Shown piece by piece: positions 1 to 64,000 of a stretch of 64,000 bases of DNA (the stretch's first letter is position 1; every line of letters starts with the position of its first letter). Source of the DNA: Clostridioides difficile (GTDB lineage: Bacteria > Bacillota > Clostridia > Peptostreptococcales > Peptostreptococcaceae); the NCBI RefSeq assembly GCF_001299635.1, contig NZ_JRHN01000038.1, positions 1-64,000 of the forward strand, given 5' to 3'. Made by a program: the position numbers and the translations under genes. The notes under the pieces were generated by a model. That model did no database searches. It worked only from the letters and a program-made list of their open reading frames with translations, and was not told the origin of the DNA.

Positions 1-72
1 CAGCAATTCAAGTAGTATTGGATAGGTTCTATCCTATCTCTACATATAAGTTTCCCTATATGCTGACTATTT

Positions 73-119
73 TAGCTACTAACTCATGACTAAAGTCACT
101 AGTGTGCGTAGCTATTTTT
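73..119. terminator. Putative terminator-like hairpin
   Basis: TAGCTAC (73-79) pairs with GTAGCTA (108-114), with an inner TGACT/AGTCA stem and a short T run on the right. It probably closes a gene that lies left of the window or a convergent transcript. No gene is visible in 1-237 otherwise. Confidence 0.4.
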
Positions 120-176
120 CAATCAATAAATTACTATTCTATTAAATTAACTTAATAACCTTTAAATTAAATTATA

Positions 177-206
177 AAAACTGTTGTAGGTTAGCAACAA
201 CAGTTT
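177..206 (-). terminator. Intrinsic terminator of the DUF3795 gene
   Basis: Read on the minus strand, AAACTGTTGTT pairs with the AACAGTTT side and is followed by a T run. It sits about 30 bases after the stop codon of the DUF3795 gene. Confidence 0.75.
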
Positions 207-237
207 AAAAAGATTTGTTTTATAATATAGAGATATA

Positions 238-510
238 TTAATTCGTAATGCTAGAGCTAGCCCATTCCTTACACTGAACGATTCTTTTTCCATCATCACC
301 TTGTTCTTTATCATATGCAAATTGATTAAGCATTTCACATGGAAATGTATCACATAGACCACAATGTGTAAGATTTTTATTTTCACAACATGATTTTACA
401 GGGCATTCTTCACCCCAAAAAGGTTTATCAATATATGTACATCCTTTGCAATTGACCTTTCCTTTGTACTCACATTCATAACATAAAATTCCACATCTTG
501 ATTCTATCAT
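238..510 (-). CDS. DUF3795 cysteine-rich small protein
   Basis: A 90-residue protein with about ten cysteines, beginning MIESRCGILCYECEY and containing repeated C-x2-C pairs. This is the pattern of DUF3795 proteins, which are thought to bind zinc or an iron-sulfur cluster; no enzymatic role is established. The start has a good AAGGAG site. It lies 41 bases downstream of the AraC-family gene on the same strand, so the two are probably co-transcribed. The cysteine count is seen; metal binding is inferred. Confidence 0.8.
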   Translation of the reverse strand: MIESRCGILCYECEYKGKVNCKGCTYIDKPFWGEECPVKSCCENKNLTHCGLCDTFPCEMLNQFAYDKEQGDDGKRIVQCKEWASSSITN

Positions 511-551
511 TGTTACTCACTCCTTAAATATAAATTTTATATGATTGTACA

Positions 552-1361
552 TCAAAACTTATACTTTTCATTGTAAAAATCGGACAAATTTTTTATATAG
601 GTTGTTGGATTAACCCCACAGATAGATTTAAAATCATTTATAAAATGGGATTGGTCATAATATCCAATATCTTGAGCTAAAGTTGTAAATGGCATATTAT
701 TATTTTGTACTTCTTGTAATACAAGATTTATACGAAGTAATCTAAGATAGGATTTGATACTCATGCCAAGAGAATTATTAAAAATCCTATTTATATGACG
801 TTCACTATAACAACTGATTTGAGAAATATTTTTAACTGACATAATGGAATTCTGTTTTCTTGTATTTTCAAGGATTGGGATAGTCATATCTATTATATTT
901 GATTTGAACAAGTATGATAAAAATAACATATCTAATTCTTCTATTAATTCTTTTAGAGTGCTCGTTTTTTCAAAAATAGAATTAATCTCTGAGCTAAATA
1001 ATGTATTAAAATCTTCAAGTTTAATTTTTAAGTCAGTGGATTCTCTTTGAGAAAAACCTGTTAAATAATATACTCCACCTGGACGAAACTCAACAAATAC
1101 TCGAAATAGTACACTTTCTATGTCGTTTTTTACAATTATAGTTTTCGTTGTAGCTCCCCAAAATTCACTATCCATACTCTTTTTATCAAATTCAAATATC
1201 ATACATCCACTAGCATCAGGTATTAATGTAAGATTTTCTTTAGTATTTATATCGGGAATAGCTATTGTATAGTGTGCTATATATGGTCTTAACAATTTAT
1301 GTGGCAAAATATATGTATACTGTTTGCAAGTATTTAAAATATTATTGATTATTTTATTCAT
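552..1361 (-). CDS. AraC-family transcriptional regulator
   Basis: A 269-residue protein with a C-terminal double helix-turn-helix typical of AraC/XylS regulators: roughly residues 170-260, with the second HTH around QDIGYYDQSHFINDFKS and a GVNPTTY closing motif. The N-terminal 150 residues look like the small-molecule-sensing domain found in DUF6597-type AraC proteins. An AGGAGG site precedes the ATG. It shares an operon with the downstream DUF3795 gene and diverges from the gene at 1673. Effector and targets cannot be read from the sequence. Confidence 0.9.
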   Translation of the reverse strand: MNKIINNILNTCKQYTYILPHKLLRPYIAHYTIAIPDINTKENLTLIPDASGCMIFEFDKKSMDSEFWGATTKTIIVKNDIESVLFRVFVEFRPGGVYYLTGFSQRESTDLKIKLEDFNTLFSSEINSIFEKTSTLKELIEELDMLFLSYLFKSNIIDMTIPILENTRKQNSIMSVKNISQISCYSERHINRIFNNSLGMSIKSYLRLLRINLVLQEVQNNNMPFTTLAQDIGYYDQSHFINDFKSICGVNPTTYIKNLSDFYNEKYKF

Positions 1362-1672
1362 AAGTAAATCCTCCTAATATATTAAGAACAAATATGCCAA
1401 TTTATTTTAATATATAATAAACAAAATTTGATTCAACTGAAATATTTTAATAATATGTTCTTGTTAAATTCAGATACAATAATTGTAAGGTAAAATTTCA
1501 AAATATACAATTATTATAAATTATAGATGCCACTAAATGTATCTTAAATAAGAGTAAATATAAATCAAGATTAGAAAAGAATAGTATTACTTTCATAATA
1601 AACACATATAAAGATATTTTTAAGAATAAAATTTATTATTAAATAAAAAATAAAGGAGAGTGGTTTAATAGC
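1362..1672. other. Divergent intergenic region with possible promoter
   Basis: AT-rich spacer between the AraC gene and the gene at 1673. A possible rightward sigma-A promoter is TTGATT (1428-1433), a 17-base spacer, then TAATAT (1451-1456). I see no RNA gene or repeat here. Confidence 0.35.
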
Positions 1673-1954
1673 ATGGCATCAAAACAAACACCAAGAAACA
1701 ATTTAGAAAAATTTTTGAGAATAAGAGTTTTATCACATACAGGCGATAAAATACATATAAAATTACCTGTAAATTTTGCAAAGAGAATGATTGAGAATAA
1801 TGCTTTGGATTTATTTAATGGAAAAGATGATGTAGTTGATGGTAAAAAGGTTACTGAGATATTAGTCAAAGCATTTGACTATGACCTAACTGGAGAGGTA
1901 GTTCACTTGGAAAGAAAAAATGGAGATATTATTAAGGTCTCAATCGTGCAATAG
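1673..1954 (+). CDS. Small conserved-type hypothetical protein
   Basis: A 93-residue protein, basic at the N-terminus, with an alternating beta-strand character and no membrane segment or signal. The stretch RVLSHTGDKIHIKLPVNFAKRM resembles the short domain found in SHOCT-like and YvlB-like Firmicute proteins, but the match is weak and I do not assign a function. AAAGGAG lies rather far (about 14 bases) from the ATG. It is a single gene between a divergent AraC gene and its own terminator. Confidence 0.65.
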   Translation: MASKQTPRNNLEKFLRIRVLSHTGDKIHIKLPVNFAKRMIENNALDLFNGKDDVVDGKKVTEILVKAFDYDLTGEVVHLERKNGDIIKVSIVQ

Positions 1955-2035
1955 ACCTAATTTATATGAATTTTATTTTGAAAAAATATAACTAATTAAG
2001 AATTAGTAGGAAAGTTCAGCTTATTGTTAGTATAT

Positions 2036-2070
2036 AATACACATTTATAATTTATAGATGTGTATTTTTT
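2036..2070 (+). terminator. Intrinsic terminator
   Basis: AATACACAT (2036-2044) pairs with ATGTGTATT (2058-2066), followed by six T. It ends the transcript of the hypothetical gene at 1673. Confidence 0.8.
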
Positions 2071-2292
2071 GTATGTAAAGTTTAAATGTATATATTATTA
2101 AAATATTACCATTTTGGAAATAGATGTAAATGTATGTTGTATAGTATAATATAAATAGTATATTACTTTGTAAAGTTAGCAAATAAATCCAAGTTAAAAA
2201 ATAAGTTAAAGAATACAGTGTTATTAAGTAGAATATTGGGAGTATTTTTTATAGCCAAAGGGTCAGAACTAGAAAAAGTGGAGGAGGAAAAC

Positions 2293-2850
2293 ATGTTTAC
2301 AGATGGAAGAAGCAAGAAAGTAGTTTTTATAGCACATTGTTTATTAAATCAAAATGCTATTTCAGATGGGACTGCCATATATCCTGCAACATTTAAGGAT
2401 GTAATTGAATTATTTGTTAATGAAGAAGTAGGTATTGTTCAATTACCATGTCCAGAACTTAGTTGTTTGGGAATTGATAGGGGAAATGAAAATGGTGCTA
2501 ATGAAGATGTAGTAAAAGAGAATACAAGAATTAGGAAAGAAATGCAAAAAGATGATAAATATAAAAAGTTACAACTATTAGTCGATTATGTGATGCAACA
2601 AATCTTAGAATATAACAAATATGGTTTTAAGATACTAGGTATTATAGGTGCTAATCGTTCTCCAAATTGTGGAGTTGATACTACTTCATACAATGATGAA
2701 GAAATCAATGGTAAGGGTTTGTTTATATCTGAACTTTATGAAAAACTTGAAAAAGAGAATTTATCAATTCCAATGATAGGATTAAAGAGTACAGATGACT
2801 ACATAATGAAGATAACAACATTAATTCAAAAAAATGAGTTATTACATTGA
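2293..2850 (+). CDS. CD3072-type TudS-related putative desulfidase (DUF523-like)
   Basis: About 185 residues from the ATG at 2293, chosen because GTGGAGGAGG lies directly upstream; an in-frame extension to 2218 has no such site. Cysteines appear in HCLLNQ, PCPELSCLG and NCGV. These fit the three Fe-S-binding cysteines of the TudS/DUF523 family, whose characterised member removes sulfur from thiouracil with a [4Fe-4S] cluster. The substrate of this clostridial branch is unknown. It is monocistronic, followed by a strong terminator shared with the convergent gene. Confidence 0.8.
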   Translation: MFTDGRSKKVVFIAHCLLNQNAISDGTAIYPATFKDVIELFVNEEVGIVQLPCPELSCLGIDRGNENGANEDVVKENTRIRKEMQKDDKYKKLQLLVDYVMQQILEYNKYGFKILGIIGANRSPNCGVDTTSYNDEEINGKGLFISELYEKLEKENLSIPMIGLKSTDDYIMKITTLIQKNELLH

Positions 2851-2907
2851 TTTGGTACTTATTTTTGGAATAAGATTTATTAGTAGTATAATAAAGGCAG
2901 AATAATA

Positions 2908-2956
2908 AAAAAACGGGACGTGGCAGCCAAGTGCTGTCAAAGACGCCCTGTTTTTT
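2908..2956. terminator. Bidirectional intrinsic terminator
   Basis: AAAACGGG...CCCTGTTTT outer stem with inner CGT/ACG and GCAG/CTGT pairs, A tract on the left and T tract on the right. It lies between convergent genes and can serve both. Confidence 0.85.
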
Positions 2957-2990
2957 ATATAACCTAAAAATATGTACTTTTTTTAATTTA

Positions 2991-3185
2991 TTATATTCTT
3001 TTAAATTGAATTTTTTCATCTGAACACAAAGTTTCAAACCTGTATGTATCTGTCATCTCATAAAAACCAAAAAATATAAAACCATCACGAGAAGTAAATT
3101 CATATTGAATATTTTCACTTTTCAGTGTCTTTTCTACTTCACTTATTTTTTCACTATATATAATGTCCACCATATAATTTATCAT
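2991..3185 (-). CDS. Small hypothetical protein
   Basis: A 64-residue protein starting MINYMVDIIYSEKI. It has an excellent AGGAGGGG site seven bases before the ATG, which supports translation. It looks like a compact alpha-beta domain without cysteine motifs, signal peptide or membrane helix. I do not recognise the family. It is monocistronic and convergent with the TudS-related gene. Confidence 0.65.
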   Translation of the reverse strand: MINYMVDIIYSEKISEVEKTLKSENIQYEFTSRDGFIFFGFYEMTDTYRFETLCSDEKIQFKRI

Positions 3186-3370
3186 TGTAGAACCCCTCCT
3201 ATTAATATGACAATATTCAAATATATAATAACATATTTAGATGATACAATTGTATTAAAAATGAAATAAATCTATTATATTAAGGTATTAAATTTTTATT
3301 AAAATGCTTATGAATAATCTAAATAATAATAGTTTGATACTAAATAAGATAAGAATTTGAATCTTGAATA

Positions 3371-3423
3371 AAAAATAAGAAGCTATAAATAATATAAGTA
3401 TCATTTATGGCTTCTTATTTTTT
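3371..3423 (-). terminator. Strong intrinsic terminator of the Na/Pi transporter gene
   Basis: AAAAATAAGAAGC pairs with GCTTCTTATTTTT, with an inner ATAAAT/ATTTAT stem. A/T tracts on both sides make it potentially bidirectional. Confidence 0.9.
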
Positions 3424-3453
3424 ATTTATTAGGATTACATATAAAAGCAATCA

Positions 3454-5073
3454 CTATATTTTTTGTTTAAGTTTTAATACTTGTTTTACGATATTTGTTG
3501 AATGGTCAGAAATTCTTTCTAAATTAGTAAGTAAGTCAAGATAAAGCACACCAGCATCTATTGTACAACTTCCATTATTTAATCTAATCATGTGTGAATT
3601 TCTAAAAGTTTTTTCTAAGTAATTTACTTCATTTTCAACTTCTAAAACCTTGTTTGCTAACTCAAAATCTTTAACATCTAAAACTATTAAAGCATCCTTG
3701 AAGTTAGTCATAGTTTTATTGTATATTTGGTATATTTCTTTTATTGCACTGTCAGAGAAGCTAATATTCATTTCTTTAACACTCATAGCTAATTCAGCTA
3801 TATTTTCTGCATGGTCAGATACTCTTTCAATATCATTTACAGTGTTAAAAAGTAAATCTGTTCTAAAACGTTCATCATCTCTAAGAGGTTCTTTAGAAAG
3901 TTTTAATAGATAGTTCAGTATATCTTTTTGTAATTTATTAACAACTTTTTCTGATTCAAAAGTTTTATTAATATCGTCACTACTCTTATTTAAGAATCCT
4001 GCAATTGCATGTTCTAAAGAATTTGTAGCTTTGTGTCCCATTCTTACAACTTCTTGTACAGTATTACCAAGTGCTATAGATGGAGTACTAAACATTCTTT
4101 CATCTAAGTACTTAGTATTATTTACTACTTCTGATTCAGTTTCTTTAATAGGTATAAGTTTACTTGCTAATTTAACTATGTATTTAGAAAATGGTAATAA
4201 TATTATAACATTTGTAAGGTTAAATAAAGTATGTGCATTTGCTATTTGTCTAGCCGTATCAGTTGGGTCAAAATGAGTAACTATAGCTGATATAGGCTTA
4301 TTTAAAATAAGCATAAATATGATTGTACCAATTACATTAAAACTTAGATGCATTACAGCTGCACGTCTAGCATTCCTGCTTGCACCGACACTTGATAAAA
4401 GTGAAGTAACACAAGTACCGATATTATCTCCATAAAGGATAGGTAAAGCAGCTGATAGAGGTAGTATACCTTGAGAAGCCAAGGCTATTAACATACCCAT
4501 AGATGCACTTGAACTTTGTATAATACCTGTTATAGCAAATCCTGCTAATATACCTAATAGAGGATTTTTACTAAAATATAAGAGTACATCAGTAAATGCT
4601 TTATATTCAGCAAGTGGTGCCACTGCATCTTTCATAAATTCCATTCCTGTAAACAATATACCAAAGCCAATAAGTATTTCAGATAAATGTTTTGTTTTTT
4701 GATTTGATGTAAATAAATAGAATACAATACCTACACCTAGAGCAATTGGTGCTATTCCTTCAAGATTAAATGAAACTAATTGGGCAGTAACTGTAGTACC
4801 TATATTTGCTCCCATTATTACACCAATAGCTTGACTTAGATTCATTATTCCTGCATTTACAAATCCTACAACCATAACCGTAGTAGCACTTGAACTTTGT
4901 ATAATACCTGTAACAACTGTACCTACCAGTACACCCATAACAACATTACTTGTTAAGAGTTCAATAATTTTTTTTAATTTGTCTCCTGCCGATTTTTGTA
5001 AACCTTCTCCCATTAAACTCATTCCATAAAGAAAAAGTCCAAGTCCACCGATAAGACTAATTGCTATATTCAC
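3454..5073 (-). CDS. Na/Pi cotransporter family protein with PhoU-like domain
   Basis: 539 residues. The first ~310 form two inverted membrane repeats of the Na+/phosphate cotransporter (NptA/YjbB) type; each carries the signature TGIIQSSSA(T/S), seen twice here. Residues ~330-539 are helical and PhoU-like, as in many bacterial members. The expected role is sodium-coupled phosphate transport across the cytoplasmic membrane. An AGGGAGG-type site precedes the ATG. It is a single gene with its own terminator. Length is normal for the fused form. Confidence 0.92.
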   Translation of the reverse strand: MNIAISLIGGLGLFLYGMSLMGEGLQKSAGDKLKKIIELLTSNVVMGVLVGTVVTGIIQSSSATTVMVVGFVNAGIMNLSQAIGVIMGANIGTTVTAQLVSFNLEGIAPIALGVGIVFYLFTSNQKTKHLSEILIGFGILFTGMEFMKDAVAPLAEYKAFTDVLLYFSKNPLLGILAGFAITGIIQSSSASMGMLIALASQGILPLSAALPILYGDNIGTCVTSLLSSVGASRNARRAAVMHLSFNVIGTIIFMLILNKPISAIVTHFDPTDTARQIANAHTLFNLTNVIILLPFSKYIVKLASKLIPIKETESEVVNNTKYLDERMFSTPSIALGNTVQEVVRMGHKATNSLEHAIAGFLNKSSDDINKTFESEKVVNKLQKDILNYLLKLSKEPLRDDERFRTDLLFNTVNDIERVSDHAENIAELAMSVKEMNISFSDSAIKEIYQIYNKTMTNFKDALIVLDVKDFELANKVLEVENEVNYLEKTFRNSHMIRLNNGSCTIDAGVLYLDLLTNLERISDHSTNIVKQVLKLKQKI

Positions 5074-5788
5074 GATATTTCCTCCCTTAAGAAATTAATA
5101 AATTTTTTATCTGAATTATAAACTTTATTAACTAAAATTTATTGTTTCCTTAATATAGAATAACAAATTTTGTCAATAAAAATATTAATGTTTTGTTAAG
5201 TATACGTTAAGAGAATGTTAAATTTTTAAGTTGTTGTTAATTTAAGAAAATTCGATATATATAGTAATTTAAAGACTTTAACTAAGATTTGGCTTATTTT
5301 ATGTATAATTGATTTAACAAAGAATTAACCATGTTTGTAAAAATTGTGTAAAAGATATCATCCTTTTTTAAAAAAGATGTAAATGTAACTTTTACATCAT
5401 ATACATCAATAGATGAGATAGAAAATGCTTCTAAATCAAGTTTAAATATAGTGCTTAGAAAGAAGGTATAAAAGCAGCTATTTTTATGAAGAAAGCAAAA
5501 ACTGTGCTGTATTTGGAGATTATGATACTGTTTTATGTGTCAGAGACTTGTTAGAGGAATTCTTTATATAATCGAAAAAATACTAAATATATAGCATCAA
5601 GGGCACAGATAATATGTAAAAATACTTATTATAAATAGATTTAATATAAATTAATGTATATTTTATTAAAATAATTATTAGTTATGTTAGAAACCTTAAG
5701 ATATTGGATATAATATAATAAACAGGTAAATTTTGTAATTAAAAAAATACCTAGTTTATCTTAATTATAGGGGAAGTGGGGATATTTT
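5074..5788. other. Long intergenic region, possible decayed coding remnants
   Basis: About 715 bases without a convincing gene. Two short in-frame stretches at roughly 5377-5470 and 5476-5571 read as protein-like text (for example CAVFGDYDTVL) but lack starts and are interrupted by stops. They may be remains of a lost gene. The second faintly recalls V-ATPase subunit F, which I do not regard as proven. Confidence 0.3.
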
Positions 5789-5980
5789 ATGGAAAGATTA
5801 ATGGAACTTATAGAGAGAAAATTTTTAAAAGATGTAGAACTTTTAGAATTGGAAGACATAGAAAATGTAATAGAATGTAAAATGACACAACCATATAATG
5901 CTCATTATAATGAATATTTGGTAAAAGTAAAAAATAGAGATATTATAGAAGAATATTTTGTGTATTTAAAACATAGATAA
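5789..5980 (+). CDS. Small hypothetical protein
   Basis: 63 residues, highly charged, starting MERLMELIERKFLKDVELLELED. A GGGGAAGTGGGG stretch precedes the ATG and a terminator follows, so it looks like a real one-gene transcript. I recognise no domain, signal peptide or membrane segment. Confidence 0.6.
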   Translation: MERLMELIERKFLKDVELLELEDIENVIECKMTQPYNAHYNEYLVKVKNRDIIEEYFVYLKHR

Positions 5981-5984
5981 GCAT

Positions 5985-6037
5985 AAAAGAGGTCTGTATT
6001 TATTTGTATTGTTGCAAAATAAAGACAAGCCTCTTTT
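5985..6037. terminator. Intrinsic terminator
   Basis: AAAAGAGG (5985-5992) pairs with CCTCTTTT (6030-6037). It lies between the convergent small gene at 5789 and the Mrp gene and could serve both. Confidence 0.75.
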
Positions 6038-6066
6038 ACGTTAAATATAAACTATAAAATTGCTAT

Positions 6067-6879
6067 TTATTTGATTTTTTCAACAACATTAGTTAATATT
6101 GAATCTAAATCATCGCTAATTTCTGTAACACCATTATGAGTAATATCTATGATTTCTTTAGTCATAGGAAGTTCTCCTAAAAGTTCTAAATCTAAATCAT
6201 TTAAAAATGTCTCAGTAGATTCTCCATCAAATAACTTGATTTTTTTAGAACAATCAGGACATTGGATATAACTCATGTTTTCAATAACTCCAAGAACATT
6301 TATGTTCATTTTTTTAGCCATATTAACTGCTTTTGATACAATCATAGATACTAAATCTTGAGGTACAGAAACCATAACTATTCCACTTATAGGGATAGAT
6401 TGCATAACAGTTAATGCAACATCTCCAGTACCAGGAGGCATATCTATTAATAAGTAGTCTAATTCCTCCCAAAGAACATCAGTATAAAATTGTTTTACAA
6501 CTCCTCCAAGTAAAGGTCCTCTCCAAACAACAGGTTCATTTTCATCATCTATCATAAGGTTTATAGACATTACTTTTATGTTATTTGCATTTTCTACAGG
6601 ATAAATATAAGAGCCATCAGAATAAGCTTTTACATTTTTTACACCCATAAGTCTAGGAATACTTGGTCCAGTTATATCTGAATCTAATATACCAACCTTA
6701 TATCCCATTTTATTTAGCTTATTAGCAAGTAAAGCAGTTACAGTTGATTTTCCAACCCCACCTTTTCCACTCATAACACCAATTATTTTTCCAAATTTAT
6801 TGTTAGGGTTATTTTCAATAGAACAATTTGATTGACTATTACAATTTCCCTTTGATGGACATGAATTACAATCTGCCAT
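6067..6879 (-). CDS. Mrp/NBP35-type P-loop Fe-S cluster carrier
   Basis: 270 residues from the ATG at 6879, preferred over 6894 because GGAGG sits eight bases upstream. The N-terminus is cysteine-rich (MADCNSCPSKGNC). The deviant Walker A is GKGGVGKS, the MinD/Mrp switch region is PPGTGD, and a C-terminal C-P-x-C occurs in YIQCPDCSKK, the pair that bridges an Fe-S cluster in Mrp/ApbC proteins. The role is ATP-dependent cytosolic assembly or delivery of Fe-S clusters. It is monocistronic. Confidence 0.92.
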   Translation of the reverse strand: MADCNSCPSKGNCNSQSNCSIENNPNNKFGKIIGVMSGKGGVGKSTVTALLANKLNKMGYKVGILDSDITGPSIPRLMGVKNVKAYSDGSYIYPVENANNIKVMSINLMIDDENEPVVWRGPLLGGVVKQFYTDVLWEELDYLLIDMPPGTGDVALTVMQSIPISGIVMVSVPQDLVSMIVSKAVNMAKKMNINVLGVIENMSYIQCPDCSKKIKLFDGESTETFLNDLDLELLGELPMTKEIIDITHNGVTEISDDLDSILTNVVEKIK

Positions 6880-7298
6880 ATCTATTACCTCCAAACTTTA
6901 ATATTTATTAGGTCATTTGTAACCTACATATACTATTTTAGTACAATTGAACCATAAAGTCATTATTTAAAAGTAACTTAGAATATTTTCTGTTGATTGA
7001 TTTATAATTTATAATAAAAAAAGAAGGTAATAAAAAAATTATAACCTTCTAAAAAGTGATTATTTCAACTGACCTATAGACATTAATCATATAAATATAT
7101 GGAAAATATTTCAATATATTATGCATAACTGGTCATTTTATAAGTGTAACTGGGAATTAGATGTATATTTTATAAAAATTTGATGAAAAAACAATTAAAA
7201 ATTGCAAAGAAAAAAGATATAATTAGAAATGTAGTAGTAAATGTTTTATTATAGATAATAGCGTTTAAGTATTTTAAATAATATTTGGAGGAATATAG
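6880..7298. other. Intergenic region with an orphan minus-strand terminator
   Basis: About 420 bases between the divergent Mrp and GNAT genes. It contains one clear minus-strand terminator-like hairpin (7018-7051) that matches no annotated minus-strand gene to its right. The rest is AT-rich without other recognisable structure. Confidence 0.4.
7018..7051 (-). terminator. Orphan terminator-like hairpin
   Basis: Minus-strand reading gives AGAAGGT and four more pairs across an A/T loop, then CCTTCT followed by seven T. No minus-strand gene lies immediately upstream, so a small antisense or intergenic RNA may end here. Confidence 0.5.
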
Positions 7299-8450
7299 AT
7301 GGAATTAAGACCAAGAAGTGCAAAATTAGAAGAATTCGATAAGGTAATAGAATTAATAAACTATGTATTTAGGATATCAAGAAATCATAAACCAACTATG
7401 ATGGAGGAGTTTCCTCTCTTATTAAATAAAAATAATATAGAAAATATGATTATAATATCAGAAGATGATAAAATAGTTTCAGACGTAAATTATTTAATTC
7501 AAGATGTATATATTCAAGGAAATAGGCTGAAAGTTGCAGCTATAGGCGGGGTGTGTACTCATCCAGATTATGAAAAAAAAGGCTATTCATCTAAGGTATT
7601 GGATAAAGTAGAAGAAAAAATGTTTTATGATGGTGTAGATATTGTAATCATTTCAGGAACAAGAACTTTGTACAGTAGAAGAAATTGTAGTTTGGTAAAA
7701 AGCTTCTACAAATATACAATAAAACCTGAGAATGTGAAAATACCATATGAAATAGTTGAATTTGATGAAACTAATTTTGAAAAAGATGATGATTTAGACA
7801 AAATGATTGAACTATATAATCAAAATAGTACTAGATTTATAAGAAGAAAAGATGAGTTCAAAAAATTATTACATGCAGCAACTATTGCTTGGGGACCAAT
7901 TGATTATAAGAAGGTATTTATAAAAGAAAATAATAATATTATAGGATATTTAATAATAAGAACAATAAAAAAAGAAAATTCTATTGTAGGAGAAGTGGCT
8001 GAGATAGGGTTAAACTCTGTAAATGCTGAAAATGTATTGAAATACGTAACAAATAAATTTGGTTTAGAATATTTAGATTATAAAGTACATGTAAGAAATC
8101 TTAAAGACCAATTACAAGGTAATGAAATAAAAACTTTGGATTATCAACAAGGAACTATGAAAATAATAAATTTTGTAAAATTGTGTGATAACCTAAGAAG
8201 TTATTTTAATCAATATATAGATTCTGAATTATTAAAATATATGGAGTTTAAACAAGTTGAAAATAAATATATTATTAAATATAAAGAAGAAGAACTTGTA
8301 ATAGAAAGTTTGGATAAACTTAATAAACTGTTTTTTGAAAAAAACGAAGAGCAATACAATGAATTTAAACATTTAAAAAATATACATGAATTTGCAACAA
8401 AGGTGTTTCCTTTAGATTTTCCATGGACTGCAAATTTAAATTATCAATAA
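7299..8450 (+). CDS. GNAT family N-acetyltransferase (Eis-like)
   Basis: 383 residues with an N-terminal GNAT fold. The acetyl-CoA-binding segment is around residues 78-105, with the GGVCTHPDYEKKGYSSKVL motif (V-x-T/H-P-x-x-x-x-x-G). A long C-terminal half follows, as in Eis-like or COG4552-related acetyltransferases. A GGAGG site lies 11 bases upstream. The acceptor substrate is unknown. It is a single gene ahead of the corrinoid cassette. Confidence 0.82.
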   Translation: MELRPRSAKLEEFDKVIELINYVFRISRNHKPTMMEEFPLLLNKNNIENMIIISEDDKIVSDVNYLIQDVYIQGNRLKVAAIGGVCTHPDYEKKGYSSKVLDKVEEKMFYDGVDIVIISGTRTLYSRRNCSLVKSFYKYTIKPENVKIPYEIVEFDETNFEKDDDLDKMIELYNQNSTRFIRRKDEFKKLLHAATIAWGPIDYKKVFIKENNNIIGYLIIRTIKKENSIVGEVAEIGLNSVNAENVLKYVTNKFGLEYLDYKVHVRNLKDQLQGNEIKTLDYQQGTMKIINFVKLCDNLRSYFNQYIDSELLKYMEFKQVENKYIIKYKEEELVIESLDKLNKLFFEKNEEQYNEFKHLKNIHEFATKVFPLDFPWTANLNYQ

Positions 8451-8576
8451 TTGTGTGCTTTTCGACTGTATTCAATAAAAATGGATTATGTTTAAAGAGA
8501 GCTCTTATTAAATAACGTAAATTAGTTTATGTTAAAAAAGAAATTTTGTAAGATACTAGAAGGGATGAAATATTAT

Positions 8577-9215
8577 ATGGACATACTTGATGATATAGCA
8601 GAATGCATATTAAATATGGGTGTAGACAATATAGAAAATTTAGTGAAAATTGCTATAGATAAAAATATTGATGTAGAAGATATTTATGAATATGGTTTAA
8701 ACAAAGGTATGATAGGAGCTTTAGATAAATTTGAGAACAAAGAATACTATCTTTCAGAAGTTATAGTATGTACAGATGCACTAAATAAAGGAATTAATCT
8801 TTTGAAAGGAACTGGAAAAGTAAAGGAGAAATCAAAGGGAGTAATTCTGATGTCTGTAGTAGAAGGAGATACCCATGAGATAGGAAAAAACATTGTAAAA
8901 GTAATGGTAGAAGCTACTGGATATAAAGTTATTGATTTAGGTGTAAATAGAAAAAGTAAAGATATAATAGAAGAGGCTATAAAAAACAATGTTGATATAA
9001 TAGGCTTATCTTCAATGATGACAACGACTATGGAGAACATGAAGTCAGTTATAAATGAACTTAATAGGATTAAGATAGATAAAAAACCAAAAGTAATAAT
9101 TGGTGGAGGTCCTGTAAGTATAGAGTTTGCAGAAGAAATAGGAGCAGATGGATATAGCTCAAATGCTCCAAAAGCAGTCAAATTAATAAACAAACTTATA
9201 GGAGGTGAAGTTTAA
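8577..9215 (+). CDS. Corrinoid (cobalamin-binding) methyl carrier protein
   Basis: About 212 residues from the ATG at 8577, chosen because GAAGGG lies upstream and the length matches MtaC/MtbC-type proteins. An upstream ATG at 8529 has no ribosome site. The N-terminal four-helix cap is followed by a B12-binding Rossmann domain with D-T-H-E-I-G (DxHxxG), whose histidine is the lower cobalt ligand, and later GLSSMM and GGGPVS. It carries a methyl group between two methyltransferases. It is first in a three-gene operon with the UroD-family enzyme. Confidence 0.9.
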   Translation: MDILDDIAECILNMGVDNIENLVKIAIDKNIDVEDIYEYGLNKGMIGALDKFENKEYYLSEVIVCTDALNKGINLLKGTGKVKEKSKGVILMSVVEGDTHEIGKNIVKVMVEATGYKVIDLGVNRKSKDIIEEAIKNNVDIIGLSSMMTTTMENMKSVINELNRIKIDKKPKVIIGGGPVSIEFAEEIGADGYSSNAPKAVKLINKLIGGEV

Positions 9216-9216
9216 G

Positions 9217-10239
9217 ATGTTTTCAGATATGACTTTACTTCAATATATAAACAGTGAGGATAGAGGCTTCTTTCTGCCTGATATGGGTACAAATGGATTA
9301 TTTTTAATAAATAAAAAGGCATATGAAGTATATGATAGTGTAGATACGCAGTTAGAATTAGCAAAGACTATGGACAAGTATTTTGAATCAGATTTTATAT
9401 ATTCATTCTGTGATGGGATTACGTTTTGTGAGACTTTAGGTCTAGAGACACTAAGACCGGATTATGATTTTCCAAGTGTATTAACACATACTATAACTGA
9501 TAGGGAAAAATTAAGAAAACTAGAAGTTCCAGACCCTTATACAAGTGGACGTATGCCACTTAATATAGAAAGTTTGTCACTTATATCAAAAAGTATAAAA
9601 AAACCATTGTATGAAGCTATACAAGGTCCATTTACACTTGCAGGCCAGCTAGCTGGAGCTACACAACTTTTGAGATGTATAATAACTGATAAAAAATTTG
9701 TAGAAGAGTTATTGGAATTTACAACTGAGTTGGTAAGAAGATATGCTGTGGCTGCAAATAAAGCAGGAGCTAAGTATATTTCAATAGCAGAACCAACATC
9801 AGTGACCTTAAGCAAAGATAGATTTGATGAGTATATAGTAAAAAATTTAAATAAAATATACGATGAGCTTGATTGTTGGAAAGGGATGCATATATGTGGA
9901 GATACTAGGGAATTATTAGACAATATGTTAAGTTGCAACATAGATGCAGTAAGCTTAGACCAAATTTTGGACTATGAAGAAATTGCTCCAATGATTCCTA
10001 GAGATATAGTATTGATTGGTAACTTGGACCCAATAAAGCTTCTGGGTCGCTCTAACCCAGATAAGATTAGGAGAGAGACACTAAAGTTGTTAAAGAAGAT
10101 GAGAGGATATGACAATTTCTTATGTAACTTTGGATGTAACTGTTTAAATACTACTCCAGTAGAAAACTTACAAGCAGCTATAAAGGCAGGAAGAATTAGT
10201 TATAAAGAATTAGATAGGATTGATATTAATGAATTATAA
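9217..10239 (+). CDS. Uroporphyrinogen-decarboxylase-family corrinoid methyltransferase (MtaA/CmuA-like)
   Basis: 340 residues. The ATG at 9217 follows GGAGGTG. The UroD barrel fold is visible through family motifs such as EAIQGPFTLAGQLAG and LIGNLDP. MHICGD (H-x-C) and a later cysteine in FGCNCLN fit the zinc-binding thiolate set of the methyltransferase branch, not true UroD. It should transfer a methyl group to or from the adjacent corrinoid protein. Whether it acts as the substrate demethylase or as the acceptor-side enzyme cannot be read here. Confidence 0.87.
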   Translation: MFSDMTLLQYINSEDRGFFLPDMGTNGLFLINKKAYEVYDSVDTQLELAKTMDKYFESDFIYSFCDGITFCETLGLETLRPDYDFPSVLTHTITDREKLRKLEVPDPYTSGRMPLNIESLSLISKSIKKPLYEAIQGPFTLAGQLAGATQLLRCIITDKKFVEELLEFTTELVRRYAVAANKAGAKYISIAEPTSVTLSKDRFDEYIVKNLNKIYDELDCWKGMHICGDTRELLDNMLSCNIDAVSLDQILDYEEIAPMIPRDIVLIGNLDPIKLLGRSNPDKIRRETLKLLKKMRGYDNFLCNFGCNCLNTTPVENLQAAIKAGRISYKELDRIDINEL

Positions 10240-10849
10240 TAGTAATAAAGATAAATCTTTTTTAGAATCTCTAAATCTAGAAGACATTTTTATAGATAAG
10301 AACATTGTGCTAAAGTTTTTGGGGTATGGAAATAGGAAGGCTCCAGATACGATTAGTGAAATCGTTGAAAAAGAAATAAAAAATATAAATGATAGCTTAG
10401 ATATTAAGATATATATGAGTGAGATTGATATTTATAGAATGCCTAAAAAGTGTAAAAAAGCATTTGCTATACTATACACAATAGGAGATAAGATTGATAT
10501 CAAGATGAACGACTATATGGAAAATTGTAATATGATGGCAGGGTTAGCACTGGATAAAATAGGAGTAGTGTGTTTAGATTGTATTAATGAAAAAATAAAG
10601 AGGTACTTAAAAGAAGAATATAATAATCTCAATATATCATACGAAATATATCCAGGAGATAAAGATTTTGAGATTGAGAAACAGAGAGAGATTTATAACT
10701 ATATAAAAAATAAATATAATAATGTAGAAATAGAAATCAATGATTATCACCAACTATCACCTATAAAGAGTGTGGCAATGCTTATTTTAATGGGAGATGA
10801 GGAAAATCTCGAATCAAGATGTAGTAAATGTCCTCAAAAATGCTTTTAG
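10229..10849 (+). CDS. Methionine-synthase activation-domain-like protein of corrinoid system
   Basis: 206 residues from the ATG at 10229, overlapping the methyltransferase gene by 11 bases. The opening LKFLGYGNR and overall layout resemble the vitamin B12-dependent methionine synthase activation domain proteins found in corrinoid methyltransferase clusters. It ends in a cysteine cluster, C-x2-C-x3-C (SRCSKCPQKCF). The likely role is reductive reactivation or handling of the oxidised corrinoid. Family assignment is by similarity of motifs and context; the cysteine tail may bind Fe-S. Confidence 0.72.
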   Translation: MNYNSNKDKSFLESLNLEDIFIDKNIVLKFLGYGNRKAPDTISEIVEKEIKNINDSLDIKIYMSEIDIYRMPKKCKKAFAILYTIGDKIDIKMNDYMENCNMMAGLALDKIGVVCLDCINEKIKRYLKEEYNNLNISYEIYPGDKDFEIEKQREIYNYIKNKYNNVEIEINDYHQLSPIKSVAMLILMGDEENLESRCSKCPQKCF

Positions 10850-10884
10850 CTATTTTTAAGATTGAAACTTGTTTTATGTATAAA

Positions 10885-10936
10885 TTGCAATAATTTTTTT
10901 AGTTACTATATTTATAAACTAAAAAAATTATTGCAA
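10885..10936. terminator. 20-bp perfect inverted repeat (terminator-like)
   Basis: TTGCAATAATTTTTTTAGTT (10885-10904) is perfectly repeated in inverse at 10917-10936 around a 12-base loop. It separates the convergent corrinoid operon and HAD gene. The T run lies inside the stem, not after it, which is unusual for a simple terminator. Confidence 0.65.
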
Positions 10937-10975
10937 AATAATAATATTCCACTTGATATGTTGGTAATTCACAAA

Positions 10976-11662
10976 CTAAATAATTTTCTTCAACTCAATC
11001 AGACTACTTATTTCATAAGTTGGTGAATAGTTAGTATTATTTATACTGTTATTGAAATTTAACCAACAAGTATCTATTCCTGAATTTATTCCTCCTAAAA
11101 TATCTGATGTTAAACTATCACCAATCATTAATACAGAAGATTTATCACAACAATCAAATTTTTTAAGTGCATATTTAAATATTTCAGGATTTGGTTTTGA
11201 TACTTTTAATTCCTCAGAGACAATTATTCCATCGATATACTCTTTTATTTCTGAATTTTTAAGCCTTTTGTTTTGAACTTCAGATATTCCATTTGTTATT
11301 ATAATTATTGTGTATTTTTTCTTGAGATATGATAATATATTAACTGCTCCTGGAATTAAAAATGTACATTCACTTAAAAAATTTAAGTACATTTTGCTAA
11401 GAGTTTTAGGGTCAACATCTAATTTCATTTCATCTGCAAAAAGTTTAAATCTAAGCAATTTAAGTTCGTCTAAAGTTACGATATTTTTTTCAAGGTCAAG
11501 CCAAAGTTTATCACTTATATTTCTATATATTTCTATACATTTCTCATAATCAAGTCTCAAACCAAATTCAGATAGGAGTCTTTTAAAAGCATGTGATTCA
11601 CTCTTCTTAAAATCAAATAAAGTATCATCTGCATCAAAAAATATAAATTTATATGTTTTCAT
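10976..11662 (-). CDS. HAD superfamily hydrolase, YjjG-like nucleotidase
   Basis: About 228 residues from the ATG at 11662, preceded by GAGGA. HAD motif I is DADDTLFDF, motif II IIITNG, motif III a lysine in KVSKPNPEIF, and motif IV MIGDSLTSDI. The layout matches YjjG-type non-canonical pyrimidine nucleotidases, which hydrolyse nucleoside monophosphates. It lies 13 bases after the XRE-cupin gene, so the two are co-transcribed leftward. Confidence 0.85.
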   Translation of the reverse strand: MKTYKFIFFDADDTLFDFKKSESHAFKRLLSEFGLRLDYEKCIEIYRNISDKLWLDLEKNIVTLDELKLLRFKLFADEMKLDVDPKTLSKMYLNFLSECTFLIPGAVNILSYLKKKYTIIIITNGISEVQNKRLKNSEIKEYIDGIIVSEELKVSKPNPEIFKYALKKFDCCDKSSVLMIGDSLTSDILGGINSGIDTCWLNFNNSINNTNYSPTYEISSLIELKKII

Positions 11663-11675
11663 AAGTTTTATTCCT

Positions 11676-12221
11676 CTATAAAATAACTGCAAAAATTACT
11701 TTACTTTCGCTATTTGAATTGTTTTGCCATTTGTGTTTTGTTCCCAGAGGAACTTTAACACTATCTCCTTTGAATAGAGTAAATTCATCATCATCCATAA
11801 AAAGTTTGACTTCTCCATCCAAAACATATGCAATCTCGTCTCCATTGTGAGTAATCCTATCTACACAAGAGGAGGTATTTGGAGCTAAATCCATAATTGC
11901 AAATTCTAAATTGCTACTAGAGTCTGGAATTAAAACTTCATATACAACGTCATTGCTTCCAGGCAAAATAACTTTTTTTCTACTATCATGTCTTACTATT
12001 AAGCTTTTTTTATCTACCTCAGATACAAAAAATGTAAATAGAGGAACATTTAGAGAAGATGCTATAGACTTTAATGAATTTACAGATGGATTAGCAAGGC
12101 CTCTTTCTATTTGGCTTAATAATGATGGTGTAACATCAGCTAGTTTTGCTAAATCTCTAATACTTAAATTTTGTTTTTTTCGAACTTCAGCTATTTTTTC
12201 TCCTAAATTTAAATCATTCAT
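11676..12221 (-). CDS. XRE-family regulator with C-terminal cupin domain
   Basis: 181 residues. Residues ~8-62 form a Cro/C1-type HTH (RDLAKLADVTPSLLSQIERG), and ~105-180 form a cupin (THNGDEIAYVLDGEVKLFM ... KVPLGTKHKW). Such regulators sense small metabolites through the cupin. It is divergent from the GntP-type permease gene with a 230-base shared promoter region, so control of that permease is a reasonable inference. AGAAGGGA precedes the ATG. Confidence 0.88.
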   Translation of the reverse strand: MNDLNLGEKIAEVRKKQNLSIRDLAKLADVTPSLLSQIERGLANPSVNSLKSIASSLNVPLFTFFVSEVDKKSLIVRHDSRKKVILPGSNDVVYEVLIPDSSSNLEFAIMDLAPNTSSCVDRITHNGDEIAYVLDGEVKLFMDDDEFTLFKGDSVKVPLGTKHKWQNNSNSESKVIFAVIL

Positions 12222-12365
12222 ATGAATATCCCTTCTTTTTCATTTAAAAAAATATTATCCTAAAATAATCAAATAAAAAGATTATACAGTATGAAATTAT
12301 TATAACATATAGAATGTATTTTTGAAAAAATAATGTTCAATCTAATTGAATAAATTAAAATATAA

Positions 12366-12394
12366 TTGACAAGTGAATACAGAATACTTAAAAT
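12366..12394 (+). promoter_or_regulatory. Predicted sigma-A promoter of the permease gene
   Basis: TTGACA (12366-12371), a 17-base spacer and TAAAAT (12389-12394), about 60 bases before the permease start. It lies in the region shared with the divergent XRE-cupin gene. Confidence 0.65.
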
Positions 12395-12453
12395 ATATTT
12401 AAATAAAATTAAATTAAGTAAAAAATAATTAACCTATGATAGGAGGGAGTATT

Positions 12454-13701
12454 ATGCAAATAACAACTTTTGGAGCTATATTTGGCTTATTAGTAGCAAT
12501 TATTTTAATTATAAAAAAATTTCAAGCTGTTTATAGTTTAATGTTAGGAGCATTTATTGGAGGAATAGTTGGAGGAGCAAATATAACACAAACTGTAGAT
12601 TTTATGGCAACTGGGGCTATGAACATTTCACCATCAATTCTTAGAGCTTTAGCATCAGGAGTATTAGCAGGAAGTTTAATAAAAACAGGGGCAGTAGATA
12701 AAATATCAGAACAGATTGTAAAAATATTAGGAGAAAGGAGAGCTTTGCTTTCAATTGCCGCTTCAACTATGGTACTTGCTGGAGTAGGAGTAAATCTGGA
12801 TGTATCTATAATAACAGTGGCGCCTATAGGATTATACATAGGTAGAAAATTAAATTATTCCAAACTATCAATACTTTTAGCAATGTTAGGAGGAGGGAAA
12901 GCAGGTAATATCATATCGCCAAATCCGAATACTATAGCAGTGGCAGGTAACTTTTCTGTTAACCTATCTAGTGTTATGATTGCTAATATAATTCCAGCAA
13001 TTGTTGGAATTGTGATTACAATTATTTTAGCAAGTATGCTAACAAACAAAGGGAATAAAGTAGAATCATATGAAATCTTAGAACAAAGAGAAAATTTACC
13101 AAGCTTATTTAAATCATTATGTGGTCCAGTTGTAGCAATATTCTTATTGTTCCTGGGGAATATATCTCCAATAGTCATAGACCCTATGATAGCTCTTCCA
13201 ATAGGAGGAATAGTAACCTTAATTGCCACAGGAAATATGAACAATTCAAGAGAGTATTTAGCCTTTGGATTATCTAAAATGCAAGGTGTTTGTATATTAT
13301 TACTTGGAACAGGAACTATTGCAGGAATTATACAAGTTTCTGAATTGCAACAGAGCACAATAAGTATCCTGCAATTTTTAAATATGCCACAATTTTTATT
13401 AGCACCAATTTCAGGTATACTTATGTCATTAGCAACAGCTTCATCAACAGCTGGAGCTACTATAGCATCATCAACTTTTTCTGATGCTATAATAAATGGA
13501 GGTCTGTCACCAATTTCAGGAGCATCAATTGTAAATGCAGGCTCTAGTGTGTTTGAGCAATTACCACATGGCTCATTATTCCATACTAGTGCAGGCAGTA
13601 TAAATATGGATATAGGAGAAAGGTTTAAATTAATTCCATATGAAGCATTAATAGGAATAGTGATGACTATAGTTTCAACATCTATCCAATTAATTTTATA
13701 A
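12454..13701 (+). CDS. GntP-family permease
   Basis: 415 residues from the ATG at 12454, which follows AGGAGGG; an in-frame ATG at 12436 lies before that site. About 11-12 hydrophobic segments cover the length. Conserved GntP-type features include the glycine-rich motif LAMLGGGKAGNIISPNPN and the C-terminal SPISGASIVNAGSSVFEQLPHGS. Family members import gluconate, related sugar acids, glycerate or D-serine with protons. The position just before the sensor kinase, regulator and reductase genes suggests it may bring in the reductase substrate. Confidence 0.85.
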   Translation: MQITTFGAIFGLLVAIILIIKKFQAVYSLMLGAFIGGIVGGANITQTVDFMATGAMNISPSILRALASGVLAGSLIKTGAVDKISEQIVKILGERRALLSIAASTMVLAGVGVNLDVSIITVAPIGLYIGRKLNYSKLSILLAMLGGGKAGNIISPNPNTIAVAGNFSVNLSSVMIANIIPAIVGIVITIILASMLTNKGNKVESYEILEQRENLPSLFKSLCGPVVAIFLLFLGNISPIVIDPMIALPIGGIVTLIATGNMNNSREYLAFGLSKMQGVCILLLGTGTIAGIIQVSELQQSTISILQFLNMPQFLLAPISGILMSLATASSTAGATIASSTFSDAIINGGLSPISGASIVNAGSSVFEQLPHGSLFHTSAGSINMDIGERFKLIPYEALIGIVMTIVSTSIQLIL

Positions 13702-13783
13702 TAAATACAAATATTTAATGAAAAAGTAGGATTTTGTTATTAAATATTGAATTTAATAATAAAAAGAAGATTGGAGTTTTAAA

Positions 13784-15778
13784 GTGAATAAAAAAAAGAT
13801 AGTTATTATGGGCATTATTTATTCTTTTTTAGTGGTATTTTCACTTACAAATATGTATGTAAATACGGAATATAATCTCAATATATTTGAATATATTAAA
13901 AAATCACTACCATTTACAAAAGAAGAAAAAGAATGGTTGGAGGAACATGATAATTTGGTGTATAGTTCTGACCAAAGTTCTCCTCCTTTGAGGTATGAAG
14001 GTAAAGAAGATGGGCAGTATAAAGGAATCATTGTCGACTTAATGAATTCTTTGTCAATTCAAATTGGTAAAGACTTTTATTTTAAACCAAATACTTGGTG
14101 GAAAGAATCTTTCATAAATTCGGTAGATAATAGTATAAAATTCTTCGATTTAATTCCATCAGAAGAAAGAGCAAACAAATTTATATTTACAGACCCAATA
14201 TATACTTTAAGTGCAAATATACTAAAAAATGAGAAATCTCAAGACATAAGTAGTTATATGGATTTAAAGGGAAAGACAATTGCGATACCAGAAGGTGACT
14301 ATTCTATAAACTTTTTAAAACAAAAAGTTAAAAACATAAATATAGTATTAACTCCAGATATAAAGACTGGGGTTAATCATCTAATATCAGGGAGAGTAGA
14401 TGCAGTTGTGGGTGATGAACCAGTATTACGATATTATATAAGTAATTATGGACTTTCAGATAAATATGATGTTTTAACTAATCCTATTTATACTAAAAAA
14501 GCTGTTCTTGCTGTACCTAAACAATATGAAGAATTGGTCAGTATTCTAAATAAAGGGATTTTCAAACTTCAAAAAAATGGAGTATATAAAGACTTAAAGA
14601 AAAAGTGGTATTTTGCATATAATGATGTTGATGATATATTGTATGAAAGAGGAATTGTGCCAAGTATTTATCTTTTTATAGGTATAATTTTAATATCAAT
14701 TTATATTTTTTATAGCTATACATATTTGTTAAAGATAGAAATAAAAAGAAAAACAAAAGAAGTACTAGAAAATAAAAAGACTTTAGAAGCTACATTTAAT
14801 AGTATTACAGATATAATAATGCTTATAGATGAAAATTACAAAATAGTAGAATCGAACAAAGTTCTATCTGATTTTGTGAATGAAATAAGTTACAAAAGAG
14901 AAGATTTAATTAACCTTATGAAGGGAATTATTGAAAAAACATTTTCTGAAAGCACCCATAAAACAAATGAAATTGAATTACATAATAAGATTTTAAAGAT
15001 AAGTACTTTTCCTGTAGAATATAAAAAAAATAATATTGAGTATATAGTGGTTCTAATTAAGGATATAACGAAGGATAAGATAGTAGAGGCAAAGTTACTT
15101 AGGGAGAACAAGATGATATCTATAGGTCAACTAGCTTCTGGTGTAGCACATGAGATAAGAAATCCTCTAGGGATAATAAGAAACAATTGTTATCTTTTAA
15201 AAGATGATGTTACAATGGAAGAAGTAAATGACTGTGTAAAATCTATAGAAAGTAATGTAGATAGAGCAAGCAACATAATAACAAACCTGTTAAATTTCGC
15301 AAGAATATCGGATGATAATTTAGAAAATATAAATATAAGAAATTTTATTGAAAACATAGTGAAGCTTCAATATAAAATCTTGCAGTTAAAGAATGTTGAA
15401 ATAAAAATAGAGTGTAATAAGAATTTAGTATGTTATATAAATGGAGAATCACTAAAACATGTATTTATAAATTTAATTTCTAATTCGGTAGATGCAATAC
15501 ATGAAGGTGGGCAAATTGTTATAGACTGTTATGTAGAAAACAATTATTTGTTTATAGATTTTAAAGATAATGGTGAAGGAATAAAAGAAAATGCTTTGAA
15601 GGATATATTTAATCCTTTCTATACTACAAAACCAATAGGTGAAGGGACTGGTTTAGGCTTATACATTACTTATAATGAAATTAAAAAGAATAATGGAGAT
15701 ATAAGTGTAAAAAGTAAATTAGGTATTGGAACTTGTTTTCATATAAAGATTCCACTAAATAAAGAGGTGACTATATAA
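13784..15778 (+). CDS. Sensor histidine kinase with solute-binding (SBP_bac_3) input domain
   Basis: 664 residues, GTG start. An N-terminal anchor (~5-25) is followed by an extracellular SBP_bac_3-type domain (~45-275), a transmembrane helix (~291-315), a PAS-like region (~330-430), a HisKA H-box with H456 (GVAHEIRNPLG), and a HATPase domain with N, DNGEGI and GTGLGL boxes. Such input domains bind amino-acid-like ligands. It overlaps the response-regulator ATG by one base (TAATG), so the pair is translationally coupled. It probably signals substrate presence to the sigma-54 regulator. Confidence 0.92.
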   Translation: MNKKKIVIMGIIYSFLVVFSLTNMYVNTEYNLNIFEYIKKSLPFTKEEKEWLEEHDNLVYSSDQSSPPLRYEGKEDGQYKGIIVDLMNSLSIQIGKDFYFKPNTWWKESFINSVDNSIKFFDLIPSEERANKFIFTDPIYTLSANILKNEKSQDISSYMDLKGKTIAIPEGDYSINFLKQKVKNINIVLTPDIKTGVNHLISGRVDAVVGDEPVLRYYISNYGLSDKYDVLTNPIYTKKAVLAVPKQYEELVSILNKGIFKLQKNGVYKDLKKKWYFAYNDVDDILYERGIVPSIYLFIGIILISIYIFYSYTYLLKIEIKRKTKEVLENKKTLEATFNSITDIIMLIDENYKIVESNKVLSDFVNEISYKREDLINLMKGIIEKTFSESTHKTNEIELHNKILKISTFPVEYKKNNIEYIVVLIKDITKDKIVEAKLLRENKMISIGQLASGVAHEIRNPLGIIRNNCYLLKDDVTMEEVNDCVKSIESNVDRASNIITNLLNFARISDDNLENINIRNFIENIVKLQYKILQLKNVEIKIECNKNLVCYINGESLKHVFINLISNSVDAIHEGGQIVIDCYVENNYLFIDFKDNGEGIKENALKDIFNPFYTTKPIGEGTGLGLYITYNEIKKNNGDISVKSKLGIGTCFHIKIPLNKEVTI

Positions 15779-17100
15779 TGAAAATACTAGTAGTTGATGA
15801 TGAGCTAGAGTATGGAACGGTAATGAAAAAAATTCTACAAAAGAATGGTTATATTGTAGATATAGCACTAAATGGGGAAGAAGCTATAAGTATCATTAAA
15901 AAAGATAAGAATTATGACTTGGTTTTATCTGATGTTATGATGAAAAATATGGATGGGGTACAGCTATTAGACAGAATTAAATCTATTAATAAGAGTATAG
16001 AAGTTATATTAGTTACAGGATATGGAAGTATTGAAAATGCAGTTGATGCTATGAAAAGAGGTGCGCTATCTTATTTTATAAAGAGCAATCCTATTGAAAA
16101 TTTATTAGAAGAAATTGAAAAGGTAAAAGCAGTGAAAGCATCAATTTCTACACAAAAGAATAATTTAGAGTTTACTTTAGAATCCAAAAATAGGAATTTC
16201 AATGATGTCATAAAAATTGCAGAAAAAGCTGCTTGTAAAGATGTTAATATATTAATTTTGGGAGAATCTGGTGTGGGGAAGGATATACTAGCCAGGTACA
16301 TACATAGTATAAGTCCAAGAAGGAACGAGATATTTGTACCTGTAAATTGTTGTGCTTTTTCAGAAAATTTATTGGAGTCTGAGTTGTTTGGTCATGAAAA
16401 AGGTTCTTTTACAGGAGCTGTGGATAGTAGAAAAGGTAGGTTTGAGCTTTCAAATAAAGGAACTTTATTTTTAGATGAAATAGGAGATATACCTTTAAAT
16501 GTTCAAGTAAAATTACTGAGAACACTTGAAGATAAATCTATAGAGAGAATAGGAAGTAATAAATCAATTAAAGTTGATTTTAGGTTAATTTGTGCAATGA
16601 ATAAGGAACCAAAAGTAGAAATATCAAACGGAAATATAAGAGAAGATTTTTTTTATAGAATAAGTACAATCACAATAACTATACCACCATTAAGAAGTAG
16701 AAGAGAAGATTTAAATACACTTATAGAATTTTTCTTAAATAAGTATCAAAATGAACATGATAAAAAGGTATATTCAATTGATAAGGAAGTAATGGATTTT
16801 TTATTAAATTACAATTATCCTGGAAATATAAGAGAATTAAAAAATATAATAAATAGGCTTGTAGTCTTAAGTGAAGAAGGTAATTTATCAAAAGATAATT
16901 TAAATTTAATATCAAATAATGTGTATATAGATGAAAAAATAAGTATTAGACCTCTAAGAGAAATAAGAAAAGAATTTGAATGTGAGTATATTGAAAAGGT
17001 TTTATCTTTATGTGGAAATAATGTGTCAAACACAGCTAAAAAATTAGAAATTAGTAGAAGGCAATTAACTAATAAAATATCAGAATATAATATTAAGTGA
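15778..17100 (+). CDS. Sigma-54-dependent response regulator (NtrC type)
   Basis: 440 residues. The receiver domain has D52 as phosphorylation site (LVLSDVMM). The AAA+ domain has Walker A GESGVGKD (162-169), the sigma-54 loop GSFTGA (209-214, a variant of GAFTGA), Walker B LFLDEIGD (230-237), and a C-terminal Fis-type HTH (~414-438). It activates sigma-54 RNA polymerase. The nearest -24/-12 promoter is that of the downstream reductase genes, with two matching palindromes just after its own stop codon. Confidence 0.93.
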   Translation: MKILVVDDELEYGTVMKKILQKNGYIVDIALNGEEAISIIKKDKNYDLVLSDVMMKNMDGVQLLDRIKSINKSIEVILVTGYGSIENAVDAMKRGALSYFIKSNPIENLLEEIEKVKAVKASISTQKNNLEFTLESKNRNFNDVIKIAEKAACKDVNILILGESGVGKDILARYIHSISPRRNEIFVPVNCCAFSENLLESELFGHEKGSFTGAVDSRKGRFELSNKGTLFLDEIGDIPLNVQVKLLRTLEDKSIERIGSNKSIKVDFRLICAMNKEPKVEISNGNIREDFFYRISTITITIPPLRSRREDLNTLIEFFLNKYQNEHDKKVYSIDKEVMDFLLNYNYPGNIRELKNIINRLVVLSEEGNLSKDNLNLISNNVYIDEKISIRPLREIRKEFECEYIEKVLSLCGNNVSNTAKKLEISRRQLTNKISEYNIK

Positions 17101-17138
17101 GAAAAAAACTTCTCATTAAATGAGAAAAAAACTTCTCA
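17098..17138 (+). promoter_or_regulatory. Twin 18-bp palindromes, candidate upstream activator sites
   Basis: TGAGAAAAAAACTTCTCA occurs identically at 17098-17115 and 17121-17138. Each copy has GAGAA/TTCTC arms, and the copies start 23 bp apart, about two helical turns. They lie roughly 160-200 bases upstream of the -24/-12 promoter, the normal place for enhancer sites of an NtrC-type activator. The first overlaps the stop codon of the regulator gene. Confidence 0.7.
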
Positions 17139-17149
17139 AACTCTATTAA

Positions 17150-17183
17150 AAGATAAGTAGAAAAAACATACTTATCTTTTTTT
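17150..17183 (+). terminator. Intrinsic terminator of the kinase-regulator operon
   Basis: AAGATAAGTA (17150-17159) pairs with TACTTATCTT (17169-17178), followed by a T run to 17183. It separates regulator transcription from the sigma-54 transcript. Confidence 0.85.
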
Positions 17184-17297
17184 ATTATAATTTTAAAATT
17201 TAAGATTTACAATAATTATTGTTAAATTCAATACTTATAAAACTTAGAAATGAAAATCTCTATAACATTAATAAATATAATACACATCTTAAATAAT

Positions 17298-17313
17298 TGG
17301 CATAGAAAATGCT
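17298..17313 (+). promoter_or_regulatory. Sigma-54 (-24/-12) promoter
   Basis: TGGCATAGAAAATGCT gives the GG at 17299-17300 and the GC at 17311-17312 with the obligatory spacing. It matches the consensus TGGCAYR-N4-YTGCW at all but one weak position. It lies about 70 bases before the component B alpha-subunit start. Confidence 0.85.
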
Positions 17314-17381
17314 TTATATATGAATAAACGTAATAATAAATACTTTTAATTGCGATTAAATATATTAAGGGGGATTTTCAT

Positions 17382-18668
17382 ATGAAGCTAGAGCTAGGGA
17401 ATATATTTATAAAAAATGTTGAATTTGGAGAAAAGACGGAAGTAAAAAATGGAGTATTATATGTGAATAGTAAAGAAATAGAAAAAATAGCCTTGGAAGA
17501 TGAAAGAATTGTAAATGTAAATGTTGAACTTGCAAGACCTGGTGAGTCAGTAAGAATAGCTCCAGTTAAAGATGTAATAGAACCTAGAGTTAAAATTGGA
17601 GATGACAGTAAAATATTTCCTGGAATTATAAACAAAGTAAAGACTGTAGGAAGTGGAAGAACACATGTACTTTTAGGAGCTTGTGTTGTAACTTGTGGAA
17701 ATATAGTTGGATTTCAAGAAGGTGTAATTGATATGAGTGGCCCTACTGCTAAATATACACCTTTTTCAAAAACAAATAATATATGTATTGTTATAAAAGC
17801 AAAAGATGGTATAGGTACTCATGACTATGAGGAAGCAGCTAGAATTGTTGGATTGAAAATAGGTGCATATATAGGTGAAGCAGGAAGAGAAGTTGAGCCA
17901 GATGAAATAATTGTATATGAGACAAAACCATTATTAAAACAAGTAAAAGAATATCCAGACCTACCAACAGTAGCATATGTTCATATGTTACAATCACAAG
18001 GACTTTTACATGATACTTATTATTATGGAGTAGATGCTAAACAAATAGTTCCTACTTTTATGTATCCAACTGAAATAATGGATGGAGCTATAATCTCTGG
18101 AAACTGTGTAGCACCATGTGATAAGGTCACTACATTCCATCATTTAAATAATCCAGTTATACATGACTTATATAAAAGACATGGAAAAGATTTAAACTTT
18201 GTAGGTGTTATTTTGACTAATGAAAACGTATTCTTGGTTGATAAAGAGAGAAGTTCTGATATGGTGGCAAAATTAATAGAGTTTTTGGGTGTTGATGGAG
18301 TACTAGTTACAGAAGAAGGTTATGGAAATCCAGATACTGACTTAATGATGAATTGTAAAAAGTGTAGTGAAGTTGGAGCAAGTGTAGTTTTGATAACAGA
18401 TGAATTTCCTGGGAAGGATGGAAAGAGTCAATCTATAGCAGATGCTACTAAAGAAGCAGATGCAGTTGTTTCTTGTGGTCAAGGGAACTTAGTGGTTCAT
18501 TTTCCAGCAATGGAGAAAATTATAGGAACTTTGGAATATGTTGAAATGATGATTGGTGGGTATAAAGGGTGTTTAAATGATGATGGAAGCATGGATGCAG
18601 AACTACAAATAATAATAGCTTCAACTATAGCAAATGGTTATAATCATCTGACAGCAAGATATTATTAA
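17382..18668 (+). CDS. Glycine/sarcosine/betaine reductase component B, alpha subunit (proprotein)
   Basis: 428 residues, the usual length of GrdE/GrdG/GrdI proteins. In this family the proprotein is cleaved at an Asn-Cys bond, and the new N-terminal cysteine becomes a pyruvoyl group that forms a Schiff base with the substrate amine. Here the site is N241-C242 in SGNCVAPCDKVTTFHH. It is followed at 88 bases by the selenoprotein subunit and is driven by the -24/-12 promoter. Sarcosine, betaine or another amine cannot be distinguished from sequence alone, so no symbol is given. Confidence 0.9.
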   Translation: MKLELGNIFIKNVEFGEKTEVKNGVLYVNSKEIEKIALEDERIVNVNVELARPGESVRIAPVKDVIEPRVKIGDDSKIFPGIINKVKTVGSGRTHVLLGACVVTCGNIVGFQEGVIDMSGPTAKYTPFSKTNNICIVIKAKDGIGTHDYEEAARIVGLKIGAYIGEAGREVEPDEIIVYETKPLLKQVKEYPDLPTVAYVHMLQSQGLLHDTYYYGVDAKQIVPTFMYPTEIMDGAIISGNCVAPCDKVTTFHHLNNPVIHDLYKRHGKDLNFVGVILTNENVFLVDKERSSDMVAKLIEFLGVDGVLVTEEGYGNPDTDLMMNCKKCSEVGASVVLITDEFPGKDGKSQSIADATKEADAVVSCGQGNLVVHFPAMEKIIGTLEYVEMMIGGYKGCLNDDGSMDAELQIIIASTIANGYNHLTARYY

Positions 18669-18756
18669 ATAAATGGTTGAATATAGAGTTTTGTTAGAGT
18701 AAGTAATCATTGTTCTAATTAATGTATAACTATAAAGTGTTTTGGAGGGTTAAGAT

Positions 18757-20064
18757 ATGAGTAAAATCAGAGTGGTTCATTATATAAATAATTTCTTTGC
18801 TGGTATAGGAGGAGAAGAAAAAGCAGACATTCCACCAGAGAAAAGAGAGGGAGCAGTAGGACCTGGAATGGCATTTCAAAGTCAATTTAATGATGATGCA
18901 GAAATAATTTCAACTGTAATTTGTGGAGATACGTATTTTGGAGAGAATATTGAAAGTACAACTCAAGAACTTTTAAAAATGATAAAAGACGAAAAACCTG
19001 ATTTATTTATTGCAGGGCCTGCGTTTAATGCAGGTAGATATGGAGTAGCTTGTGGAGCTATTTGTAAAGCAGTTGAAGATGAGCTAAATATTCCTGCAAT
19101 TACAGGAATGTATAAAGAAAATCCTGGAGTAGACATGTTTAAGTTAGATTTACACATAATATCTACTGGAAATTCAGCAGCTAGTCTTAGAAAAGTAGTT
19201 CCAATAATGACAAAGCTAGGTCTTAAACTGGTTAGAGGAGAAGAAATAGGTCCTCCTGAAGAAGAAGGATATATAATGAGAGGAATAAGAAAAAATTTCT
19301 TCCATGAATTTAGAGGTTCTGAAAGAGCAATTGATATGTTGGTTAAAAAGATGCAGGGAGAAAACTTTGAAACTGAGTATCCAATGCCTGAGTTTGATAG
19401 AGTCACACCTATGAAGCCTATTAAGGATTTATCTAAAATAAAACTTGCACTAGTAACTTCTGGAGGGATAGTTCCAATTGATAATCCAGATAAAATTGAG
19501 TCTTCAAGTGCTACTAAGTATGGAATTTATGATTTAACAGATATGGATTCTATGTCAAATAAAGATTTTACAACTATACATGGAGGTTATGATAGAGCAT
19601 ATGTACTTGAAAATCCAAATTTAGTTGTTCCACTAGATGTAGTTAGGGAACTTGAAAAAGAAGGTATAATTGGAGAATTGGCAAATTATTTTGTTACTAC
19701 TACAGGAACAGGAACAAGTGTTGGAAATTCCAAAAGGTTTGGGGAAGAGTTTTCAAAGAAACTTTTAGAAGATAATGTGGATGCTGTAATTTTAACATCT
19801 ACATGAGGTACTTGTACTCGTTGTGGAGCAACGATGGTAAAAGAGATAGAAAGAGCTGGTATAGCAGTTGTTCATATTTGTACTGTAGTACCAATATCAC
19901 TTACAATAGGAGCTAATAGGATTGTTCCAGCAGTGGGAATACCATACCCACTTGGAAATCCTAATCTAGGAGAAGAAGAAAGTAAAAAGATTAGAAAGAA
20001 GATAGTTTTAAAAGCTTTAAATGCCTTAAAAGAGGATATAGAAACTCAAACCGTATTTGAATAA
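18757..20064 (+). CDS. Glycine/sarcosine/betaine reductase component B, beta subunit, selenoprotein (UGA = Sec350)
   Basis: 435 residues when the in-frame TGA at 19804-19806 is read as selenocysteine. Without recoding the gene splits into 349- and 76-residue pieces. The redox motif is T-S-T-U-G-T-C-T-R-C-G-A, as in GrdB/GrdF/GrdH. The selenol attacks the substrate held by the pyruvoyl alpha subunit and passes the carboxymethyl group to selenoprotein A. A bSECIS-like hairpin follows the UGA. Components A and C and thioredoxin are not in this window and must be supplied from elsewhere. Confidence 0.93.
19807..19839 (+). other. bSECIS element for selenocysteine insertion
   Basis: TCGTTG (19818-19823) pairs with CAACGA (19829-19834) around a five-base TGGAG loop. 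TAC/GTA adds three outer pairs after a two-base bulge. The loop opens 17 bases after the UGA and exposes guanines, as bacterial SelB recognition requires. Confidence 0.75.
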
Positions 20065-20094
20065 TAAAAATAATATAACACTTTAATTAAAATT

Positions 20095-20140
20095 GATATC
20101 ATAAAATAGTTTTTTTAAATTATTTTATGATATCTTTTTT
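20095..20140 (+). terminator. Intrinsic terminator of the reductase operon
   Basis: GATATCATAAAATA (20095-20108) pairs perfectly with TATTTTATGATATC (20121-20134), followed by a T run. Confidence 0.9.
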
Positions 20141-20374
20141 TATTATGCAAATTTAAATATAGTAAGAATTATTTATATATGTATAAATTAGGCTTATAAA
20201 ATGATAAATTAATTTGACTTAATCTTGATACATAAATTTAAATTAGATATACTATGAAAAGTGAGGTTATTACATTTTGGAACATATATTCAACATGTTA
20301 GAACAGTTTAATTGAATAGAAAAAATTAACTTTATATAATAATTAGAATAATAACAAGAAAGAAGGTGTATATA
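20141..20374 (+). promoter_or_regulatory. Promoter region of the LytTR two-component operon
   Basis: A sigma-A promoter is likely: TTGATA (20225-20230), a 17-base spacer, TATACT (20248-20253). The ~110-base leader contains an imperfect AACAT/ATGTT inverted repeat near 20281-20299. I see no riboswitch. Confidence 0.5.
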
Positions 20375-21082
20375 TTGATTTCAATTGCCATTTGTGATGA
20401 TGAATCATACATGTTAAATCATATAAAAGAAAATGTACAATTATATATGAAGCAAAATAATCTACTGTGTAATATAGAACTTTTTGATAAAGCAGAAGAT
20501 TTACTATACAATCACGAAAAGTTTAGCATTATCTTTTTAGATATACAAATGAAAGAGATTAATGGAATGCAGACAGCTAGAAAATTAAGAGCATATGGTA
20601 ATGATTGCTTTATAGTTTTTGTTACAGTTTTAAATGAATTTGTATATGATGCTTTTGAAGTAGATGCTATAAATTATCTGATAAAACCATTATCTAATGA
20701 GAAACTATATAAAACCTTGGATAGGATAGTTATAAAACTTGAGAATAATGAAAATAATTATATCACAATACAAAGAGGTTATTCATATTGGCGATTGAAA
20801 ATTGTAGATATTTTATATTGTGAAGTCATAAAAAGAAAGATTTACGTTCACTTAAAAAAAGAGACTATAGATTATTATGGAACCATTGATAATTTAGAGA
20901 GAAGTTTGCCAACAAACTTTTTTAGATGTCACCGTAGCTATATAATCAATTTGCAATCTGTATATGGGTATGAAAATGGTAATGCAGTTATGGAAAATGG
21001 AGACAAGATACCAGTTTCTAGACTACGCCAACAAATATTTTCAGAAGCTATGCTTGAATTTATGAAAAATAGGAGGAGATAG
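20375..21082 (+). CDS. LytTR-family response regulator (AgrA-like)
   Basis: About 235 residues from a TTG start at 20375, chosen because AAGAAGGTG lies seven bases upstream and the protein then begins MISIAICDDE as is usual; GTG at 20366 would overlap that site. The receiver spans residues 1-120 with the phospho-acceptor in FLDIQM. The LytTR DNA-binding domain spans ~135-232 with the CHRSYIIN motif. The kinase follows after one base. Targets are unknown. Confidence 0.9.
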   Translation: MISIAICDDESYMLNHIKENVQLYMKQNNLLCNIELFDKAEDLLYNHEKFSIIFLDIQMKEINGMQTARKLRAYGNDCFIVFVTVLNEFVYDAFEVDAINYLIKPLSNEKLYKTLDRIVIKLENNENNYITIQRGYSYWRLKIVDILYCEVIKRKIYVHLKKETIDYYGTIDNLERSLPTNFFRCHRSYIINLQSVYGYENGNAVMENGDKIPVSRLRQQIFSEAMLEFMKNRRR

Positions 21083-21083
21083 T

Positions 21084-22442
21084 ATGATTAATTTATTTTC
21101 TTCTGATTTATTTTTAAAGTATAGTTTTTTATTTTCTTTTATCATATATAGACTTTTGATGGTAATATTGCAATACTATTTTCTAATTAGTTTTACAAAT
21201 ACTAATTCAAAACATTGGAGTTTTATTTTGTATTCGCTAGTTTCATTTCTGTTAATCATCATAGGTACATATTTTAATTTAAATAATTTATTTTCTTCAC
21301 AGATTCTATTTCTTCTTATGACTTTTTTATTTGTGAATTATATCATAAAAAAATCTACAGTTTTATCTATAGTATCATCTCTATTAGTATATATAATTGA
21401 ACAGTTAGTATATGGATTTATAGCTCCATTAAATTATCTTATATTTCTTAGTAATGCAAATACAAATATTTATAAATTTTATATAAATGTTGGGATATCA
21501 TCTTCAATTACTATTATAATAGCTGGATTTATATATTGCTATAGTGCTAAAAAATTTAATATTGAAGTTGTAAAATTTGATAAGTATTTAGTAATTTTAA
21601 TAACTCCATTGTTATTTATAATATTATTTATGAGAGCATTTAAAAGTAGTTCATATATAAATATAGATACAAAACTTCAGACTGCAAAATTGTTGTTAAA
21701 TACATCTTTGACTGAAGCAATACAAGCATTTCTTTTTTCTATAATTGGAACTATATGTGTATTTTTTTCTCTATTTACCTTTAAGAAACTTATGCAATCT
21801 TTAGAAGCAGATAAAGAGAAGGAAATTATGAATCAACTAATTTATGCTCAAAAAAGCTATATTGAAGAAGCTAAGTCACGGTTATCACAAACTATATCAT
21901 TTAGACATGATTTTAAGAATCATTTAGCTATTGTCAATGGATTATTGAAAAAAGGACAAATTTCAAAAGCACAAGATTATTTAAATAAACTTGAAAAAGT
22001 GACAAGTGACCTGTCTTTTTCTTGCCATACACAAAATGTTGTCATTGATGCTCTTTTTAATAATAAATTGAGTGTAGCAAAGCAATTAGGAATACAGGTG
22101 GATTGTGAAGTAATCATACCACAAGACACTAATATGAAGGATTTTGATCTATGTATAGTATTTGCAAATGCTATTGATAATGCAATTAAAGCCTGTAGGC
22201 TTGTAGATAAACAAAATAGGTATTTAAAGCTTTCTAGCAAGCTAGAAGGTGGATTTTTTTTGATAGAAATAAAGAATAGTTATAACCCAATAAATAATTA
22301 TACAAGTGGCTCAGGTATAGGAATTTCAAATATAAAAGAAATTGCAAAGAAATATCAAGGAGCTATAAGTATAGATAATACATCGGATTATTTTCAAATA
22401 AGTATAATGTTAGTTATTTCATTACAACATATTGATATTTGA
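21084..22442 (+). CDS. Sensor histidine kinase of the GHKL/AgrC type
   Basis: 452 residues with six to seven N-terminal membrane helices (~10-235), the H-box SFRHDFKNHLAIV with its histidine, and a HATPase_c_5 domain with NAIDNAIKA and SGIGISNIKE. This is the layout of peptide-sensing AgrC-like kinases. It partners with the adjacent LytTR regulator. No AgrB/AgrD-like peptide genes are seen beside it, so the signal is unknown. Confidence 0.9.
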   Translation: MINLFSSDLFLKYSFLFSFIIYRLLMVILQYYFLISFTNTNSKHWSFILYSLVSFLLIIIGTYFNLNNLFSSQILFLLMTFLFVNYIIKKSTVLSIVSSLLVYIIEQLVYGFIAPLNYLIFLSNANTNIYKFYINVGISSSITIIIAGFIYCYSAKKFNIEVVKFDKYLVILITPLLFIILFMRAFKSSSYINIDTKLQTAKLLLNTSLTEAIQAFLFSIIGTICVFFSLFTFKKLMQSLEADKEKEIMNQLIYAQKSYIEEAKSRLSQTISFRHDFKNHLAIVNGLLKKGQISKAQDYLNKLEKVTSDLSFSCHTQNVVIDALFNNKLSVAKQLGIQVDCEVIIPQDTNMKDFDLCIVFANAIDNAIKACRLVDKQNRYLKLSSKLEGGFFLIEIKNSYNPINNYTSGSGIGISNIKEIAKKYQGAISIDNTSDYFQISIMLVISLQHIDI

Positions 22443-22532
22443 GAACAATTCAGTTGAAAATAAACTTTGTAAGCAATACTATGTATTTAAATAAAAAAGT
22501 TTAACATATAGAGAAAATAGGAGGTTGCTAAA

Positions 22533-22967
22533 ATGAAAATAGGAAATATAAGTGGTCAAGCACCAATTACAAATAGTTCAGATAATTGTCAGACTGAGAT
22601 ACAAAGTTTAGAACAAAAGAAAAAAGTATTGCAAGATGAAATAGAGAAATTAAAAAGTAATAAGAGTATTGACAGTGAAACAGCCAAGTTAAAAATAGAA
22701 AGCTTAAAAAAAGAAATAGAAGAGATTGAAAATAAAATTCAAGAGCTAAAAGGAAATAAAGCACAAGAAGCAAATGGAGAACAAAATAATATTTCAGAAG
22801 TAAACAAGAACCTATTAGAGAAAGGAAAAGAACCTTTTACTAATGAAAATATAAAAACATTGTATGATGTTTTTGAGAGAAGTGATGAAGAAGAGCAATG
22901 GGATAATACATATAGTCTTGTTCAAGATGATAAAGATTTAAAAGTGAAATTTAATAGACAAATATAG
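22533..22967 (+). CDS. FlxA-like coiled-coil protein
   Basis: 144 residues. MKIGNISGQAPI is followed by a strong coiled coil (~residues 22-75, heptad E/K/L-rich) and an acidic C-terminal part. The N-terminal opening and early coiled coil resemble FlxA-like proteins, whose function is poorly known. AGGAGG lies seven bases before the ATG. It is 90 bases downstream of the kinase gene and could belong to the same transcript. Confidence 0.7.
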   Translation: MKIGNISGQAPITNSSDNCQTEIQSLEQKKKVLQDEIEKLKSNKSIDSETAKLKIESLKKEIEEIENKIQELKGNKAQEANGEQNNISEVNKNLLEKGKEPFTNENIKTLYDVFERSDEEEQWDNTYSLVQDDKDLKVKFNRQI

Positions 22968-23146
22968 TTTATTTATAAAAATAGTTTTTATTTTGTACTA
23001 TTAAGGAATAGTATCCATAGATATATTTATTTGCAATTAACATACCTATGGATATTTATATGTGGTTTTATAAGAGTATTATTTATGAGTTTGTATTAAT
23101 AATTTTTATACTGATGTAGTATCAATTTAAGGTTATCTATACACAT

Positions 23147-23175
23147 AAAAAAAGAGATTTTAAAATCTCTTTTTT
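23147..23175. terminator. Bidirectional intrinsic terminator
   Basis: AAAAAAAGAGATTTT/AAAATCTCTTTTTT hairpin between the convergent FlxA-like and FeoA genes. Confidence 0.85.
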
Positions 23176-23186
23176 ATTCTTATATA

Positions 23187-23411
23187 TTAATTATTTTTTA
23201 AATTTATATTCTTTGCATCGGATTTTCTAATAGCCAAATCAAATCCTCTAAATCTAATCACTATAGGGTCATTAAGAGGAGCTATCTTTTTAACTTCAAC
23301 CTCAGTGCCATCTATTAATCCTAAAGCTAGAAGTCTTTTCATAAGTTTTTCATTCCCAGCTATATTGTCTATAACTCCCTTTTGTCCAAGTTTTAAATTG
23401 TAAACAGTCAT
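23187..23411 (-). CDS. feoA: FeoA family ferrous iron transport protein
   Basis: 74 residues from the ATG at 23411, with AGGAGG eight bases upstream. It is a single SH3-like FeoA domain with typical MKRLLALGLIDGTEVEV and DPIVIRFRGFDLAIRKSDA motifs. FeoA assists the FeoB Fe(II) permease. No feoB lies in the window, so it is a stand-alone copy. A strong Fur box overlaps its leader, indicating iron repression. Confidence 0.92.
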   Translation of the reverse strand: MTVYNLKLGQKGVIDNIAGNEKLMKRLLALGLIDGTEVEVKKIAPLNDPIVIRFRGFDLAIRKSDAKNINLKNN

Positions 23412-23422
23412 TATTAACACCT

Positions 23423-23441
23423 CCTAATGAAAATCATTATC
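23423..23441 (-). promoter_or_regulatory. Fur box
   Basis: The 19-bp site matches the Fur consensus (GATAATGATAATCATTATC) at 16 of 19 positions. It lies immediately upstream of the feoA ribosome-binding site. Confidence 0.8.
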
Positions 23442-23508
23442 AAATTCTATATTTATAATATATAACAAAAATAGCAAATTGTCAATATATAACAAAAAAA
23501 TAAACATA

Positions 23509-24729
23509 CTAACTTAGTATGTTTATGAAAAATAATATACAAGGGATACTGATAACATCTAGCAAAAATCCACTTACTAGTGGAACTACCAAAAATGCTT
23601 TTGGAGAATCACCATATTTTTGTGTCAAAGAGCTCATATTTGCTAAAGCATTTGGAGTAGCCCCTATTCCATGTCCAATTAAACCACTTATTATGATGGC
23701 AGAATCAAAGTCTTTTCCAAGAATTCTAAAGCAGATAAATACTGAAAATAGGATTATAAAAATCACTTGGAAAGTTACTATTAGAAGAATAGGAGGTAAT
23801 AATGTAGATAATTCAAATAAATCTATATTCATAAGTGATAAAGTCAAAAAAATTCCTAATGAAAGTTCTTTTAGAAAATTAATAAGTTTAAAATTTAATT
23901 TCAGTATATTTATTTTATCATTTAAATTTCTAAAAATAACGGCTGAGAACATACAAGTTACGACAGAAGGTAAAAGAATATTAAACATTATATAAAATAT
24001 TCTACTTATGATTTCTCCTGTATTTATGCAAATAAATATGATAAGTACCTGTTCTAAAAATATAGTTGGTGTTATTGTTTGAGAGAAGTCATTATTTCTT
24101 ATTCTATTTGTCTTTCTATTGTAATTAGAATTTAATAAATCTATATCTGTTGAGGGTTTTAGTTTATATTTGTTTATTAAAAATCTAGCTACAGGACAGC
24201 CTAATATACCACCTATAATAAGTCCTATTGTTGCAGCAGATAGGCCAACTCCAACTGCTCCATTTACACCAAGATTTTCTATTGTAAGTCCAAATGCAGC
24301 AGAATAACCATGACCGCCTTCCATAGATACATTACCACACATAAGTCCTAAAAGAGGTTCAAGTTTTATAATCTTTGATATTGTAATAGCTAGGATATTT
24401 TGACAAAATGCAAGTACTCCACACAAAATCCAATATCTAAATAATACACTACCACCTTTTTTTATAAGGTTTATGCTTATTTCAAGTCCTATTGTTGTAA
24501 AAAAGAAGGTTATAAAATTTGGCATTAAATTTCCACTTACAGATATATCTGCTAAATTAAAGTATTTAAGAAATAAGTTTAAAAAACAAAATAACAGACC
24601 TCCTATTACTGGAGCAGGTATACAGAAATTATTTAAAAAGTTAATTCTATTCTTTAATAAATTACCAATTAAAAAAAATAACATAGATAGTGTTAAGGTT
24701 TGTACCATATCAAAAGTTAAGGTAATCAA
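23509..24729 (-). CDS. gltS: Sodium/glutamate symporter GltS
   Basis: 406 residues with about ten or more membrane helices in two inverted halves. GltS features include IPAPVIGGL, GNVSMEGGHGYSAAFG and SGLIGHGIGATPNALANM. It imports glutamate with sodium. The start is TTG at 24729, seven bases after GGAGG. It is a single gene on the minus strand, 100 bases upstream of feoA; feoA has its own control site. Confidence 0.92.
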   Translation of the reverse strand: MITLTFDMVQTLTLSMLFFLIGNLLKNRINFLNNFCIPAPVIGGLLFCFLNLFLKYFNLADISVSGNLMPNFITFFFTTIGLEISINLIKKGGSVLFRYWILCGVLAFCQNILAITISKIIKLEPLLGLMCGNVSMEGGHGYSAAFGLTIENLGVNGAVGVGLSAATIGLIIGGILGCPVARFLINKYKLKPSTDIDLLNSNYNRKTNRIRNNDFSQTITPTIFLEQVLIIFICINTGEIISRIFYIMFNILLPSVVTCMFSAVIFRNLNDKINILKLNFKLINFLKELSLGIFLTLSLMNIDLFELSTLLPPILLIVTFQVIFIILFSVFICFRILGKDFDSAIIISGLIGHGIGATPNALANMSSLTQKYGDSPKAFLVVPLVSGFLLDVISIPCILFFINILS

Positions 24730-24803
24730 AATAAGTCCTCCTTTGTAATTTAAAATATTAATTGTATAATTTAAATTCTCATGTACTAGAATTTTATTAT
24801 CAA

Positions 24804-24845
24804 ATGTATATTAATAAATGTATATTAATAAATGTATATTAATAA
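24804..24845. repeat. Three tandem copies of a 14-bp unit
   Basis: ATGTATATTAATAA is repeated exactly three times end to end in the spacer between gltS and the adenosine deaminase gene. Each copy contains TATATTAATA, so copy number could change promoter spacing. Confidence 0.85.
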
Positions 24846-24993
24846 AAATCAGTAGATATAATTAGATAATCATAAATTAAATTAAAATATTTTAAAGAGA
24901 TATAATTTTTTTAGAATGAAAAACCTTAGTATATTGATATAATAGAAATAAGACTTAAAAATATGTTTAGAATGTTATTAGTAGGAGGATAAA

Positions 24994-25983
24994 ATGTTTA
25001 AAAATTTACCTAAGATAGATTTACATTGCCATTTAGATGGAAGTGTTAGAGTAGAAACTATGTTTGACATAGCTATTAAAGAGAAAATAGATTTACCTTC
25101 AGATAATATTGATGAAATAAAAAAATTAGCAAAAGTTTCTTTTAATTGTACTTCACTTGATGAATATCTAGAAAAATTTGATTTGCCTTTAAAAGTAATG
25201 CAATCTAGGGAAAATTTAAAAAGAATTGCTTTTGAACTTTTGGAAGATGCAAGTAAAGAAAATGTAAAATACATTGAAATTAGATTTGCACCATTACTTC
25301 ACACCCAAAAAGGTATGAGTATTAAAAGCATAATTGAAAGTATAATAGAAGGTATTAGAGAAGCTGAAAGTATTTATGATATAAAAGGAAATTTGATATT
25401 AGGTTGTATGAGAACTATGACTTCAAAAGAGGCATTATTAGTAATTGAAGAAGGAAAATCATTTGTAAATAAAGGTGTTGTTGCAGTAGATTTATGTGGG
25501 CCAGAGAAAGAAGGTTTTTGTAAGGAATATGAGGAGGCTTTTAAATTAGCAAGAGAATATGGATATAAAGTTACAGTACATGCAGGAGAAGCAGCAAGTG
25601 GAGAAAATGTTGTAGATGCGATAAATATTTTAAAAGCGGATAGAATTGGTCATGGTGTAAAAATTAACAAACATAAAAAGGCCTATAATTTAGTTAAAGA
25701 TAAAAAAGTATTACTTGAATTATGTCCAACTAGTAATGTACAAACTAAAACGGTAGATTCTTATGAGACACATCCATTTTATAATTTTTATAAAGATAAT
25801 TTACATGTAAGCATAAATACAGATAACAGGACTGTATCGGATATAAGCTTAAATTCAGAACTAAATGTTATATTTAGTACATTTAAATTAGGATTAGAAG
25901 ATTATAAATTAATGTACAGAAATACAGTAGAAGCTAGTTTTGCAGATGAAAAAACTAAAAAGTATCTAAATAGCTTAATTTAA
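24994..25983 (+). CDS. add: Adenosine deaminase
   Basis: 329 residues. The zinc-binding HxH is in KIDLHCHLDGS, then come HAGEA (catalytic Glu), RIGHGV, LCPTSNVQT and SINTDNRTVS. These fit the amidohydrolase-fold adenosine deaminases that convert adenosine to inosine in purine salvage. GTAGGAGG precedes the ATG. It is followed after 71 bases by an EcsC-family gene. Confidence 0.93.
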   Translation: MFKNLPKIDLHCHLDGSVRVETMFDIAIKEKIDLPSDNIDEIKKLAKVSFNCTSLDEYLEKFDLPLKVMQSRENLKRIAFELLEDASKENVKYIEIRFAPLLHTQKGMSIKSIIESIIEGIREAESIYDIKGNLILGCMRTMTSKEALLVIEEGKSFVNKGVVAVDLCGPEKEGFCKEYEEAFKLAREYGYKVTVHAGEAASGENVVDAINILKADRIGHGVKINKHKKAYNLVKDKKVLLELCPTSNVQTKTVDSYETHPFYNFYKDNLHVSINTDNRTVSDISLNSELNVIFSTFKLGLEDYKLMYRNTVEASFADEKTKKYLNSLI

Positions 25984-26054
25984 CAGATTAAGCTATTTAA
26001 ACTTTAAATCCACTTAATGAATCAACAAAAATATATTAGATTAGGAGAAAAAAC

Positions 26055-26795
26055 GTGAAAAGTTATGAAGACATCTCTTATATTAAACTAGCTAAAAAAG
26101 AACTTGAAGAATGGAAGAAAAATATATTAAAGAAACCTTCAATATTTGATAAGGCATCAAAAGGTATACAAAATAAAGTTAATGGAGTATTGCCAGATAA
26201 ATACCATGAAGTAATAACTTCTTCGATAAAGGGAATGACAAAGACTGTGTTGTTTGGGTACAAATACGCTACAAAACCACCAATAAGAAATATGACATTA
26301 GAAGAAAGAGAAAAATTAGTTTTAGAAAAAGCTAAAAATTACAAAACTACTGCAATGATTGAAGGAGCAGGAACAGGGGCTGGAGGAATTCTATTAGGCC
26401 TTTCTGATTTTCCCCTACTTCTAGGGATTAAAATAAAATTTTTATATGATGTTGCTTCAATATATGGTTATGATGTTAAGGATTATAGAGAAAGAATTTA
26501 TATATTAAGTATATTACAATTGGCTTTCTCTAGCCAACATCATATAAATGAAACTTTTAAATTGATGAATAACTGGGATGAATATGTGAAGAGTTTACCA
26601 GAAGATATTAACGATTTTGATTGGAAGACATTTCAACAAGAATATAGAGATTATTTAGATTTAGCTAAATTTCTGCAACTAATGCCTGGAATAGGAGCAT
26701 TTGTAGGATTTTATGTGAATGGAAAATTAATTGATAAACTACATGAAACTGCTGTATATGCTTATAGATTGAGAATTAGAGAACTTAATTTATAA
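26055..26795 (+). CDS. EcsC family protein
   Basis: 246 residues, GTG start behind AGGAGA. The central part holds the glycine-rich EcsC-family segment GAGTGAGGILLGLSDFPLLLGIKIKFLYDVASIYGYD, seen here in pieces around residues 97-135. EcsC proteins are associated with membranes and with ABC transport or secretion in Bacillus, but the activity is unknown. No ecsA/ecsB genes are nearby. Confidence 0.82.
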   Translation: MKSYEDISYIKLAKKELEEWKKNILKKPSIFDKASKGIQNKVNGVLPDKYHEVITSSIKGMTKTVLFGYKYATKPPIRNMTLEEREKLVLEKAKNYKTTAMIEGAGTGAGGILLGLSDFPLLLGIKIKFLYDVASIYGYDVKDYRERIYILSILQLAFSSQHHINETFKLMNNWDEYVKSLPEDINDFDWKTFQQEYRDYLDLAKFLQLMPGIGAFVGFYVNGKLIDKLHETAVYAYRLRIRELNL

Positions 26796-26991
26796 GTATA
26801 ACAAGAGATAAAATTGATTATACAATATATCTATATATACTTATATTTGCATTGATAAAAACGATTATGGATAAAAGGTAAAGCATGATAGAATTTAATG
26901 TAAAGGCTTGTATTTTGATGGAAAAATTTAGTTCTTACTGTTAAAAATACAAGCTAAACTATGAAGAAAAGTAATTGGGAGGAATATTTTC

Positions 26992-28143
26992 ATGACAAAT
27001 TTGCCAAAACAATTTGATAGCTTTAATGAAGCTAGACAAAAAGGATTTATAAATGCAAAGGAACTTAAAGAAAGTGGGAAAAAGATGGTTGGAGTTTTCT
27101 GTACCTTCACTCCAGTTGAAATTCCAATGGCAGCTGGTGCAACTGTAGTAGGTGTATGTGGAGTTAGTGAAGAGCCAATACCAGATGCAGAAAGAGTACT
27201 TCCAAGAAATCTTTGTCCTTTAATAAAATCAAGTTATGGGCATGCAATAACAGATACCTGTCCATATTTCTATTTTTCTGATTTATTAATAGGAGAAACT
27301 ACTTGTGATGGTAAGAAAAAGATGTATGAAGAACTTGCAAAGGTTAAACCAACTTATGTAATGCATCTTCCAAATACATCAAAAGGTGAATTTGCCTATA
27401 AGCTTTGGAAGGATGAAATGATAAGATTAAAAGATGAGGTTGAGAAATCCTTAGGTGTGACTATAACAGAAGATGATATAAGAGCTGCTATAAAAGATAA
27501 AAATGAAGAAAGAGAACTTTTAAAAGAGTTTTATGCACTTGGTAAATTGCAACCATCTGCACTTACAGGGCTTGAGCTACATAATGTTTTATATCAAGCA
27601 GGCTTCAAATTTGACCGTACGGAACTTAAGCAATCTTTAAGAAAAGTCATAGATGATATGAAAGAAAGATATGAAAAAGGAGAATGTCCAGTTAAAAAAG
27701 ATAAGCCAAGAATATTAATAACAGGTTCTCCTATTGGTGGAATAAGCGAAAAAATAGTTAAGACTTTAGAAGATGCAGGAGCTTCAGTTGTGGCATATGA
27801 ACTTTGTGGAGCTATTAGATCAAATGATTTGTTAGTTGATGAAGAAATAGAAGATGTTTATGATGCTTTAACACAAAAGTATATAAACATAGGATGTTCT
27901 TGTATGATGAATAATGATAATCGTATTGAATTATTAGATAGAATAATAGATGAATATAATGTTGATGCTGTAATAGATGTAGTTTTACAAGCATGTCATA
28001 CATTTAATATAGAAAGTTATAGAATAAGAGAATTTGTTACAAAAGAAAAAAACAAGCCATTTATGTCTCTTGAGACTGATTATTCAAAATCAGATACTGA
28101 ACAATTGAGAACTAGATTTGAAGCGTTTGTAGAGATGTTGTAG
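26992..28143 (+). CDS. 2-hydroxyacyl-CoA dehydratase-family protein, YjiM type (possible double-cubane cluster protein)
   Basis: 383 residues, the size of E. coli YjiM and a member of the HgdB/FldC-like family. Cysteines recur in VFCTF, NLCPL, DTCPYF, TTCDGKKK, ELCGA, GCSCMM and QACHTF, suitable for Fe-S cluster ligands. Related proteins either dehydrate 2-hydroxyacyl-CoA or carry an [8Fe-9S] double-cubane cluster and reduce small molecules. Only one dehydratase-like subunit is present, which favours the YjiM or double-cubane branch. It is followed 24 bases later by its ATPase activator. Confidence 0.82.
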   Translation: MTNLPKQFDSFNEARQKGFINAKELKESGKKMVGVFCTFTPVEIPMAAGATVVGVCGVSEEPIPDAERVLPRNLCPLIKSSYGHAITDTCPYFYFSDLLIGETTCDGKKKMYEELAKVKPTYVMHLPNTSKGEFAYKLWKDEMIRLKDEVEKSLGVTITEDDIRAAIKDKNEERELLKEFYALGKLQPSALTGLELHNVLYQAGFKFDRTELKQSLRKVIDDMKERYEKGECPVKKDKPRILITGSPIGGISEKIVKTLEDAGASVVAYELCGAIRSNDLLVDEEIEDVYDALTQKYINIGCSCMMNNDNRIELLDRIIDEYNVDAVIDVVLQACHTFNIESYRIREFVTKEKNKPFMSLETDYSKSDTEQLRTRFEAFVEML

Positions 28144-28167
28144 GAATACATAAAAGTAGGAGGAATT

Positions 28168-28923
28168 ATGTTTAGTATAGGAGTGGACTCAGGGTCAGTG
28201 GCAACAAAAGGTGTATTATTCGATGGTGAAAAAATTATTAAGAAAATAATTATACCAACTGGATGGAGCCCTAAAAGTACATCTAAACAGGTCTATGAGT
28301 TGTTAAGTAGTGAAATTGATAAAAAAGATATAAAAAAAGTAGTAGGGACAGGTTATGGAAGAGGAGTAATGGATTTTGCTGATAAGAAAGTGACAGAAAT
28401 AACTTGTCATACTAGAGGAGTTTATTTTTTAAATAGGAATATAAGGACTATTTTAGATGTAGGTGGTCAAGACAGTAAAGTTATAAACTTAGATAGAGAT
28501 GGAAATGTATTTAATTTTATAATGAATGATAAGTGTGCTGCAGGAACTGGTAGATTCTTAGAAATTACTTCTAATCTTTTGGGAAGTGATATAGAAAGTA
28601 TTGATACATTAGCTCAAGGACATAATCCAGTTAATATATCTAGTATGTGTACAGTTTTTGCTGAATCTGAAATTGTAAGTCTTTTAGCTCAAAATATTTC
28701 TACTGGAGAGGTAGCAGCAGGGATACTTAAATCTATTGCAAATAAATCTACTTCAATGCTGGCAAGAGGTGAGATAATAGATGAAGTTGCATTTACTGGA
28801 GGACTTGCAAAGAGTAAAGAATTAGTAAAAATGATAGAAGAAATACTGGACAGAAAAATTTTTATTGCAGAAGATACTCAAATAATGGGAGCCTTAGGGG
28901 CTGCTGTAATAGGGTTTAGATAA
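28168..28923 (+). CDS. Acyl-CoA dehydratase activase, YjiL type (ASKHA ATPase)
   Basis: 251 residues with ASKHA ATPase motifs GVDSGSVATKG near the N-terminus and DVGGQDSK. The two cluster-binding cysteines are in KCAAGTGRFLE and SMCTVFAESE, which in this family hold one [4Fe-4S] at the dimer interface. It injects a low-potential electron into the partner protein at the cost of ATP. It directly follows the YjiM-type gene, so the pair forms one functional unit. Confidence 0.92.
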   Translation: MFSIGVDSGSVATKGVLFDGEKIIKKIIIPTGWSPKSTSKQVYELLSSEIDKKDIKKVVGTGYGRGVMDFADKKVTEITCHTRGVYFLNRNIRTILDVGGQDSKVINLDRDGNVFNFIMNDKCAAGTGRFLEITSNLLGSDIESIDTLAQGHNPVNISSMCTVFAESEIVSLLAQNISTGEVAAGILKSIANKSTSMLARGEIIDEVAFTGGLAKSKELVKMIEEILDRKIFIAEDTQIMGALGAAVIGFR

Positions 28924-28947
28924 AATATATTAAAAATAAAACAAGAG

Positions 28948-28980
28948 AACTGGATTTATTTGGGATAAATCCAGTTTTTT
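28948..28980 (+). terminator. Intrinsic terminator
   Basis: AACTGGATTTAT (28948-28959) pairs with ATAAATCCAGTT (28965-28976), then T run. It ends the YjiM/YjiL-type operon. Confidence 0.92.
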
Positions 28981-29115
28981 ATTTTATTTTGTTTATTTAT
29001 AAATGGAAACTTTGGTATAATTGATTTAAATGATTATATATTTGTAAATAATTTATATTTAGTCATATATAACATTAAAGTTTTTAAAATTAGCTCAAAG
29101 TGAGGGGGAGAACGC

Positions 29116-31503
29116 GTGAAGAAATTTGCTTCAAAACAAGCAGCAAGATTTGTTGCACTATTTTTAATATCTATTTTAGTAATGTCAACAATTCCTGTAT
29201 CAGCTGACAGTAGTAGTACATTGAATCAGATAAAAAAAGCAGAATACAGTGAAACTTATAAACAATATCTAAAAGATGCTAAAAATGGACGTACAGAAAA
29301 ATATAATGGTATTATACCAAATCCATATCAACTGGAAGGTACTCAAATTCAGAGTAAAGGAAGAACCGCACCAGCATCTTATGACCCTAGAAAATTAGGT
29401 CTTATGACATCAGTAAAAAATCAAGAAAATCTAGGAATATGCTGGGATTTCGCTGCAATGGCAACTTTAGAGAGTTTCTTGAAATTAAATAACTATGGAG
29501 ATTATGATTTATCAGAAGAACATCTAAGATGGTGGGCTTCAGAGGGTGAATATGGATGGACTGTAAATGACATGGATGGTGCTTTAAATTATGAAGCTAT
29601 GGGCTATTTAACATCTTGGTCAGGTCCTAAATTGGAAAAAGACATTCCATACAATGGTAAAGTATCTAAAGCACAAGGAGCTACAAAGCCAACTAATATG
29701 AATACAGCTCCAACTGTTTTTAATGTAACAGATGCTGTATGTGTAAGTAATGATATAAATTCTACAAAAAATGCTATATTGCAGTATGGAGCAGTAACAT
29801 CTGGTTATTATGAAGATATTAAATATCAAAGTGAAAATCAAAATGCATACTATTGCCCAACAAAAAGTTTTAATACTAATCATGCTATTTCAATTGTGGG
29901 CTGGGATGATAACTATTCTAAAGACAATTTTAATGCAAACATTAAACCATCAAAAAATGGTGCTTGGCTAATAAAAAATAGCTGGGGAGATTATAATTCT
30001 GAGAATGGATATTTCTGGATATCTTATGAAGATAAAACACTTATGTCTGATATAGATAACTTTTCAATCAAAGGTGGTCAAAAGCCAAATGATGACGAAA
30101 AAATGTATCAACATGACTATGCAAGTATTGTTCCTTTAATTTCAAACAAAATAACAGCTGCAAATGTATTTAATTTTAATAGAGGTGATGAGACTCTAAA
30201 ATCTGTAATGTTCTTAACTGAGAGTATAGGGGCTAAATATGAAGTATATTATGCTCCAGTAGTAAATGGTATACCTCAAGAGAATAATATGAAAAAGTTA
30301 AAAGAAGGTACTGCACAATATTCAGGATACATAACAGTTCCAATTGATTCTTTTGATATACCAGCAGGAAAAGGAGCAATTGTAGTCAGTATAGAGGCAA
30401 AAAATGGAGAATCAACTATAGGCTCTGAATCAAATGTACCAGGATACGATACATTTAAAGCAAAAGCTAATTTAGGTGAAAGTTACGTTATAGATAGTAC
30501 TGGAAAATTCTTCGATATAAATAGAGATAGCAACTTCTATCCATGTAATTTCACTATAAAAGCTGTTACAGAAAAGTCTTCTGGAGAGAGTATACCAAAT
30601 GAGTCTTTAATTGGTAGTGATAGATATGAAACTGCTATCAAAGTTAGTCAAAATGGTTTTAATTCTTCAGAAAATGTAGTTTTAGTAAATGGAGGTTCAA
30701 TAGTGGACGCATTAGCAGCAACTCCTTTTACATCTGCTATCAATTCGCCAATACTATTAACACAAAAAGAAACTTTGAATTCAAAGACTAAGGCTGAGAT
30801 ACAAAGATTAGGTGTTAAGAAAGTATACTTAATAGGTGGAGAGAATTCTATAAGTAAAGAAATTGAACAACAATTAAAAAACTTAAACATATCAATAGAG
30901 AGAATATCAGGAAGTGATAGATATAAGACAAGTTTACTATTAGCTCAAAAACTAAATAGTATAAAAAGTGTTTCTCAAATAGCAGTTGTTAATGGAGTAA
31001 AGGGATTAGCTGATGCCATTAGTGTAGGAGCAGCCGCAGCAGAAAATAATATACCAATTATACTTGCAAATGAAAAAAGCGAATTGCAAGGAGCTGATGA
31101 TTTTTTAAATTCATTAAATATAGATAAATCTTATATTATTGGAGGAACAGTATCTTTATCAAGTAATTTAGAGAGTAAATTGAAAAATCCAATTAGATTA
31201 TCTGGTAGTAGTAGAGATGAAACTAATTCCAAGATAATAGATAATTTTTATAAAAAAGATACTTTAAAAAATGCATTTGTAGTTAAAAATGGAATTAAGA
31301 GTCAAAATGATTTGATAGATGGCTTGGCAGTTGGTCCTCTAGGGTCTAAAACTGGTTCACCAGTAATTTTAGTTGGAGACAAACTAGCTGATAGCCAAAA
31401 AGAAGTTCTTAAAAACAAGACTTTAGAAAAAGTAACTCAAGTTGGTGGTGGAGCAAATCAAAATGCATTTAAAGAGTTAGTAAAATTAAAGAGTGCTAAA
31501 TAA
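29116..31503 (+). CDS. cwp13: Cell-wall cysteine protease with CWB2 repeats (Cwp13-like)
   Basis: 795 residues, GTG start. The signal peptide is ~1-30 (cleavage near VSA-DS). A papain-family C1A domain has catalytic Cys109 (GICWDFA), His256 (TNHAISIVGWDD) and Asn288 (IKNSWGDY). A lectin-like linker domain covers ~325-490. Three CWB2 repeats follow from ~497, opening with SLIGSDRYET, RISGSDRYKT and RLSGSSRDET, which anchor S-layer proteins to wall polymer. Length and order match C. difficile Cwp84 and Cwp13; the genomic context outside the slpA locus favours Cwp13. Confidence 0.9.
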   Translation: MKKFASKQAARFVALFLISILVMSTIPVSADSSSTLNQIKKAEYSETYKQYLKDAKNGRTEKYNGIIPNPYQLEGTQIQSKGRTAPASYDPRKLGLMTSVKNQENLGICWDFAAMATLESFLKLNNYGDYDLSEEHLRWWASEGEYGWTVNDMDGALNYEAMGYLTSWSGPKLEKDIPYNGKVSKAQGATKPTNMNTAPTVFNVTDAVCVSNDINSTKNAILQYGAVTSGYYEDIKYQSENQNAYYCPTKSFNTNHAISIVGWDDNYSKDNFNANIKPSKNGAWLIKNSWGDYNSENGYFWISYEDKTLMSDIDNFSIKGGQKPNDDEKMYQHDYASIVPLISNKITAANVFNFNRGDETLKSVMFLTESIGAKYEVYYAPVVNGIPQENNMKKLKEGTAQYSGYITVPIDSFDIPAGKGAIVVSIEAKNGESTIGSESNVPGYDTFKAKANLGESYVIDSTGKFFDINRDSNFYPCNFTIKAVTEKSSGESIPNESLIGSDRYETAIKVSQNGFNSSENVVLVNGGSIVDALAATPFTSAINSPILLTQKETLNSKTKAEIQRLGVKKVYLIGGENSISKEIEQQLKNLNISIERISGSDRYKTSLLLAQKLNSIKSVSQIAVVNGVKGLADAISVGAAAAENNIPIILANEKSELQGADDFLNSLNIDKSYIIGGTVSLSSNLESKLKNPIRLSGSSRDETNSKIIDNFYKKDTLKNAFVVKNGIKSQNDLIDGLAVGPLGSKTGSPVILVGDKLADSQKEVLKNKTLEKVTQVGGGANQNAFKELVKLKSAK

Positions 31504-31543
31504 GATACTTAAATATTAATATGTATTAGTAATTTTTATTAAT

Positions 31544-31619
31544 AAGAGCTGAAAATAATTATTTTAAATTATTGATAAATAAAATAATCAATAATTATAA
31601 AATTTTATTTTCAGCTTTT
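31544..31619 (+). terminator. Long hairpin terminator after the cysteine protease gene
   Basis: AAGAGCTGAAAAT pairs with ATTTTCAGCTTTT at the base, with an inner ATTATTGA/TCAATAAT stem. It is an imperfect 76-base hairpin with a T-rich right flank. Confidence 0.75.
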
Positions 31620-31656
31620 AATTTGCATATTATACATTTAAAAACACAAATAAAAA

Positions 31657-31702
31657 GGGTTATTTTATACAGAAAATTTTGCATTTTATATATAAATAAC
31701 CC
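31657..31702 (-). terminator. Intrinsic terminator of the minus-strand hypothetical gene
   Basis: On the minus strand GGGTTATTT and AAATAACCC pair across a loop, followed by TTTTTATTT. It lies just after the stop of the gene at 31719. Confidence 0.8.
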
Positions 31703-31718
31703 ATATATAATTAACTTT

Positions 31719-31952
31719 TTATAGTGTTCTAATAGATATTATTGAGCTTAATGGTAAATATAATGTGTAAGTTTCGTTTAAAGTTGGATTAGAGTCATCT
31801 ATATATCTTGAGCAAAGTGTAATTGATAAGCTGTCTGCTTCTATAATTTCACCATATAGAGGACAACTGCTAAAATAAGAATGCACTTCAACATATTTAT
31901 TTAAGTTTTCTTGTACATAATCTTGAAAACGGTTCTTTGTAGTAGTAGTCAT
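31719..31952 (-). CDS. Small hypothetical protein
   Basis: 77 residues beginning MTTTTKNRFQDYVQENLNKYV. The C-terminal beta-rich part (GEIIEADSLSITLCSRYID ... YLPLSSIISIRTL) resembles small SM-like or DUF2642-type folds that end in a SIIxI strand, but the match is weak. AAAGGAG precedes the ATG and its own terminator follows. Function unknown. Confidence 0.6.
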   Translation of the reverse strand: MTTTTKNRFQDYVQENLNKYVEVHSYFSSCPLYGEIIEADSLSITLCSRYIDDSNPTLNETYTLYLPLSSIISIRTL

Positions 31953-32161
31953 GAAATCAACTCCTTTATTTTTTATTAAAAATGAAATTTTTAAAAAGAT
32001 GAATATGATTACTTCTATTAGAAACTAAGTTAAAAAATAAGCAAATAGATATGAAAATTAGAATAATATATTATTTATACTTATATTATAACACTATAGA
32101 ATAAAAAATGCTATAAAAAATTCAGAATTTTCGAAGATTTTTAAGTATATTAATAAAGCTA

Positions 32162-32190
32162 TTGACAGTTAATAAAAAAAGTATTATATT
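32162..32190 (+). promoter_or_regulatory. Sigma-A promoter of the TetR gene
   Basis: TTGACA (32162-32167), 17-base spacer, TATATT (32185-32190), about 40 bases before the start codon. Confidence 0.75.
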
Positions 32191-32214
32191 GACTGTATAA
32201 AATATTTTAGTCAA
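32189..32214. promoter_or_regulatory. Candidate TetR operator O1
   Basis: TTGACT (32189-32194) and AGTCAA (32209-32214) form an inverted repeat over the -10 and start site of the regulator promoter. A near copy occurs at 32887-32911 before the transporter genes. Confidence 0.65.
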
Positions 32215-32229
32215 AATGGAGGAGAAAAA

Positions 32230-32820
32230 ATGCCTAAATCATATTCTGATAAAGAAAGAGAGTATATAATAAAAAGGCTTAAGGAAGAAGCAAGCTTATG
32301 TATGGAGCAATATGGTATCAGAAAGACTACTGTTGATGAGCTTGTAAGAAGGGTAAAAATACCAAAAGGAACTTTTTATTTATTTTTTCAATCAAAAGAA
32401 GTACTCTTTTTTGAGGTACTTAGAGATATACATGATTCTATACAGAAACAGATTCTGTACGAAATAGGGAGGATAGATGAAAATATTACATGTGAGCAAT
32501 TGACAGAGATATTTATGAAATTTTATAAACTAGTTGATAGTACCTCGATTTTAAATATTATGGTAAGTGGAGAACTTGAAATCTTAATGCGAAAGTTACC
32601 AGATTCTATAATGGAAGAACATTTCAAACATGATGATTTTGAAATTGGAGAGATTATATCTTATATACCAAATGCAAAAAATAAGGATATAGAAAGCTTT
32701 AGTGGCGCTTTTAGAGCAGTTTTTCTTACTATGTTATATAAACGAGAAGTTGGAAGTGATTGCTTTGAAGATGCTTTAAGGTTAATGATAAATGGATTAG
32801 TTATACAACTTATAAAGTAG
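32230..32820 (+). CDS. TetR/AcrR-family transcriptional regulator
   Basis: 196 residues. The N-terminal TetR HTH at ~24-55 reads GIRKTTVDELVRRVKIPKGTFYLFFQSKEVLFFEV in two halves. A variable ligand domain follows. GGAGG lies six bases before the ATG. It precedes a three-gene ABC transporter by 113 bases, and both promoters carry the same inverted repeat, so it very likely represses itself and the transporter. Confidence 0.92.
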   Translation: MPKSYSDKEREYIIKRLKEEASLCMEQYGIRKTTVDELVRRVKIPKGTFYLFFQSKEVLFFEVLRDIHDSIQKQILYEIGRIDENITCEQLTEIFMKFYKLVDSTSILNIMVSGELEILMRKLPDSIMEEHFKHDDFEIGEIISYIPNAKNKDIESFSGAFRAVFLTMLYKREVGSDCFEDALRLMINGLVIQLIK

Positions 32821-32886
32821 AGTTTAACTTTTGTTTGCTAATTGTTTTTATAGAGAATAGTTAACAAACAAAAAAATTATCTTTTA

Positions 32887-32911
32887 TTGACTATATAATT
32901 AAAATGGTCAA
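32887..32911. promoter_or_regulatory. Candidate TetR operator O2
   Basis: TTGACT (32887-32892) and GTCAA (32907-32911) arms, with TATAAT (32894-32899) inside. The site would block the ABC operon promoter when occupied. Confidence 0.6.
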
Positions 32912-32933
32912 AAAGTAGAAAGGATGGTATAAA

Positions 32934-33779
32934 ATGATTAAGGTTGATAATTTATCATTTAGTTACACAGATAGAGATTTTTTACAAAATATTAATTTTA
33001 AAGTAGGGAAGGGGGAAATACTAGGATTCTTAGGTCCATCTGGGGCAGGAAAATCAACACTACAAAAGATTCTAATTGGCATGATAACCAATTACAAAGG
33101 AAGTGTAGTTGTTAATGGAATAGAAAGTAAAAAATGTTCAAATAAATTTTATGAAAATATAGGTGTTGATTTTGAATTTCCAAGTTTGTATGAAAAATTG
33201 ACTGCAATAGAAAATCTAAAATATTTTGGTTCTTTATATTCCAAAAAATTGCTACCTATTGATGAACTATTAAAATCAGTAGGTTTAGAAAATGAAGGAA
33301 ATAAAAAGATATCTGAATATTCAAAAGGGATGAAATCTAGACTAAATTTTATAAAAGCTTTATTACATAATCCAGATATTTTATTTTTGGATGAACCAAC
33401 AAGTGGTCTTGACCCATCAAACAGCAAAATTATGAAAGACATAATTTTATCAGAAAAGTCTAAAGGTAAAACTATTATCTTAACAACTCATAATATGCTG
33501 GATGCAACAGAGCTTTGTGATAGGGTAGCGTTTATTGTAAATGGAAAAATATCTGCATTAGATACACCACATAACCTTATCATGTCAAAAGGAGCTATCA
33601 AAATCAGATATACTTATTTTGATAATGGAGAAAAAACTTCTGAATGTTTTTTGAACAATACTAGTAATGACAAAAACTTGAATATGCTTATTAAAAAAAA
33701 TAAACTTTTATCAATACATAGTAGCGAACCAACATTAAATGATATTTTCATTGAGATAACAGGGAGGAACTTACAATGA
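32934..33779 (+). CDS. ABC transporter ATP-binding protein
   Basis: 281 residues: Walker A GPSGAGKST (~37-45), a signature motif degenerated to YSKGMKSRL, Walker B ILFLDEPTSGLDP and switch histidine in TTHNM. The C-terminal ~60 residues are an accessory domain as in ABC-2 exporters. It energises the two membrane subunits that follow; overlap with the first is four bases (ATGA). The likely role is export of a toxic compound or antibiotic, judged only from the TetR control. Confidence 0.92.
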   Translation: MIKVDNLSFSYTDRDFLQNINFKVGKGEILGFLGPSGAGKSTLQKILIGMITNYKGSVVVNGIESKKCSNKFYENIGVDFEFPSLYEKLTAIENLKYFGSLYSKKLLPIDELLKSVGLENEGNKKISEYSKGMKSRLNFIKALLHNPDILFLDEPTSGLDPSNSKIMKDIILSEKSKGKTIILTTHNMLDATELCDRVAFIVNGKISALDTPHNLIMSKGAIKIRYTYFDNGEKTSECFLNNTSNDKNLNMLIKKNKLLSIHSSEPTLNDIFIEITGRNLQ

Positions 33780-34459
33780 GACTAAAAAACCTTATAGTAG
33801 GAGATATAAAGTTTCAATTTAAATATGGTTTTTATTTTTTATATATTATTTTAAGTATTATATATATTTGTGTTATCAATGTATTTCCGACTTTTATGAG
33901 AGAAAAGATAGCCATAATTATGATTTATTCTGACCCAGCAGCAATGGGATTGTTTTTTATGGGGGCTATTGTACTTCTTGAGAAAAGTCAACGAGTTTTA
34001 AATTCTTTAACTGTATCTCCAGTAAAAGTGTCAGAATACATTTTATCAAAGGTAATTTCACTAGGAATAATATCTAGTATTGTTGCTATATTTATTGCCA
34101 GTGCAGTAAATTTAGATAACATTGTAATAATAATTATAGGAACTTTTTTTTCTTCTGTTATATTTTCTTTACTTGGATTGATGATTGCAAGTAGAGTATC
34201 TAGCTTAAATAAGTTTATTGTTTCAACTATTCCTATTGAGATTATATGTTTTATTCCACCAATACTCAATGTATTTATTGACACAAAATCATATATAGAT
34301 TTTTATCCTTTTAATGTATGTATTTCTCTTATTAGTGGGGATAAAAGTTTTATAGTAATTAATATTTTAATTTTAATATTAATGATAATAATAACTTATT
34401 TTATAACCTATTATTTTATTTGTAGTAGTTGGAAAAAGGTAGGTGGAGTAAAATTATGA
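33776..34459 (+). CDS. ABC-2 type transporter permease
   Basis: 227 residues with six predicted membrane helices and the ABC-2 loop motif LEKSQRVLNSLTVSPVKVSEYILSK (seen at ~65-90), typical for exporters. Start and stop overlap its neighbours by four bases on both sides (ATGA), so the operon is tightly coupled. It forms the membrane channel with the next gene product. Confidence 0.85.
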   Translation: MRLKNLIVGDIKFQFKYGFYFLYIILSIIYICVINVFPTFMREKIAIIMIYSDPAAMGLFFMGAIVLLEKSQRVLNSLTVSPVKVSEYILSKVISLGIISSIVAIFIASAVNLDNIVIIIIGTFFSSVIFSLLGLMIASRVSSLNKFIVSTIPIEIICFIPPILNVFIDTKSYIDFYPFNVCISLISGDKSFIVINILILILMIIITYFITYYFICSSWKKVGGVKL

Positions 34460-35172
34460 TAAAGATTATAAATGCTTTTAAACAAGAGTTTGGGCAAGTT
34501 AAAAGAGATGCCATCCTTTTTGTAGTATGTGTTTCTCCAATACTGTGTGGAGTATTTATAAAATTTGGAATACCATTAATACAAGATATATTGTCTGATA
34601 AGTTTTACTATCAGTTAAATTTAAAGTCATATTTCTTGATGTTTGATTTGCTTATGGCTTTTATTACACCTTTTATGTTCTCCTTTGCTTCTACAATGGT
34701 CATATTAGGAGAGATTGATGACAATATTTCAAGGTATTTAATAGTAACCCCACTTGGTAAAACTGGTTATCTTATTTCAAGACTTGGAATACCAACTATT
34801 TTAGCATTTGTTATTACAGTAGTTTTATTAATGATTTTTTCTTTAACTAAAATCACTTTCTTGTCAAACATATTAATTTCTTTAATAGCTTTGTTACAAG
34901 CAACCATTACATCAATGTTGGTGATTTCTTTATCCTCAAATAAATTGGAAGGAATGGCTATTACTAAATTATCAGGTGTTTTTATAATGGGTATTTTAGC
35001 ACCATTTTTTATTTTTAATAGAGTACAATATATTCTCTTTTTCTTGCCAACATTTTGGTTGTCAAAGGCGTTTAAGGAAAGTAATTATATATATGTATTT
35101 ATTTCATTTTTTATATCATTAGTATGGATTTTTTTACTATTTAAAAAATTTAGTAAAAAAATAATCAAGTAA
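34456..35172 (+). CDS. ABC transporter permease, second subunit
   Basis: About 238 residues from the ATG at 34456, which overlaps the previous stop (ATGA) and follows AGGTGGAG. Six hydrophobic segments and the motif GEIDDNISRYLIVTPLGKTGYLISR resemble its partner, so the two permeases are distant paralogues that should heterodimerise. It is the last gene of the TetR-controlled unit. Confidence 0.85.
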   Translation: MIKIINAFKQEFGQVKRDAILFVVCVSPILCGVFIKFGIPLIQDILSDKFYYQLNLKSYFLMFDLLMAFITPFMFSFASTMVILGEIDDNISRYLIVTPLGKTGYLISRLGIPTILAFVITVVLLMIFSLTKITFLSNILISLIALLQATITSMLVISLSSNKLEGMAITKLSGVFIMGILAPFFIFNRVQYILFFLPTFWLSKAFKESNYIYVFISFFISLVWIFLLFKKFSKKIIK

Positions 35173-35188
35173 GACAATTTATAGAATG

Positions 35189-35247
35189 AATGTAAGGTTA
35201 ATTTGACATTGAGAGTAAAAAATGTTACATTTGAAATGTAAGGTTAA
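35189..35247. promoter_or_regulatory. Promoter and operator array of the XRE gene
   Basis: The sigma-A promoter is TTGACA (35203-35208), 17 bases, TACATT (35226-35231). A perfect palindrome TTACATTTGAAATGTAA (35225-35241) covers the -10. AATGTAAGGTTAA is repeated at 35189-35201 and 35235-35247. This layout suggests autorepression. Confidence 0.65.
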
Positions 35248-35268
35248 CATTACATGAATGGAGTATGT

Positions 35269-35523
35269 ATGAAAAATAAAATAAAGATATTAAGAGAAAA
35301 TTTAGGTTTAACACAAGAACAACTTGGCATATTAGTTGGAACGTCTAGACAGGCGATAAATGCTATAGAAACTGGTAAAAATGAACCTTCAATATGGTTA
35401 GCATATGATATTTCAAGTGTTTTTAATGAGCCAATTGAGAGTGTATTTTTATTTGAAGAAAGTGAAAGAAAATCAAGAGCACAGATAAGTAGGGGGGAAC
35501 ATTATGGCTCTAAGAGAGATTAG
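35269..35523 (+). CDS. Small XRE-family HTH regulator
   Basis: 84 residues from the ATG at 35269 (GGAG five bases upstream). Nearly all of it is a single Cro/C1-type HTH, NLGLTQEQLGILVGTSRQAINAIETGKNEPS, of the YgzD/SinR-like short regulator kind. The last 20 bases overlap the peptide deformylase gene, so the two are translated together. The operator array at its promoter points to self-control. Confidence 0.88.
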   Translation: MKNKIKILRENLGLTQEQLGILVGTSRQAINAIETGKNEPSIWLAYDISSVFNEPIESVFLFEESERKSRAQISRGEHYGSKRD

Positions 35524-35959
35524 AACTTTTGATGATGAAATTTTAAGAAAAAAGAGTAAGTATGTAGAAAATGTAAATAATAAGATAAGAGAGATATTAA
35601 ATGATATGGCAGAGACTATGTATAATACGCCAAATGGTGGAGGACTGGCTGGATGCCAAGTAGGAGTATTAAAACGATTAGTTGTTATAGATTTAGGAGA
35701 AGGTCTTATTAAGCTTGTTAATCCTGAAATTGTTAAAGAAGAAGGAGAACAAATTGTTGTTGAAGGTTGTCTAAGTTTTCCTGAAACATGGGGAAAATTA
35801 AAAAGACCGAAAAAAGTTACAGTACAAGCTTTAAATGAGTATGGTGAAAAAATAGAAATTAAAGGTTCAGGTTTTATGGCAAAATGTCTTTGTCATGAGA
35901 TAGACCATTTAAATGGTATAGTTTTTACAGATAAAATTATTGAACATGTAAAGTTATAA
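35504..35959 (+). CDS. def: Peptide deformylase
   Basis: 151 residues with the three deformylase motifs: GGGLAGCQVG (a variant of GxGLAAPQ), EGCLSFP with the metal-binding cysteine, and CHEIDHLNG (HEXXH). It removes the formyl group from nascent proteins. The motif I change (Ala-Pro to Gly-Cys) is unusual. The location downstream of a small regulator, not next to fmt, suggests a secondary regulated copy. Confidence 0.92.
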   Translation: MALREIRTFDDEILRKKSKYVENVNNKIREILNDMAETMYNTPNGGGLAGCQVGVLKRLVVIDLGEGLIKLVNPEIVKEEGEQIVVEGCLSFPETWGKLKRPKKVTVQALNEYGEKIEIKGSGFMAKCLCHEIDHLNGIVFTDKIIEHVKL

Positions 35960-36010
35960 GATATACTTAGGATTAAATTTAGAAAATATTTTGTAGTGAG
36001 GAGTTAAATT

Positions 36011-36472
36011 ATGAGATTATGGCATAAGGATTTAATTGATGTATTACCTAAAAATCAATTAGTAAGTCAATGGAGAGAACTACTTGCTATAAAAGGTTCT
36101 ATAGATAAAAAAGGTACACCAAACCATCTATTAGTTAATAAGGTCTTGGATTATAGTATAGACGAGTTTAAGTTTTATACAAGAATTATACATGATGAAA
36201 TGTTAAAGAGAAATTATAAGCCGAATGAACTCAAATACATAAGTATATTAAAGTGGGAAAACAACAATTTCTCAAATGATATATCTAAGGTGCATAGTTT
36301 AAGTTTAGAGAATCTATATAATTCTTGGCACAATAAAATATATTTGAGGCAGTGCTTATATAATTTAGAAGAAAAAGCGACCTGTGGAGGAATACCCATG
36401 GATGAATGGAAGATATTACTTTATAAATATGGTGAAGATTATAAATTATGGTCTGGAAATTACCTACTCTAA
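36011..36472 (+). CDS. TIGR02328 / pyrimidine-dimer DNA glycosylase-like protein
   Basis: 153 residues starting MRLWHKDLIDVLPKNQLVSQWREL, the hallmark of the Pyr_excise/TIGR02328 family related to T4 endonuclease V. In endonuclease V the N-terminal amine and a nearby Glu act on cyclobutane dimers. Here the second half, including HNKIYLRQCLYNLEEK and IPMDEWK, is the family's helical part. Activity is not proven for this branch. It is followed after 53 bases by an SPL-like radical SAM gene, giving a repair-themed pair. Confidence 0.82.
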   Translation: MRLWHKDLIDVLPKNQLVSQWRELLAIKGSIDKKGTPNHLLVNKVLDYSIDEFKFYTRIIHDEMLKRNYKPNELKYISILKWENNNFSNDISKVHSLSLENLYNSWHNKIYLRQCLYNLEEKATCGGIPMDEWKILLYKYGEDYKLWSGNYLL

Positions 36473-36525
36473 TTAATTATTATGATTTAATATTGTGATA
36501 TTATTATGTATAAAGAGGTGATTAT

Positions 36526-37428
36526 TTGTATACTAAGGTAAAATATATTCCAATAAATTGTGAAATAGCTTGTAATAAATTAAAACGAAGTATGCCCTAT
36601 AAATGGGATTTAAATATTTATCGTGGATGCGAGCATGGATGTAAATACTGCTATGCTATTTATTCTCATAAATATATTAATTCTAATAATTATTTTGAAG
36701 AGATTTATGTGAAAACGAATATAGTAGAAAAACTTGAGAAACAACTTAGAAGCAGTAAGTGGAACAGAGAAGTAATTAATATAGGTGGTGTTACAGATAG
36801 CTATCAACCAATAGAGGAAGATTATAAAATTATGCCAGAAATATTAAATCTATTAATAAAGTATAAGACACCAGCTATTATTTCCACAAAATCGGATTTA
36901 ATCTTGAGAGATTATGATTTGATTGACAAATTATCTAGGATTACATACATAAACATAGCATCTACAATCACAACAGTAAATAAAGATATACAAAAACTTA
37001 TTGAACCAAATGGTGTAGATTCAATGAGAAGGTTTAATATGTTAAAAGAGTTCAGAAAAACTAACGCATCAGTTGGATTGCATATTATGCCAATTATACC
37101 GTATATCACAGATGATTTTGAGAATATAAATTCTTTATTTACATATGCAAGAGAATGTAATGTACATTACGTTTTGCCTGGGATATTGTACTTACGAGGG
37201 CTAACTAGAGGTGTCTTTTTTGACTTTGTTAAAAAAGAGTTTCCTGAATTATTTAATAAATTATCAATACTATATAGTACAGGCTCAGCTAATAGAGAGT
37301 ATAAAAATCAATTGTATAAAATGGTCAATGAACTTAGAAACAAACATTATTTATCAAGTAGTTACTCTAAGGTAATGAATGAAAAATTAAAAAAAACACA
37401 AGATGTACAGTTATCTTTTTTTGATTAA
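36526..37428 (+). CDS. Radical SAM protein, spore-photoproduct-lyase-like family
   Basis: 300 residues from a TTG start, five bases after AGAGGTG. The [4Fe-4S]/SAM motif is C35-x3-C39-x2-C42 (RGCEHGCKYCY). The rest is a TIM-barrel core with NIGGVTDSYQP and GLHIMPIIPYITDD. It belongs to the SPL-like COG1533 group; true spore photoproduct lyases have extra conserved residues I cannot confirm. The protein ends in QLSFFD, which resembles the QL(S/D)LF sliding-clamp-binding motif. Confidence 0.82.
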   Translation: MYTKVKYIPINCEIACNKLKRSMPYKWDLNIYRGCEHGCKYCYAIYSHKYINSNNYFEEIYVKTNIVEKLEKQLRSSKWNREVINIGGVTDSYQPIEEDYKIMPEILNLLIKYKTPAIISTKSDLILRDYDLIDKLSRITYINIASTITTVNKDIQKLIEPNGVDSMRRFNMLKEFRKTNASVGLHIMPIIPYITDDFENINSLFTYARECNVHYVLPGILYLRGLTRGVFFDFVKKEFPELFNKLSILYSTGSANREYKNQLYKMVNELRNKHYLSSSYSKVMNEKLKKTQDVQLSFFD

Positions 37429-37487
37429 TTTCAGGTATAAAAAATATTTTTAGAGAAATGATTGTGAAATGTTTAAATTAAATCTTA

Positions 37488-37516
37488 TTGACAAATATAA
37501 ACATTAAATATATAAT
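37488..37516 (+). promoter_or_regulatory. Consensus sigma-A promoter
   Basis: TTGACA (37488-37493), exactly 17 bases, TATAAT (37511-37516). Both hexamers are perfect. Confidence 0.85.
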
Positions 37517-37522
37517 TAATTC

Positions 37523-37746
37523 ATAAAATAAAAATATGAAAGGATGATGTTGTTCGGTGATACTTGATATCATAAAATCGTTGATATAAGTATTTCTGGA
37601 AAAGAGTGAATAAAATCAAATTTAATAAGCAAACAAAGTTAAACTACAGTTTTATTGTTGTGCTTAAAAATATTTGGTTCTATTTTACTCTTATTTAAAC
37701 TCATCTTTTTGAAGTTAAACCACAGAGTAAACTCTGTGGTTTTTTT
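37523..37746 (+). ncRNA. Unassigned structured leader or small RNA
   Basis: From the expected start near 37523 to the terminator is about 224 bases without a real gene. It contains the hairpin TACTT(G)ATATCA/TGATATAAGTA (~37560-37592) and a possible long-range AAGAGT...ACTCTT pairing. A six-codon ORF (MLFGDT) follows an AAAGGATG site. I could not match it to a known riboswitch or T-box. Confidence 0.5.
37717..37746 (+). terminator. Strong intrinsic terminator ahead of the methyltransferase gene
   Basis: AAACCACAGAGT (37717-37728) pairs perfectly with ACTCTGTGGTTT (37731-37742) with a two-base gap, then T run. Placed 35 bases before the next start codon, it could be an attenuator or end a small RNA. 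Confidence 0.9.
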
Positions 37747-37781
37747 ATTTTAAAAATAAAAATTTTAAGGAGTGGTATGTT

Positions 37782-38612
37782 TTGTTAAACAAATTATGTA
37801 TGTATTTAGAAAGACCAGAGCTTTACAAAAGAAGTGAAATTAATTTTTGGAATGACGAGTACATTTCAAAACAATTATTAAAAGCTCATTTAGATGTTGA
37901 CTTTGAAGGAGCAAGTAGAAATTTTAACTTTATTGAGGATTCTGTAAATTGGATAGCTACAGTTGCAAGTCCAAAAGATTATCCTAAATTAATTGATTTA
38001 GGATGTGGCCCAGGATTATATGCAGAGAGATTTGCGCAAAAAGGATATAAGGTAACCGGAATTGATTTCTCAAAACGTTCTATTAAATATGCACAAAATA
38101 GAAATAAAGAAACGAATTTAAATATAAACTATTTATTTCAAAGTTATTTAAGTATGAATTACAATGAAGAATTTGATTTAGCTACTTTAATTTATTGTGA
38201 TTATGGAGCTTTATCAACTGAAGACAGAAGATTGTTAATGGAGAAAATTTATAAAAGTTTAAAACCTGGAGGAAAATTGATATTAGATGTATTTACAATA
38301 AATAAATACAATGATTTTGAAGAGATTAAGAGCTGGGAAATAAATGAAGATGGGGGATTTTGGAGTAGCGAAAGATATATGTGTATACAAGATAATTGTA
38401 AATACAGTGATTATAATACACTTGAGCAAACCCTTGTGATGACAGAAAAACATGAAAATGTATTTTATATTTGGAATCACTATTTTTCAAAAGAAAGTTT
38501 CTTATTAGAAATTCAAGATATTGGATTTAAGTCTGTTGAGTTTTTTAGTAATGTTAAAGGTGAGGCATATTCTGATGATAGTATGACTATGGGATTAGTT
38601 TTACAGAAATAA
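37782..38612 (+). CDS. Class I SAM-dependent methyltransferase
   Basis: 276 residues from a TTG start at 37782, nine bases after AAGGAG; a closer ATG is out of frame and stops at once. SAM-binding motif I is LIDLGCGPGLYAERFA (~69-84), then GIDFSKRSIKYA (motif II) and the post-motif LKPGGKLILDV. The substrate is unknown. It lies after the terminated leader RNA, so it may be controlled by read-through. Confidence 0.88.
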   Translation: MLNKLCMYLERPELYKRSEINFWNDEYISKQLLKAHLDVDFEGASRNFNFIEDSVNWIATVASPKDYPKLIDLGCGPGLYAERFAQKGYKVTGIDFSKRSIKYAQNRNKETNLNINYLFQSYLSMNYNEEFDLATLIYCDYGALSTEDRRLLMEKIYKSLKPGGKLILDVFTINKYNDFEEIKSWEINEDGGFWSSERYMCIQDNCKYSDYNTLEQTLVMTEKHENVFYIWNHYFSKESFLLEIQDIGFKSVEFFSNVKGEAYSDDSMTMGLVLQK

Positions 38613-38861
38613 TAAATATTTCTAAATGGATAAATAAAAACTTGAAACCGATAATAATAAAATAATATAAGAAAAGCACATATATTGAAAAATGGGAATT
38701 TTTATGTTACTTTTAATACATTATAAATTTACTTATACAAAAGTAAGAGTTAATATTTAGATTGTTATTTCTATATAAAATTTATTTAGATATCTTTTAA
38801 AACAATTAATGCTATTAAAAGTAACATATATCTCAAAAGAGCTAAAAAGGATGTGATATTG

Positions 38862-40088
38862 ATGTTAGAGGTTCAAGGAAAGTGTAATAAAGCAAAAATA
38901 TTTACAGAGAATGTAGATAGTACAACTATAAGTCAGATAATAGAATTATGTAATCAGGAGTTTACAGCTAAGTCTAAGATAAGAATAATGCCAGATTGCC
39001 ACGCAGGTGCTGGTTGTGTAATAGGTACTGTCATGACAATACAAGATAAAATTGTTCCAAATCTTGTTGGAGTTGACATAGGTTGTGGTGTTTTATGTGC
39101 AAATCTAGGTAAAATCGATTTGGATTTAAAAAAAATAGATGATTTCATAAGAGAGAAAATACCTCATGGATTTAATATAAATAAATATAGTAAGGCAAAT
39201 TACAAAAAAGAAATAGAATCATTATACTGTTTAAAAGATATAGGAAAAGCAACTGAGGAATATAACAGGGCAATTGGGAGTCTTGGAGGAGGAAATCATT
39301 TCATTGAGTTAGATGAAGATAATGAAAAAAATAAGTATTTAATAATACACTCAGGTAGTAGGAATCTTGGAAATAGAGTAGCAAAATGCTATCAAAAAAA
39401 AGCTTATGATTATTATATCAGAGCCAACAATGAATTTGAAGACGATAGTAAAAGACTTATAGAGGAGTATAAAAAGGAAAATAGAGAAGATGAGATTCAA
39501 GATGCATTGATTAGGCTTAAAAAAGAACATAACTTTACTCCTAAAATACCAAAAGATTTATGTTATTTAGAAGGAAGATTAATGGATGATTATCTTCATG
39601 ATATGGATATTATACAGAGATATGCTGAATTAAACAGAGATACAATGGCTAAAAGAATAATTGAAGAATGCATAGGTCTTAAATTTAATGATTTAGAACA
39701 TTTTCAAACTATACATAATTATATAGAAATTGAAAATAAGATATTAAGAAAAGGAGCTATAGCAGCATATGAAAATAGAAAATTACTAATTCCTATAAAC
39801 ATGAGAGATGGTGTTATATTGGGAGTAGGCAAAGGCAATTTAGATTGGGTTAATTCTGCCCCTCATGGTGCAGGACGCATACTTTCAAGAGGAGAAGCTA
39901 AAAGAAATATAAATATGAAAGATTATGAAGAATCTATGAAAAATATATTTACAACAAGTGTAAATATTAAAACTATTGACGAAGCACCTCAAGCGTACAA
40001 ACCAATTGATGAGATTGTAGAAAATATAAGAGATACGGTTGACATAATTAATATATTGAAACCTATTTATAATTTTAAATCAAATTAA
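38862..40088 (+). CDS. rtcB: RtcB family RNA ligase
   Basis: 408 residues from the ATG at 38862; a GTG at 38853 abuts the ribosome site and is less likely. Manganese-binding motifs include MPDCHAGAGCVIG, GVDIGCGV and GGGNHFIE. The nucleotide-binding histidine is in NSAPHGAGR, the site guanylated in RtcB. It joins RNA 2',3'-cyclic phosphate and 5'-OH ends with GTP. The size places it in the shorter (~400-residue) RtcB group. It is followed by an EFR1 gene; no RtcA or RtcR is present. Confidence 0.92.
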   Translation: MLEVQGKCNKAKIFTENVDSTTISQIIELCNQEFTAKSKIRIMPDCHAGAGCVIGTVMTIQDKIVPNLVGVDIGCGVLCANLGKIDLDLKKIDDFIREKIPHGFNINKYSKANYKKEIESLYCLKDIGKATEEYNRAIGSLGGGNHFIELDEDNEKNKYLIIHSGSRNLGNRVAKCYQKKAYDYYIRANNEFEDDSKRLIEEYKKENREDEIQDALIRLKKEHNFTPKIPKDLCYLEGRLMDDYLHDMDIIQRYAELNRDTMAKRIIEECIGLKFNDLEHFQTIHNYIEIENKILRKGAIAAYENRKLLIPINMRDGVILGVGKGNLDWVNSAPHGAGRILSRGEAKRNINMKDYEESMKNIFTTSVNIKTIDEAPQAYKPIDEIVENIRDTVDIINILKPIYNFKSN

Positions 40089-40107
40089 TAATTGTAGGAG
40101 TAAATCG

Positions 40108-40869
40108 ATGTTAGGAATATATTTTAGTGGAACAGGTAATTCAAAATACTGTGTAGAAAAATTTTTACAAGAATACGATACAACAGCAGATTCTTATTCT
40201 ATTGAAGATAGTGAACTTTTAAAATACATCCACAATCATGAGGACATTGTTTTGGGTTATCCTGTACAATATAGTAATGTACCTAAAATATTAAAAGATT
40301 TTATAGTCAATAATTCATCCTTGTGGAATGGGAAACATATTTTTATTATTGCCACTATGGCTCTGTTTAGTGGAGATGGTTCTGGTGTTTTATCTAGAAT
40401 ATTTAAAAAATATGGAGCTACTACTGTTGGTGGGCTACACATAAAGATGCCAGATAGTATAGGAGATGAAAAGGTATTAAAACATTCTTTGGATTACAAT
40501 AGAAATTTAGTAATAAAAGCAGAAAATAAAATAAAGAAAGCTAGTAAAGATTTGAAGTATGGGATACCACCAAAAGATGGGTTAGGTTTTTTGTGTCATA
40601 TTGTAGGACTATTTGGACAAAGACTATATTTTATTAATAAAATGAATCGATATACAGACAAACTAAAAATAAATGATGATAAATGTATCATATGTGGTAA
40701 ATGTATTGATTTATGTCCAATGAATAATTTAGTAATTAAAAATGAGATGGTTGTTTCCAATAGTCAGTGTACAATGTGTTATCGGTGTGTAAATAATTGT
40801 CCGAAGCAAGCAATCACATTATTAGGTAAAATGGTTGTTGAACAGAGTAATATTGAGAAATACATATAA
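40108..40869 (+). CDS. EFR1 family ferredoxin (flavodoxin fold plus two [4Fe-4S])
   Basis: 253 residues. The flavodoxin-like N-terminus opens with YFSGTGNSKYC. Two C-terminal ferredoxin motifs, CIICGKCIDLCP and CTMCYRCVNNCP, each ligate a [4Fe-4S] cluster. EFR1 proteins are electron carriers with unknown partners. It starts 19 bases after rtcB and ends 31 bases before the phzF-like gene, so it sits in the middle of a likely operon. Confidence 0.9.
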   Translation: MLGIYFSGTGNSKYCVEKFLQEYDTTADSYSIEDSELLKYIHNHEDIVLGYPVQYSNVPKILKDFIVNNSSLWNGKHIFIIATMALFSGDGSGVLSRIFKKYGATTVGGLHIKMPDSIGDEKVLKHSLDYNRNLVIKAENKIKKASKDLKYGIPPKDGLGFLCHIVGLFGQRLYFINKMNRYTDKLKINDDKCIICGKCIDLCPMNNLVIKNEMVVSNSQCTMCYRCVNNCPKQAITLLGKMVVEQSNIEKYI

Positions 40870-40900
40870 GAAAATTGAAATTAGGAAGTGAATATAAGGA

Positions 40901-41683
40901 ATGGAATACTACATAGTTGATGCATTTACAAGTAAATTATTTAAAGGAAATCCTGCTGGAGTTTGTGTACTTGACAAGAGGTTGCCTTTGGAATTAATGC
41001 AGAAAATAGCAGAAGAAAACAATCTGCCAGAAACTGCATTTATAGTCAAAAATAAGGAAAATTATGAATTACGATGGTTTACTCCTAAAGCAGAAATTGA
41101 TTTATGTGGGCATGCAACTTTGGCAGCAGCTTATATAATATCAAATTTTATTGATAGTAATATTCAAAAAATAGAGTTTGTTACTCAAAGTGGAAATCTT
41201 AAAGTTACACGAAATGGGAATCTATATGAGTTGACATTTCCAAAACTAATGCCTACTGAAATAGAATTATCACCACAACAAATTGATTTGATAGGTTGTA
41301 TACCAAGTGCTATTTACTCTTCAAGAGATTTAATTTTATTACTAAATAGTGAACAAGAAGTTATAAATTATGTACCTAATTATGCAAATTTGCGTAAATT
41401 GACAGATTGGTTAGGTATAATAATTACAGCACAAGGGAGTAATACAGATTTTGTTTCAAGATATTTTTGTCCAGAATTAGATTCAGAGGACCCTGTAACT
41501 GGTTCATCTCATTGTAATTTAATTCCATATTGGGCTGAAAGATTGGGAAAAAATAAAATGGTAGCAACACAACTGTCTAATCGAGGTGGTATAATTCAGT
41601 GTGAATTATTAGAAGATAATACTGTGAGAATTTCTGGTGAAGCAGTTTTATTTATGCAGGGAACAATAAAAATCGATACTTAG
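40901..41683 (+). CDS. PhzF family isomerase
   Basis: 260 residues with the PhzF opening (YIVDAFTSKLFKGNPAGVC), the catalytic Glu in NNLPETAFI, LCGHATLAAAYI and the second-half DPVTGSSHCNLIPYW. These proteins share the diaminopimelate epimerase fold and isomerise small metabolites; most are not in phenazine pathways. The substrate is unknown. It is the last gene before a new promoter and the yjdF RNA. Confidence 0.9.
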   Translation: MEYYIVDAFTSKLFKGNPAGVCVLDKRLPLELMQKIAEENNLPETAFIVKNKENYELRWFTPKAEIDLCGHATLAAAYIISNFIDSNIQKIEFVTQSGNLKVTRNGNLYELTFPKLMPTEIELSPQQIDLIGCIPSAIYSSRDLILLLNSEQEVINYVPNYANLRKLTDWLGIIITAQGSNTDFVSRYFCPELDSEDPVTGSSHCNLIPYWAERLGKNKMVATQLSNRGGIIQCELLEDNTVRISGEAVLFMQGTIKIDT

Positions 41684-41702
41684 AAATTAATTGATATCAA
41701 CA

Positions 41703-41731
41703 TTGACAATGATTATTAAAAAAGATAATAT
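41703..41731 (+). promoter_or_regulatory. Sigma-A promoter of the yjdF RNA and gene
   Basis: TTGACA (41703-41708), 17-base spacer, TAATAT (41726-41731), giving a start near 41738. Confidence 0.75.
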
Positions 41732-41737
41732 TTAATT

Positions 41738-41850
41738 TATAAAGATAAAAACACAGTCTGGTTGGTAGTCCAGACGCAGCAATTGCTGTCAGTAACCTGC
41801 CTCCTTGGTTGTCCGTTCTTTAGAAAGTAACTAAATAGGAGGAACTAGCA
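41738..41850 (+). promoter_or_regulatory. yjdF-motif RNA (azaaromatic riboswitch candidate)
   Basis: Leader of the yjdF-like gene. GTCTGG (41756-41761) pairs with CCAGAC (41770-41775), CAGC (41777-41780) pairs with GCTG (41785-41788), and a G/C-rich conserved-looking stretch runs to about 41818, in an otherwise AT-rich region. AGGAGG and the start codon follow. Position and structure fit the yjdF RNA motif, known to bind azaaromatic compounds and control translation of yjdF. Confidence 0.75.
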
Positions 41851-42270
41851 ATGGACAAAGTTAGTGGAAAATTGACAGTTTTATTTGAAGAGCCATTTTG
41901 GATAGGTGTATTTGAAAGACAAGATGGTAAGAAATATGAAGCATGTAGAGTAGTTTTTGGAGCAGAACCTAAAGAGGTAGAAGTATATGAATTTATACTT
42001 GAAAGATTTTTCTCATTAGATTTTGGTAGTATTAAGTTAGAAAAGAATATAACCAAAGACAAAGTTGGATACAAAAGAATGCAGAGAAAAGTAAAAAAGG
42101 AACAAGAAAAAGAAACTATAGGAACTAAGGCTCAAAATGCCCTTAAGCATCAATATGAAGAAAGAAAGCAGGATAAAAAAATTCTAGCTAAAGATAGGAA
42201 AGAAGAAGAAAAAGAAAGACTTTTCAATTTGAAACAAGAAAAGAGAAAAGCCAAACATAAAGGTCATTAA
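41851..42270 (+). CDS. yjdF: YjdF family protein
   Basis: 139 residues starting MDKVSGKLTVLFEEPFWIGVFER, followed by ACRVVFGAEPKEVEVYEFI, the conserved YjdF half. The last 60 residues are a very basic, coiled-coil-like tail (KQDKKILAKDRKEEEKER). The function is unknown, but in other Firmicutes the gene is controlled by a riboswitch for azaaromatics and is thought to help deal with toxic heterocycles. A matching RNA lies in its leader. Confidence 0.9.
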   Translation: MDKVSGKLTVLFEEPFWIGVFERQDGKKYEACRVVFGAEPKEVEVYEFILERFFSLDFGSIKLEKNITKDKVGYKRMQRKVKKEQEKETIGTKAQNALKHQYEERKQDKKILAKDRKEEEKERLFNLKQEKRKAKHKGH

Positions 42271-42305
42271 TTTTAATTAGATGTTTTTTTATGAATTGCT
42301 AGAAA

Positions 42306-42338
42306 AAGGTGTATGAAATCAAAAGTTTCATACACCTT
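42306..42338. terminator. Terminator between convergent genes
   Basis: AAGGTGTATGAAA (42306-42318) pairs with TTTCATACACCTT (42326-42338). The minus-strand side has the better T run. Confidence 0.85.
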
Positions 42339-42371
42339 AATTTATTGGAAAAATAAAGTTTTGTATTTCAA

Positions 42372-42638
42372 TTACTTTAAAATATAAAAATATATTAATA
42401 ATAATTGTAGGAATATTATAAATGGTATCCCAAACGTAAATTTAATATGCTTAGTTTTATGTCTAAAAGAATACATACCAGTTATAGAACCTATACTGCC
42501 TCCAATTACAGCTATAGAAATAAGAGTGGCTTCTTTTATTCTCCATTCATTTTTAATTGCTCTTTTTTTATCTATATACATTGAAAAGAAAGCAATAAAA
42601 TTAATAACTATAAAATATATCAAAATAAAATTTTTCAT
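42372..42638 (-). CDS. DUF1294 membrane protein
   Basis: 88 residues with three hydrophobic helices. The conserved DUF1294 stretch is MYIDKKRAIKNEWRIKEATL followed by GGSIGSITGMYSFRHKTKH. This is a small inner-membrane family without known activity. A GGAGG site lies upstream of the ATG. It is a single minus-strand gene. Confidence 0.88.
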   Translation of the reverse strand: MKNFILIYFIVINFIAFFSMYIDKKRAIKNEWRIKEATLISIAVIGGSIGSITGMYSFRHKTKHIKFTFGIPFIIFLQLLLIYFYILK

Positions 42639-42863
42639 AATCTAACCTCCATAAAAATATATTATACATTATAAAGTAAGAGTTCTGTTTTTGAAAGTTA
42701 AATTTGCAATTAGTACATATAAGATATTTGGAAAGATTAAATATAACATTAATTGGAAAATTTAAAAAACTTAAACAATTGATAAATAGGGGGTATATTT
42801 ATAAGACATAAAGTGATAAAATTTACTTAGAAAATAATGTAAATAACAGGAGGATAAGACAAA

Positions 42864-43565
42864 ATGAAATTTATAGTAGAAAAAGAAGTCTTTGATAAAT
42901 TAGAAAATGTATGTTTTGGGGTAGTAGTAGCAAAAGGGATAGATAATACTAAAGAAATTGAAAGAATAAGTAATCTTTTAGATATAAGTATAGATAGAGT
43001 AGAAGATTACTTTAAAGATAAAAAAGTGAAAGAATCAGAAGAAATCATACCATATAGAGAAGCCTTTAGAAGCTTGGGAATGAACCCAAACAAATTTATG
43101 AGTTCAATAGAAGCAATGACAACAAGAGTTGCTAAGAATAAGAAACTTCCTCATATAAATCCTATTGTAGATTTAGGAAATTCTATTTCTTTAAAATATT
43201 TACTTCCAATGGGTGCGCATGATATGGATTTTAGAAATGATGATGTATATGTTAGATTTTCAAAAGAAGGGGATAAATTTGTTCCATTTGGAGAAACTGA
43301 TGTTGAGTTAATGGAAGAGGGAGAATTAATCTATTCTGTTGGAGATATGGTAAAGACTAGAAGATGGATATGGAGACAAGGAGAGGAAGGAAAAATAACT
43401 AATAGTTCAAAAAATATATTTTTCCCTATAGATGGTTTCACTGATGCTAATTTGGATAAAGTAATGAGTGCAAGAGAAGAATTAGCGAAGTTATTAAAAG
43501 AAATCTTTGATTGTGAGATTAAAGTAGGTTTTGTAGATAAAGATAATCCAGAAATGGAAATATAA
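42864..43565 (+). CDS. B3/B4 tRNA-binding domain protein (PheT-related)
   Basis: 233 residues belonging to the COG3382 family, which carries the B3/B4 domain of phenylalanyl-tRNA synthetase beta subunit as a free-standing protein. Typical segments are YREAFRSLGMNPNKF, NPIVDLGNSISLKYLLPMGAHDMD and the C-terminal NIFFPIDGFTDAN. In the synthetase this domain edits mischarged tRNA; the free-standing role is not established. AGGAGG precedes the ATG. Confidence 0.88.
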   Translation: MKFIVEKEVFDKLENVCFGVVVAKGIDNTKEIERISNLLDISIDRVEDYFKDKKVKESEEIIPYREAFRSLGMNPNKFMSSIEAMTTRVAKNKKLPHINPIVDLGNSISLKYLLPMGAHDMDFRNDDVYVRFSKEGDKFVPFGETDVELMEEGELIYSVGDMVKTRRWIWRQGEEGKITNSSKNIFFPIDGFTDANLDKVMSAREELAKLLKEIFDCEIKVGFVDKDNPEMEI

Positions 43566-43638
43566 TAAGGTAAATATTTATTAAGGCATCATATTTATAT
43601 TTGCTTGATGGTATTAAAAAAGAAAGGTCGTAGTAAAT

Positions 43639-44247
43639 TTGAAAAAAACTATAATAAATAATGTAAATCCATTGATTGAAAATAAGTTTATAGGACTTTT
43701 TGAAATTGAGTATAAGAATAAATTGAATGAAGATAAGGTTTGGATGGTAGCATCAAGAAAAAGTCATGAAGAACTAAAACGCATTTATTTGAAAAATGAA
43801 GAAGATAGTGCAGATGCAGTTGTAATAGTGGGACTTCATAAAAGTAGTGGAAAACTGATTTTGATAAAACAATTTAGAGTACCTATCAATGACTATATAT
43901 ATGAATTACCAGCAGGGCTTGTTGATGAAGGTGAATCTATAGAGACTTCTGTTGAAAGAGAACTTAGAGAAGAAACAGGACTTACTCTTTTAGAAATCAA
44001 AAAAGATAAGAGTAAAGATAAAGTATACTTATCTCCTGGAATGAGTGATGAATCTGTTGCATTTATTTATTGTATATGTGATGGAGAGATAACAGATGAA
44101 TTTTTAGAACCTGATGAAGACATTGAAGCTTTTTTAATCTCGCAAGAAGAAGCCAAAGAGATGCTAGCAAGTAATCATAAAATAGATACAAAAGCATTTT
44201 TAATTTTACAGATGTTTGTAAGTTTAGGAACTAAATTATTTGAATAG
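43639..44247 (+). CDS. NUDIX hydrolase (ADP-ribose pyrophosphatase-like)
   Basis: 202 residues from a TTG start (AAAGG 11 bases upstream). The NUDIX box is GLVDEGESIETSVERELREETG (residues ~95-116), which gives GX5EX7REUXEEXGU. The N-terminal strand domain and IYELPAGLVD are typical of the ADP-ribose/sugar-nucleotide branch. It would hydrolyse ADP-ribose or a related nucleotide. It lies 73 bases after the B3/B4 gene and may share its transcript. Confidence 0.9.
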   Translation: MKKTIINNVNPLIENKFIGLFEIEYKNKLNEDKVWMVASRKSHEELKRIYLKNEEDSADAVVIVGLHKSSGKLILIKQFRVPINDYIYELPAGLVDEGESIETSVERELREETGLTLLEIKKDKSKDKVYLSPGMSDESVAFIYCICDGEITDEFLEPDEDIEAFLISQEEAKEMLASNHKIDTKAFLILQMFVSLGTKLFE

Positions 44248-44254
44248 TTATAGA

Positions 44255-44315
44255 AAAGAGATTATAGATATGATTAAAGTTTATTTTAGTTATAGAAATT
44301 ATAATCTCTTTTTTT
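44255..44315 (+). terminator. Intrinsic terminator
   Basis: AAAGAGATTATA (44255-44266) pairs with TATAATCTCTTT (44300-44311), followed by T run. Confidence 0.85.
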
Positions 44316-44461
44316 GTGTATTAAAGTTTAAAAGTTTATATATTTTTGGGCTAAATAATAATTTATCTGTTTTTTATTATTTTAAATTAAAAAAGAGTAT
44401 CTAATATAGTATATTTTATGAATAAGTATAGTTTAAAAATTCAAAAAAAAGATGGCGAAAT

Positions 44462-44477
44462 ATGTCCCAAGGGACAT
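44462..44477. promoter_or_regulatory. TGTCCC/GGGACA inverted repeat upstream of gap
   Basis: ATGTCCC-AA-GGGACAT, 16 bp, GC-rich against its surroundings and 155 bases upstream of the gap -35 box. The half site recalls GGGAC/TGTCCC elements in operators of the CggR (SorC-type) glycolytic repressor. That link is inference. Confidence 0.45.
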
Positions 44478-44616
44478 TGAGTAAAATAAATGACTTCAGA
44501 GCTCGTATGATAAAAAGTATATACTAAATGAGGGTTAAAACAGATAAAAATGATACACTAATTATCTTTTGATAATAAAAAAACATAGAATTTAATTATT
44601 TAATCAAGAAAAAGTA

Positions 44617-44645
44617 TTGAACAAATGATTTGTTTAGTGTACAAT
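44617..44645 (+). promoter_or_regulatory. gap promoter with palindrome in the spacer
   Basis: TTGAAC (44617-44622), 17-base spacer, TACAAT (44640-44645). A perfect 15-bp palindrome AACAAATGATTTGTT (44620-44634) lies across the -35 and spacer, a typical repressor position. Confidence 0.65.
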
Positions 44646-44685
44646 AATCATGTAAAAACATAGTAATGGAGGGAGACATTTCATA

Positions 44686-45702
44686 ATGAAAATTAAGGTA
44701 GGAATGAACGGATTTGGAAGAATAGGAAGAGCTGTATTAAGAATAGCTCAAGAAGAATTAGGAGATAATATAGAAATTGTAGCCATAAATGCAAGAGCAA
44801 CAACAGAATCTTTGGCACATTTATTTACATATGATTCATGCTATGGAACTTTTAGAGGTGAAGTAGAAGCAAAAGATGAAGATACTTTAGTAGTAAATTC
44901 TAAGGAAATAAAAATATTAAGATATAATGACCCAGAAGAATTACCATGGAAGGAACTTGGAGTTGATATAGTAATAGAATCAACAGGATTGTTTACACAA
45001 AGAGAAAAGGCAGAAAAGCATATTAAAGCAGGAGCAAAAAAAGTAATTATAACAGCTCCAGGAAAAAATGAAGATATAACTATAGTTATCGGAGTTAATG
45101 AAGAACAATATGATAATGAAAAGCACAATATAATTTCAAATGCATCTTGTACTACAAATTGCCTAGCACCATTTGCTAAAGTATTGGACGAAAAATTTGG
45201 TATAGTAAAAGGCTTAATGACTACAGTACATTCATATACTAACGATCAAAGAATATTAGATAAGAGCCATAAAGACTTGAGAAGAGCAAGAGCAGCGGCT
45301 GAATCTATAATACCTACCACTACAGGAGCAGCAAAAGCTGTGTCAAGAGTATTACCACAATTAGAAGGAAAATTAAATGGTTTTTCACTTAGAGTGCCAA
45401 CACCAACAGTTTCACTTGTTGATTTAGTGTGTGAACTTAAAGAAAACGTTACAGTTGAAGAAGTAAACTCTGCATTAAAAGATGCTGCTGAAGGAGAATT
45501 AAAAGGAGTTCTAGGATATTGTGACAAACCACTTGTTTCTATAGACTTTAGAGGAGATTCTAGATCATCTATTATAGATGCTCTATCCACAATGGCTATA
45601 GAAGACAATATGGTTAAAGTAGTGTCATGGTACGATAATGAATGGGGATATTCATCAAGAACAGTTGATTTAGTAAAATATATAGCTGAAAAATTACAAT
45701 AA
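44686..45702 (+). CDS. gap: Glyceraldehyde-3-phosphate dehydrogenase, type I
   Basis: 338 residues: N-terminal NAD-binding [14 protein letters not shown], catalytic Cys in [13 protein letters not shown], phosphate-site [13 protein letters not shown] and [11 protein letters not shown]. It oxidises glyceraldehyde 3-phosphate in glycolysis or runs in reverse. It stands alone with its own promoter and terminator, not in a gap-pgk-tpi operon, so it is probably a second, separately regulated copy. Confidence 0.95.
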
Positions 45703-46087
45703 TACATAACTTTTTTAAAAAAAATTTAAAAAAAATTCCATAAAATTATCAAAAAAGATTATGAAAAATATTGAAGGAAAAATTTTTTCATAATCTTTTT
45801 TGTTTACTATAAAAGATACAAGTTACAACTTATAGGTGGATATTAGGTCGTTAGAGTAACATGTGTATAATTAGTAAGGAATCATACTTTTTCTAAAATG
45901 AAGGATAAGATGTCGAAAGCTTGCATAAATCTGAAAAATTTTTATTATTAAAATACTGATTTTCATTTTAATTATGATAAAAAAATGACAAATAAAGTTG
46001 CAAACAGTAATATTTATAAGTATAATTAAAAAAGAGAAAAGGTTTTGTTAAACTTTACAACAAAAGAAAAAGAAGGGATGATTCAAA
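45703..46087. other. Intergenic region with terminator and promoter
   Basis: It holds the gap terminator (45751-45801) and a good sigma-A promoter, TTGCAA (45998-46003), 17 bases, TATAAT (46021-46026), for the next gene. I see nothing else. Confidence 0.65.
45751..45801 (+). terminator. Intrinsic terminator of gap
   Basis: AAAAAAGATTATGAAAAAT pairs with ATTTTTTCATAATCTTTTTT, with T run on the right. Confidence 0.9.
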
Positions 46088-47257
46088 ATGGAGAAGTTAA
46101 CAGACAGGAGACAGGTTAAGGCAGTAAGCATGGAAACTTTTGTTTTCTTAATATTACTAGTAGTTGGTTTTGGATATGTTGGTAGTATTATGGGAGCTGG
46201 AATGATGTTCAAAGTAATAATGAGTACAGCACATGCTTTACTATTAGAGACAGTTTTCTTAATTATGGCTATGGCAGTTCTTGCAGGCGCATTAAGCGCA
46301 CTACTTTCAGAGTTTGGAGTAATAGCATTAATTAATAAAATTTTCGCTATATTTATGAAGCCTTTGTATGGATTGCCTGGTGCTAGTATAGCAGGAGCTA
46401 TAACAACTTATTTATCAGATAATCCAGCTATTATACCTTTTGCTAAAGATAAAACATTCACACAGTACTTTAAAAAATATCAAGTTCCAGCATTATGTAA
46501 CTTAGGAACAGCTTTTGGTATGGGACTTATCTTAACAACATTTATGATTTCACAAGGTACAGAATATGTACTTCCAGCATTAATTGGTAATTTAGGTGCT
46601 GTTATAGGTAGTATAGTAAGTGTTAGAATAATGTTGACATTTACTAAGAAATTTTATAAATACAATCCAGAGGAAGATAAAGCAACAGGGTCACTAGAGA
46701 AAAAAGCTGAATTTAGAGAAGTCAGAGAAGGAAATGTGTTCCAAAGAGCTTTAGATGCAATTCTTGAGGGTGGTAAAATGGGAGTAGATATGGGAATGGC
46801 TATAATCCCAGGTGTCCTAGTAGTATGTACATTAGTCATGCTATTAACTTTTGGACCATCTACAGACCCTGTTACAGGTCAAGAGGTTTATACAGGAGCT
46901 GCATATGAAGGAATAAGATTACTTCCAGTTATTGGAGATAAACTTGGATTTATATTAGAACCATTGTTTGGATTTACATCACCAGAAGCAATAGCTTTCC
47001 CTATAACTTCACTGGGAGCTGTTGGAGCAGCAATGTCTTTAGTTCCAGAATTTATAAAATCAGGAGCTATAACTCCTAATGATATAGCAGTGTTTACAGC
47101 TATGGGTATGTGTTGGAGTGGATATTTAAGTACACATATTGGTATGATGGATGCATTAAATGCTAGACAATTAGCAGGTAAAGCTATTCTTTCTCATACA
47201 ATAGGTGGTTTATGTGCAGGAGCAGCAGCCCACTTCATATTTATGCTCGTAGGATAA
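46088..47257 (+). CDS. YjiH-type membrane protein with nucleoside-recognition (Gate) domains
   Basis: 389 residues with eight or more membrane helices and Gate-type stretches such as GALSALLSEFGVIALINKIFAIFMKPLYGLPGAS and a second copy around LLPVIGDKLGFILEPLFGFTSPEAIAFPITSLGAVGAA. This matches CD-type YjiH proteins, often annotated as nucleoside-recognition membrane proteins; no substrate is known. It is monocistronic, between its own promoter and a strong terminator. Confidence 0.8.
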   Translation: MEKLTDRRQVKAVSMETFVFLILLVVGFGYVGSIMGAGMMFKVIMSTAHALLLETVFLIMAMAVLAGALSALLSEFGVIALINKIFAIFMKPLYGLPGASIAGAITTYLSDNPAIIPFAKDKTFTQYFKKYQVPALCNLGTAFGMGLILTTFMISQGTEYVLPALIGNLGAVIGSIVSVRIMLTFTKKFYKYNPEEDKATGSLEKKAEFREVREGNVFQRALDAILEGGKMGVDMGMAIIPGVLVVCTLVMLLTFGPSTDPVTGQEVYTGAAYEGIRLLPVIGDKLGFILEPLFGFTSPEAIAFPITSLGAVGAAMSLVPEFIKSGAITPNDIAVFTAMGMCWSGYLSTHIGMMDALNARQLAGKAILSHTIGGLCAGAAAHFIFMLVG

Positions 47258-47286
47258 GTATAGTTAATAAAATATAGTATATAAGA

Positions 47287-47336
47287 AATGGTTGTTAGTG
47301 TACAAGAAGAATTTGTACGCTAACAACCATTTTTTG
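47287..47336 (+). terminator. Intrinsic terminator
   Basis: AATGGTTGTTAG pairs with CTAACAACCATT, with inner GTACA/TTGTAC pairing and six T after. It ends the YjiH-type gene. Confidence 0.92.
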
Positions 47337-47624
47337 ATGAATGAAGATAATATATAAATATTAAGTAGATATTAGAGTTACGTTATATTTATGTAAAAAG
47401 TAACAAAAATCTGTAGAAATTTATGACAAAATTTAGTACACTAACTATATGTTCTTATTTAAAACTTAAGGTTAGGATTGGGAATTACCTAGTAGAGTAA
47501 GCTTGATTAATAAAATAATCATAAAATAAAAATATTAGTCATAAAGATTATAGAATAACTTACTTAAAATAAAGCCATAGAACTTACAAAAATTAAAAAA
47601 AGCATATAAGTATGGAGGGATACA
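47337..47624. other. Upstream region of the dehydratase-activase fusion gene
   Basis: Nearly 290 bases of AT-rich spacer. No clear promoter beyond a weak ATGACA/TATATG pair near 47425-47455. No repeat or RNA structure is evident. Confidence 0.35.
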
Positions 47625-50600
47625 ATGGATGAATTATTTCATATAGGAATTGATGTAGGTTCTACAACGGTGAAGGTTGTGGTACTTAATAATAGTAATA
47701 ATATAGTTCATAAAGAATATAGAAGACATTATTCTGATGTGAAAAAATCAGTTAAAGAAGTACTAAATGGTATATATGAAAAATTGGGAAATATAAATAC
47801 TAAAATTGTAATAACTGGTTCAGGTGGAATTGGAATATCTAAAAAACTAGAAGTGAAATTTGTTCAGGAAGTTATATCTAGTACAAAAGCAATAGAATAT
47901 TTCCATCCTGAAACTGATGTTGTCATAGAACTTGGAGGTGAAGATGCAAAAATAACATATCTGAGTGGAGGAATAGACCAAAGAATGAATGGGATATGTG
48001 CAGGTGGTACAGGAGCATTTATAGACCAGATGGCGTCACTTTTAAAGACCGATGCTAGTGGATTAAATGAGCTAGCAAAAGAGTACAATGTTATATATCC
48101 AATAGCTTCAAGATGTGGTGTTTTTGCTAAAACAGATATTCAACCTCTCATAAATGATGGAGCTAAGCAGACTGATATCGCCATGAGTATCTTTAATGCT
48201 GTTGTCGTACAAACTGTAAGTGTTCTTTCTTGTGGAAGAAAAATAGAAGGGAATGTAGCATTTTTAGGCGGTCCATTGTACTTTTTATCTGAGCTTAGAG
48301 AAGCATTTAAAAGAGTATTAGATTTAAAAGATGAAAATATAATTTTTCCAGAAGATGCACAACTTTATATCGCTATTGGAGCGGGATTATTATCAGTAGA
48401 TGAAGATAGTATAAATTTAGAGTTTCTAATAGAAAAGCTAGATAGTATAGAGAATATCGAAGATGGAGAAGTAAATTTATTAGAACCATTATTTAGAGAT
48501 AAAAACGAATATGAAGAGTTTTCAAGAAGACATGAAAAAGAAAAAATAAACTATGTAGATATAAATTCAATCAAAGGTAATTGTTATTTAGGAATTGATG
48601 CAGGTTCCACTACTACTAAAGCAGCTCTTATTGATGAAGAAGGAAGACTTGTATATTCTTATTATAATAGTAATGAAGGAAATCCATTAAAAACTACTAT
48701 TAAAGTTATAAACGAAATATATGATATATTGCCAAAGGACGTTAAAATACTGAGCTCAACTGTAACTGGATATGGAGAAGGTCTTATTAAAAAAGCATTA
48801 AAAATTGATAATGGAGAAATAGAAACTATAGCACATTATAAAGCTGCTAAATTTTTCAATAAAGATGTAGATTTTATACTTGATATTGGTGGCCAAGACA
48901 TGAAGTGCCTAAAAATAAAAGATGGAGTAATTGACAATATAATATTAAATGAAGCTTGTTCTTCAGGTTGTGGCTCATTTTTAGAAACATTTGCAACTTC
49001 TCTATCTATGACAATAGAAGAATTTGCACATGAAGGGATTTATTCTCAAAGTCCTGTAGACTTAGGTTCAAGATGTACTGTGTTTATGAATTCTAGAGTA
49101 AAACAGTCTCAAAAAGAAGGAGCAAGTATTGGAGATATATCAGCAGGGTTATCTTATTCTGTAATAAAAAATGCTTTGTTTAAAGTAATAAAAATTAGAG
49201 ATTTAAATGAAATTGGTAGCAATATTGTTGTACAAGGTGGAACATTTTATAATGATTTGGTGCTTAGAAGCTTTGAAAAATTAATTGAAAAAAATGTAAT
49301 TAGACCTAATATTTCAGGCATTATGGGTGCTTTTGGTTCAGCACTTATAGCAAAAGAAAAGTATGAAAGTGGCTATCAAACATCTTTATTATCTAAGGAA
49401 GAATTGAATAATATAAAGCTAGAATCGAGTGTAACTAGATGTAAAGGATGCTCAAATCATTGTCTTCTTACTATAAATAAATTTTCTGATAATGAAATTT
49501 TTATTTCAGGAAATAGATGTGAAAAAGGTGAAGCTATCTATGGCGATAAAAAAATAGGACTAGAAAAGAAAAAACCAATAAATTTATTTAAGTACAAATA
49601 TGATAGGATTTTTAGATATAAACCACTAGAAAAAGAAGAAGCAAAAAATGGAGAGATTGGGATACCAAGAGTATTAAATATGTATGAAGATTATCCTTTT
49701 TGGTTTACTTTTTTCAATAATATGGGATTTAGAGTTGTACTTTCAGATAGGTCATCAAAACGATTATATGAAACTGGTATAACTAGTATTGCTTCTGAAA
49801 CAGTTTGCTATCCAGGAAAATTAGTTCATGGACATATAGAAAACTTAATTGCAAAGGGCATAAAAAATATATTTTATCCAAGCGTAACGAATGAAAATAA
49901 AGAGGATTCAAGTGCTGATAATTATTATAATTGTCCTGTTGTAATATCATATTCTGAAGTAATAAAAAATAATGTGGAAAATATAAGAAATAAGAACATA
50001 AACTATATAAATCCATTTATAAGTCTAAATGACAAAGAAAAATTGAAAAAAAGACTTTATGAAGAATTATCAAAAAGTTTTTCAGATATAAATATAACTA
50101 AAGAAGAAATTAATAATGCAGTTGATAAAGCCACTGATGAACAAAATTCCTTTAAAATGGAAATACAGGCTGCAGGAGAAAGAGCACTTAAAGAAATAAA
50201 AGAAAGAGATATGAAGGGGATTGTGTTATGTGGGAGACCATATCATATAGACCCAGAAATAAATCATGGTATGCCAGAACTTATAAACTCATTAGATATG
50301 GCAGTACTTACTGAAGATTCAATATGCCACCTAGCAAATATACAAAGACCTCTTAGAGTTGTAGACCAATGGGTATATCATTCAAGATTGTATAAAGCAG
50401 CAAGCTTTGTGAGAGATAAAAATTATTTAGAATTGGTTCAACTTAATTCATTTGGATGTGGATTGGATGCAGTAACCACAGACCAAGTTCAGGAAATACT
50501 TAATGAAAAATCAAAGATATATACTATCATAAAGATTGATGAAGGCAACAATTTAGGTGCTGCTAAAATAAGAATGAGGTCTTTAAAAGCAGCCATGTTT

Positions 50601-51878
50601 GAAAGAGAAAGCAAAAATATAGATGTTAAAAATATAAAGATAAATAGGATACAATATGCTAAAAATAATCAAATAACGAACAAACATACTATATTAGCTC
50701 CACAAATGTCTCCAATACATTTTCAATTTCTTGAAAAGGCTATGAATTTAAGTGGTTATAATATAGAGGTTTTAAAAGATACAGATAGCAATGTAATTGA
50801 AGAGGGACTAAGATATGTAAATAATGATGCATGTTATCCAGCTATAATAGTCGTGGGTCAATTAATAACAGCATTAAAATCTGGTAAATATGATTTAAAT
50901 AATACCTCTGTTACTATAACTCAGACTGGTGGAGGTTGTAGAGCTACAAATTATATTGGATTCTTGAGAAAAGCTATGTATGATGCTGGATTTAAAGATG
51001 TTCCTGTAATAGCACTTAGTGTAAATGGAATAGAAGATAGCGGAATAATGGATAATATCTCACTAAAATTAATCAATAGACTTTTTATGGCAGTTGTATA
51101 TGGAGATTTATTGATGAAGGTACTTTATAGGGTGAGACCATATGAAAAGGTAACTGGAAGTGCAAATACTCTATATGAGAAATGGGTTGATATATGTAAA
51201 ACTTCTCTTGTCAAAGCAAAGATTTCTGTATTTACTAAAAATATAAAAGATATAGTAAAGGAATTTGATAACTTAGAGATACTTGATGTAAAAAAACCAA
51301 AAGTAGGTTTAGTAGGAGAAATTTTAGTGAAATTCCATCCAATCGCAAATAATAATTTAGTAGATATATTGGAGCGAGAAGGTGCCGAAGCAGTTGTTCC
51401 AGACCTTACAAATTTCTTCTTAAGTTGTGCATTCAATACTATTTATAAACATACTCATTTAGAGGGAAGTAGAAAGAGTAGAATTATAGGAGAAGCATTT
51501 ATATACATAACTGGAATATACCAAAGGGTGTATAAGAAGGCACTTGATAAGAGCAAAAGATTTTATGCACCAGGGAACATAAAGACTGTTGCTAAAAATA
51601 CAGAACCAGTAGTGTCATTAGGTAATCAAACTGGAGAAGGTTGGCTTTTAACTGGAGAGATGGTTGAGCTTTTAAATGAAGGTGTAGAAAATATTATTTG
51701 TATGCAACCTTTTGGATGTTTGCCTAATCATATAATTGGTAAAGGTTCTATAAAAGAATTAAAAAGATTGTATAAAAATGCAAATATAATACCTATTGAT
51801 TATGACCCTTCTGCAAGTGAGGTAAATCAGCTTAACAGGATAAAACTTATGCTTTCTAAAGCTTTCAAAAATATATAA
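47625..51878 (+). CDS. 2-hydroxyacyl-CoA dehydratase activase / DUF2229 / dehydratase fusion protein
   Basis: 1417 residues. Two tandem BadF/BadG-type ASKHA ATPase domains begin at ~5 (HIGIDVGSTTVKVV) and ~318 (YLGIDAGSTTTKAAL). Each has cluster cysteines: ICAGGTGAF and RCGVFAKTD in the first, EACSSGCGSF and RCTVFMNSR in the second. Next come a cysteine-rich CxxC segment (~607), a DUF2229 domain (~650-850), and a C-terminal dehydratase-like region with further cysteines. The large fused form is common in anaerobes but has no established reaction. It is monocistronic. Confidence 0.9.
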   Translation: MDELFHIGIDVGSTTVKVVVLNNSNNIVHKEYRRHYSDVKKSVKEVLNGIYEKLGNINTKIVITGSGGIGISKKLEVKFVQEVISSTKAIEYFHPETDVVIELGGEDAKITYLSGGIDQRMNGICAGGTGAFIDQMASLLKTDASGLNELAKEYNVIYPIASRCGVFAKTDIQPLINDGAKQTDIAMSIFNAVVVQTVSVLSCGRKIEGNVAFLGGPLYFLSELREAFKRVLDLKDENIIFPEDAQLYIAIGAGLLSVDEDSINLEFLIEKLDSIENIEDGEVNLLEPLFRDKNEYEEFSRRHEKEKINYVDINSIKGNCYLGIDAGSTTTKAALIDEEGRLVYSYYNSNEGNPLKTTIKVINEIYDILPKDVKILSSTVTGYGEGLIKKALKIDNGEIETIAHYKAAKFFNKDVDFILDIGGQDMKCLKIKDGVIDNIILNEACSSGCGSFLETFATSLSMTIEEFAHEGIYSQSPVDLGSRCTVFMNSRVKQSQKEGASIGDISAGLSYSVIKNALFKVIKIRDLNEIGSNIVVQGGTFYNDLVLRSFEKLIEKNVIRPNISGIMGAFGSALIAKEKYESGYQTSLLSKEELNNIKLESSVTRCKGCSNHCLLTINKFSDNEIFISGNRCEKGEAIYGDKKIGLEKKKPINLFKYKYDRIFRYKPLEKEEAKNGEIGIPRVLNMYEDYPFWFTFFNNMGFRVVLSDRSSKRLYETGITSIASETVCYPGKLVHGHIENLIAKGIKNIFYPSVTNENKEDSSADNYYNCPVVISYSEVIKNNVENIRNKNINYINPFISLNDKEKLKKRLYEELSKSFSDINITKEEINNAVDKATDEQNSFKMEIQAAGERALKEIKERDMKGIVLCGRPYHIDPEINHGMPELINSLDMAVLTEDSICHLANIQRPLRVVDQWVYHSRLYKAASFVRDKNYLELVQLNSFGCGLDAVTTDQVQEILNEKSKIYTIIKIDEGNNLGAAKIRMRSLKAAMFERESKNIDVKNIKINRIQYAKNNQITNKHTILAPQMSPIHFQFLEKAMNLSGYNIEVLKDTDSNVIEEGLRYVNNDACYPAIIVVGQLITALKSGKYDLNNTSVTITQTGGGCRATNYIGFLRKAMYDAGFKDVPVIALSVNGIEDSGIMDNISLKLINRLFMAVVYGDLLMKVLYRVRPYEKVTGSANTLYEKWVDICKTSLVKAKISVFTKNIKDIVKEFDNLEILDVKKPKVGLVGEILVKFHPIANNNLVDILEREGAEAVVPDLTNFFLSCAFNTIYKHTHLEGSRKSRIIGEAFIYITGIYQRVYKKALDKSKRFYAPGNIKTVAKNTEPVVSLGNQTGEGWLLTGEMVELLNEGVENIICMQPFGCLPNHIIGKGSIKELKRLYKNANIIPIDYDPSASEVNQLNRIKLMLSKAFKNI

Positions 51879-51946
51879 AATTGATGTTTTGATATATTAA
51901 AAGTTAATAAATTAAAAAAATATTATATATTAAGCAATTATAAAAG

Positions 51947-51978
51947 AAGAGTTATCCTATTTTTTAGGGTAACTCTTT
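51947..51978 (+). terminator. Intrinsic terminator
   Basis: AAGAGTTATCCTA (51947-51959) pairs with TAGGGTAACTCTT (51965-51977) with one G-T pair, followed by T-rich sequence. Confidence 0.85.
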
Positions 51979-52025
51979 ATTAGTTAAAAAATTATATGTA
52001 TACTAGAGTAAAGGGGGAAAGTTAT

Positions 52026-52520
52026 ATGAATCTAGTATATGATGTTTATCAATCTAAAATAGGAAATTTGTACATATTAAGTGAAGATGGTTTTATAGTC
52101 AGCATAGATATAGGAGATGAAAAGTTTAATAAATTAAAAGATGAATATATCAAAAAAGGAATTGACATAAAAAGAAGCAAGGAAGATTTAAAAGAAGCTA
52201 TAAATCAGATAGATGATTATTTTAAGGGAAAAAGAAAGGCATTTGATTTAGATATTCGTATTGAAGGGACTGAGTTTCAAAAATCAGTTTATAGGGAAAT
52301 GTTAAAAATACCATATGGAGAGACCTTGTATTATTCAGATATAGCACAAAATATAAATAATCCAAAATCGGTGAGAGCAATAGGACAAGCAAGTAAAAGT
52401 AATAAAATTCCAATAATAATACCTTGCCATAGAGTGGTTGGTAAAAATAATATTGGTGGATATATGGGAAATCATTCTGATTTGAAAGAGATACTATTAA
52501 ACTTAGAAAAAAGTATATAA
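52026..52520 (+). CDS. ogt: Methylated-DNA--[protein]-cysteine S-methyltransferase (Ogt)
   Basis: About 164 residues from the ATG at 52026 behind AAAGGGGG; an in-frame ATG at 51996 lies upstream of that site. The active-site motif is IPCHRV with the acceptor cysteine. YGETLYYSDIAQ and SVRAIGQA form the DNA-binding helix region. It repairs O6-alkylguanine by suicide transfer of the alkyl group. Normal length for Ogt. Confidence 0.93.
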   Translation: MNLVYDVYQSKIGNLYILSEDGFIVSIDIGDEKFNKLKDEYIKKGIDIKRSKEDLKEAINQIDDYFKGKRKAFDLDIRIEGTEFQKSVYREMLKIPYGETLYYSDIAQNINNPKSVRAIGQASKSNKIPIIIPCHRVVGKNNIGGYMGNHSDLKEILLNLEKSI

Positions 52521-52634
52521 TCTAGAAAAAAGTGTTTTTGTTGTTAAAATTTGATATAATAATGGTAAAAAGAAGTGTTTTTTACAAAAATATCAAAAAA
52601 ATATTTTAATTTATAAATACGAGGGGGAATTTTA

Positions 52635-53012
52635 ATGTGTAATAAAGTTATAGCATCAAAATATCATGAAAAAGGTTTTAATTGTGCAGAATCAGTTATA
52701 AAAGCATATAATGAGGAATTTAATACAGATATACCAGTTTGTTTAGGAAGTGGACTAGGTTCAGGTTGTGGAGTTGCTAGTTTATGTGGTGCAGTAAATG
52801 CCTCAAATATAATAATTGGATATGTAAAAGGCAGAAATCATGAAGATGAAAGTACTAAAGCTAAAGTGTATGCTAAAGATTTGACTACAACAGTAAGAAA
52901 AGAGTATGGCTCAGAACTATGTATAGACTTAAAAAAAGATTTAGTTGCATGTAGAGAGATAATGGATTTTGCATATGATAGTCTAAAGGAAACTTTAAAA
53001 AAAGAATTATAA
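52635..53012 (+). CDS. C_GCAxxG_C_C family protein
   Basis: 125 residues with the family pattern: GFNCAESV near the N-terminus, GSGLGSGCGVASLCGAV (G-C-G-x3-x-C-G-A) in the middle, and two C-terminal cysteines in LCIDLK and ACREI. These redox-type proteins are common in anaerobes and have no firmly known function. GAGGGGG lies upstream of the ATG. A strong terminator follows at once. Confidence 0.9.
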   Translation: MCNKVIASKYHEKGFNCAESVIKAYNEEFNTDIPVCLGSGLGSGCGVASLCGAVNASNIIIGYVKGRNHEDESTKAKVYAKDLTTTVRKEYGSELCIDLKKDLVACREIMDFAYDSLKETLKKEL

Positions 53013-53014
53013 AA

Positions 53015-53057
53015 AAATAAGCTATCAAGTATAAATTATTTGATAGCTTATTTTTTT
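53015..53057 (+). terminator. Intrinsic terminator
   Basis: AAATAAGCTATCAA pairs with TTGATAGCTTATTT, then T run. Confidence 0.92.
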
Positions 53058-53228
53058 AGCCTATAATCAATAAGTTTATAATATTTTATGATTACTGTTT
53101 GTAAATAAATAGTAAGTGATTTTAGCAGAATTTTAGAATTTTTTTTAATATAGACATTTATTTATATCCATTCTTGGATATATTATACTTTGTTTAAATA
53201 GATGTTTGTTATGAGGGAGATGAGAAGA

Positions 53229-53672
53229 TTGGAAGATATAAATTTACTTATTAACAAATTATATTCAAAAAATCAGAATGAAGCATATAAAACTTTTTTG
53301 TTTTTAGAAAATGAAAGTATGAAATCAAATATTACATATTGTTTTTTTGATTCATTTTTAGAGATGCTCAATAATGAAAGCTCATATATTAGGGCAAGAG
53401 GACTTCTATTAATAGCAGCAAATGCTCAATGGGATACCGAAAATAAAATTGAAATAAATATAGACTATATTTTAAGTCACATTGCAGATAAGAAACCCTC
53501 TGTTTCAAGAATGTTTATTAAATCATTACCTAAGATTACAAAGCATAAAAAAAATCTTATCCATCGTATACAAATGGAGTTAAGTAATGCAAACATAAGT
53601 ATTTATAATAACAATATGAAACCATTAGTGGAAAAAGATATAAGTGAAGTTTTATCTAAGCTTGAAGATTGA
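53229..53672 (+). CDS. Hypothetical protein with HEAT-like helical character
   Basis: 147 residues from a TTG at 53229, nine bases after GAGGGAG; an alternative ATG at 53202 has no clear ribosome site. It is mostly helical, with amphipathic pairs such as SYIRARGLLLIAANAQWD and KPSVSRMFIKSLPKITKH that resemble HEAT-repeat units. I recognise no enzyme motif. It lies between two terminators and is probably monocistronic. Confidence 0.65.
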   Translation: MEDINLLINKLYSKNQNEAYKTFLFLENESMKSNITYCFFDSFLEMLNNESSYIRARGLLLIAANAQWDTENKIEINIDYILSHIADKKPSVSRMFIKSLPKITKHKKNLIHRIQMELSNANISIYNNNMKPLVEKDISEVLSKLED

Positions 53673-54232
53673 TGGAAGTAAAAGACTATTAATATAATGA
53701 TAAAGTTCTATACATCAAAATAGAATATTTTCAGTTTGATGGCAGTTTTGAAACAATAAATCAAAGCTGCCATTTTTGTTTGAAAAATTATTTAAAAAAA
53801 GATAAGATTATTAGTTTTTTAACTAAATAATGTACATATAAGGTCTTATGTAATATGTTATAAGATATTTGATAAATTAAATGTTTTCTTTGACAATACA
53901 TATATAGTGATGATAATATCTAAATGAATAAAAACAAAGGAAATAAATATATAATATGAAATTATAAAACTATGCTATAATTACAAGGAAGGATGTAATA
54001 AACTGTAGAAATTGCAAGTAAGTAATATAAATTTTTAAAGAATTAAATTTAAATAAATTACATAATGTATTAAATAAACGATGATACTAGAATGACACTA
54101 TTTTTATAGGAAATTATTAAAGTACATAAGTAATGAAATAATACGCTAAATTATATAATAGATTGAGTTTTACTAAATAAAAAAGAACTACAATCCCTAT
54201 GTTATTATACAAAAGCAAAGGTGGGAATTAAA
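53673..54232. other. Long intergenic region ahead of the HEPN gene
   Basis: About 560 bases. A terminator is present at 53739-53777. The rest (~450 bases) is AT-rich, with a TATAAT-like element near 53975 but no convincing -35 box, and no structure I recognise. Confidence 0.45.
53739..53777 (+). terminator. Intrinsic terminator
   Basis: ATGGCAG(T)TTTGA (53739-53751) pairs with TCAAA(G)CTGCCAT (53761-53773), followed by five T. Confidence 0.88.
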
Positions 54233-55540
54233 ATGAAAGCAATTGATGATGCTATAACATCAGAGTATTTAAGCTATGGTATCAATGAAGATATTAATAT
54301 CTATGAAGGTCGGTTTTGCATATATTTAGATAAAAAATATAGATGTAATGGAAAAATTTATTATAAAATGACACCTCCAATATCTATAAACTTTAAGGCA
54401 GATATAGGTTGTATTGAAGAAATAGATAATGATGATGATAATTTAGCTTTAGATTATGATAATGCTATTCTTGAAGTTCATGGTTATAAAATCATTTCCA
54501 TAACAATAAACACTTTAAGCGATGTTACTATAGAAGGATATATCAATGATGACTGTATAAAATCCAAAAACTCTTATGTTGAACATGTAGATTTTAATAT
54601 AATAAACTTAGATAAAATACCAGGCAAACTCATTAAATATAATGATAAAGTATATGCAGGTAGAATCGAATTTGATATAAATGATTATGTTGTGACTATA
54701 GATAAAAGATATGATTATAGAAAAGAACTTAAGTCAGATTTAAGGTCTAAGTCTGGAGCAATAATAACTCATATAGGTAGAGTTAGAAGAAAAGATGGTA
54801 GAATTTTTAGAACAAATAATACAATAAATCTTTTAGATAGAATATCAACAGCTTTGAGTTTTATGTGTGGAAGGTATGTTGGATTTTGTTTGGCCAAAGG
54901 ATATAGAAGTGGAAATGAAGTCTATAGAATATGGAATGAAAATCAGATATCTCCATTTAGATATGTACCAACATGGTCAGATACACTTTCAAACTATCAT
55001 AATATGGAGAAATATATAAGTCTTATGTGCAAAAAATTAGAAGATTTTTATTATGGTTCTGCAATAAAAAGTGTTACTGACTGGTATATAGAATCTCTTG
55101 GAAGTGTTACTATGGAAAATAACATAATATCTGTACAAATTGCACTTGAAACTCTATCATATGTAATTTTAGTAGAGCAAAATAAAATACTTACAGATGA
55201 AGCTTTTGATTGTAACTTAGCATCTAAAAATATAAGACTATTACTTGATACATGCAAAATACCATATGGAAAACATGAATTAAATATATTTGACAATACA
55301 ATAAAAAACAAGTTTGATGATGGGGTAGATTTAGTGATTTATTTAAGGAATAGTATAGTTCATCCAAGCAGGAGAACTCATAGAGCTGTGTTAGAAGTTG
55401 AAGATATTTGGAATATAATCTCAATAGGAACAAGATATATTGAGCTTGTTTTACTCTTTATTTTGGGGTATAGAGGTGAGTATTCCAATAGATTAGTAGA
55501 ACGATGTTATGGTGAAGTAGAAGTTGTTCCTTGGAATTAA
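54233..55540 (+). CDS. ApeA-like HEPN-motif protein
   Basis: 435 residues from the ATG at 54233 (AGGTGGG seven bases upstream). The N-terminal half (~1-190) is beta-rich and the C-terminal half helical. R372-N-S-I-V-H377 fits the HEPN ribonuclease motif R-x4-6-H, with N next to the arginine as is typical. The two-part layout and the TALSFMCGRYVGF segment resemble ApeA-type proteins, some of which act in phage defence. No partner gene is adjacent. RNase activity is inferred from the motif, not shown. Confidence 0.6.
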   Translation: MKAIDDAITSEYLSYGINEDINIYEGRFCIYLDKKYRCNGKIYYKMTPPISINFKADIGCIEEIDNDDDNLALDYDNAILEVHGYKIISITINTLSDVTIEGYINDDCIKSKNSYVEHVDFNIINLDKIPGKLIKYNDKVYAGRIEFDINDYVVTIDKRYDYRKELKSDLRSKSGAIITHIGRVRRKDGRIFRTNNTINLLDRISTALSFMCGRYVGFCLAKGYRSGNEVYRIWNENQISPFRYVPTWSDTLSNYHNMEKYISLMCKKLEDFYYGSAIKSVTDWYIESLGSVTMENNIISVQIALETLSYVILVEQNKILTDEAFDCNLASKNIRLLLDTCKIPYGKHELNIFDNTIKNKFDDGVDLVIYLRNSIVHPSRRTHRAVLEVEDIWNIISIGTRYIELVLLFILGYRGEYSNRLVERCYGEVEVVPWN

Positions 55541-55567
55541 ATTTTTATATTTATTTTAAAATATATA

Positions 55568-55596
55568 TTGACAGATATTGCCTTATGCTATAAAAT
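55568..55596 (+). promoter_or_regulatory. Sigma-A promoter of the T-box leader
   Basis: TTGACA (55568-55573), 17-base spacer, TAAAAT (55591-55596). Confidence 0.75.
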
Positions 55597-55629
55597 CAAT
55601 ATCATAATAACAATTCAAAACAACATTAA

Positions 55630-55914
55630 ATGCTAAGAAAAGAAATAGTAGAAGTAGTTAATCTTAAACAGAGAGTTTCCGATTGGTGAGAGGAGCAATA
55701 GATTTTACTTTGAACACATCTTTGAGCAGAACTCTGAAAGAGTAAAGATACTTCATTAGGAGCTTTCCGGAATCCTTGCACCCGTTATAGTGCTAGAGTA
55801 TAATTATTTTATTGTACTTAAAGAGGTTAGTGTCGTGAGGCATTAATGAACAGAGGTGGAACCACGAGAGTCAACTCCCGTCCTCTAGCAGAAGCTAGAG
55901 ACGGGAGTTTTTTT
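55630..55914 (+). promoter_or_regulatory. T-box riboswitch (specifier CAC, histidine)
   Basis: Stem I contains AGAGAG, GATTGGTGAGA and the specifier region GAA-CAC-ATCTTTGAGC, putting codon CAC at 55715-55717. The conserved T-box AGAGGTGGAACCACG lies at 55852-55866. The terminator pairs AACTCCCGTC with GACGGGAGTT and ends in seven T. Uncharged tRNA should stabilise the antiterminator and turn on the downstream transporter. The tRNA-facing bulge reads TGGA, so its last base would pair with a U discriminator. Confidence 0.9.
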
Positions 55915-56014
55915 AATATAATTTTTTAAGCGCGCAGAGAATTATATTGCAACAGATATACTTTTTAAAAAATAATCAAAATATTTAAAAATTTAAAAGA
56001 CGAGGGAGAATATT

Positions 56015-56818
56015 ATGAAAAATATATTAAAAAAATTAGGAATATTTACAATTATGTTAGGCTTAGTAAGTGGAATGGCAGGTTGTTCAAAATCAAATGA
56101 TGAAAAGGGAAAAGATGCTTCAAAAGAAGCAAAAAAAGAAGTAATTGTAGGGTTTGATAATACATTTGTTCCAATGGGATTTTTAGATGAAAAAGGAGAT
56201 ACTGTAGGATTTGATGTAGAGTTAGCTAAAGAGACATTTAAGAGACTTGGAATGGAAGTTAAGTTCCAACCAATAGATTGGTCAATGAAAGAAACTGAGT
56301 TAAATGACTCAAAGACTGTAGATGTATTATGGAATGGGTACTCTATAACAGATGAAAGAAAGAAAATAGTATCATATACAGAACCATATTTACAAAATAA
56401 ACAGATAATAGTTACTTTAAGTGATTCAAAAGTAAATTCAAAAGCAGATTTAAAAGATAAAGAAGTTGGAACACAACAAGGTTCAACAGCACTTGATGCA
56501 GTGGAAAAGGATAAAGATTTCATGAATAGCTTAAAAGGTGGAGCACCAGTTCTTTATGATACTTATGATAAAGCACTTAGAGATTTAGAAATAGGTAGAA
56601 CTAGTGCAGTTGTTGGTGATGAAGTTTTAATTAGATACTATATGGGTCAAAAAGGTGAAGATAAATACAAAGTGTTAAAAGAAGATTTTGGATTAGAAGA
56701 TTATGTTGTAGCAACTTCTAAAGAAAATCCAGAACTTTGTAAGAAAATAAATGAAACATTAAAAGAAATGAAAAAAGATGGAGCTTTTGACAAAATTTAT
56801 GATAAGTGGTTTAAGTAA
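56015..56818 (+). CDS. Amino-acid ABC transporter substrate-binding lipoprotein
   Basis: 267 residues with a lipoprotein signal peptide (~1-23) and lipobox SGMAGC, so Cys24 is lipidated. The mature part is a family 3 solute-binding domain with GFDVELAKE and VDVLWNGYSITDERKK. It captures a polar amino acid outside the cell. The T-box specifier suggests histidine, but binding residues alone do not prove this. It is the first gene of a SBP-permease-ATPase operon. Confidence 0.92.
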   Translation: MKNILKKLGIFTIMLGLVSGMAGCSKSNDEKGKDASKEAKKEVIVGFDNTFVPMGFLDEKGDTVGFDVELAKETFKRLGMEVKFQPIDWSMKETELNDSKTVDVLWNGYSITDERKKIVSYTEPYLQNKQIIVTLSDSKVNSKADLKDKEVGTQQGSTALDAVEKDKDFMNSLKGGAPVLYDTYDKALRDLEIGRTSAVVGDEVLIRYYMGQKGEDKYKVLKEDFGLEDYVVATSKENPELCKKINETLKEMKKDGAFDKIYDKWFK

Positions 56819-56855
56819 AAGATAGATTAGCTGTTAAGAAGGGGGCACTATAGGC

Positions 56856-57467
56856 ATGTTACAAGGTTTAGAGATAGTTATAGCAATGTTTTGTATAACA
56901 TTGATAGTATCAATTCCATTGGGGATTGCAGTTGCATTTTTAAGATTATCAAAAAATAAATTAATAAGTGGTATTACACAATGTTATATATTAATAATGA
57001 GAGGGACGCCTTTACTTTTACAGATGATAGTCATATTTTATGGCTTACCTCTTTTAGGAATTGTATTTGACAGATTTACAGCTGGAATAGTAGCTTTCTT
57101 CTTAAATTATGCAGCATATTTTGCAGAAATATTTAGAGGTGGAATACAGTCAATCGATAGAGGACAATATGAAGCTTCAAAAGTACTAGGATTTGATAAA
57201 TTTACAATGTATAAGAGAATAATCTTTCCACAGGTTTTTAAAAGAATACTAGCACCTATTTCAAATGAAGTAATCACATTAGTAAAAGATACATCTTTAG
57301 TATATATATTAGGATTAAATGATATTTTAAGAATATCTCAAATAGCAATGAACAGAGAAGCGAGCTTATTACCACTATTTGAGGCAGGGGCAATATATCT
57401 TATATTTGTAGCTATACTTACTAAGGGATTTGAATTACTTGAAAAAAAATATTCTTATTATAGATAA
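56856..57467 (+). CDS. Amino-acid ABC transporter permease
   Basis: 203 residues, five membrane helices, HisM/GlnP type, with the cytoplasmic coupling loop EASKVLGFDKFTMYKRIIFPQVFKRILAP (EAA motif). It is slightly short and begins inside the first helix, which is common in this family. A GAAGGGGG site precedes the ATG. A single permease implies a homodimer. Confidence 0.92.
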   Translation: MLQGLEIVIAMFCITLIVSIPLGIAVAFLRLSKNKLISGITQCYILIMRGTPLLLQMIVIFYGLPLLGIVFDRFTAGIVAFFLNYAAYFAEIFRGGIQSIDRGQYEASKVLGFDKFTMYKRIIFPQVFKRILAPISNEVITLVKDTSLVYILGLNDILRISQIAMNREASLLPLFEAGAIYLIFVAILTKGFELLEKKYSYYR

Positions 57468-57498
57468 AGTTACAATATTATAGGAGGAGGTTTTTTAC

Positions 57499-58170
57499 AT
57501 GCTGAAAATTAAAAACTTAAATAAATCATTTAAAAAAAATAAGGTACTTAAAGATATTTCTTTTGAGTTAGAAGAAGGTCAAATTGGAGTTTTACTTGGA
57601 AAATCTGGTGCAGGAAAGACTACAATATTGAGATGTATAAATGGTCTTGAAGAATTTGATAGTGGAGAGATTATAATAGATAATGAGATAATAAAAAATA
57701 AGAAAGATATGACAAAGATACGAGGAAAAATAGGTATGGTTTTCCAAAATTTTAACTTATTTCCTCATATGACAGTTCTTGAAAACATAATTGAGTCTCC
57801 AGTTAATGTATTTAAAGTTCCTAGAAAAGAAGCTGAAGAGAGAGCTAGAGAACTTTTAAGATTAGTTGATTTAGAGGATAAATTAAATTCATATCCATTT
57901 GAATTATCAGGAGGACAGCAACAGAGAGTTGCAATAGCTAGGTCATGTGCACTAATGCCAAAGGTTCTTTGTTTTGATGAACCTACTTCTGCACTTGATA
58001 TTGATACTATTCAAAGAGTAGTCAATATAATGAACAGACTTAAAGATAAAGGGATGACTATACTAATAATTACGCATGATGTTGTTTTCTCAAATAATGT
58101 TGCAGATAAGATTATAAGTATAAAAGACGGTATAGTAGAGAATGTTCAAATCAAAGAAAAAATTGTTTAA
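57499..58170 (+). CDS. Amino-acid ABC transporter ATP-binding protein
   Basis: 223 residues: Walker A GKSGAGKTT, Q-loop in VFQNFNLFPHMTV, signature LSGGQQQRVAIAR, Walker B VLCFDEPTSALD and switch His in ITHD. It is a GlnQ/HisP-type ATPase for polar amino-acid uptake. GGAGGAGG lies upstream. It is the last gene of the T-box operon. Confidence 0.94.
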   Translation: MLKIKNLNKSFKKNKVLKDISFELEEGQIGVLLGKSGAGKTTILRCINGLEEFDSGEIIIDNEIIKNKKDMTKIRGKIGMVFQNFNLFPHMTVLENIIESPVNVFKVPRKEAEERARELLRLVDLEDKLNSYPFELSGGQQQRVAIARSCALMPKVLCFDEPTSALDIDTIQRVVNIMNRLKDKGMTILIITHDVVFSNNVADKIISIKDGIVENVQIKEKIV

Positions 58171-58211
58171 TATTTTATAAATGGAAGTTATAGGAACATT
58201 TATAATATAAA

Positions 58212-58250
58212 TAGGGGCTAAGTAAAACAAATACACTATGCCCTTTTTTT
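58212..58250 (+). terminator. Weak intrinsic terminator
   Basis: GGGGC pairs with GCCCT across a ~20-base loop, followed by seven T. It probably ends the transporter transcript. Confidence 0.5.
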
Positions 58251-58451
58251 ATTTAAAAATTTAATCTAATATTGAGTGATTAATTAGGTTTAATATATTA
58301 TAAAAGAATAATTTAAATATTTAATATAAATTAATGATTGTTTTAAAATAGAATAATTTTTTATATTGAAAGCTTAGGATGATTGTGATATAAATTGGTT
58401 ATAATATGCAAATTATGGGTATAAAAATAAAAAATTAGAAAGGATTTTAAT

Positions 58452-58817
58452 ATGATGATTAAATTATATGGATATACAAAGTGTTCTACTGTTAGAAAAG
58501 CAAAAAATTGGCTTAAAGAAAATGATTTAGAATTTGAAGATATAGACATGGTTCAGAATCCTCCAAGTAAAGATGAATTAGAAGCAATCTACAAGACTAG
58601 TGGATATGATATAAAGAAATTTTTTAATACAAGTGGTATGAAATATAGGGAATTGGGTCTTAAAGATATTGTAAAGAGTGAATCTGATGATAAACTTTTA
58701 GAAATATTAGTAAGTGATGGAATGCTTATTAAAAGACCGTTGCTTTTTGATGGTGAAAATGTACTGTTGGGTTTCAAAGAAGATGTTTGGAAAAGTACTT
58801 TATTAAAAGAAGATTAG
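58452..58817 (+). CDS. ArsC/Spx-family protein
   Basis: 121 residues with thioredoxin-like fold features of the ArsC/YffB/Spx family: KLYGYTKCSTVRKAKNWL (single Cys, no CxxC) near the N-terminus, then MLIKRPLLFDGENVLLGF with the conserved KRPL. It may be a reductase-like protein or an Spx-type regulator. The lone cysteine and lack of arsenical genes argue against a classical arsenate reductase. Confidence 0.85.
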   Translation: MMIKLYGYTKCSTVRKAKNWLKENDLEFEDIDMVQNPPSKDELEAIYKTSGYDIKKFFNTSGMKYRELGLKDIVKSESDDKLLEILVSDGMLIKRPLLFDGENVLLGFKEDVWKSTLLKED

Positions 58818-59449
58818 AAGTATGTAGGTGTATTGATTAAAATAATTGATACACCTATAAATTTATACATCAACTCTGATTTTTATATATAAATTAGCAA
58901 ATATATCTATCTAATTATTAGATTCTATAGAATAGAAGAACTATATGAGATTATATATAAATATATTATCAATCTAAGTTCTGATTTTAATTTATTGATT
59001 CCTGCAATTTTATATGGGATTTTAAAAGACTACATTTAGAATCTAAGTATTACAACAAGATTTATTCTTTTAAGTATATCTACTAATATTAAAATATTAT
59101 TCTTAACAGATTTAAACCCCAAAAACTTCATATCAATAAACATATTATTTCTTATACAAAGAATATCATTTATTTTACTTAAAATAGTATAATATACAAC
59201 GAATTATTACAAAATCACTTATTATTAACCATGAACATGTGTTTTGTGCTATTATATTTATATAAGGGAATTGTCATAAAAAATATCTTATTTATGCAAA
59301 AAATAAAATTAACTTTTGTCTTATGTAAGTATATTTTATAAACTGCATCTATACTTATAGTTTTACAAATAATAATAGTATTTAAAAACTTGACAACAAA
59401 AAAAGAAAACTTTCAAAAGAATTAAATCTAAAAAGAATAGGAGATAAGT
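58818..59449. other. Long intergenic region
   Basis: About 630 bases. A hairpin TAGGTGTAT...ATACACCTA (58825-58857) near the left end probably terminates the ArsC-like gene. The remaining ~590 bases are AT-rich and contain no gene, repeat or RNA I can support. Confidence 0.5.
58825..58857 (+). terminator. Putative terminator hairpin
   Basis: TAGGTGTAT and ATACACCTA arms with an inner ATT/AAT; the following T content is weak. Confidence 0.55.
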
Positions 59450-60151
59450 ATGAGTATTGAAGATTTATATGGTTTTGAATGTGTTCCTGTGAACAATGAT
59501 ATTGATATTGATGATTTATTTGAAAAAATGAGAGAAGATGGAAAAGAAAATGGATATACACCGATTATAATTATTGATGAAAAAGTAGGGTTATTAAGAG
59601 AAAATATAGATATGATTAATAAAGAGTATGGTTCTCTTGAAAACTATGGAAAATATTGTTTAGAGAAATGTAATGAGATTGATGTAAATGAATTCTTCAA
59701 TTCTAGAAAGTGTGAGATTCCAGAATTGCTAACAGAGTTAACGGGTTCTGAGGACACTTTTTATGATTATAAAAATTTTAGTCCAATTACAAACATAGAT
59801 ATATTTCAAGAAAATAACAAAGTTTACATAGCCAAAGTTCCAACAATTAAACCATATGAAGTATTTGCATATATACCAATTGGTGGATTTAATGATTGTC
59901 CTAGTGATGAAGAACATATAGCTGTTGCAAAATATTGGTACGAAAAATATGGAGCATTCCCAATTGCAATTGGAAGTGATACAGTTCAATATTCTGCAAA
60001 AAATCCAATTGAAGATAATAAAAAATTTGATGACTTGTGTATTGAATTAGTCCTCTACTGTGAAGACATTATTGTACAAGGATATGAAACATTAAAAGTT
60101 CTTAAAGAAGTACTACAGCGTTCTACAATATGGCTTTTTTGGTGGGATTAA
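59450..60151 (+). CDS. DUF4253 domain protein
   Basis: 233 residues. The C-terminal 110 residues match DUF4253, with VPTIKPYEVFAYIPIGGFNDCPSDEEHIAVAKYWYEKYGAFPIAI as the core (given here in part: GGFNDCPS, WYEKYGA) and a terminal LFWWD. The family is common near toxin-immunity genes, but the function is unknown. No toxin gene is adjacent. A GGAG site precedes the ATG. It stands alone between long spacers. Confidence 0.82.
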   Translation: MSIEDLYGFECVPVNNDIDIDDLFEKMREDGKENGYTPIIIIDEKVGLLRENIDMINKEYGSLENYGKYCLEKCNEIDVNEFFNSRKCEIPELLTELTGSEDTFYDYKNFSPITNIDIFQENNKVYIAKVPTIKPYEVFAYIPIGGFNDCPSDEEHIAVAKYWYEKYGAFPIAIGSDTVQYSAKNPIEDNKKFDDLCIELVLYCEDIIVQGYETLKVLKEVLQRSTIWLFWWD

Positions 60152-60278
60152 GACAAATATATGTAAGCTATAAGTATTAAATTAAAAGTTTTAGAAAATT
60201 CATATGATAGTATCTTTTTTGTGATTTACAATTATAACTGATGGAAAAATAATTATCTTAAAACAAATTTGTGCATTC

Positions 60279-60314
60279 AGCCATGAGGATAGCTATTTCC
60301 ACTTCATGGCTTTT
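60279..60314 (+). terminator. Intrinsic terminator
   Basis: AGCCATGA (60279-60286) pairs with TCATGGCT (60304-60311), then T run. It lies 130 bases after the DUF4253 gene. Confidence 0.65.
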
Positions 60315-60378
60315 AAACATATTACTATATTACACTATTTCATTTTTAGTATACAGTGTATTACAGTAATATGTTTAA
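60313..60378. repeat. 66-bp inverted repeat
   Basis: TTAAACATATTACT (60313-60326) is perfectly inverted at 60365-60378, with a further TACACT/AGTGTA stem inside. It has no T tract and sits just after a complete terminator, so it is not a simple terminator. Confidence 0.75.
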
Positions 60379-60535
60379 ATTATACAGATTTAAAAATTCT
60401 TTGATATTGTAATTAACGTGTTTAAATATAATTCTATTTTATAAAATAAATACTTTATATGTTATAATCATTAAGAATGTAAAAAATAATATAATATTTT
60501 ATTGTTCATGTTTTTCTAGATATGGAGGTTGTTTT

Positions 60536-61339
60536 ATGAATGAAGAAGAAAAATTAGAAAAATTAAAGGAAATACTACTTGAATTAGGAAGTGTTGTAGT
60601 TGCTTATTCTGGTGGAGTAGATAGTAACTTTTTACTTAAGGTAGCAAAAGATACATTAGGGGAAAATGTTATAGCTGTAACTATACATTCAATGATGCAT
60701 TCAAGTAGAGAGATTGAAGAAGCTAAACAATATACTAAAAATTTTGGTGTTAAACATATCATCTTAAATATAGAAAACTTTGATTTAAAGGAGTTTAAAG
60801 AAAATGGTGCTGATAGATGTTACCATTGCAAAAAATATATATTTTCTAAAATAAAAGAGGTAGCAAAAGAACATAATATAAAGTACATAGTAGATGGAAC
60901 AAATATAGATGATTTAGGAGATTATAGACCTGGGCTTAAAGCATTGAGTGAGTTAGAAGTAATTAGTCCACTAAAAGAAAGTAGTTTGAAAAAAGCTGAA
61001 ATTAGATTACTTTCAAAAAAATTAGGATTAAATACTTTTAATAAACCATCATTTGCATGTCTTGCAAGTAGAATTCCTTATGGAGTTCAAATAACAGATG
61101 AAAAACTAAGAATAATAGAAAAGAGTGAAGACTATTTATCTGATTTAGGTTTTTCTCAATTTAGAGTGAGAATGCATGGAGATATAGCTAGAATAGAGGT
61201 TGGCCAGGAAGAATTAGGTAAATTTTTTGAAAATAACAATTTTAATAAAGTTGATACTAAATTAAAAATATTTGGCTTTAAATATGTTACACTAGATATG
61301 TCAGGGTATAAAATGGGAAGTATGAATTTAAATATGTAG
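60536..61339 (+). CDS. larE: LarE-type ATP-dependent sacrificial sulfur transferase
   Basis: 267 residues with the PP-loop AYSGGVDSNFLLK and the LarE motif FACLASRIPYG. LarE supplies sulfur for the nickel-pincer nucleotide cofactor of lactate racemase. Cysteines C95, C98 (RCYHC) and C175 (ACLASR) are present; this three-cysteine set is the kind reported for LarE proteins that hold an Fe-S cluster instead of giving up their own sulfur. LarA, LarB and LarC are not in the window. Confidence 0.9.
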   Translation: MNEEEKLEKLKEILLELGSVVVAYSGGVDSNFLLKVAKDTLGENVIAVTIHSMMHSSREIEEAKQYTKNFGVKHIILNIENFDLKEFKENGADRCYHCKKYIFSKIKEVAKEHNIKYIVDGTNIDDLGDYRPGLKALSELEVISPLKESSLKKAEIRLLSKKLGLNTFNKPSFACLASRIPYGVQITDEKLRIIEKSEDYLSDLGFSQFRVRMHGDIARIEVGQEELGKFFENNNFNKVDTKLKIFGFKYVTLDMSGYKMGSMNLNM

Positions 61340-61392
61340 ATTGTTTAAAAAATAAATAAGTTTTGTAATTAACATAGGAAACAGGAGGTTTT

Positions 61393-62541
61393 ATGAAAAA
61401 TTATACATTAATATCGCCATGTTTTTTTGGGATGGAAAAAATGCTGGCTAGAGAAATTACTAATTTAGGATATGAAATAATAAAAACAGAAGATGGAAGA
61501 ATAACATATAAAACTGATGAGTTTGGAATAGCAAAATCAAATATGTGGCTAAGATGTGCTGAAAGAGTACATCTTAAAATTGCTGAATTTGAGGCAAAAA
61601 GTTTTGATGAATTATTTGAAAATACAAAAAGAATAAATTGGTCTCGATATATACCTTATGGAGCTCAATTTCCTATATCAAAGGCTTCTTCCATAAAATC
61701 AAAATTATACAGTACACCAGATGTACAAGCTATAGTAAAAAAAGCTATCGTAGAAAGCTTAAAGAAAAGTTACTTGGAAGAAGGTTTGCTTAAAGAAGAT
61801 AAAGAGAAATATCCTATCTTTGTATTTATACATAAAGATAAGGTAACTATTTCTATAGATACAACTGGAGATGCTTTGCATAAGAGAGGATATAGAGAAA
61901 AAGCAAATAAAGCACCAATAAGAGAGACTTTAGCTTCTGGGCTTATTTATTTAACACCATGGAAAGCAGGTAGAATTCTAGTGGACCCTATGTGTGGTTC
62001 TGGTACTATATTGATTGAAGCCGCTATGATAGGTATAAATATGGCACCTGGTTTAAATAGAGAATTTATATCAGAAAAATGGAGAACTCTTGATAAAAAA
62101 ATATGGTGGGATATAAGAAAAGATGCTTTTAATAAGATAGATAATGAAACTAAATTTAAGATTTATGGATATGATATAGATGCAGAATGTATAGATATAG
62201 CTAGAGAAAATGCTGAAATAGCAGGTGTAGATGAATATATAGAATTTAATATAGGAGATGCAACTCAATTTAAAAGTGAAGATGAGTTTGGATTTATAAT
62301 TACTAATCCTCCTTATGGAGAAAGATTAGAAGATAAAGATAGTGTTAAACAATTGTATAAAGAGCTTGGTTATGCATTCAGAAGATTAAAAAATTGGTCG
62401 TATTATTTAATAACATCTTATGAAGATTTTGAATATGAATTTGGACAAAAGGCAGATAAAAAAAGAAAATTGTATAATGGTATGTTAAAAACTAACTTTT
62501 TCCAATATCCAGGTCCTAAGCCTCCTAGAAACAATAAATAG
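61393..62541 (+). CDS. THUMP-domain class I SAM-dependent RNA methyltransferase (RlmL N-terminal/YpsC type)
   Basis: 382 residues. The N-terminal THUMP domain covers ~45-155. The UPF0020 methyltransferase domain has PIRETLASGL, DPMCGSGTILIEAAMI (motif I) and ITNPPYGERL (the catalytic NPPY). The family methylates N2 of guanine in 23S rRNA. It starts 53 bases after larE behind CAGGAGG and may be co-transcribed with it. Confidence 0.92.
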   Translation: MKNYTLISPCFFGMEKMLAREITNLGYEIIKTEDGRITYKTDEFGIAKSNMWLRCAERVHLKIAEFEAKSFDELFENTKRINWSRYIPYGAQFPISKASSIKSKLYSTPDVQAIVKKAIVESLKKSYLEEGLLKEDKEKYPIFVFIHKDKVTISIDTTGDALHKRGYREKANKAPIRETLASGLIYLTPWKAGRILVDPMCGSGTILIEAAMIGINMAPGLNREFISEKWRTLDKKIWWDIRKDAFNKIDNETKFKIYGYDIDAECIDIARENAEIAGVDEYIEFNIGDATQFKSEDEFGFIITNPPYGERLEDKDSVKQLYKELGYAFRRLKNWSYYLITSYEDFEYEFGQKADKKRKLYNGMLKTNFFQYPGPKPPRNNK

Positions 62542-62567
62542 CTTTCATATTATTTATGGATAAAAAG

Positions 62568-62607
62568 TATAAAGTTTTATTAAAAAAAATATAAAGTTTT
62601 ATTAAAA
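62568..62607. repeat. Two direct copies of an 18-bp AT-rich unit
   Basis: TATAAAGTTTTATTAAAA occurs at 62568-62585 and 62590-62607, 22 bp apart, in the spacer after the methyltransferase gene. Confidence 0.7.
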
Positions 62608-62700
62608 TAAGTAAAACATTATAACGACTTGAAACGTCTAATTATTGTGAGGAGATTTTTGTGAGCAAAATTCAAGATTGATAGGATTAGGAGGAGTTAA

Positions 62701-64000
62701 ATGAAAGTATTAAAACTTATTACTGTAGTAGCCCTAATGATGCTATTTGTTACTGGATGTAATATTAAAACTGAATCTCCAGAACAATTAGCAAAGATAC
62801 CTGATTATGATGATACAAAAAAAGTACTGTATGATGGTATTGACCAGTTACTAAAACCAGATTCATCTATGATATTACCTTCTAATGCAAAAGAAGTAGG
62901 AAAAATAAATAAAGTGGATTTAAATGGTGATGGAGTTGATGAATTAGTAGTATTTGAACAAAAAGAAGATTTAAGTAATAATGTAACTCAGGTAGGGTTT
63001 GTAACTTTAAGTTATAATGGAGAAAAATATGTACTTGGTGACCATTTTTTAGAAAATGGTGAGTCAATAGAGTATGCTAATTTTTATGATTTGGATTCAG
63101 ATGGATATAAAGAAGTGGTTTTACTGATTAAATCCAAAGATAAAACTAATATGCATATATATAAAGTAAAAGATAATGAAATAACAAAGGTGTATGATTT
63201 AGATGCGTCATGGCTTCCAAACAAAGACGATTTTAATGACATGAAAGTGAAAATTGGATATATAGATGGAGATGACAAATTGGAAATATTGATGCTTCAT
63301 TTGAATAATAAAACTAATGAAATGTTTGCAAGTGTCGCAAATTTTGATGGGAATATGAAAATCAAGGATTATGTTAAGTTTGAAAATGTGAAGAATTTGA
63401 GTGAACTATATATAACTTTAGGTAATGTTGCTTCATCTATTGGAAATTCGTCTGCAGCTATAAAAGGAGCTGTGCTTGATATTCCTATATTAAAGGATAA
63501 TAATTATATTACACAGATACTTTATATGAAAGATGGAAAAATTAAAAAAGCTTTTAGTGATTATGATAAAACTATTACTAAATCTTATTACATACCTGTA
63601 GATGATATTGATAAAGATAAGATTATAGAAATACCTATAGTAGCAGGAAACAATAGAAACACTTACAGTTCTAAAGCATCTGCAAATATAAGTTGGTATA
63701 GATGGAATGGAAAAGAAGATGCTAGTTCAAGCTTAATATTTACAAGTCAGATATATTATAACTATAAATATAATTTTAAATTGTTTATTCCAAACAATTT
63801 ATTTGACAAAATACTTGTTGAACAAGAATTTGTTGGAGAAAAAGCAGTATTTAAATTTTATTATTTTGACTATTCAGATCGTAAGAATTTGTTTAATATA
63901 GTAGTAGAGAGTAAAAATAAACTTGAAGATAGAAAAAATCCAAATGCTCAAAATTCTATTGTACTTCAAGAGAGTGATGAATATACTTTCTTGCTAGTCA
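62701..64000 (+). CDS. Lipoprotein with FG-GAP-like calcium loops (partial, runs off window)
   Basis: 433 codons are open to the window edge, so the C-terminus is missing. It has a signal peptide and lipobox (LFVTGC, Cys20). Two Ca-binding-like loops, DLNGDGVDELVV and DLDSDGYKEVVL, resemble VCBS/FG-GAP repeats; the remainder is beta-rich. AGGAGGAG lies four bases before the ATG. A six-codon ORF (MSKIQD) with its own GAGGAG site sits just upstream. It is an extracellular membrane-anchored protein of unknown function. Confidence 0.85.
   Translation, partial: MKVLKLITVVALMMLFVTGCNIKTESPEQLAKIPDYDDTKKVLYDGIDQLLKPDSSMILPSNAKEVGKINKVDLNGDGVDELVVFEQKEDLSNNVTQVGFVTLSYNGEKYVLGDHFLENGESIEYANFYDLDSDGYKEVVLLIKSKDKTNMHIYKVKDNEITKVYDLDASWLPNKDDFNDMKVKIGYIDGDDKLEILMLHLNNKTNEMFASVANFDGNMKIKDYVKFENVKNLSELYITLGNVASSIGNSSAAIKGAVLDIPILKDNNYITQILYMKDGKIKKAFSDYDKTITKSYYIPVDDIDKDKIIEIPIVAGNNRNTYSSKASANISWYRWNGKEDASSSLIFTSQIYYNYKYNFKLFIPNNLFDKILVEQEFVGEKAVFKFYYFDYSDRKNLFNIVVESKNKLEDRKNPNAQNSIVLQESDEYTFLLV

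Follow-up and report, generated by a model that had tools for sequence, protein, structure and literature searches.

A predicted selenocysteine-containing GrdF with an in-frame UGA codon and SECIS hairpin in a Clostridioides sarcosine reductase locus

In the Grd reductase systems, component B binds the substrate, GrdA carries the carboxymethyl group as a selenoether, and component C releases acetyl phosphate. This chemistry is described in part in the available text of PMC13188914 and PMC9908766, the former of which also names the UxxCxxC motif for GrdB. The accessible portion of PMC4118067 gives GrdB, GrdF, GrdH, and PrdB as selenocysteine-containing proteins in Clostridium litorale, and that of PMC4056300 credits E. 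acidaminophilum with two clusters for sarcosine reductase. For Clostridioides, PMC7438776, as far as its available text goes, presents a promoter for the sarcosine reductase genes CD1740-CD1741 together with the regulator CD1739/SarR, in a system termed SarRS, and the available text of PMC6615313 gives grdGF as the target of SarR; the name sarR used here comes from these two papers. The part of PMC10484987 that is accessible, on selenium metabolism in C. difficile, gives the established selenoproteins as SelD, Prd, and Grd. Here we consider a stretch of 64,000 nucleotides from a Clostridioides genome (the window), in which a gene that very probably encodes GrdF is split by an in-frame UGA and lies in a comparable setting of partner and regulatory genes (Table 1).

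Table 1. Coordinates of the features at the grdGF locus of the window
Feature	Coordinates	Strand	Remarks
GntP-type permease	12436..13701	+	directly before sarS; Pfam GntP_permease 60.4 bits, under the NCBIfam gluconate cut-off
sarS, sensor histidine kinase	13784..15778	+	Pfam: SBP_bac_3 sensor domain
sarR, response regulator	15778..17100	+	Pfam: sigma-54 activator domain, Fis-type HTH
two inverted repeats TGAGAA...TTCTCA, candidate SarR sites	17098..17138 (17098-17115, 17121-17138)	+	
-24/-12 sigma-54 promoter upstream of grdG	17297..17313	+	pattern match
grdG, component B alpha proprotein	17382..18668	+	NF040793 869.5 bits, cut-off 780; Cys242 expected pyruvoyl site
grdF, sarcosine reductase component B beta subunit (very probable)	18757..20064	+	435 residues, Sec at 350, TAA stop
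UGA codon 350, predicted to be decoded as selenocysteine	19804..19806	+	TGA in 77/77 site-reaching loci
bacterial SECIS, Rfam SECIS_4 (RF01990)	19807..19844	+	stem-loop core 19819-19833

On translation, grdF forms a single frame of 435 codons that ends in TAA and has its sole TGA at codon 350, with GGAGGG 7 bases upstream of its ATG. A standard ORF list presents it instead as two pieces, 18757-19806 (349 aa) and 19834-20064 (76 aa). This is the only frame of its kind in the window when both strands are searched for a TGA-cut frame (at least 200 codons between stops, followed by at least 60 open codons). A preliminary description of this DNA had taken the two same-frame ORFs, parted by one TGA within the motif T-S-T-U-G-T-C-T-R-C-G-A and followed 12 bases later by a hairpin, for a single selenoprotein of 435 residues and about 47 kDa, of the type of GrdB, GrdF, and GrdH and with selenocysteine at residue 350. 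All of this is borne out: the translation and the ORF list place the TGA at codon 350 of 435, the motif is present in the joined frame, the hairpin CGTTG-TGGAG-CAACG begins at 19819, and the computed mass is 47.7 kDa (with Cys replacing Sec). Within that motif, U350-G-T-C-T-R-C constitutes a UxxCxxC motif with Sec from the in-frame UGA.

Family models, gene neighbors, and a tree sharpen this assignment, and we regard the protein as very probably GrdF, the selenocysteine-containing beta subunit of sarcosine reductase component B. It scores 852.8 bits on the GrdF model NF040794 (cut-off 800) over positions 1-435 of 435. It also passes TIGR01917, the model for GrdB of glycine reductase (664.7 against a cut-off of 602.2), though NF040794 gives the higher score, and it is 61% identical to the GrdB of its own genome (L002, L072), which lies within a grd operon, has the same Sec position, and bears a SECIS_4 match of 66.2 bits. 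These likenesses, and the fact that sequence alone cannot give the substrate, leave a little room for a selenoprotein that is not sarcosine specific, be it another GrdB for glycine reductase or a GrdH for betaine reductase. We nevertheless consider this very improbable, since the narrower GrdF model is passed while the GrdH model NF040795 is failed (582.1 against 775), the genome's own GrdB, at 710.2, falls short of the GrdF cut-off of 800, the partner gene is grdG, the window showed no grdA, grdC, or grdD, and the protein falls in a clade with GrdF of Peptoclostridium acidaminophilum. That tree of 65 proteins parts 35 GrdF-type from 29 GrdB-type rows by one branch with support of 100/97, the window protein lying on the GrdF side; the labels are our own, set by whether the neighboring alpha subunit is nearer GrdG or GrdE, with one locus lacking an alpha subunit (L084) labeled via its grdA and grdC and the GrdH row (L106) left ungrouped. 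As the window protein served as bait in finding 32 of the 35 GrdF-type rows, the sample is tilted toward that type. Both the GrdB and the GrdH assignments were rejected on model scores and tree.

A search with the GrdF model across 398 genomes of the same phylum found matches in 111, with only two over the GrdF cut-off, so that most of these matches are other GrdB-family proteins; the Peptoclostridium litorale reference itself falls narrowly under the cut-off (792.8 against 800). A single GrdF sequence searched against the PDB gave no match at E 0.001. The Pfam family PF07355, which has 347 positions, ends at residue 349, just short of the Sec codon at 19804, much as a model made from UGA-truncated proteins would. 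Separately, a short GrdB-like relative (L003, G000:C5:32380-32931) is present in all eight genomes of the genus and matches the N-terminal part of the query alone; judged by this extent, it could belong to the NCBIfam family "GrdB-related, no Se."

The UGA itself is conserved wherever the gene reaches it. Among 79 loci examined, two (L036 and L037) end before residue 350, and the remaining 77 all have TGA there, so that no homologue without Sec or Cys at this residue was encountered. The site scan behind this count found 78 sites, one of which (L072) duplicates the grdB of L002 and was left out; the 77 include near-copies and amount to 73 distinct sequences. The scan left residue 350 free and fixed some of its neighbors, and a homologue with other neighbors would escape it; a further scan that required U at the site was not used as evidence on the residue. 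Within the genus, the gene is present in all eight genomes with TGA at the same codon. A single in-frame TGA is likewise seen in 149 of the 150 GrdF-model matches among those listed (one of them also has a TAA), the exception being a fragment that stops at residue 291; the position of the TGA was checked in the 29 listed matches made into new loci and in the window's own two genes. The codons 3' of the TGA evolve as coding sequence, as do those 5' of it: against seven same-genus orthologues, which are not mutually independent, dN/dS, derived from the dN and dS values, is ~0.08-0.15 before the UGA and ~0.04-0.12 in codons 364-433.

The hairpin after the TGA, which had been suggested to be a bacterial SECIS (bSECIS), was recovered as such by a covariance search, in which RF01990 (SECIS_4) matches over all 38 of its positions directly after the TGA with 60.6 bits (gathering threshold 38; E 6.5e-12 over the window). 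In the Rfam drawing, the hairpin has six pairs and a GGA loop, which is closed by a U-G pair. The codons that make up the stem are nearly frozen at synonymous positions: a single codon is kept at Arg355, Ala358, and Thr359 in 97, 100, and 92%, respectively, of the 73 distinct sequences, whereas none of 127 other near-invariant columns outside codons 351-363 exceeds 82%. The third base of the loop is the wobble position of a Gly codon and varies among relatives; a reading of TGGAG as a special loop was rejected, these letters belonging to the TGT (Cys) and GGA (Gly) codons. The folding energy of the hairpin is unremarkable (z of -1.39, with 16 of 200 shuffles folding as well). In the alignment, 97.7% of the SECIS cells are paired, and in two of 55 sequences a single pair shows a change at both of its positions, a count of covariation equalled by 43 of 500 shuffles; the outer stem pair is broken in five of the 55 sequences, as is one pair of the lower helix. 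The covarying pair goes from U-A to C-G in L095 and L099 only, both GrdB-type and of one family. In these two loci (positions 2545-2582 in L095), the change comes alongside Thr to Ala at the residue-359 codon, which points to preservation of the RNA pairing at the expense of the protein sequence.

Because the tests of selection, conservation, and RNA constraint all agree, we conclude that the UGA is read through. We consider it highly improbable that the GGAG in the loop of the Clostridioides SECIS additionally gives rise to some translation initiation at the internal ATG at 19834. To a genuine stop at the UGA, with a protein cut short at 349 residues and an independent gene of 76 residues from that ATG, or else a broken gene, we give practically no credence: a plain ORF list does show two ORFs, and a GGAG does stand 5 bases upstream of the second ATG, but TGA occupies the same codon across the genus and in every site-reaching homologue, purifying selection persists beyond it, and both a SECIS_4 match and the Sec machinery are at hand. 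More specifically, a broken gene or a sequencing error was rejected on the recurrence of the same TGA in 8/8 genus genomes and 77/77 loci, and a separate 76-residue gene was rejected on the continuity of purifying selection and on the start of that piece after the UxxCxxC motif.

The genome as a whole can, to judge from its gene content, make selenoproteins. It holds a tRNA-Sec (69.4 bits, gathering threshold 47, with ARAGORN in agreement) and selA, selB, and selD (636.1, 357.1, and 402.2 bits, respectively), the last of which carries an in-frame UGA of its own near its start. Another contig (L072) bears a glycine reductase operon in which grdA, grdB, grdC, and grdD are over their NCBIfam cut-offs, the models for the shared components GrdA, GrdC, and GrdD being NF040748, NF040746, and NF040747; trxB, trxA, and grdE were named there from sequence and position only, and a glycine riboswitch lies near the operon on the same strand. 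Two further frames on this contig, both near the grd operon and on the minus strand, each contain one in-frame UGA and match curated NCBIfam families: 16758-17399 is SaoL, a MerB-like organometallic lyase (221.5 bits against a cut-off of 140), and 18164-18970 is SaoP, an ABC transporter permease (431.8 against 295).

From these parts, a course of events may be proposed for GrdF. SarS-SarR would turn on the transcription of grdGF with sigma-54, and SelB with Sec-tRNA would decode UGA 350 as selenocysteine under the guidance of the SECIS hairpin within the coding sequence 3' of it. The GrdG proprotein is expected to be cleaved before Cys242 to yield a pyruvoyl subunit that would work with GrdF; this residue has the same number as the pyruvoyl site mapped in C. 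difficile GrdE in the available text of PMC9908766. Component B would then take sarcosine and pass its carboxymethyl group to the selenium of GrdA, and component C (GrdC and GrdD) would make acetyl phosphate, and from it ATP, in Stickland reduction, with GrdA, GrdC, and GrdD probably supplied by the glycine reductase operon on the other contig. Of these elements, the reading frame, SECIS, Sec machinery, protein family, partner gene, shared components, and promoter are seen in the sequence itself, and the chemistry is that established for the family; that sarcosine is both substrate and inducer in the window strain we infer.

The region upstream of grdG is in keeping with such control. The promoter pattern TTGGCATAGAAAATGCT has one match in the window, where 0.02 would be expected, the pattern having been chosen after both the site and the published consensus had been seen. 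The 19 promoter letters given for CD1740 in Table 4 of PMC7438776, within its available text, are identical to window positions 17297-17315. A sigma-54 pattern with a fixed TGGCAC has no site before grdG; it is the clostridial form that matches. A strict sigma-54 pattern occurs within 400 bases before grdG in six of 21 loci examined, these being the window, three Clostridioides loci, L012, and P. acidaminophilum. The inverted repeats further upstream are candidate sites for the SarR activator, and among the three other Clostridioides loci both are found in L005 and L007 and one in L006. SarR is 55.6% identical to the regulator that precedes grdG in P. acidaminophilum, and SarS is 41.9% identical to the corresponding kinase. 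The GntP-type permease also stands before sarS in L005, L006, and L007, and on gene position alone it could be a sarcosine importer.

How such a protein would appear in selenoproteome data deserves consideration. In TY medium, according to the available text of PMC5677094, three 75Se bands are seen, likely GrdB, PrdB, and GrdA; GrdA and GrdB are absent when grdA carries a mutation that is polar on grdB, and no band of these gels is assigned to GrdF in that text. The absence of an assigned band would fit a gene that is silent without inducer. Since GrdF is of the size of GrdB, a 75Se band at 47 kDa could be mistaken for GrdB unless grdB is absent. We put forward tentatively, as a proposal that we find plausible though rather short of probable, that GrdF has been overlooked in the Clostridioides selenoproteome, being made only when gut sarcosine triggers SarS-SarR and having been missed by 75Se labeling while uninduced and while running together with GrdB at ~47 kDa. 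A sarcosine-inducible GrdF of this size is worth bearing in mind when selenium gels are read.

The preliminary description had further held that standard gene callers truncate grdF, and here it was only half right. A plain ORF list does split the gene, and PF07355 does stop before the Sec residue, but NF040794 and NF040795 are full-length models, and two annotated RefSeq relatives, grdF of P. acidaminophilum and grdH of Enterococcus gilvus, are each a single CDS running through the UGA. Thus, the gene is hidden in neither of the two annotated relatives examined; a third matched record, from Acetoanaerobium noterae, lacks a gene table for the matched stretch and is uninformative. Literature searches on PGAP and selenoproteins, and on sarcosine or creatine in difficile Stickland metabolism, found no paper. 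The reading of grdF as a gene split by UGA is correct, already known, and ordinary for such bacteria, and its practical consequence is small, the enzyme, its selenocysteine, the SECIS class, and the regulator being already in print or in curated libraries.

Elsewhere in the window, the plus strand carries several other features. A possible small methyl-transfer operon at 8529-10849 comprises a corrinoid-binding protein, a methyltransferase of URO-D/MtaA-like type that scores under the NCBIfam cut-offs, and a third protein without a family match. At 26992-28923, a 2-hydroxyacyl-CoA dehydratase-type subunit (HGD-D) is followed by a BadF/BcrA-type ATPase that is probably its activator, and 29116-31503 encodes a cysteine protease of the papain family that also has lectin-like and cell wall binding (CWB2) domains. 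Two RNA elements were also found, an azaaromatic (yjdF) riboswitch at 41735-41832 (93.4 bits) and a T-box leader at 55626-55888 (108.1 bits).

Among the described systems, the locus finds close counterparts both within and beyond its genus. In C. difficile 630, CD1739-CD1741 (SarR, grdG, and grdF) have the same promoter letters and the same type of regulator, going by the available text of PMC7438776 and PMC6615313; the window belongs to another Clostridioides lineage than strain 630, with which it was compared via these published descriptions, and its nearest named matches in the genome collection are three C. difficile strains, whose grdF is 94-97% identical. The counterpart outside the genus is that of P. 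acidaminophilum DSM 3953 (Peptoclostridium/Eubacterium), on the megaplasmid NZ_CP007453, whose GrdF and GrdG are 72% and 77% identical, respectively, to those of the window. The two share the position of Sec and the order of kinase, sigma-54 regulator, grdG, and grdF. However, they differ at both ends of this array: in P. acidaminophilum a BCCT transporter comes after grdF and grdA is nearby, neither of which directly follows grdF in the window, whereas the window, unlike P. acidaminophilum, has a GntP-type permease ahead of the kinase.
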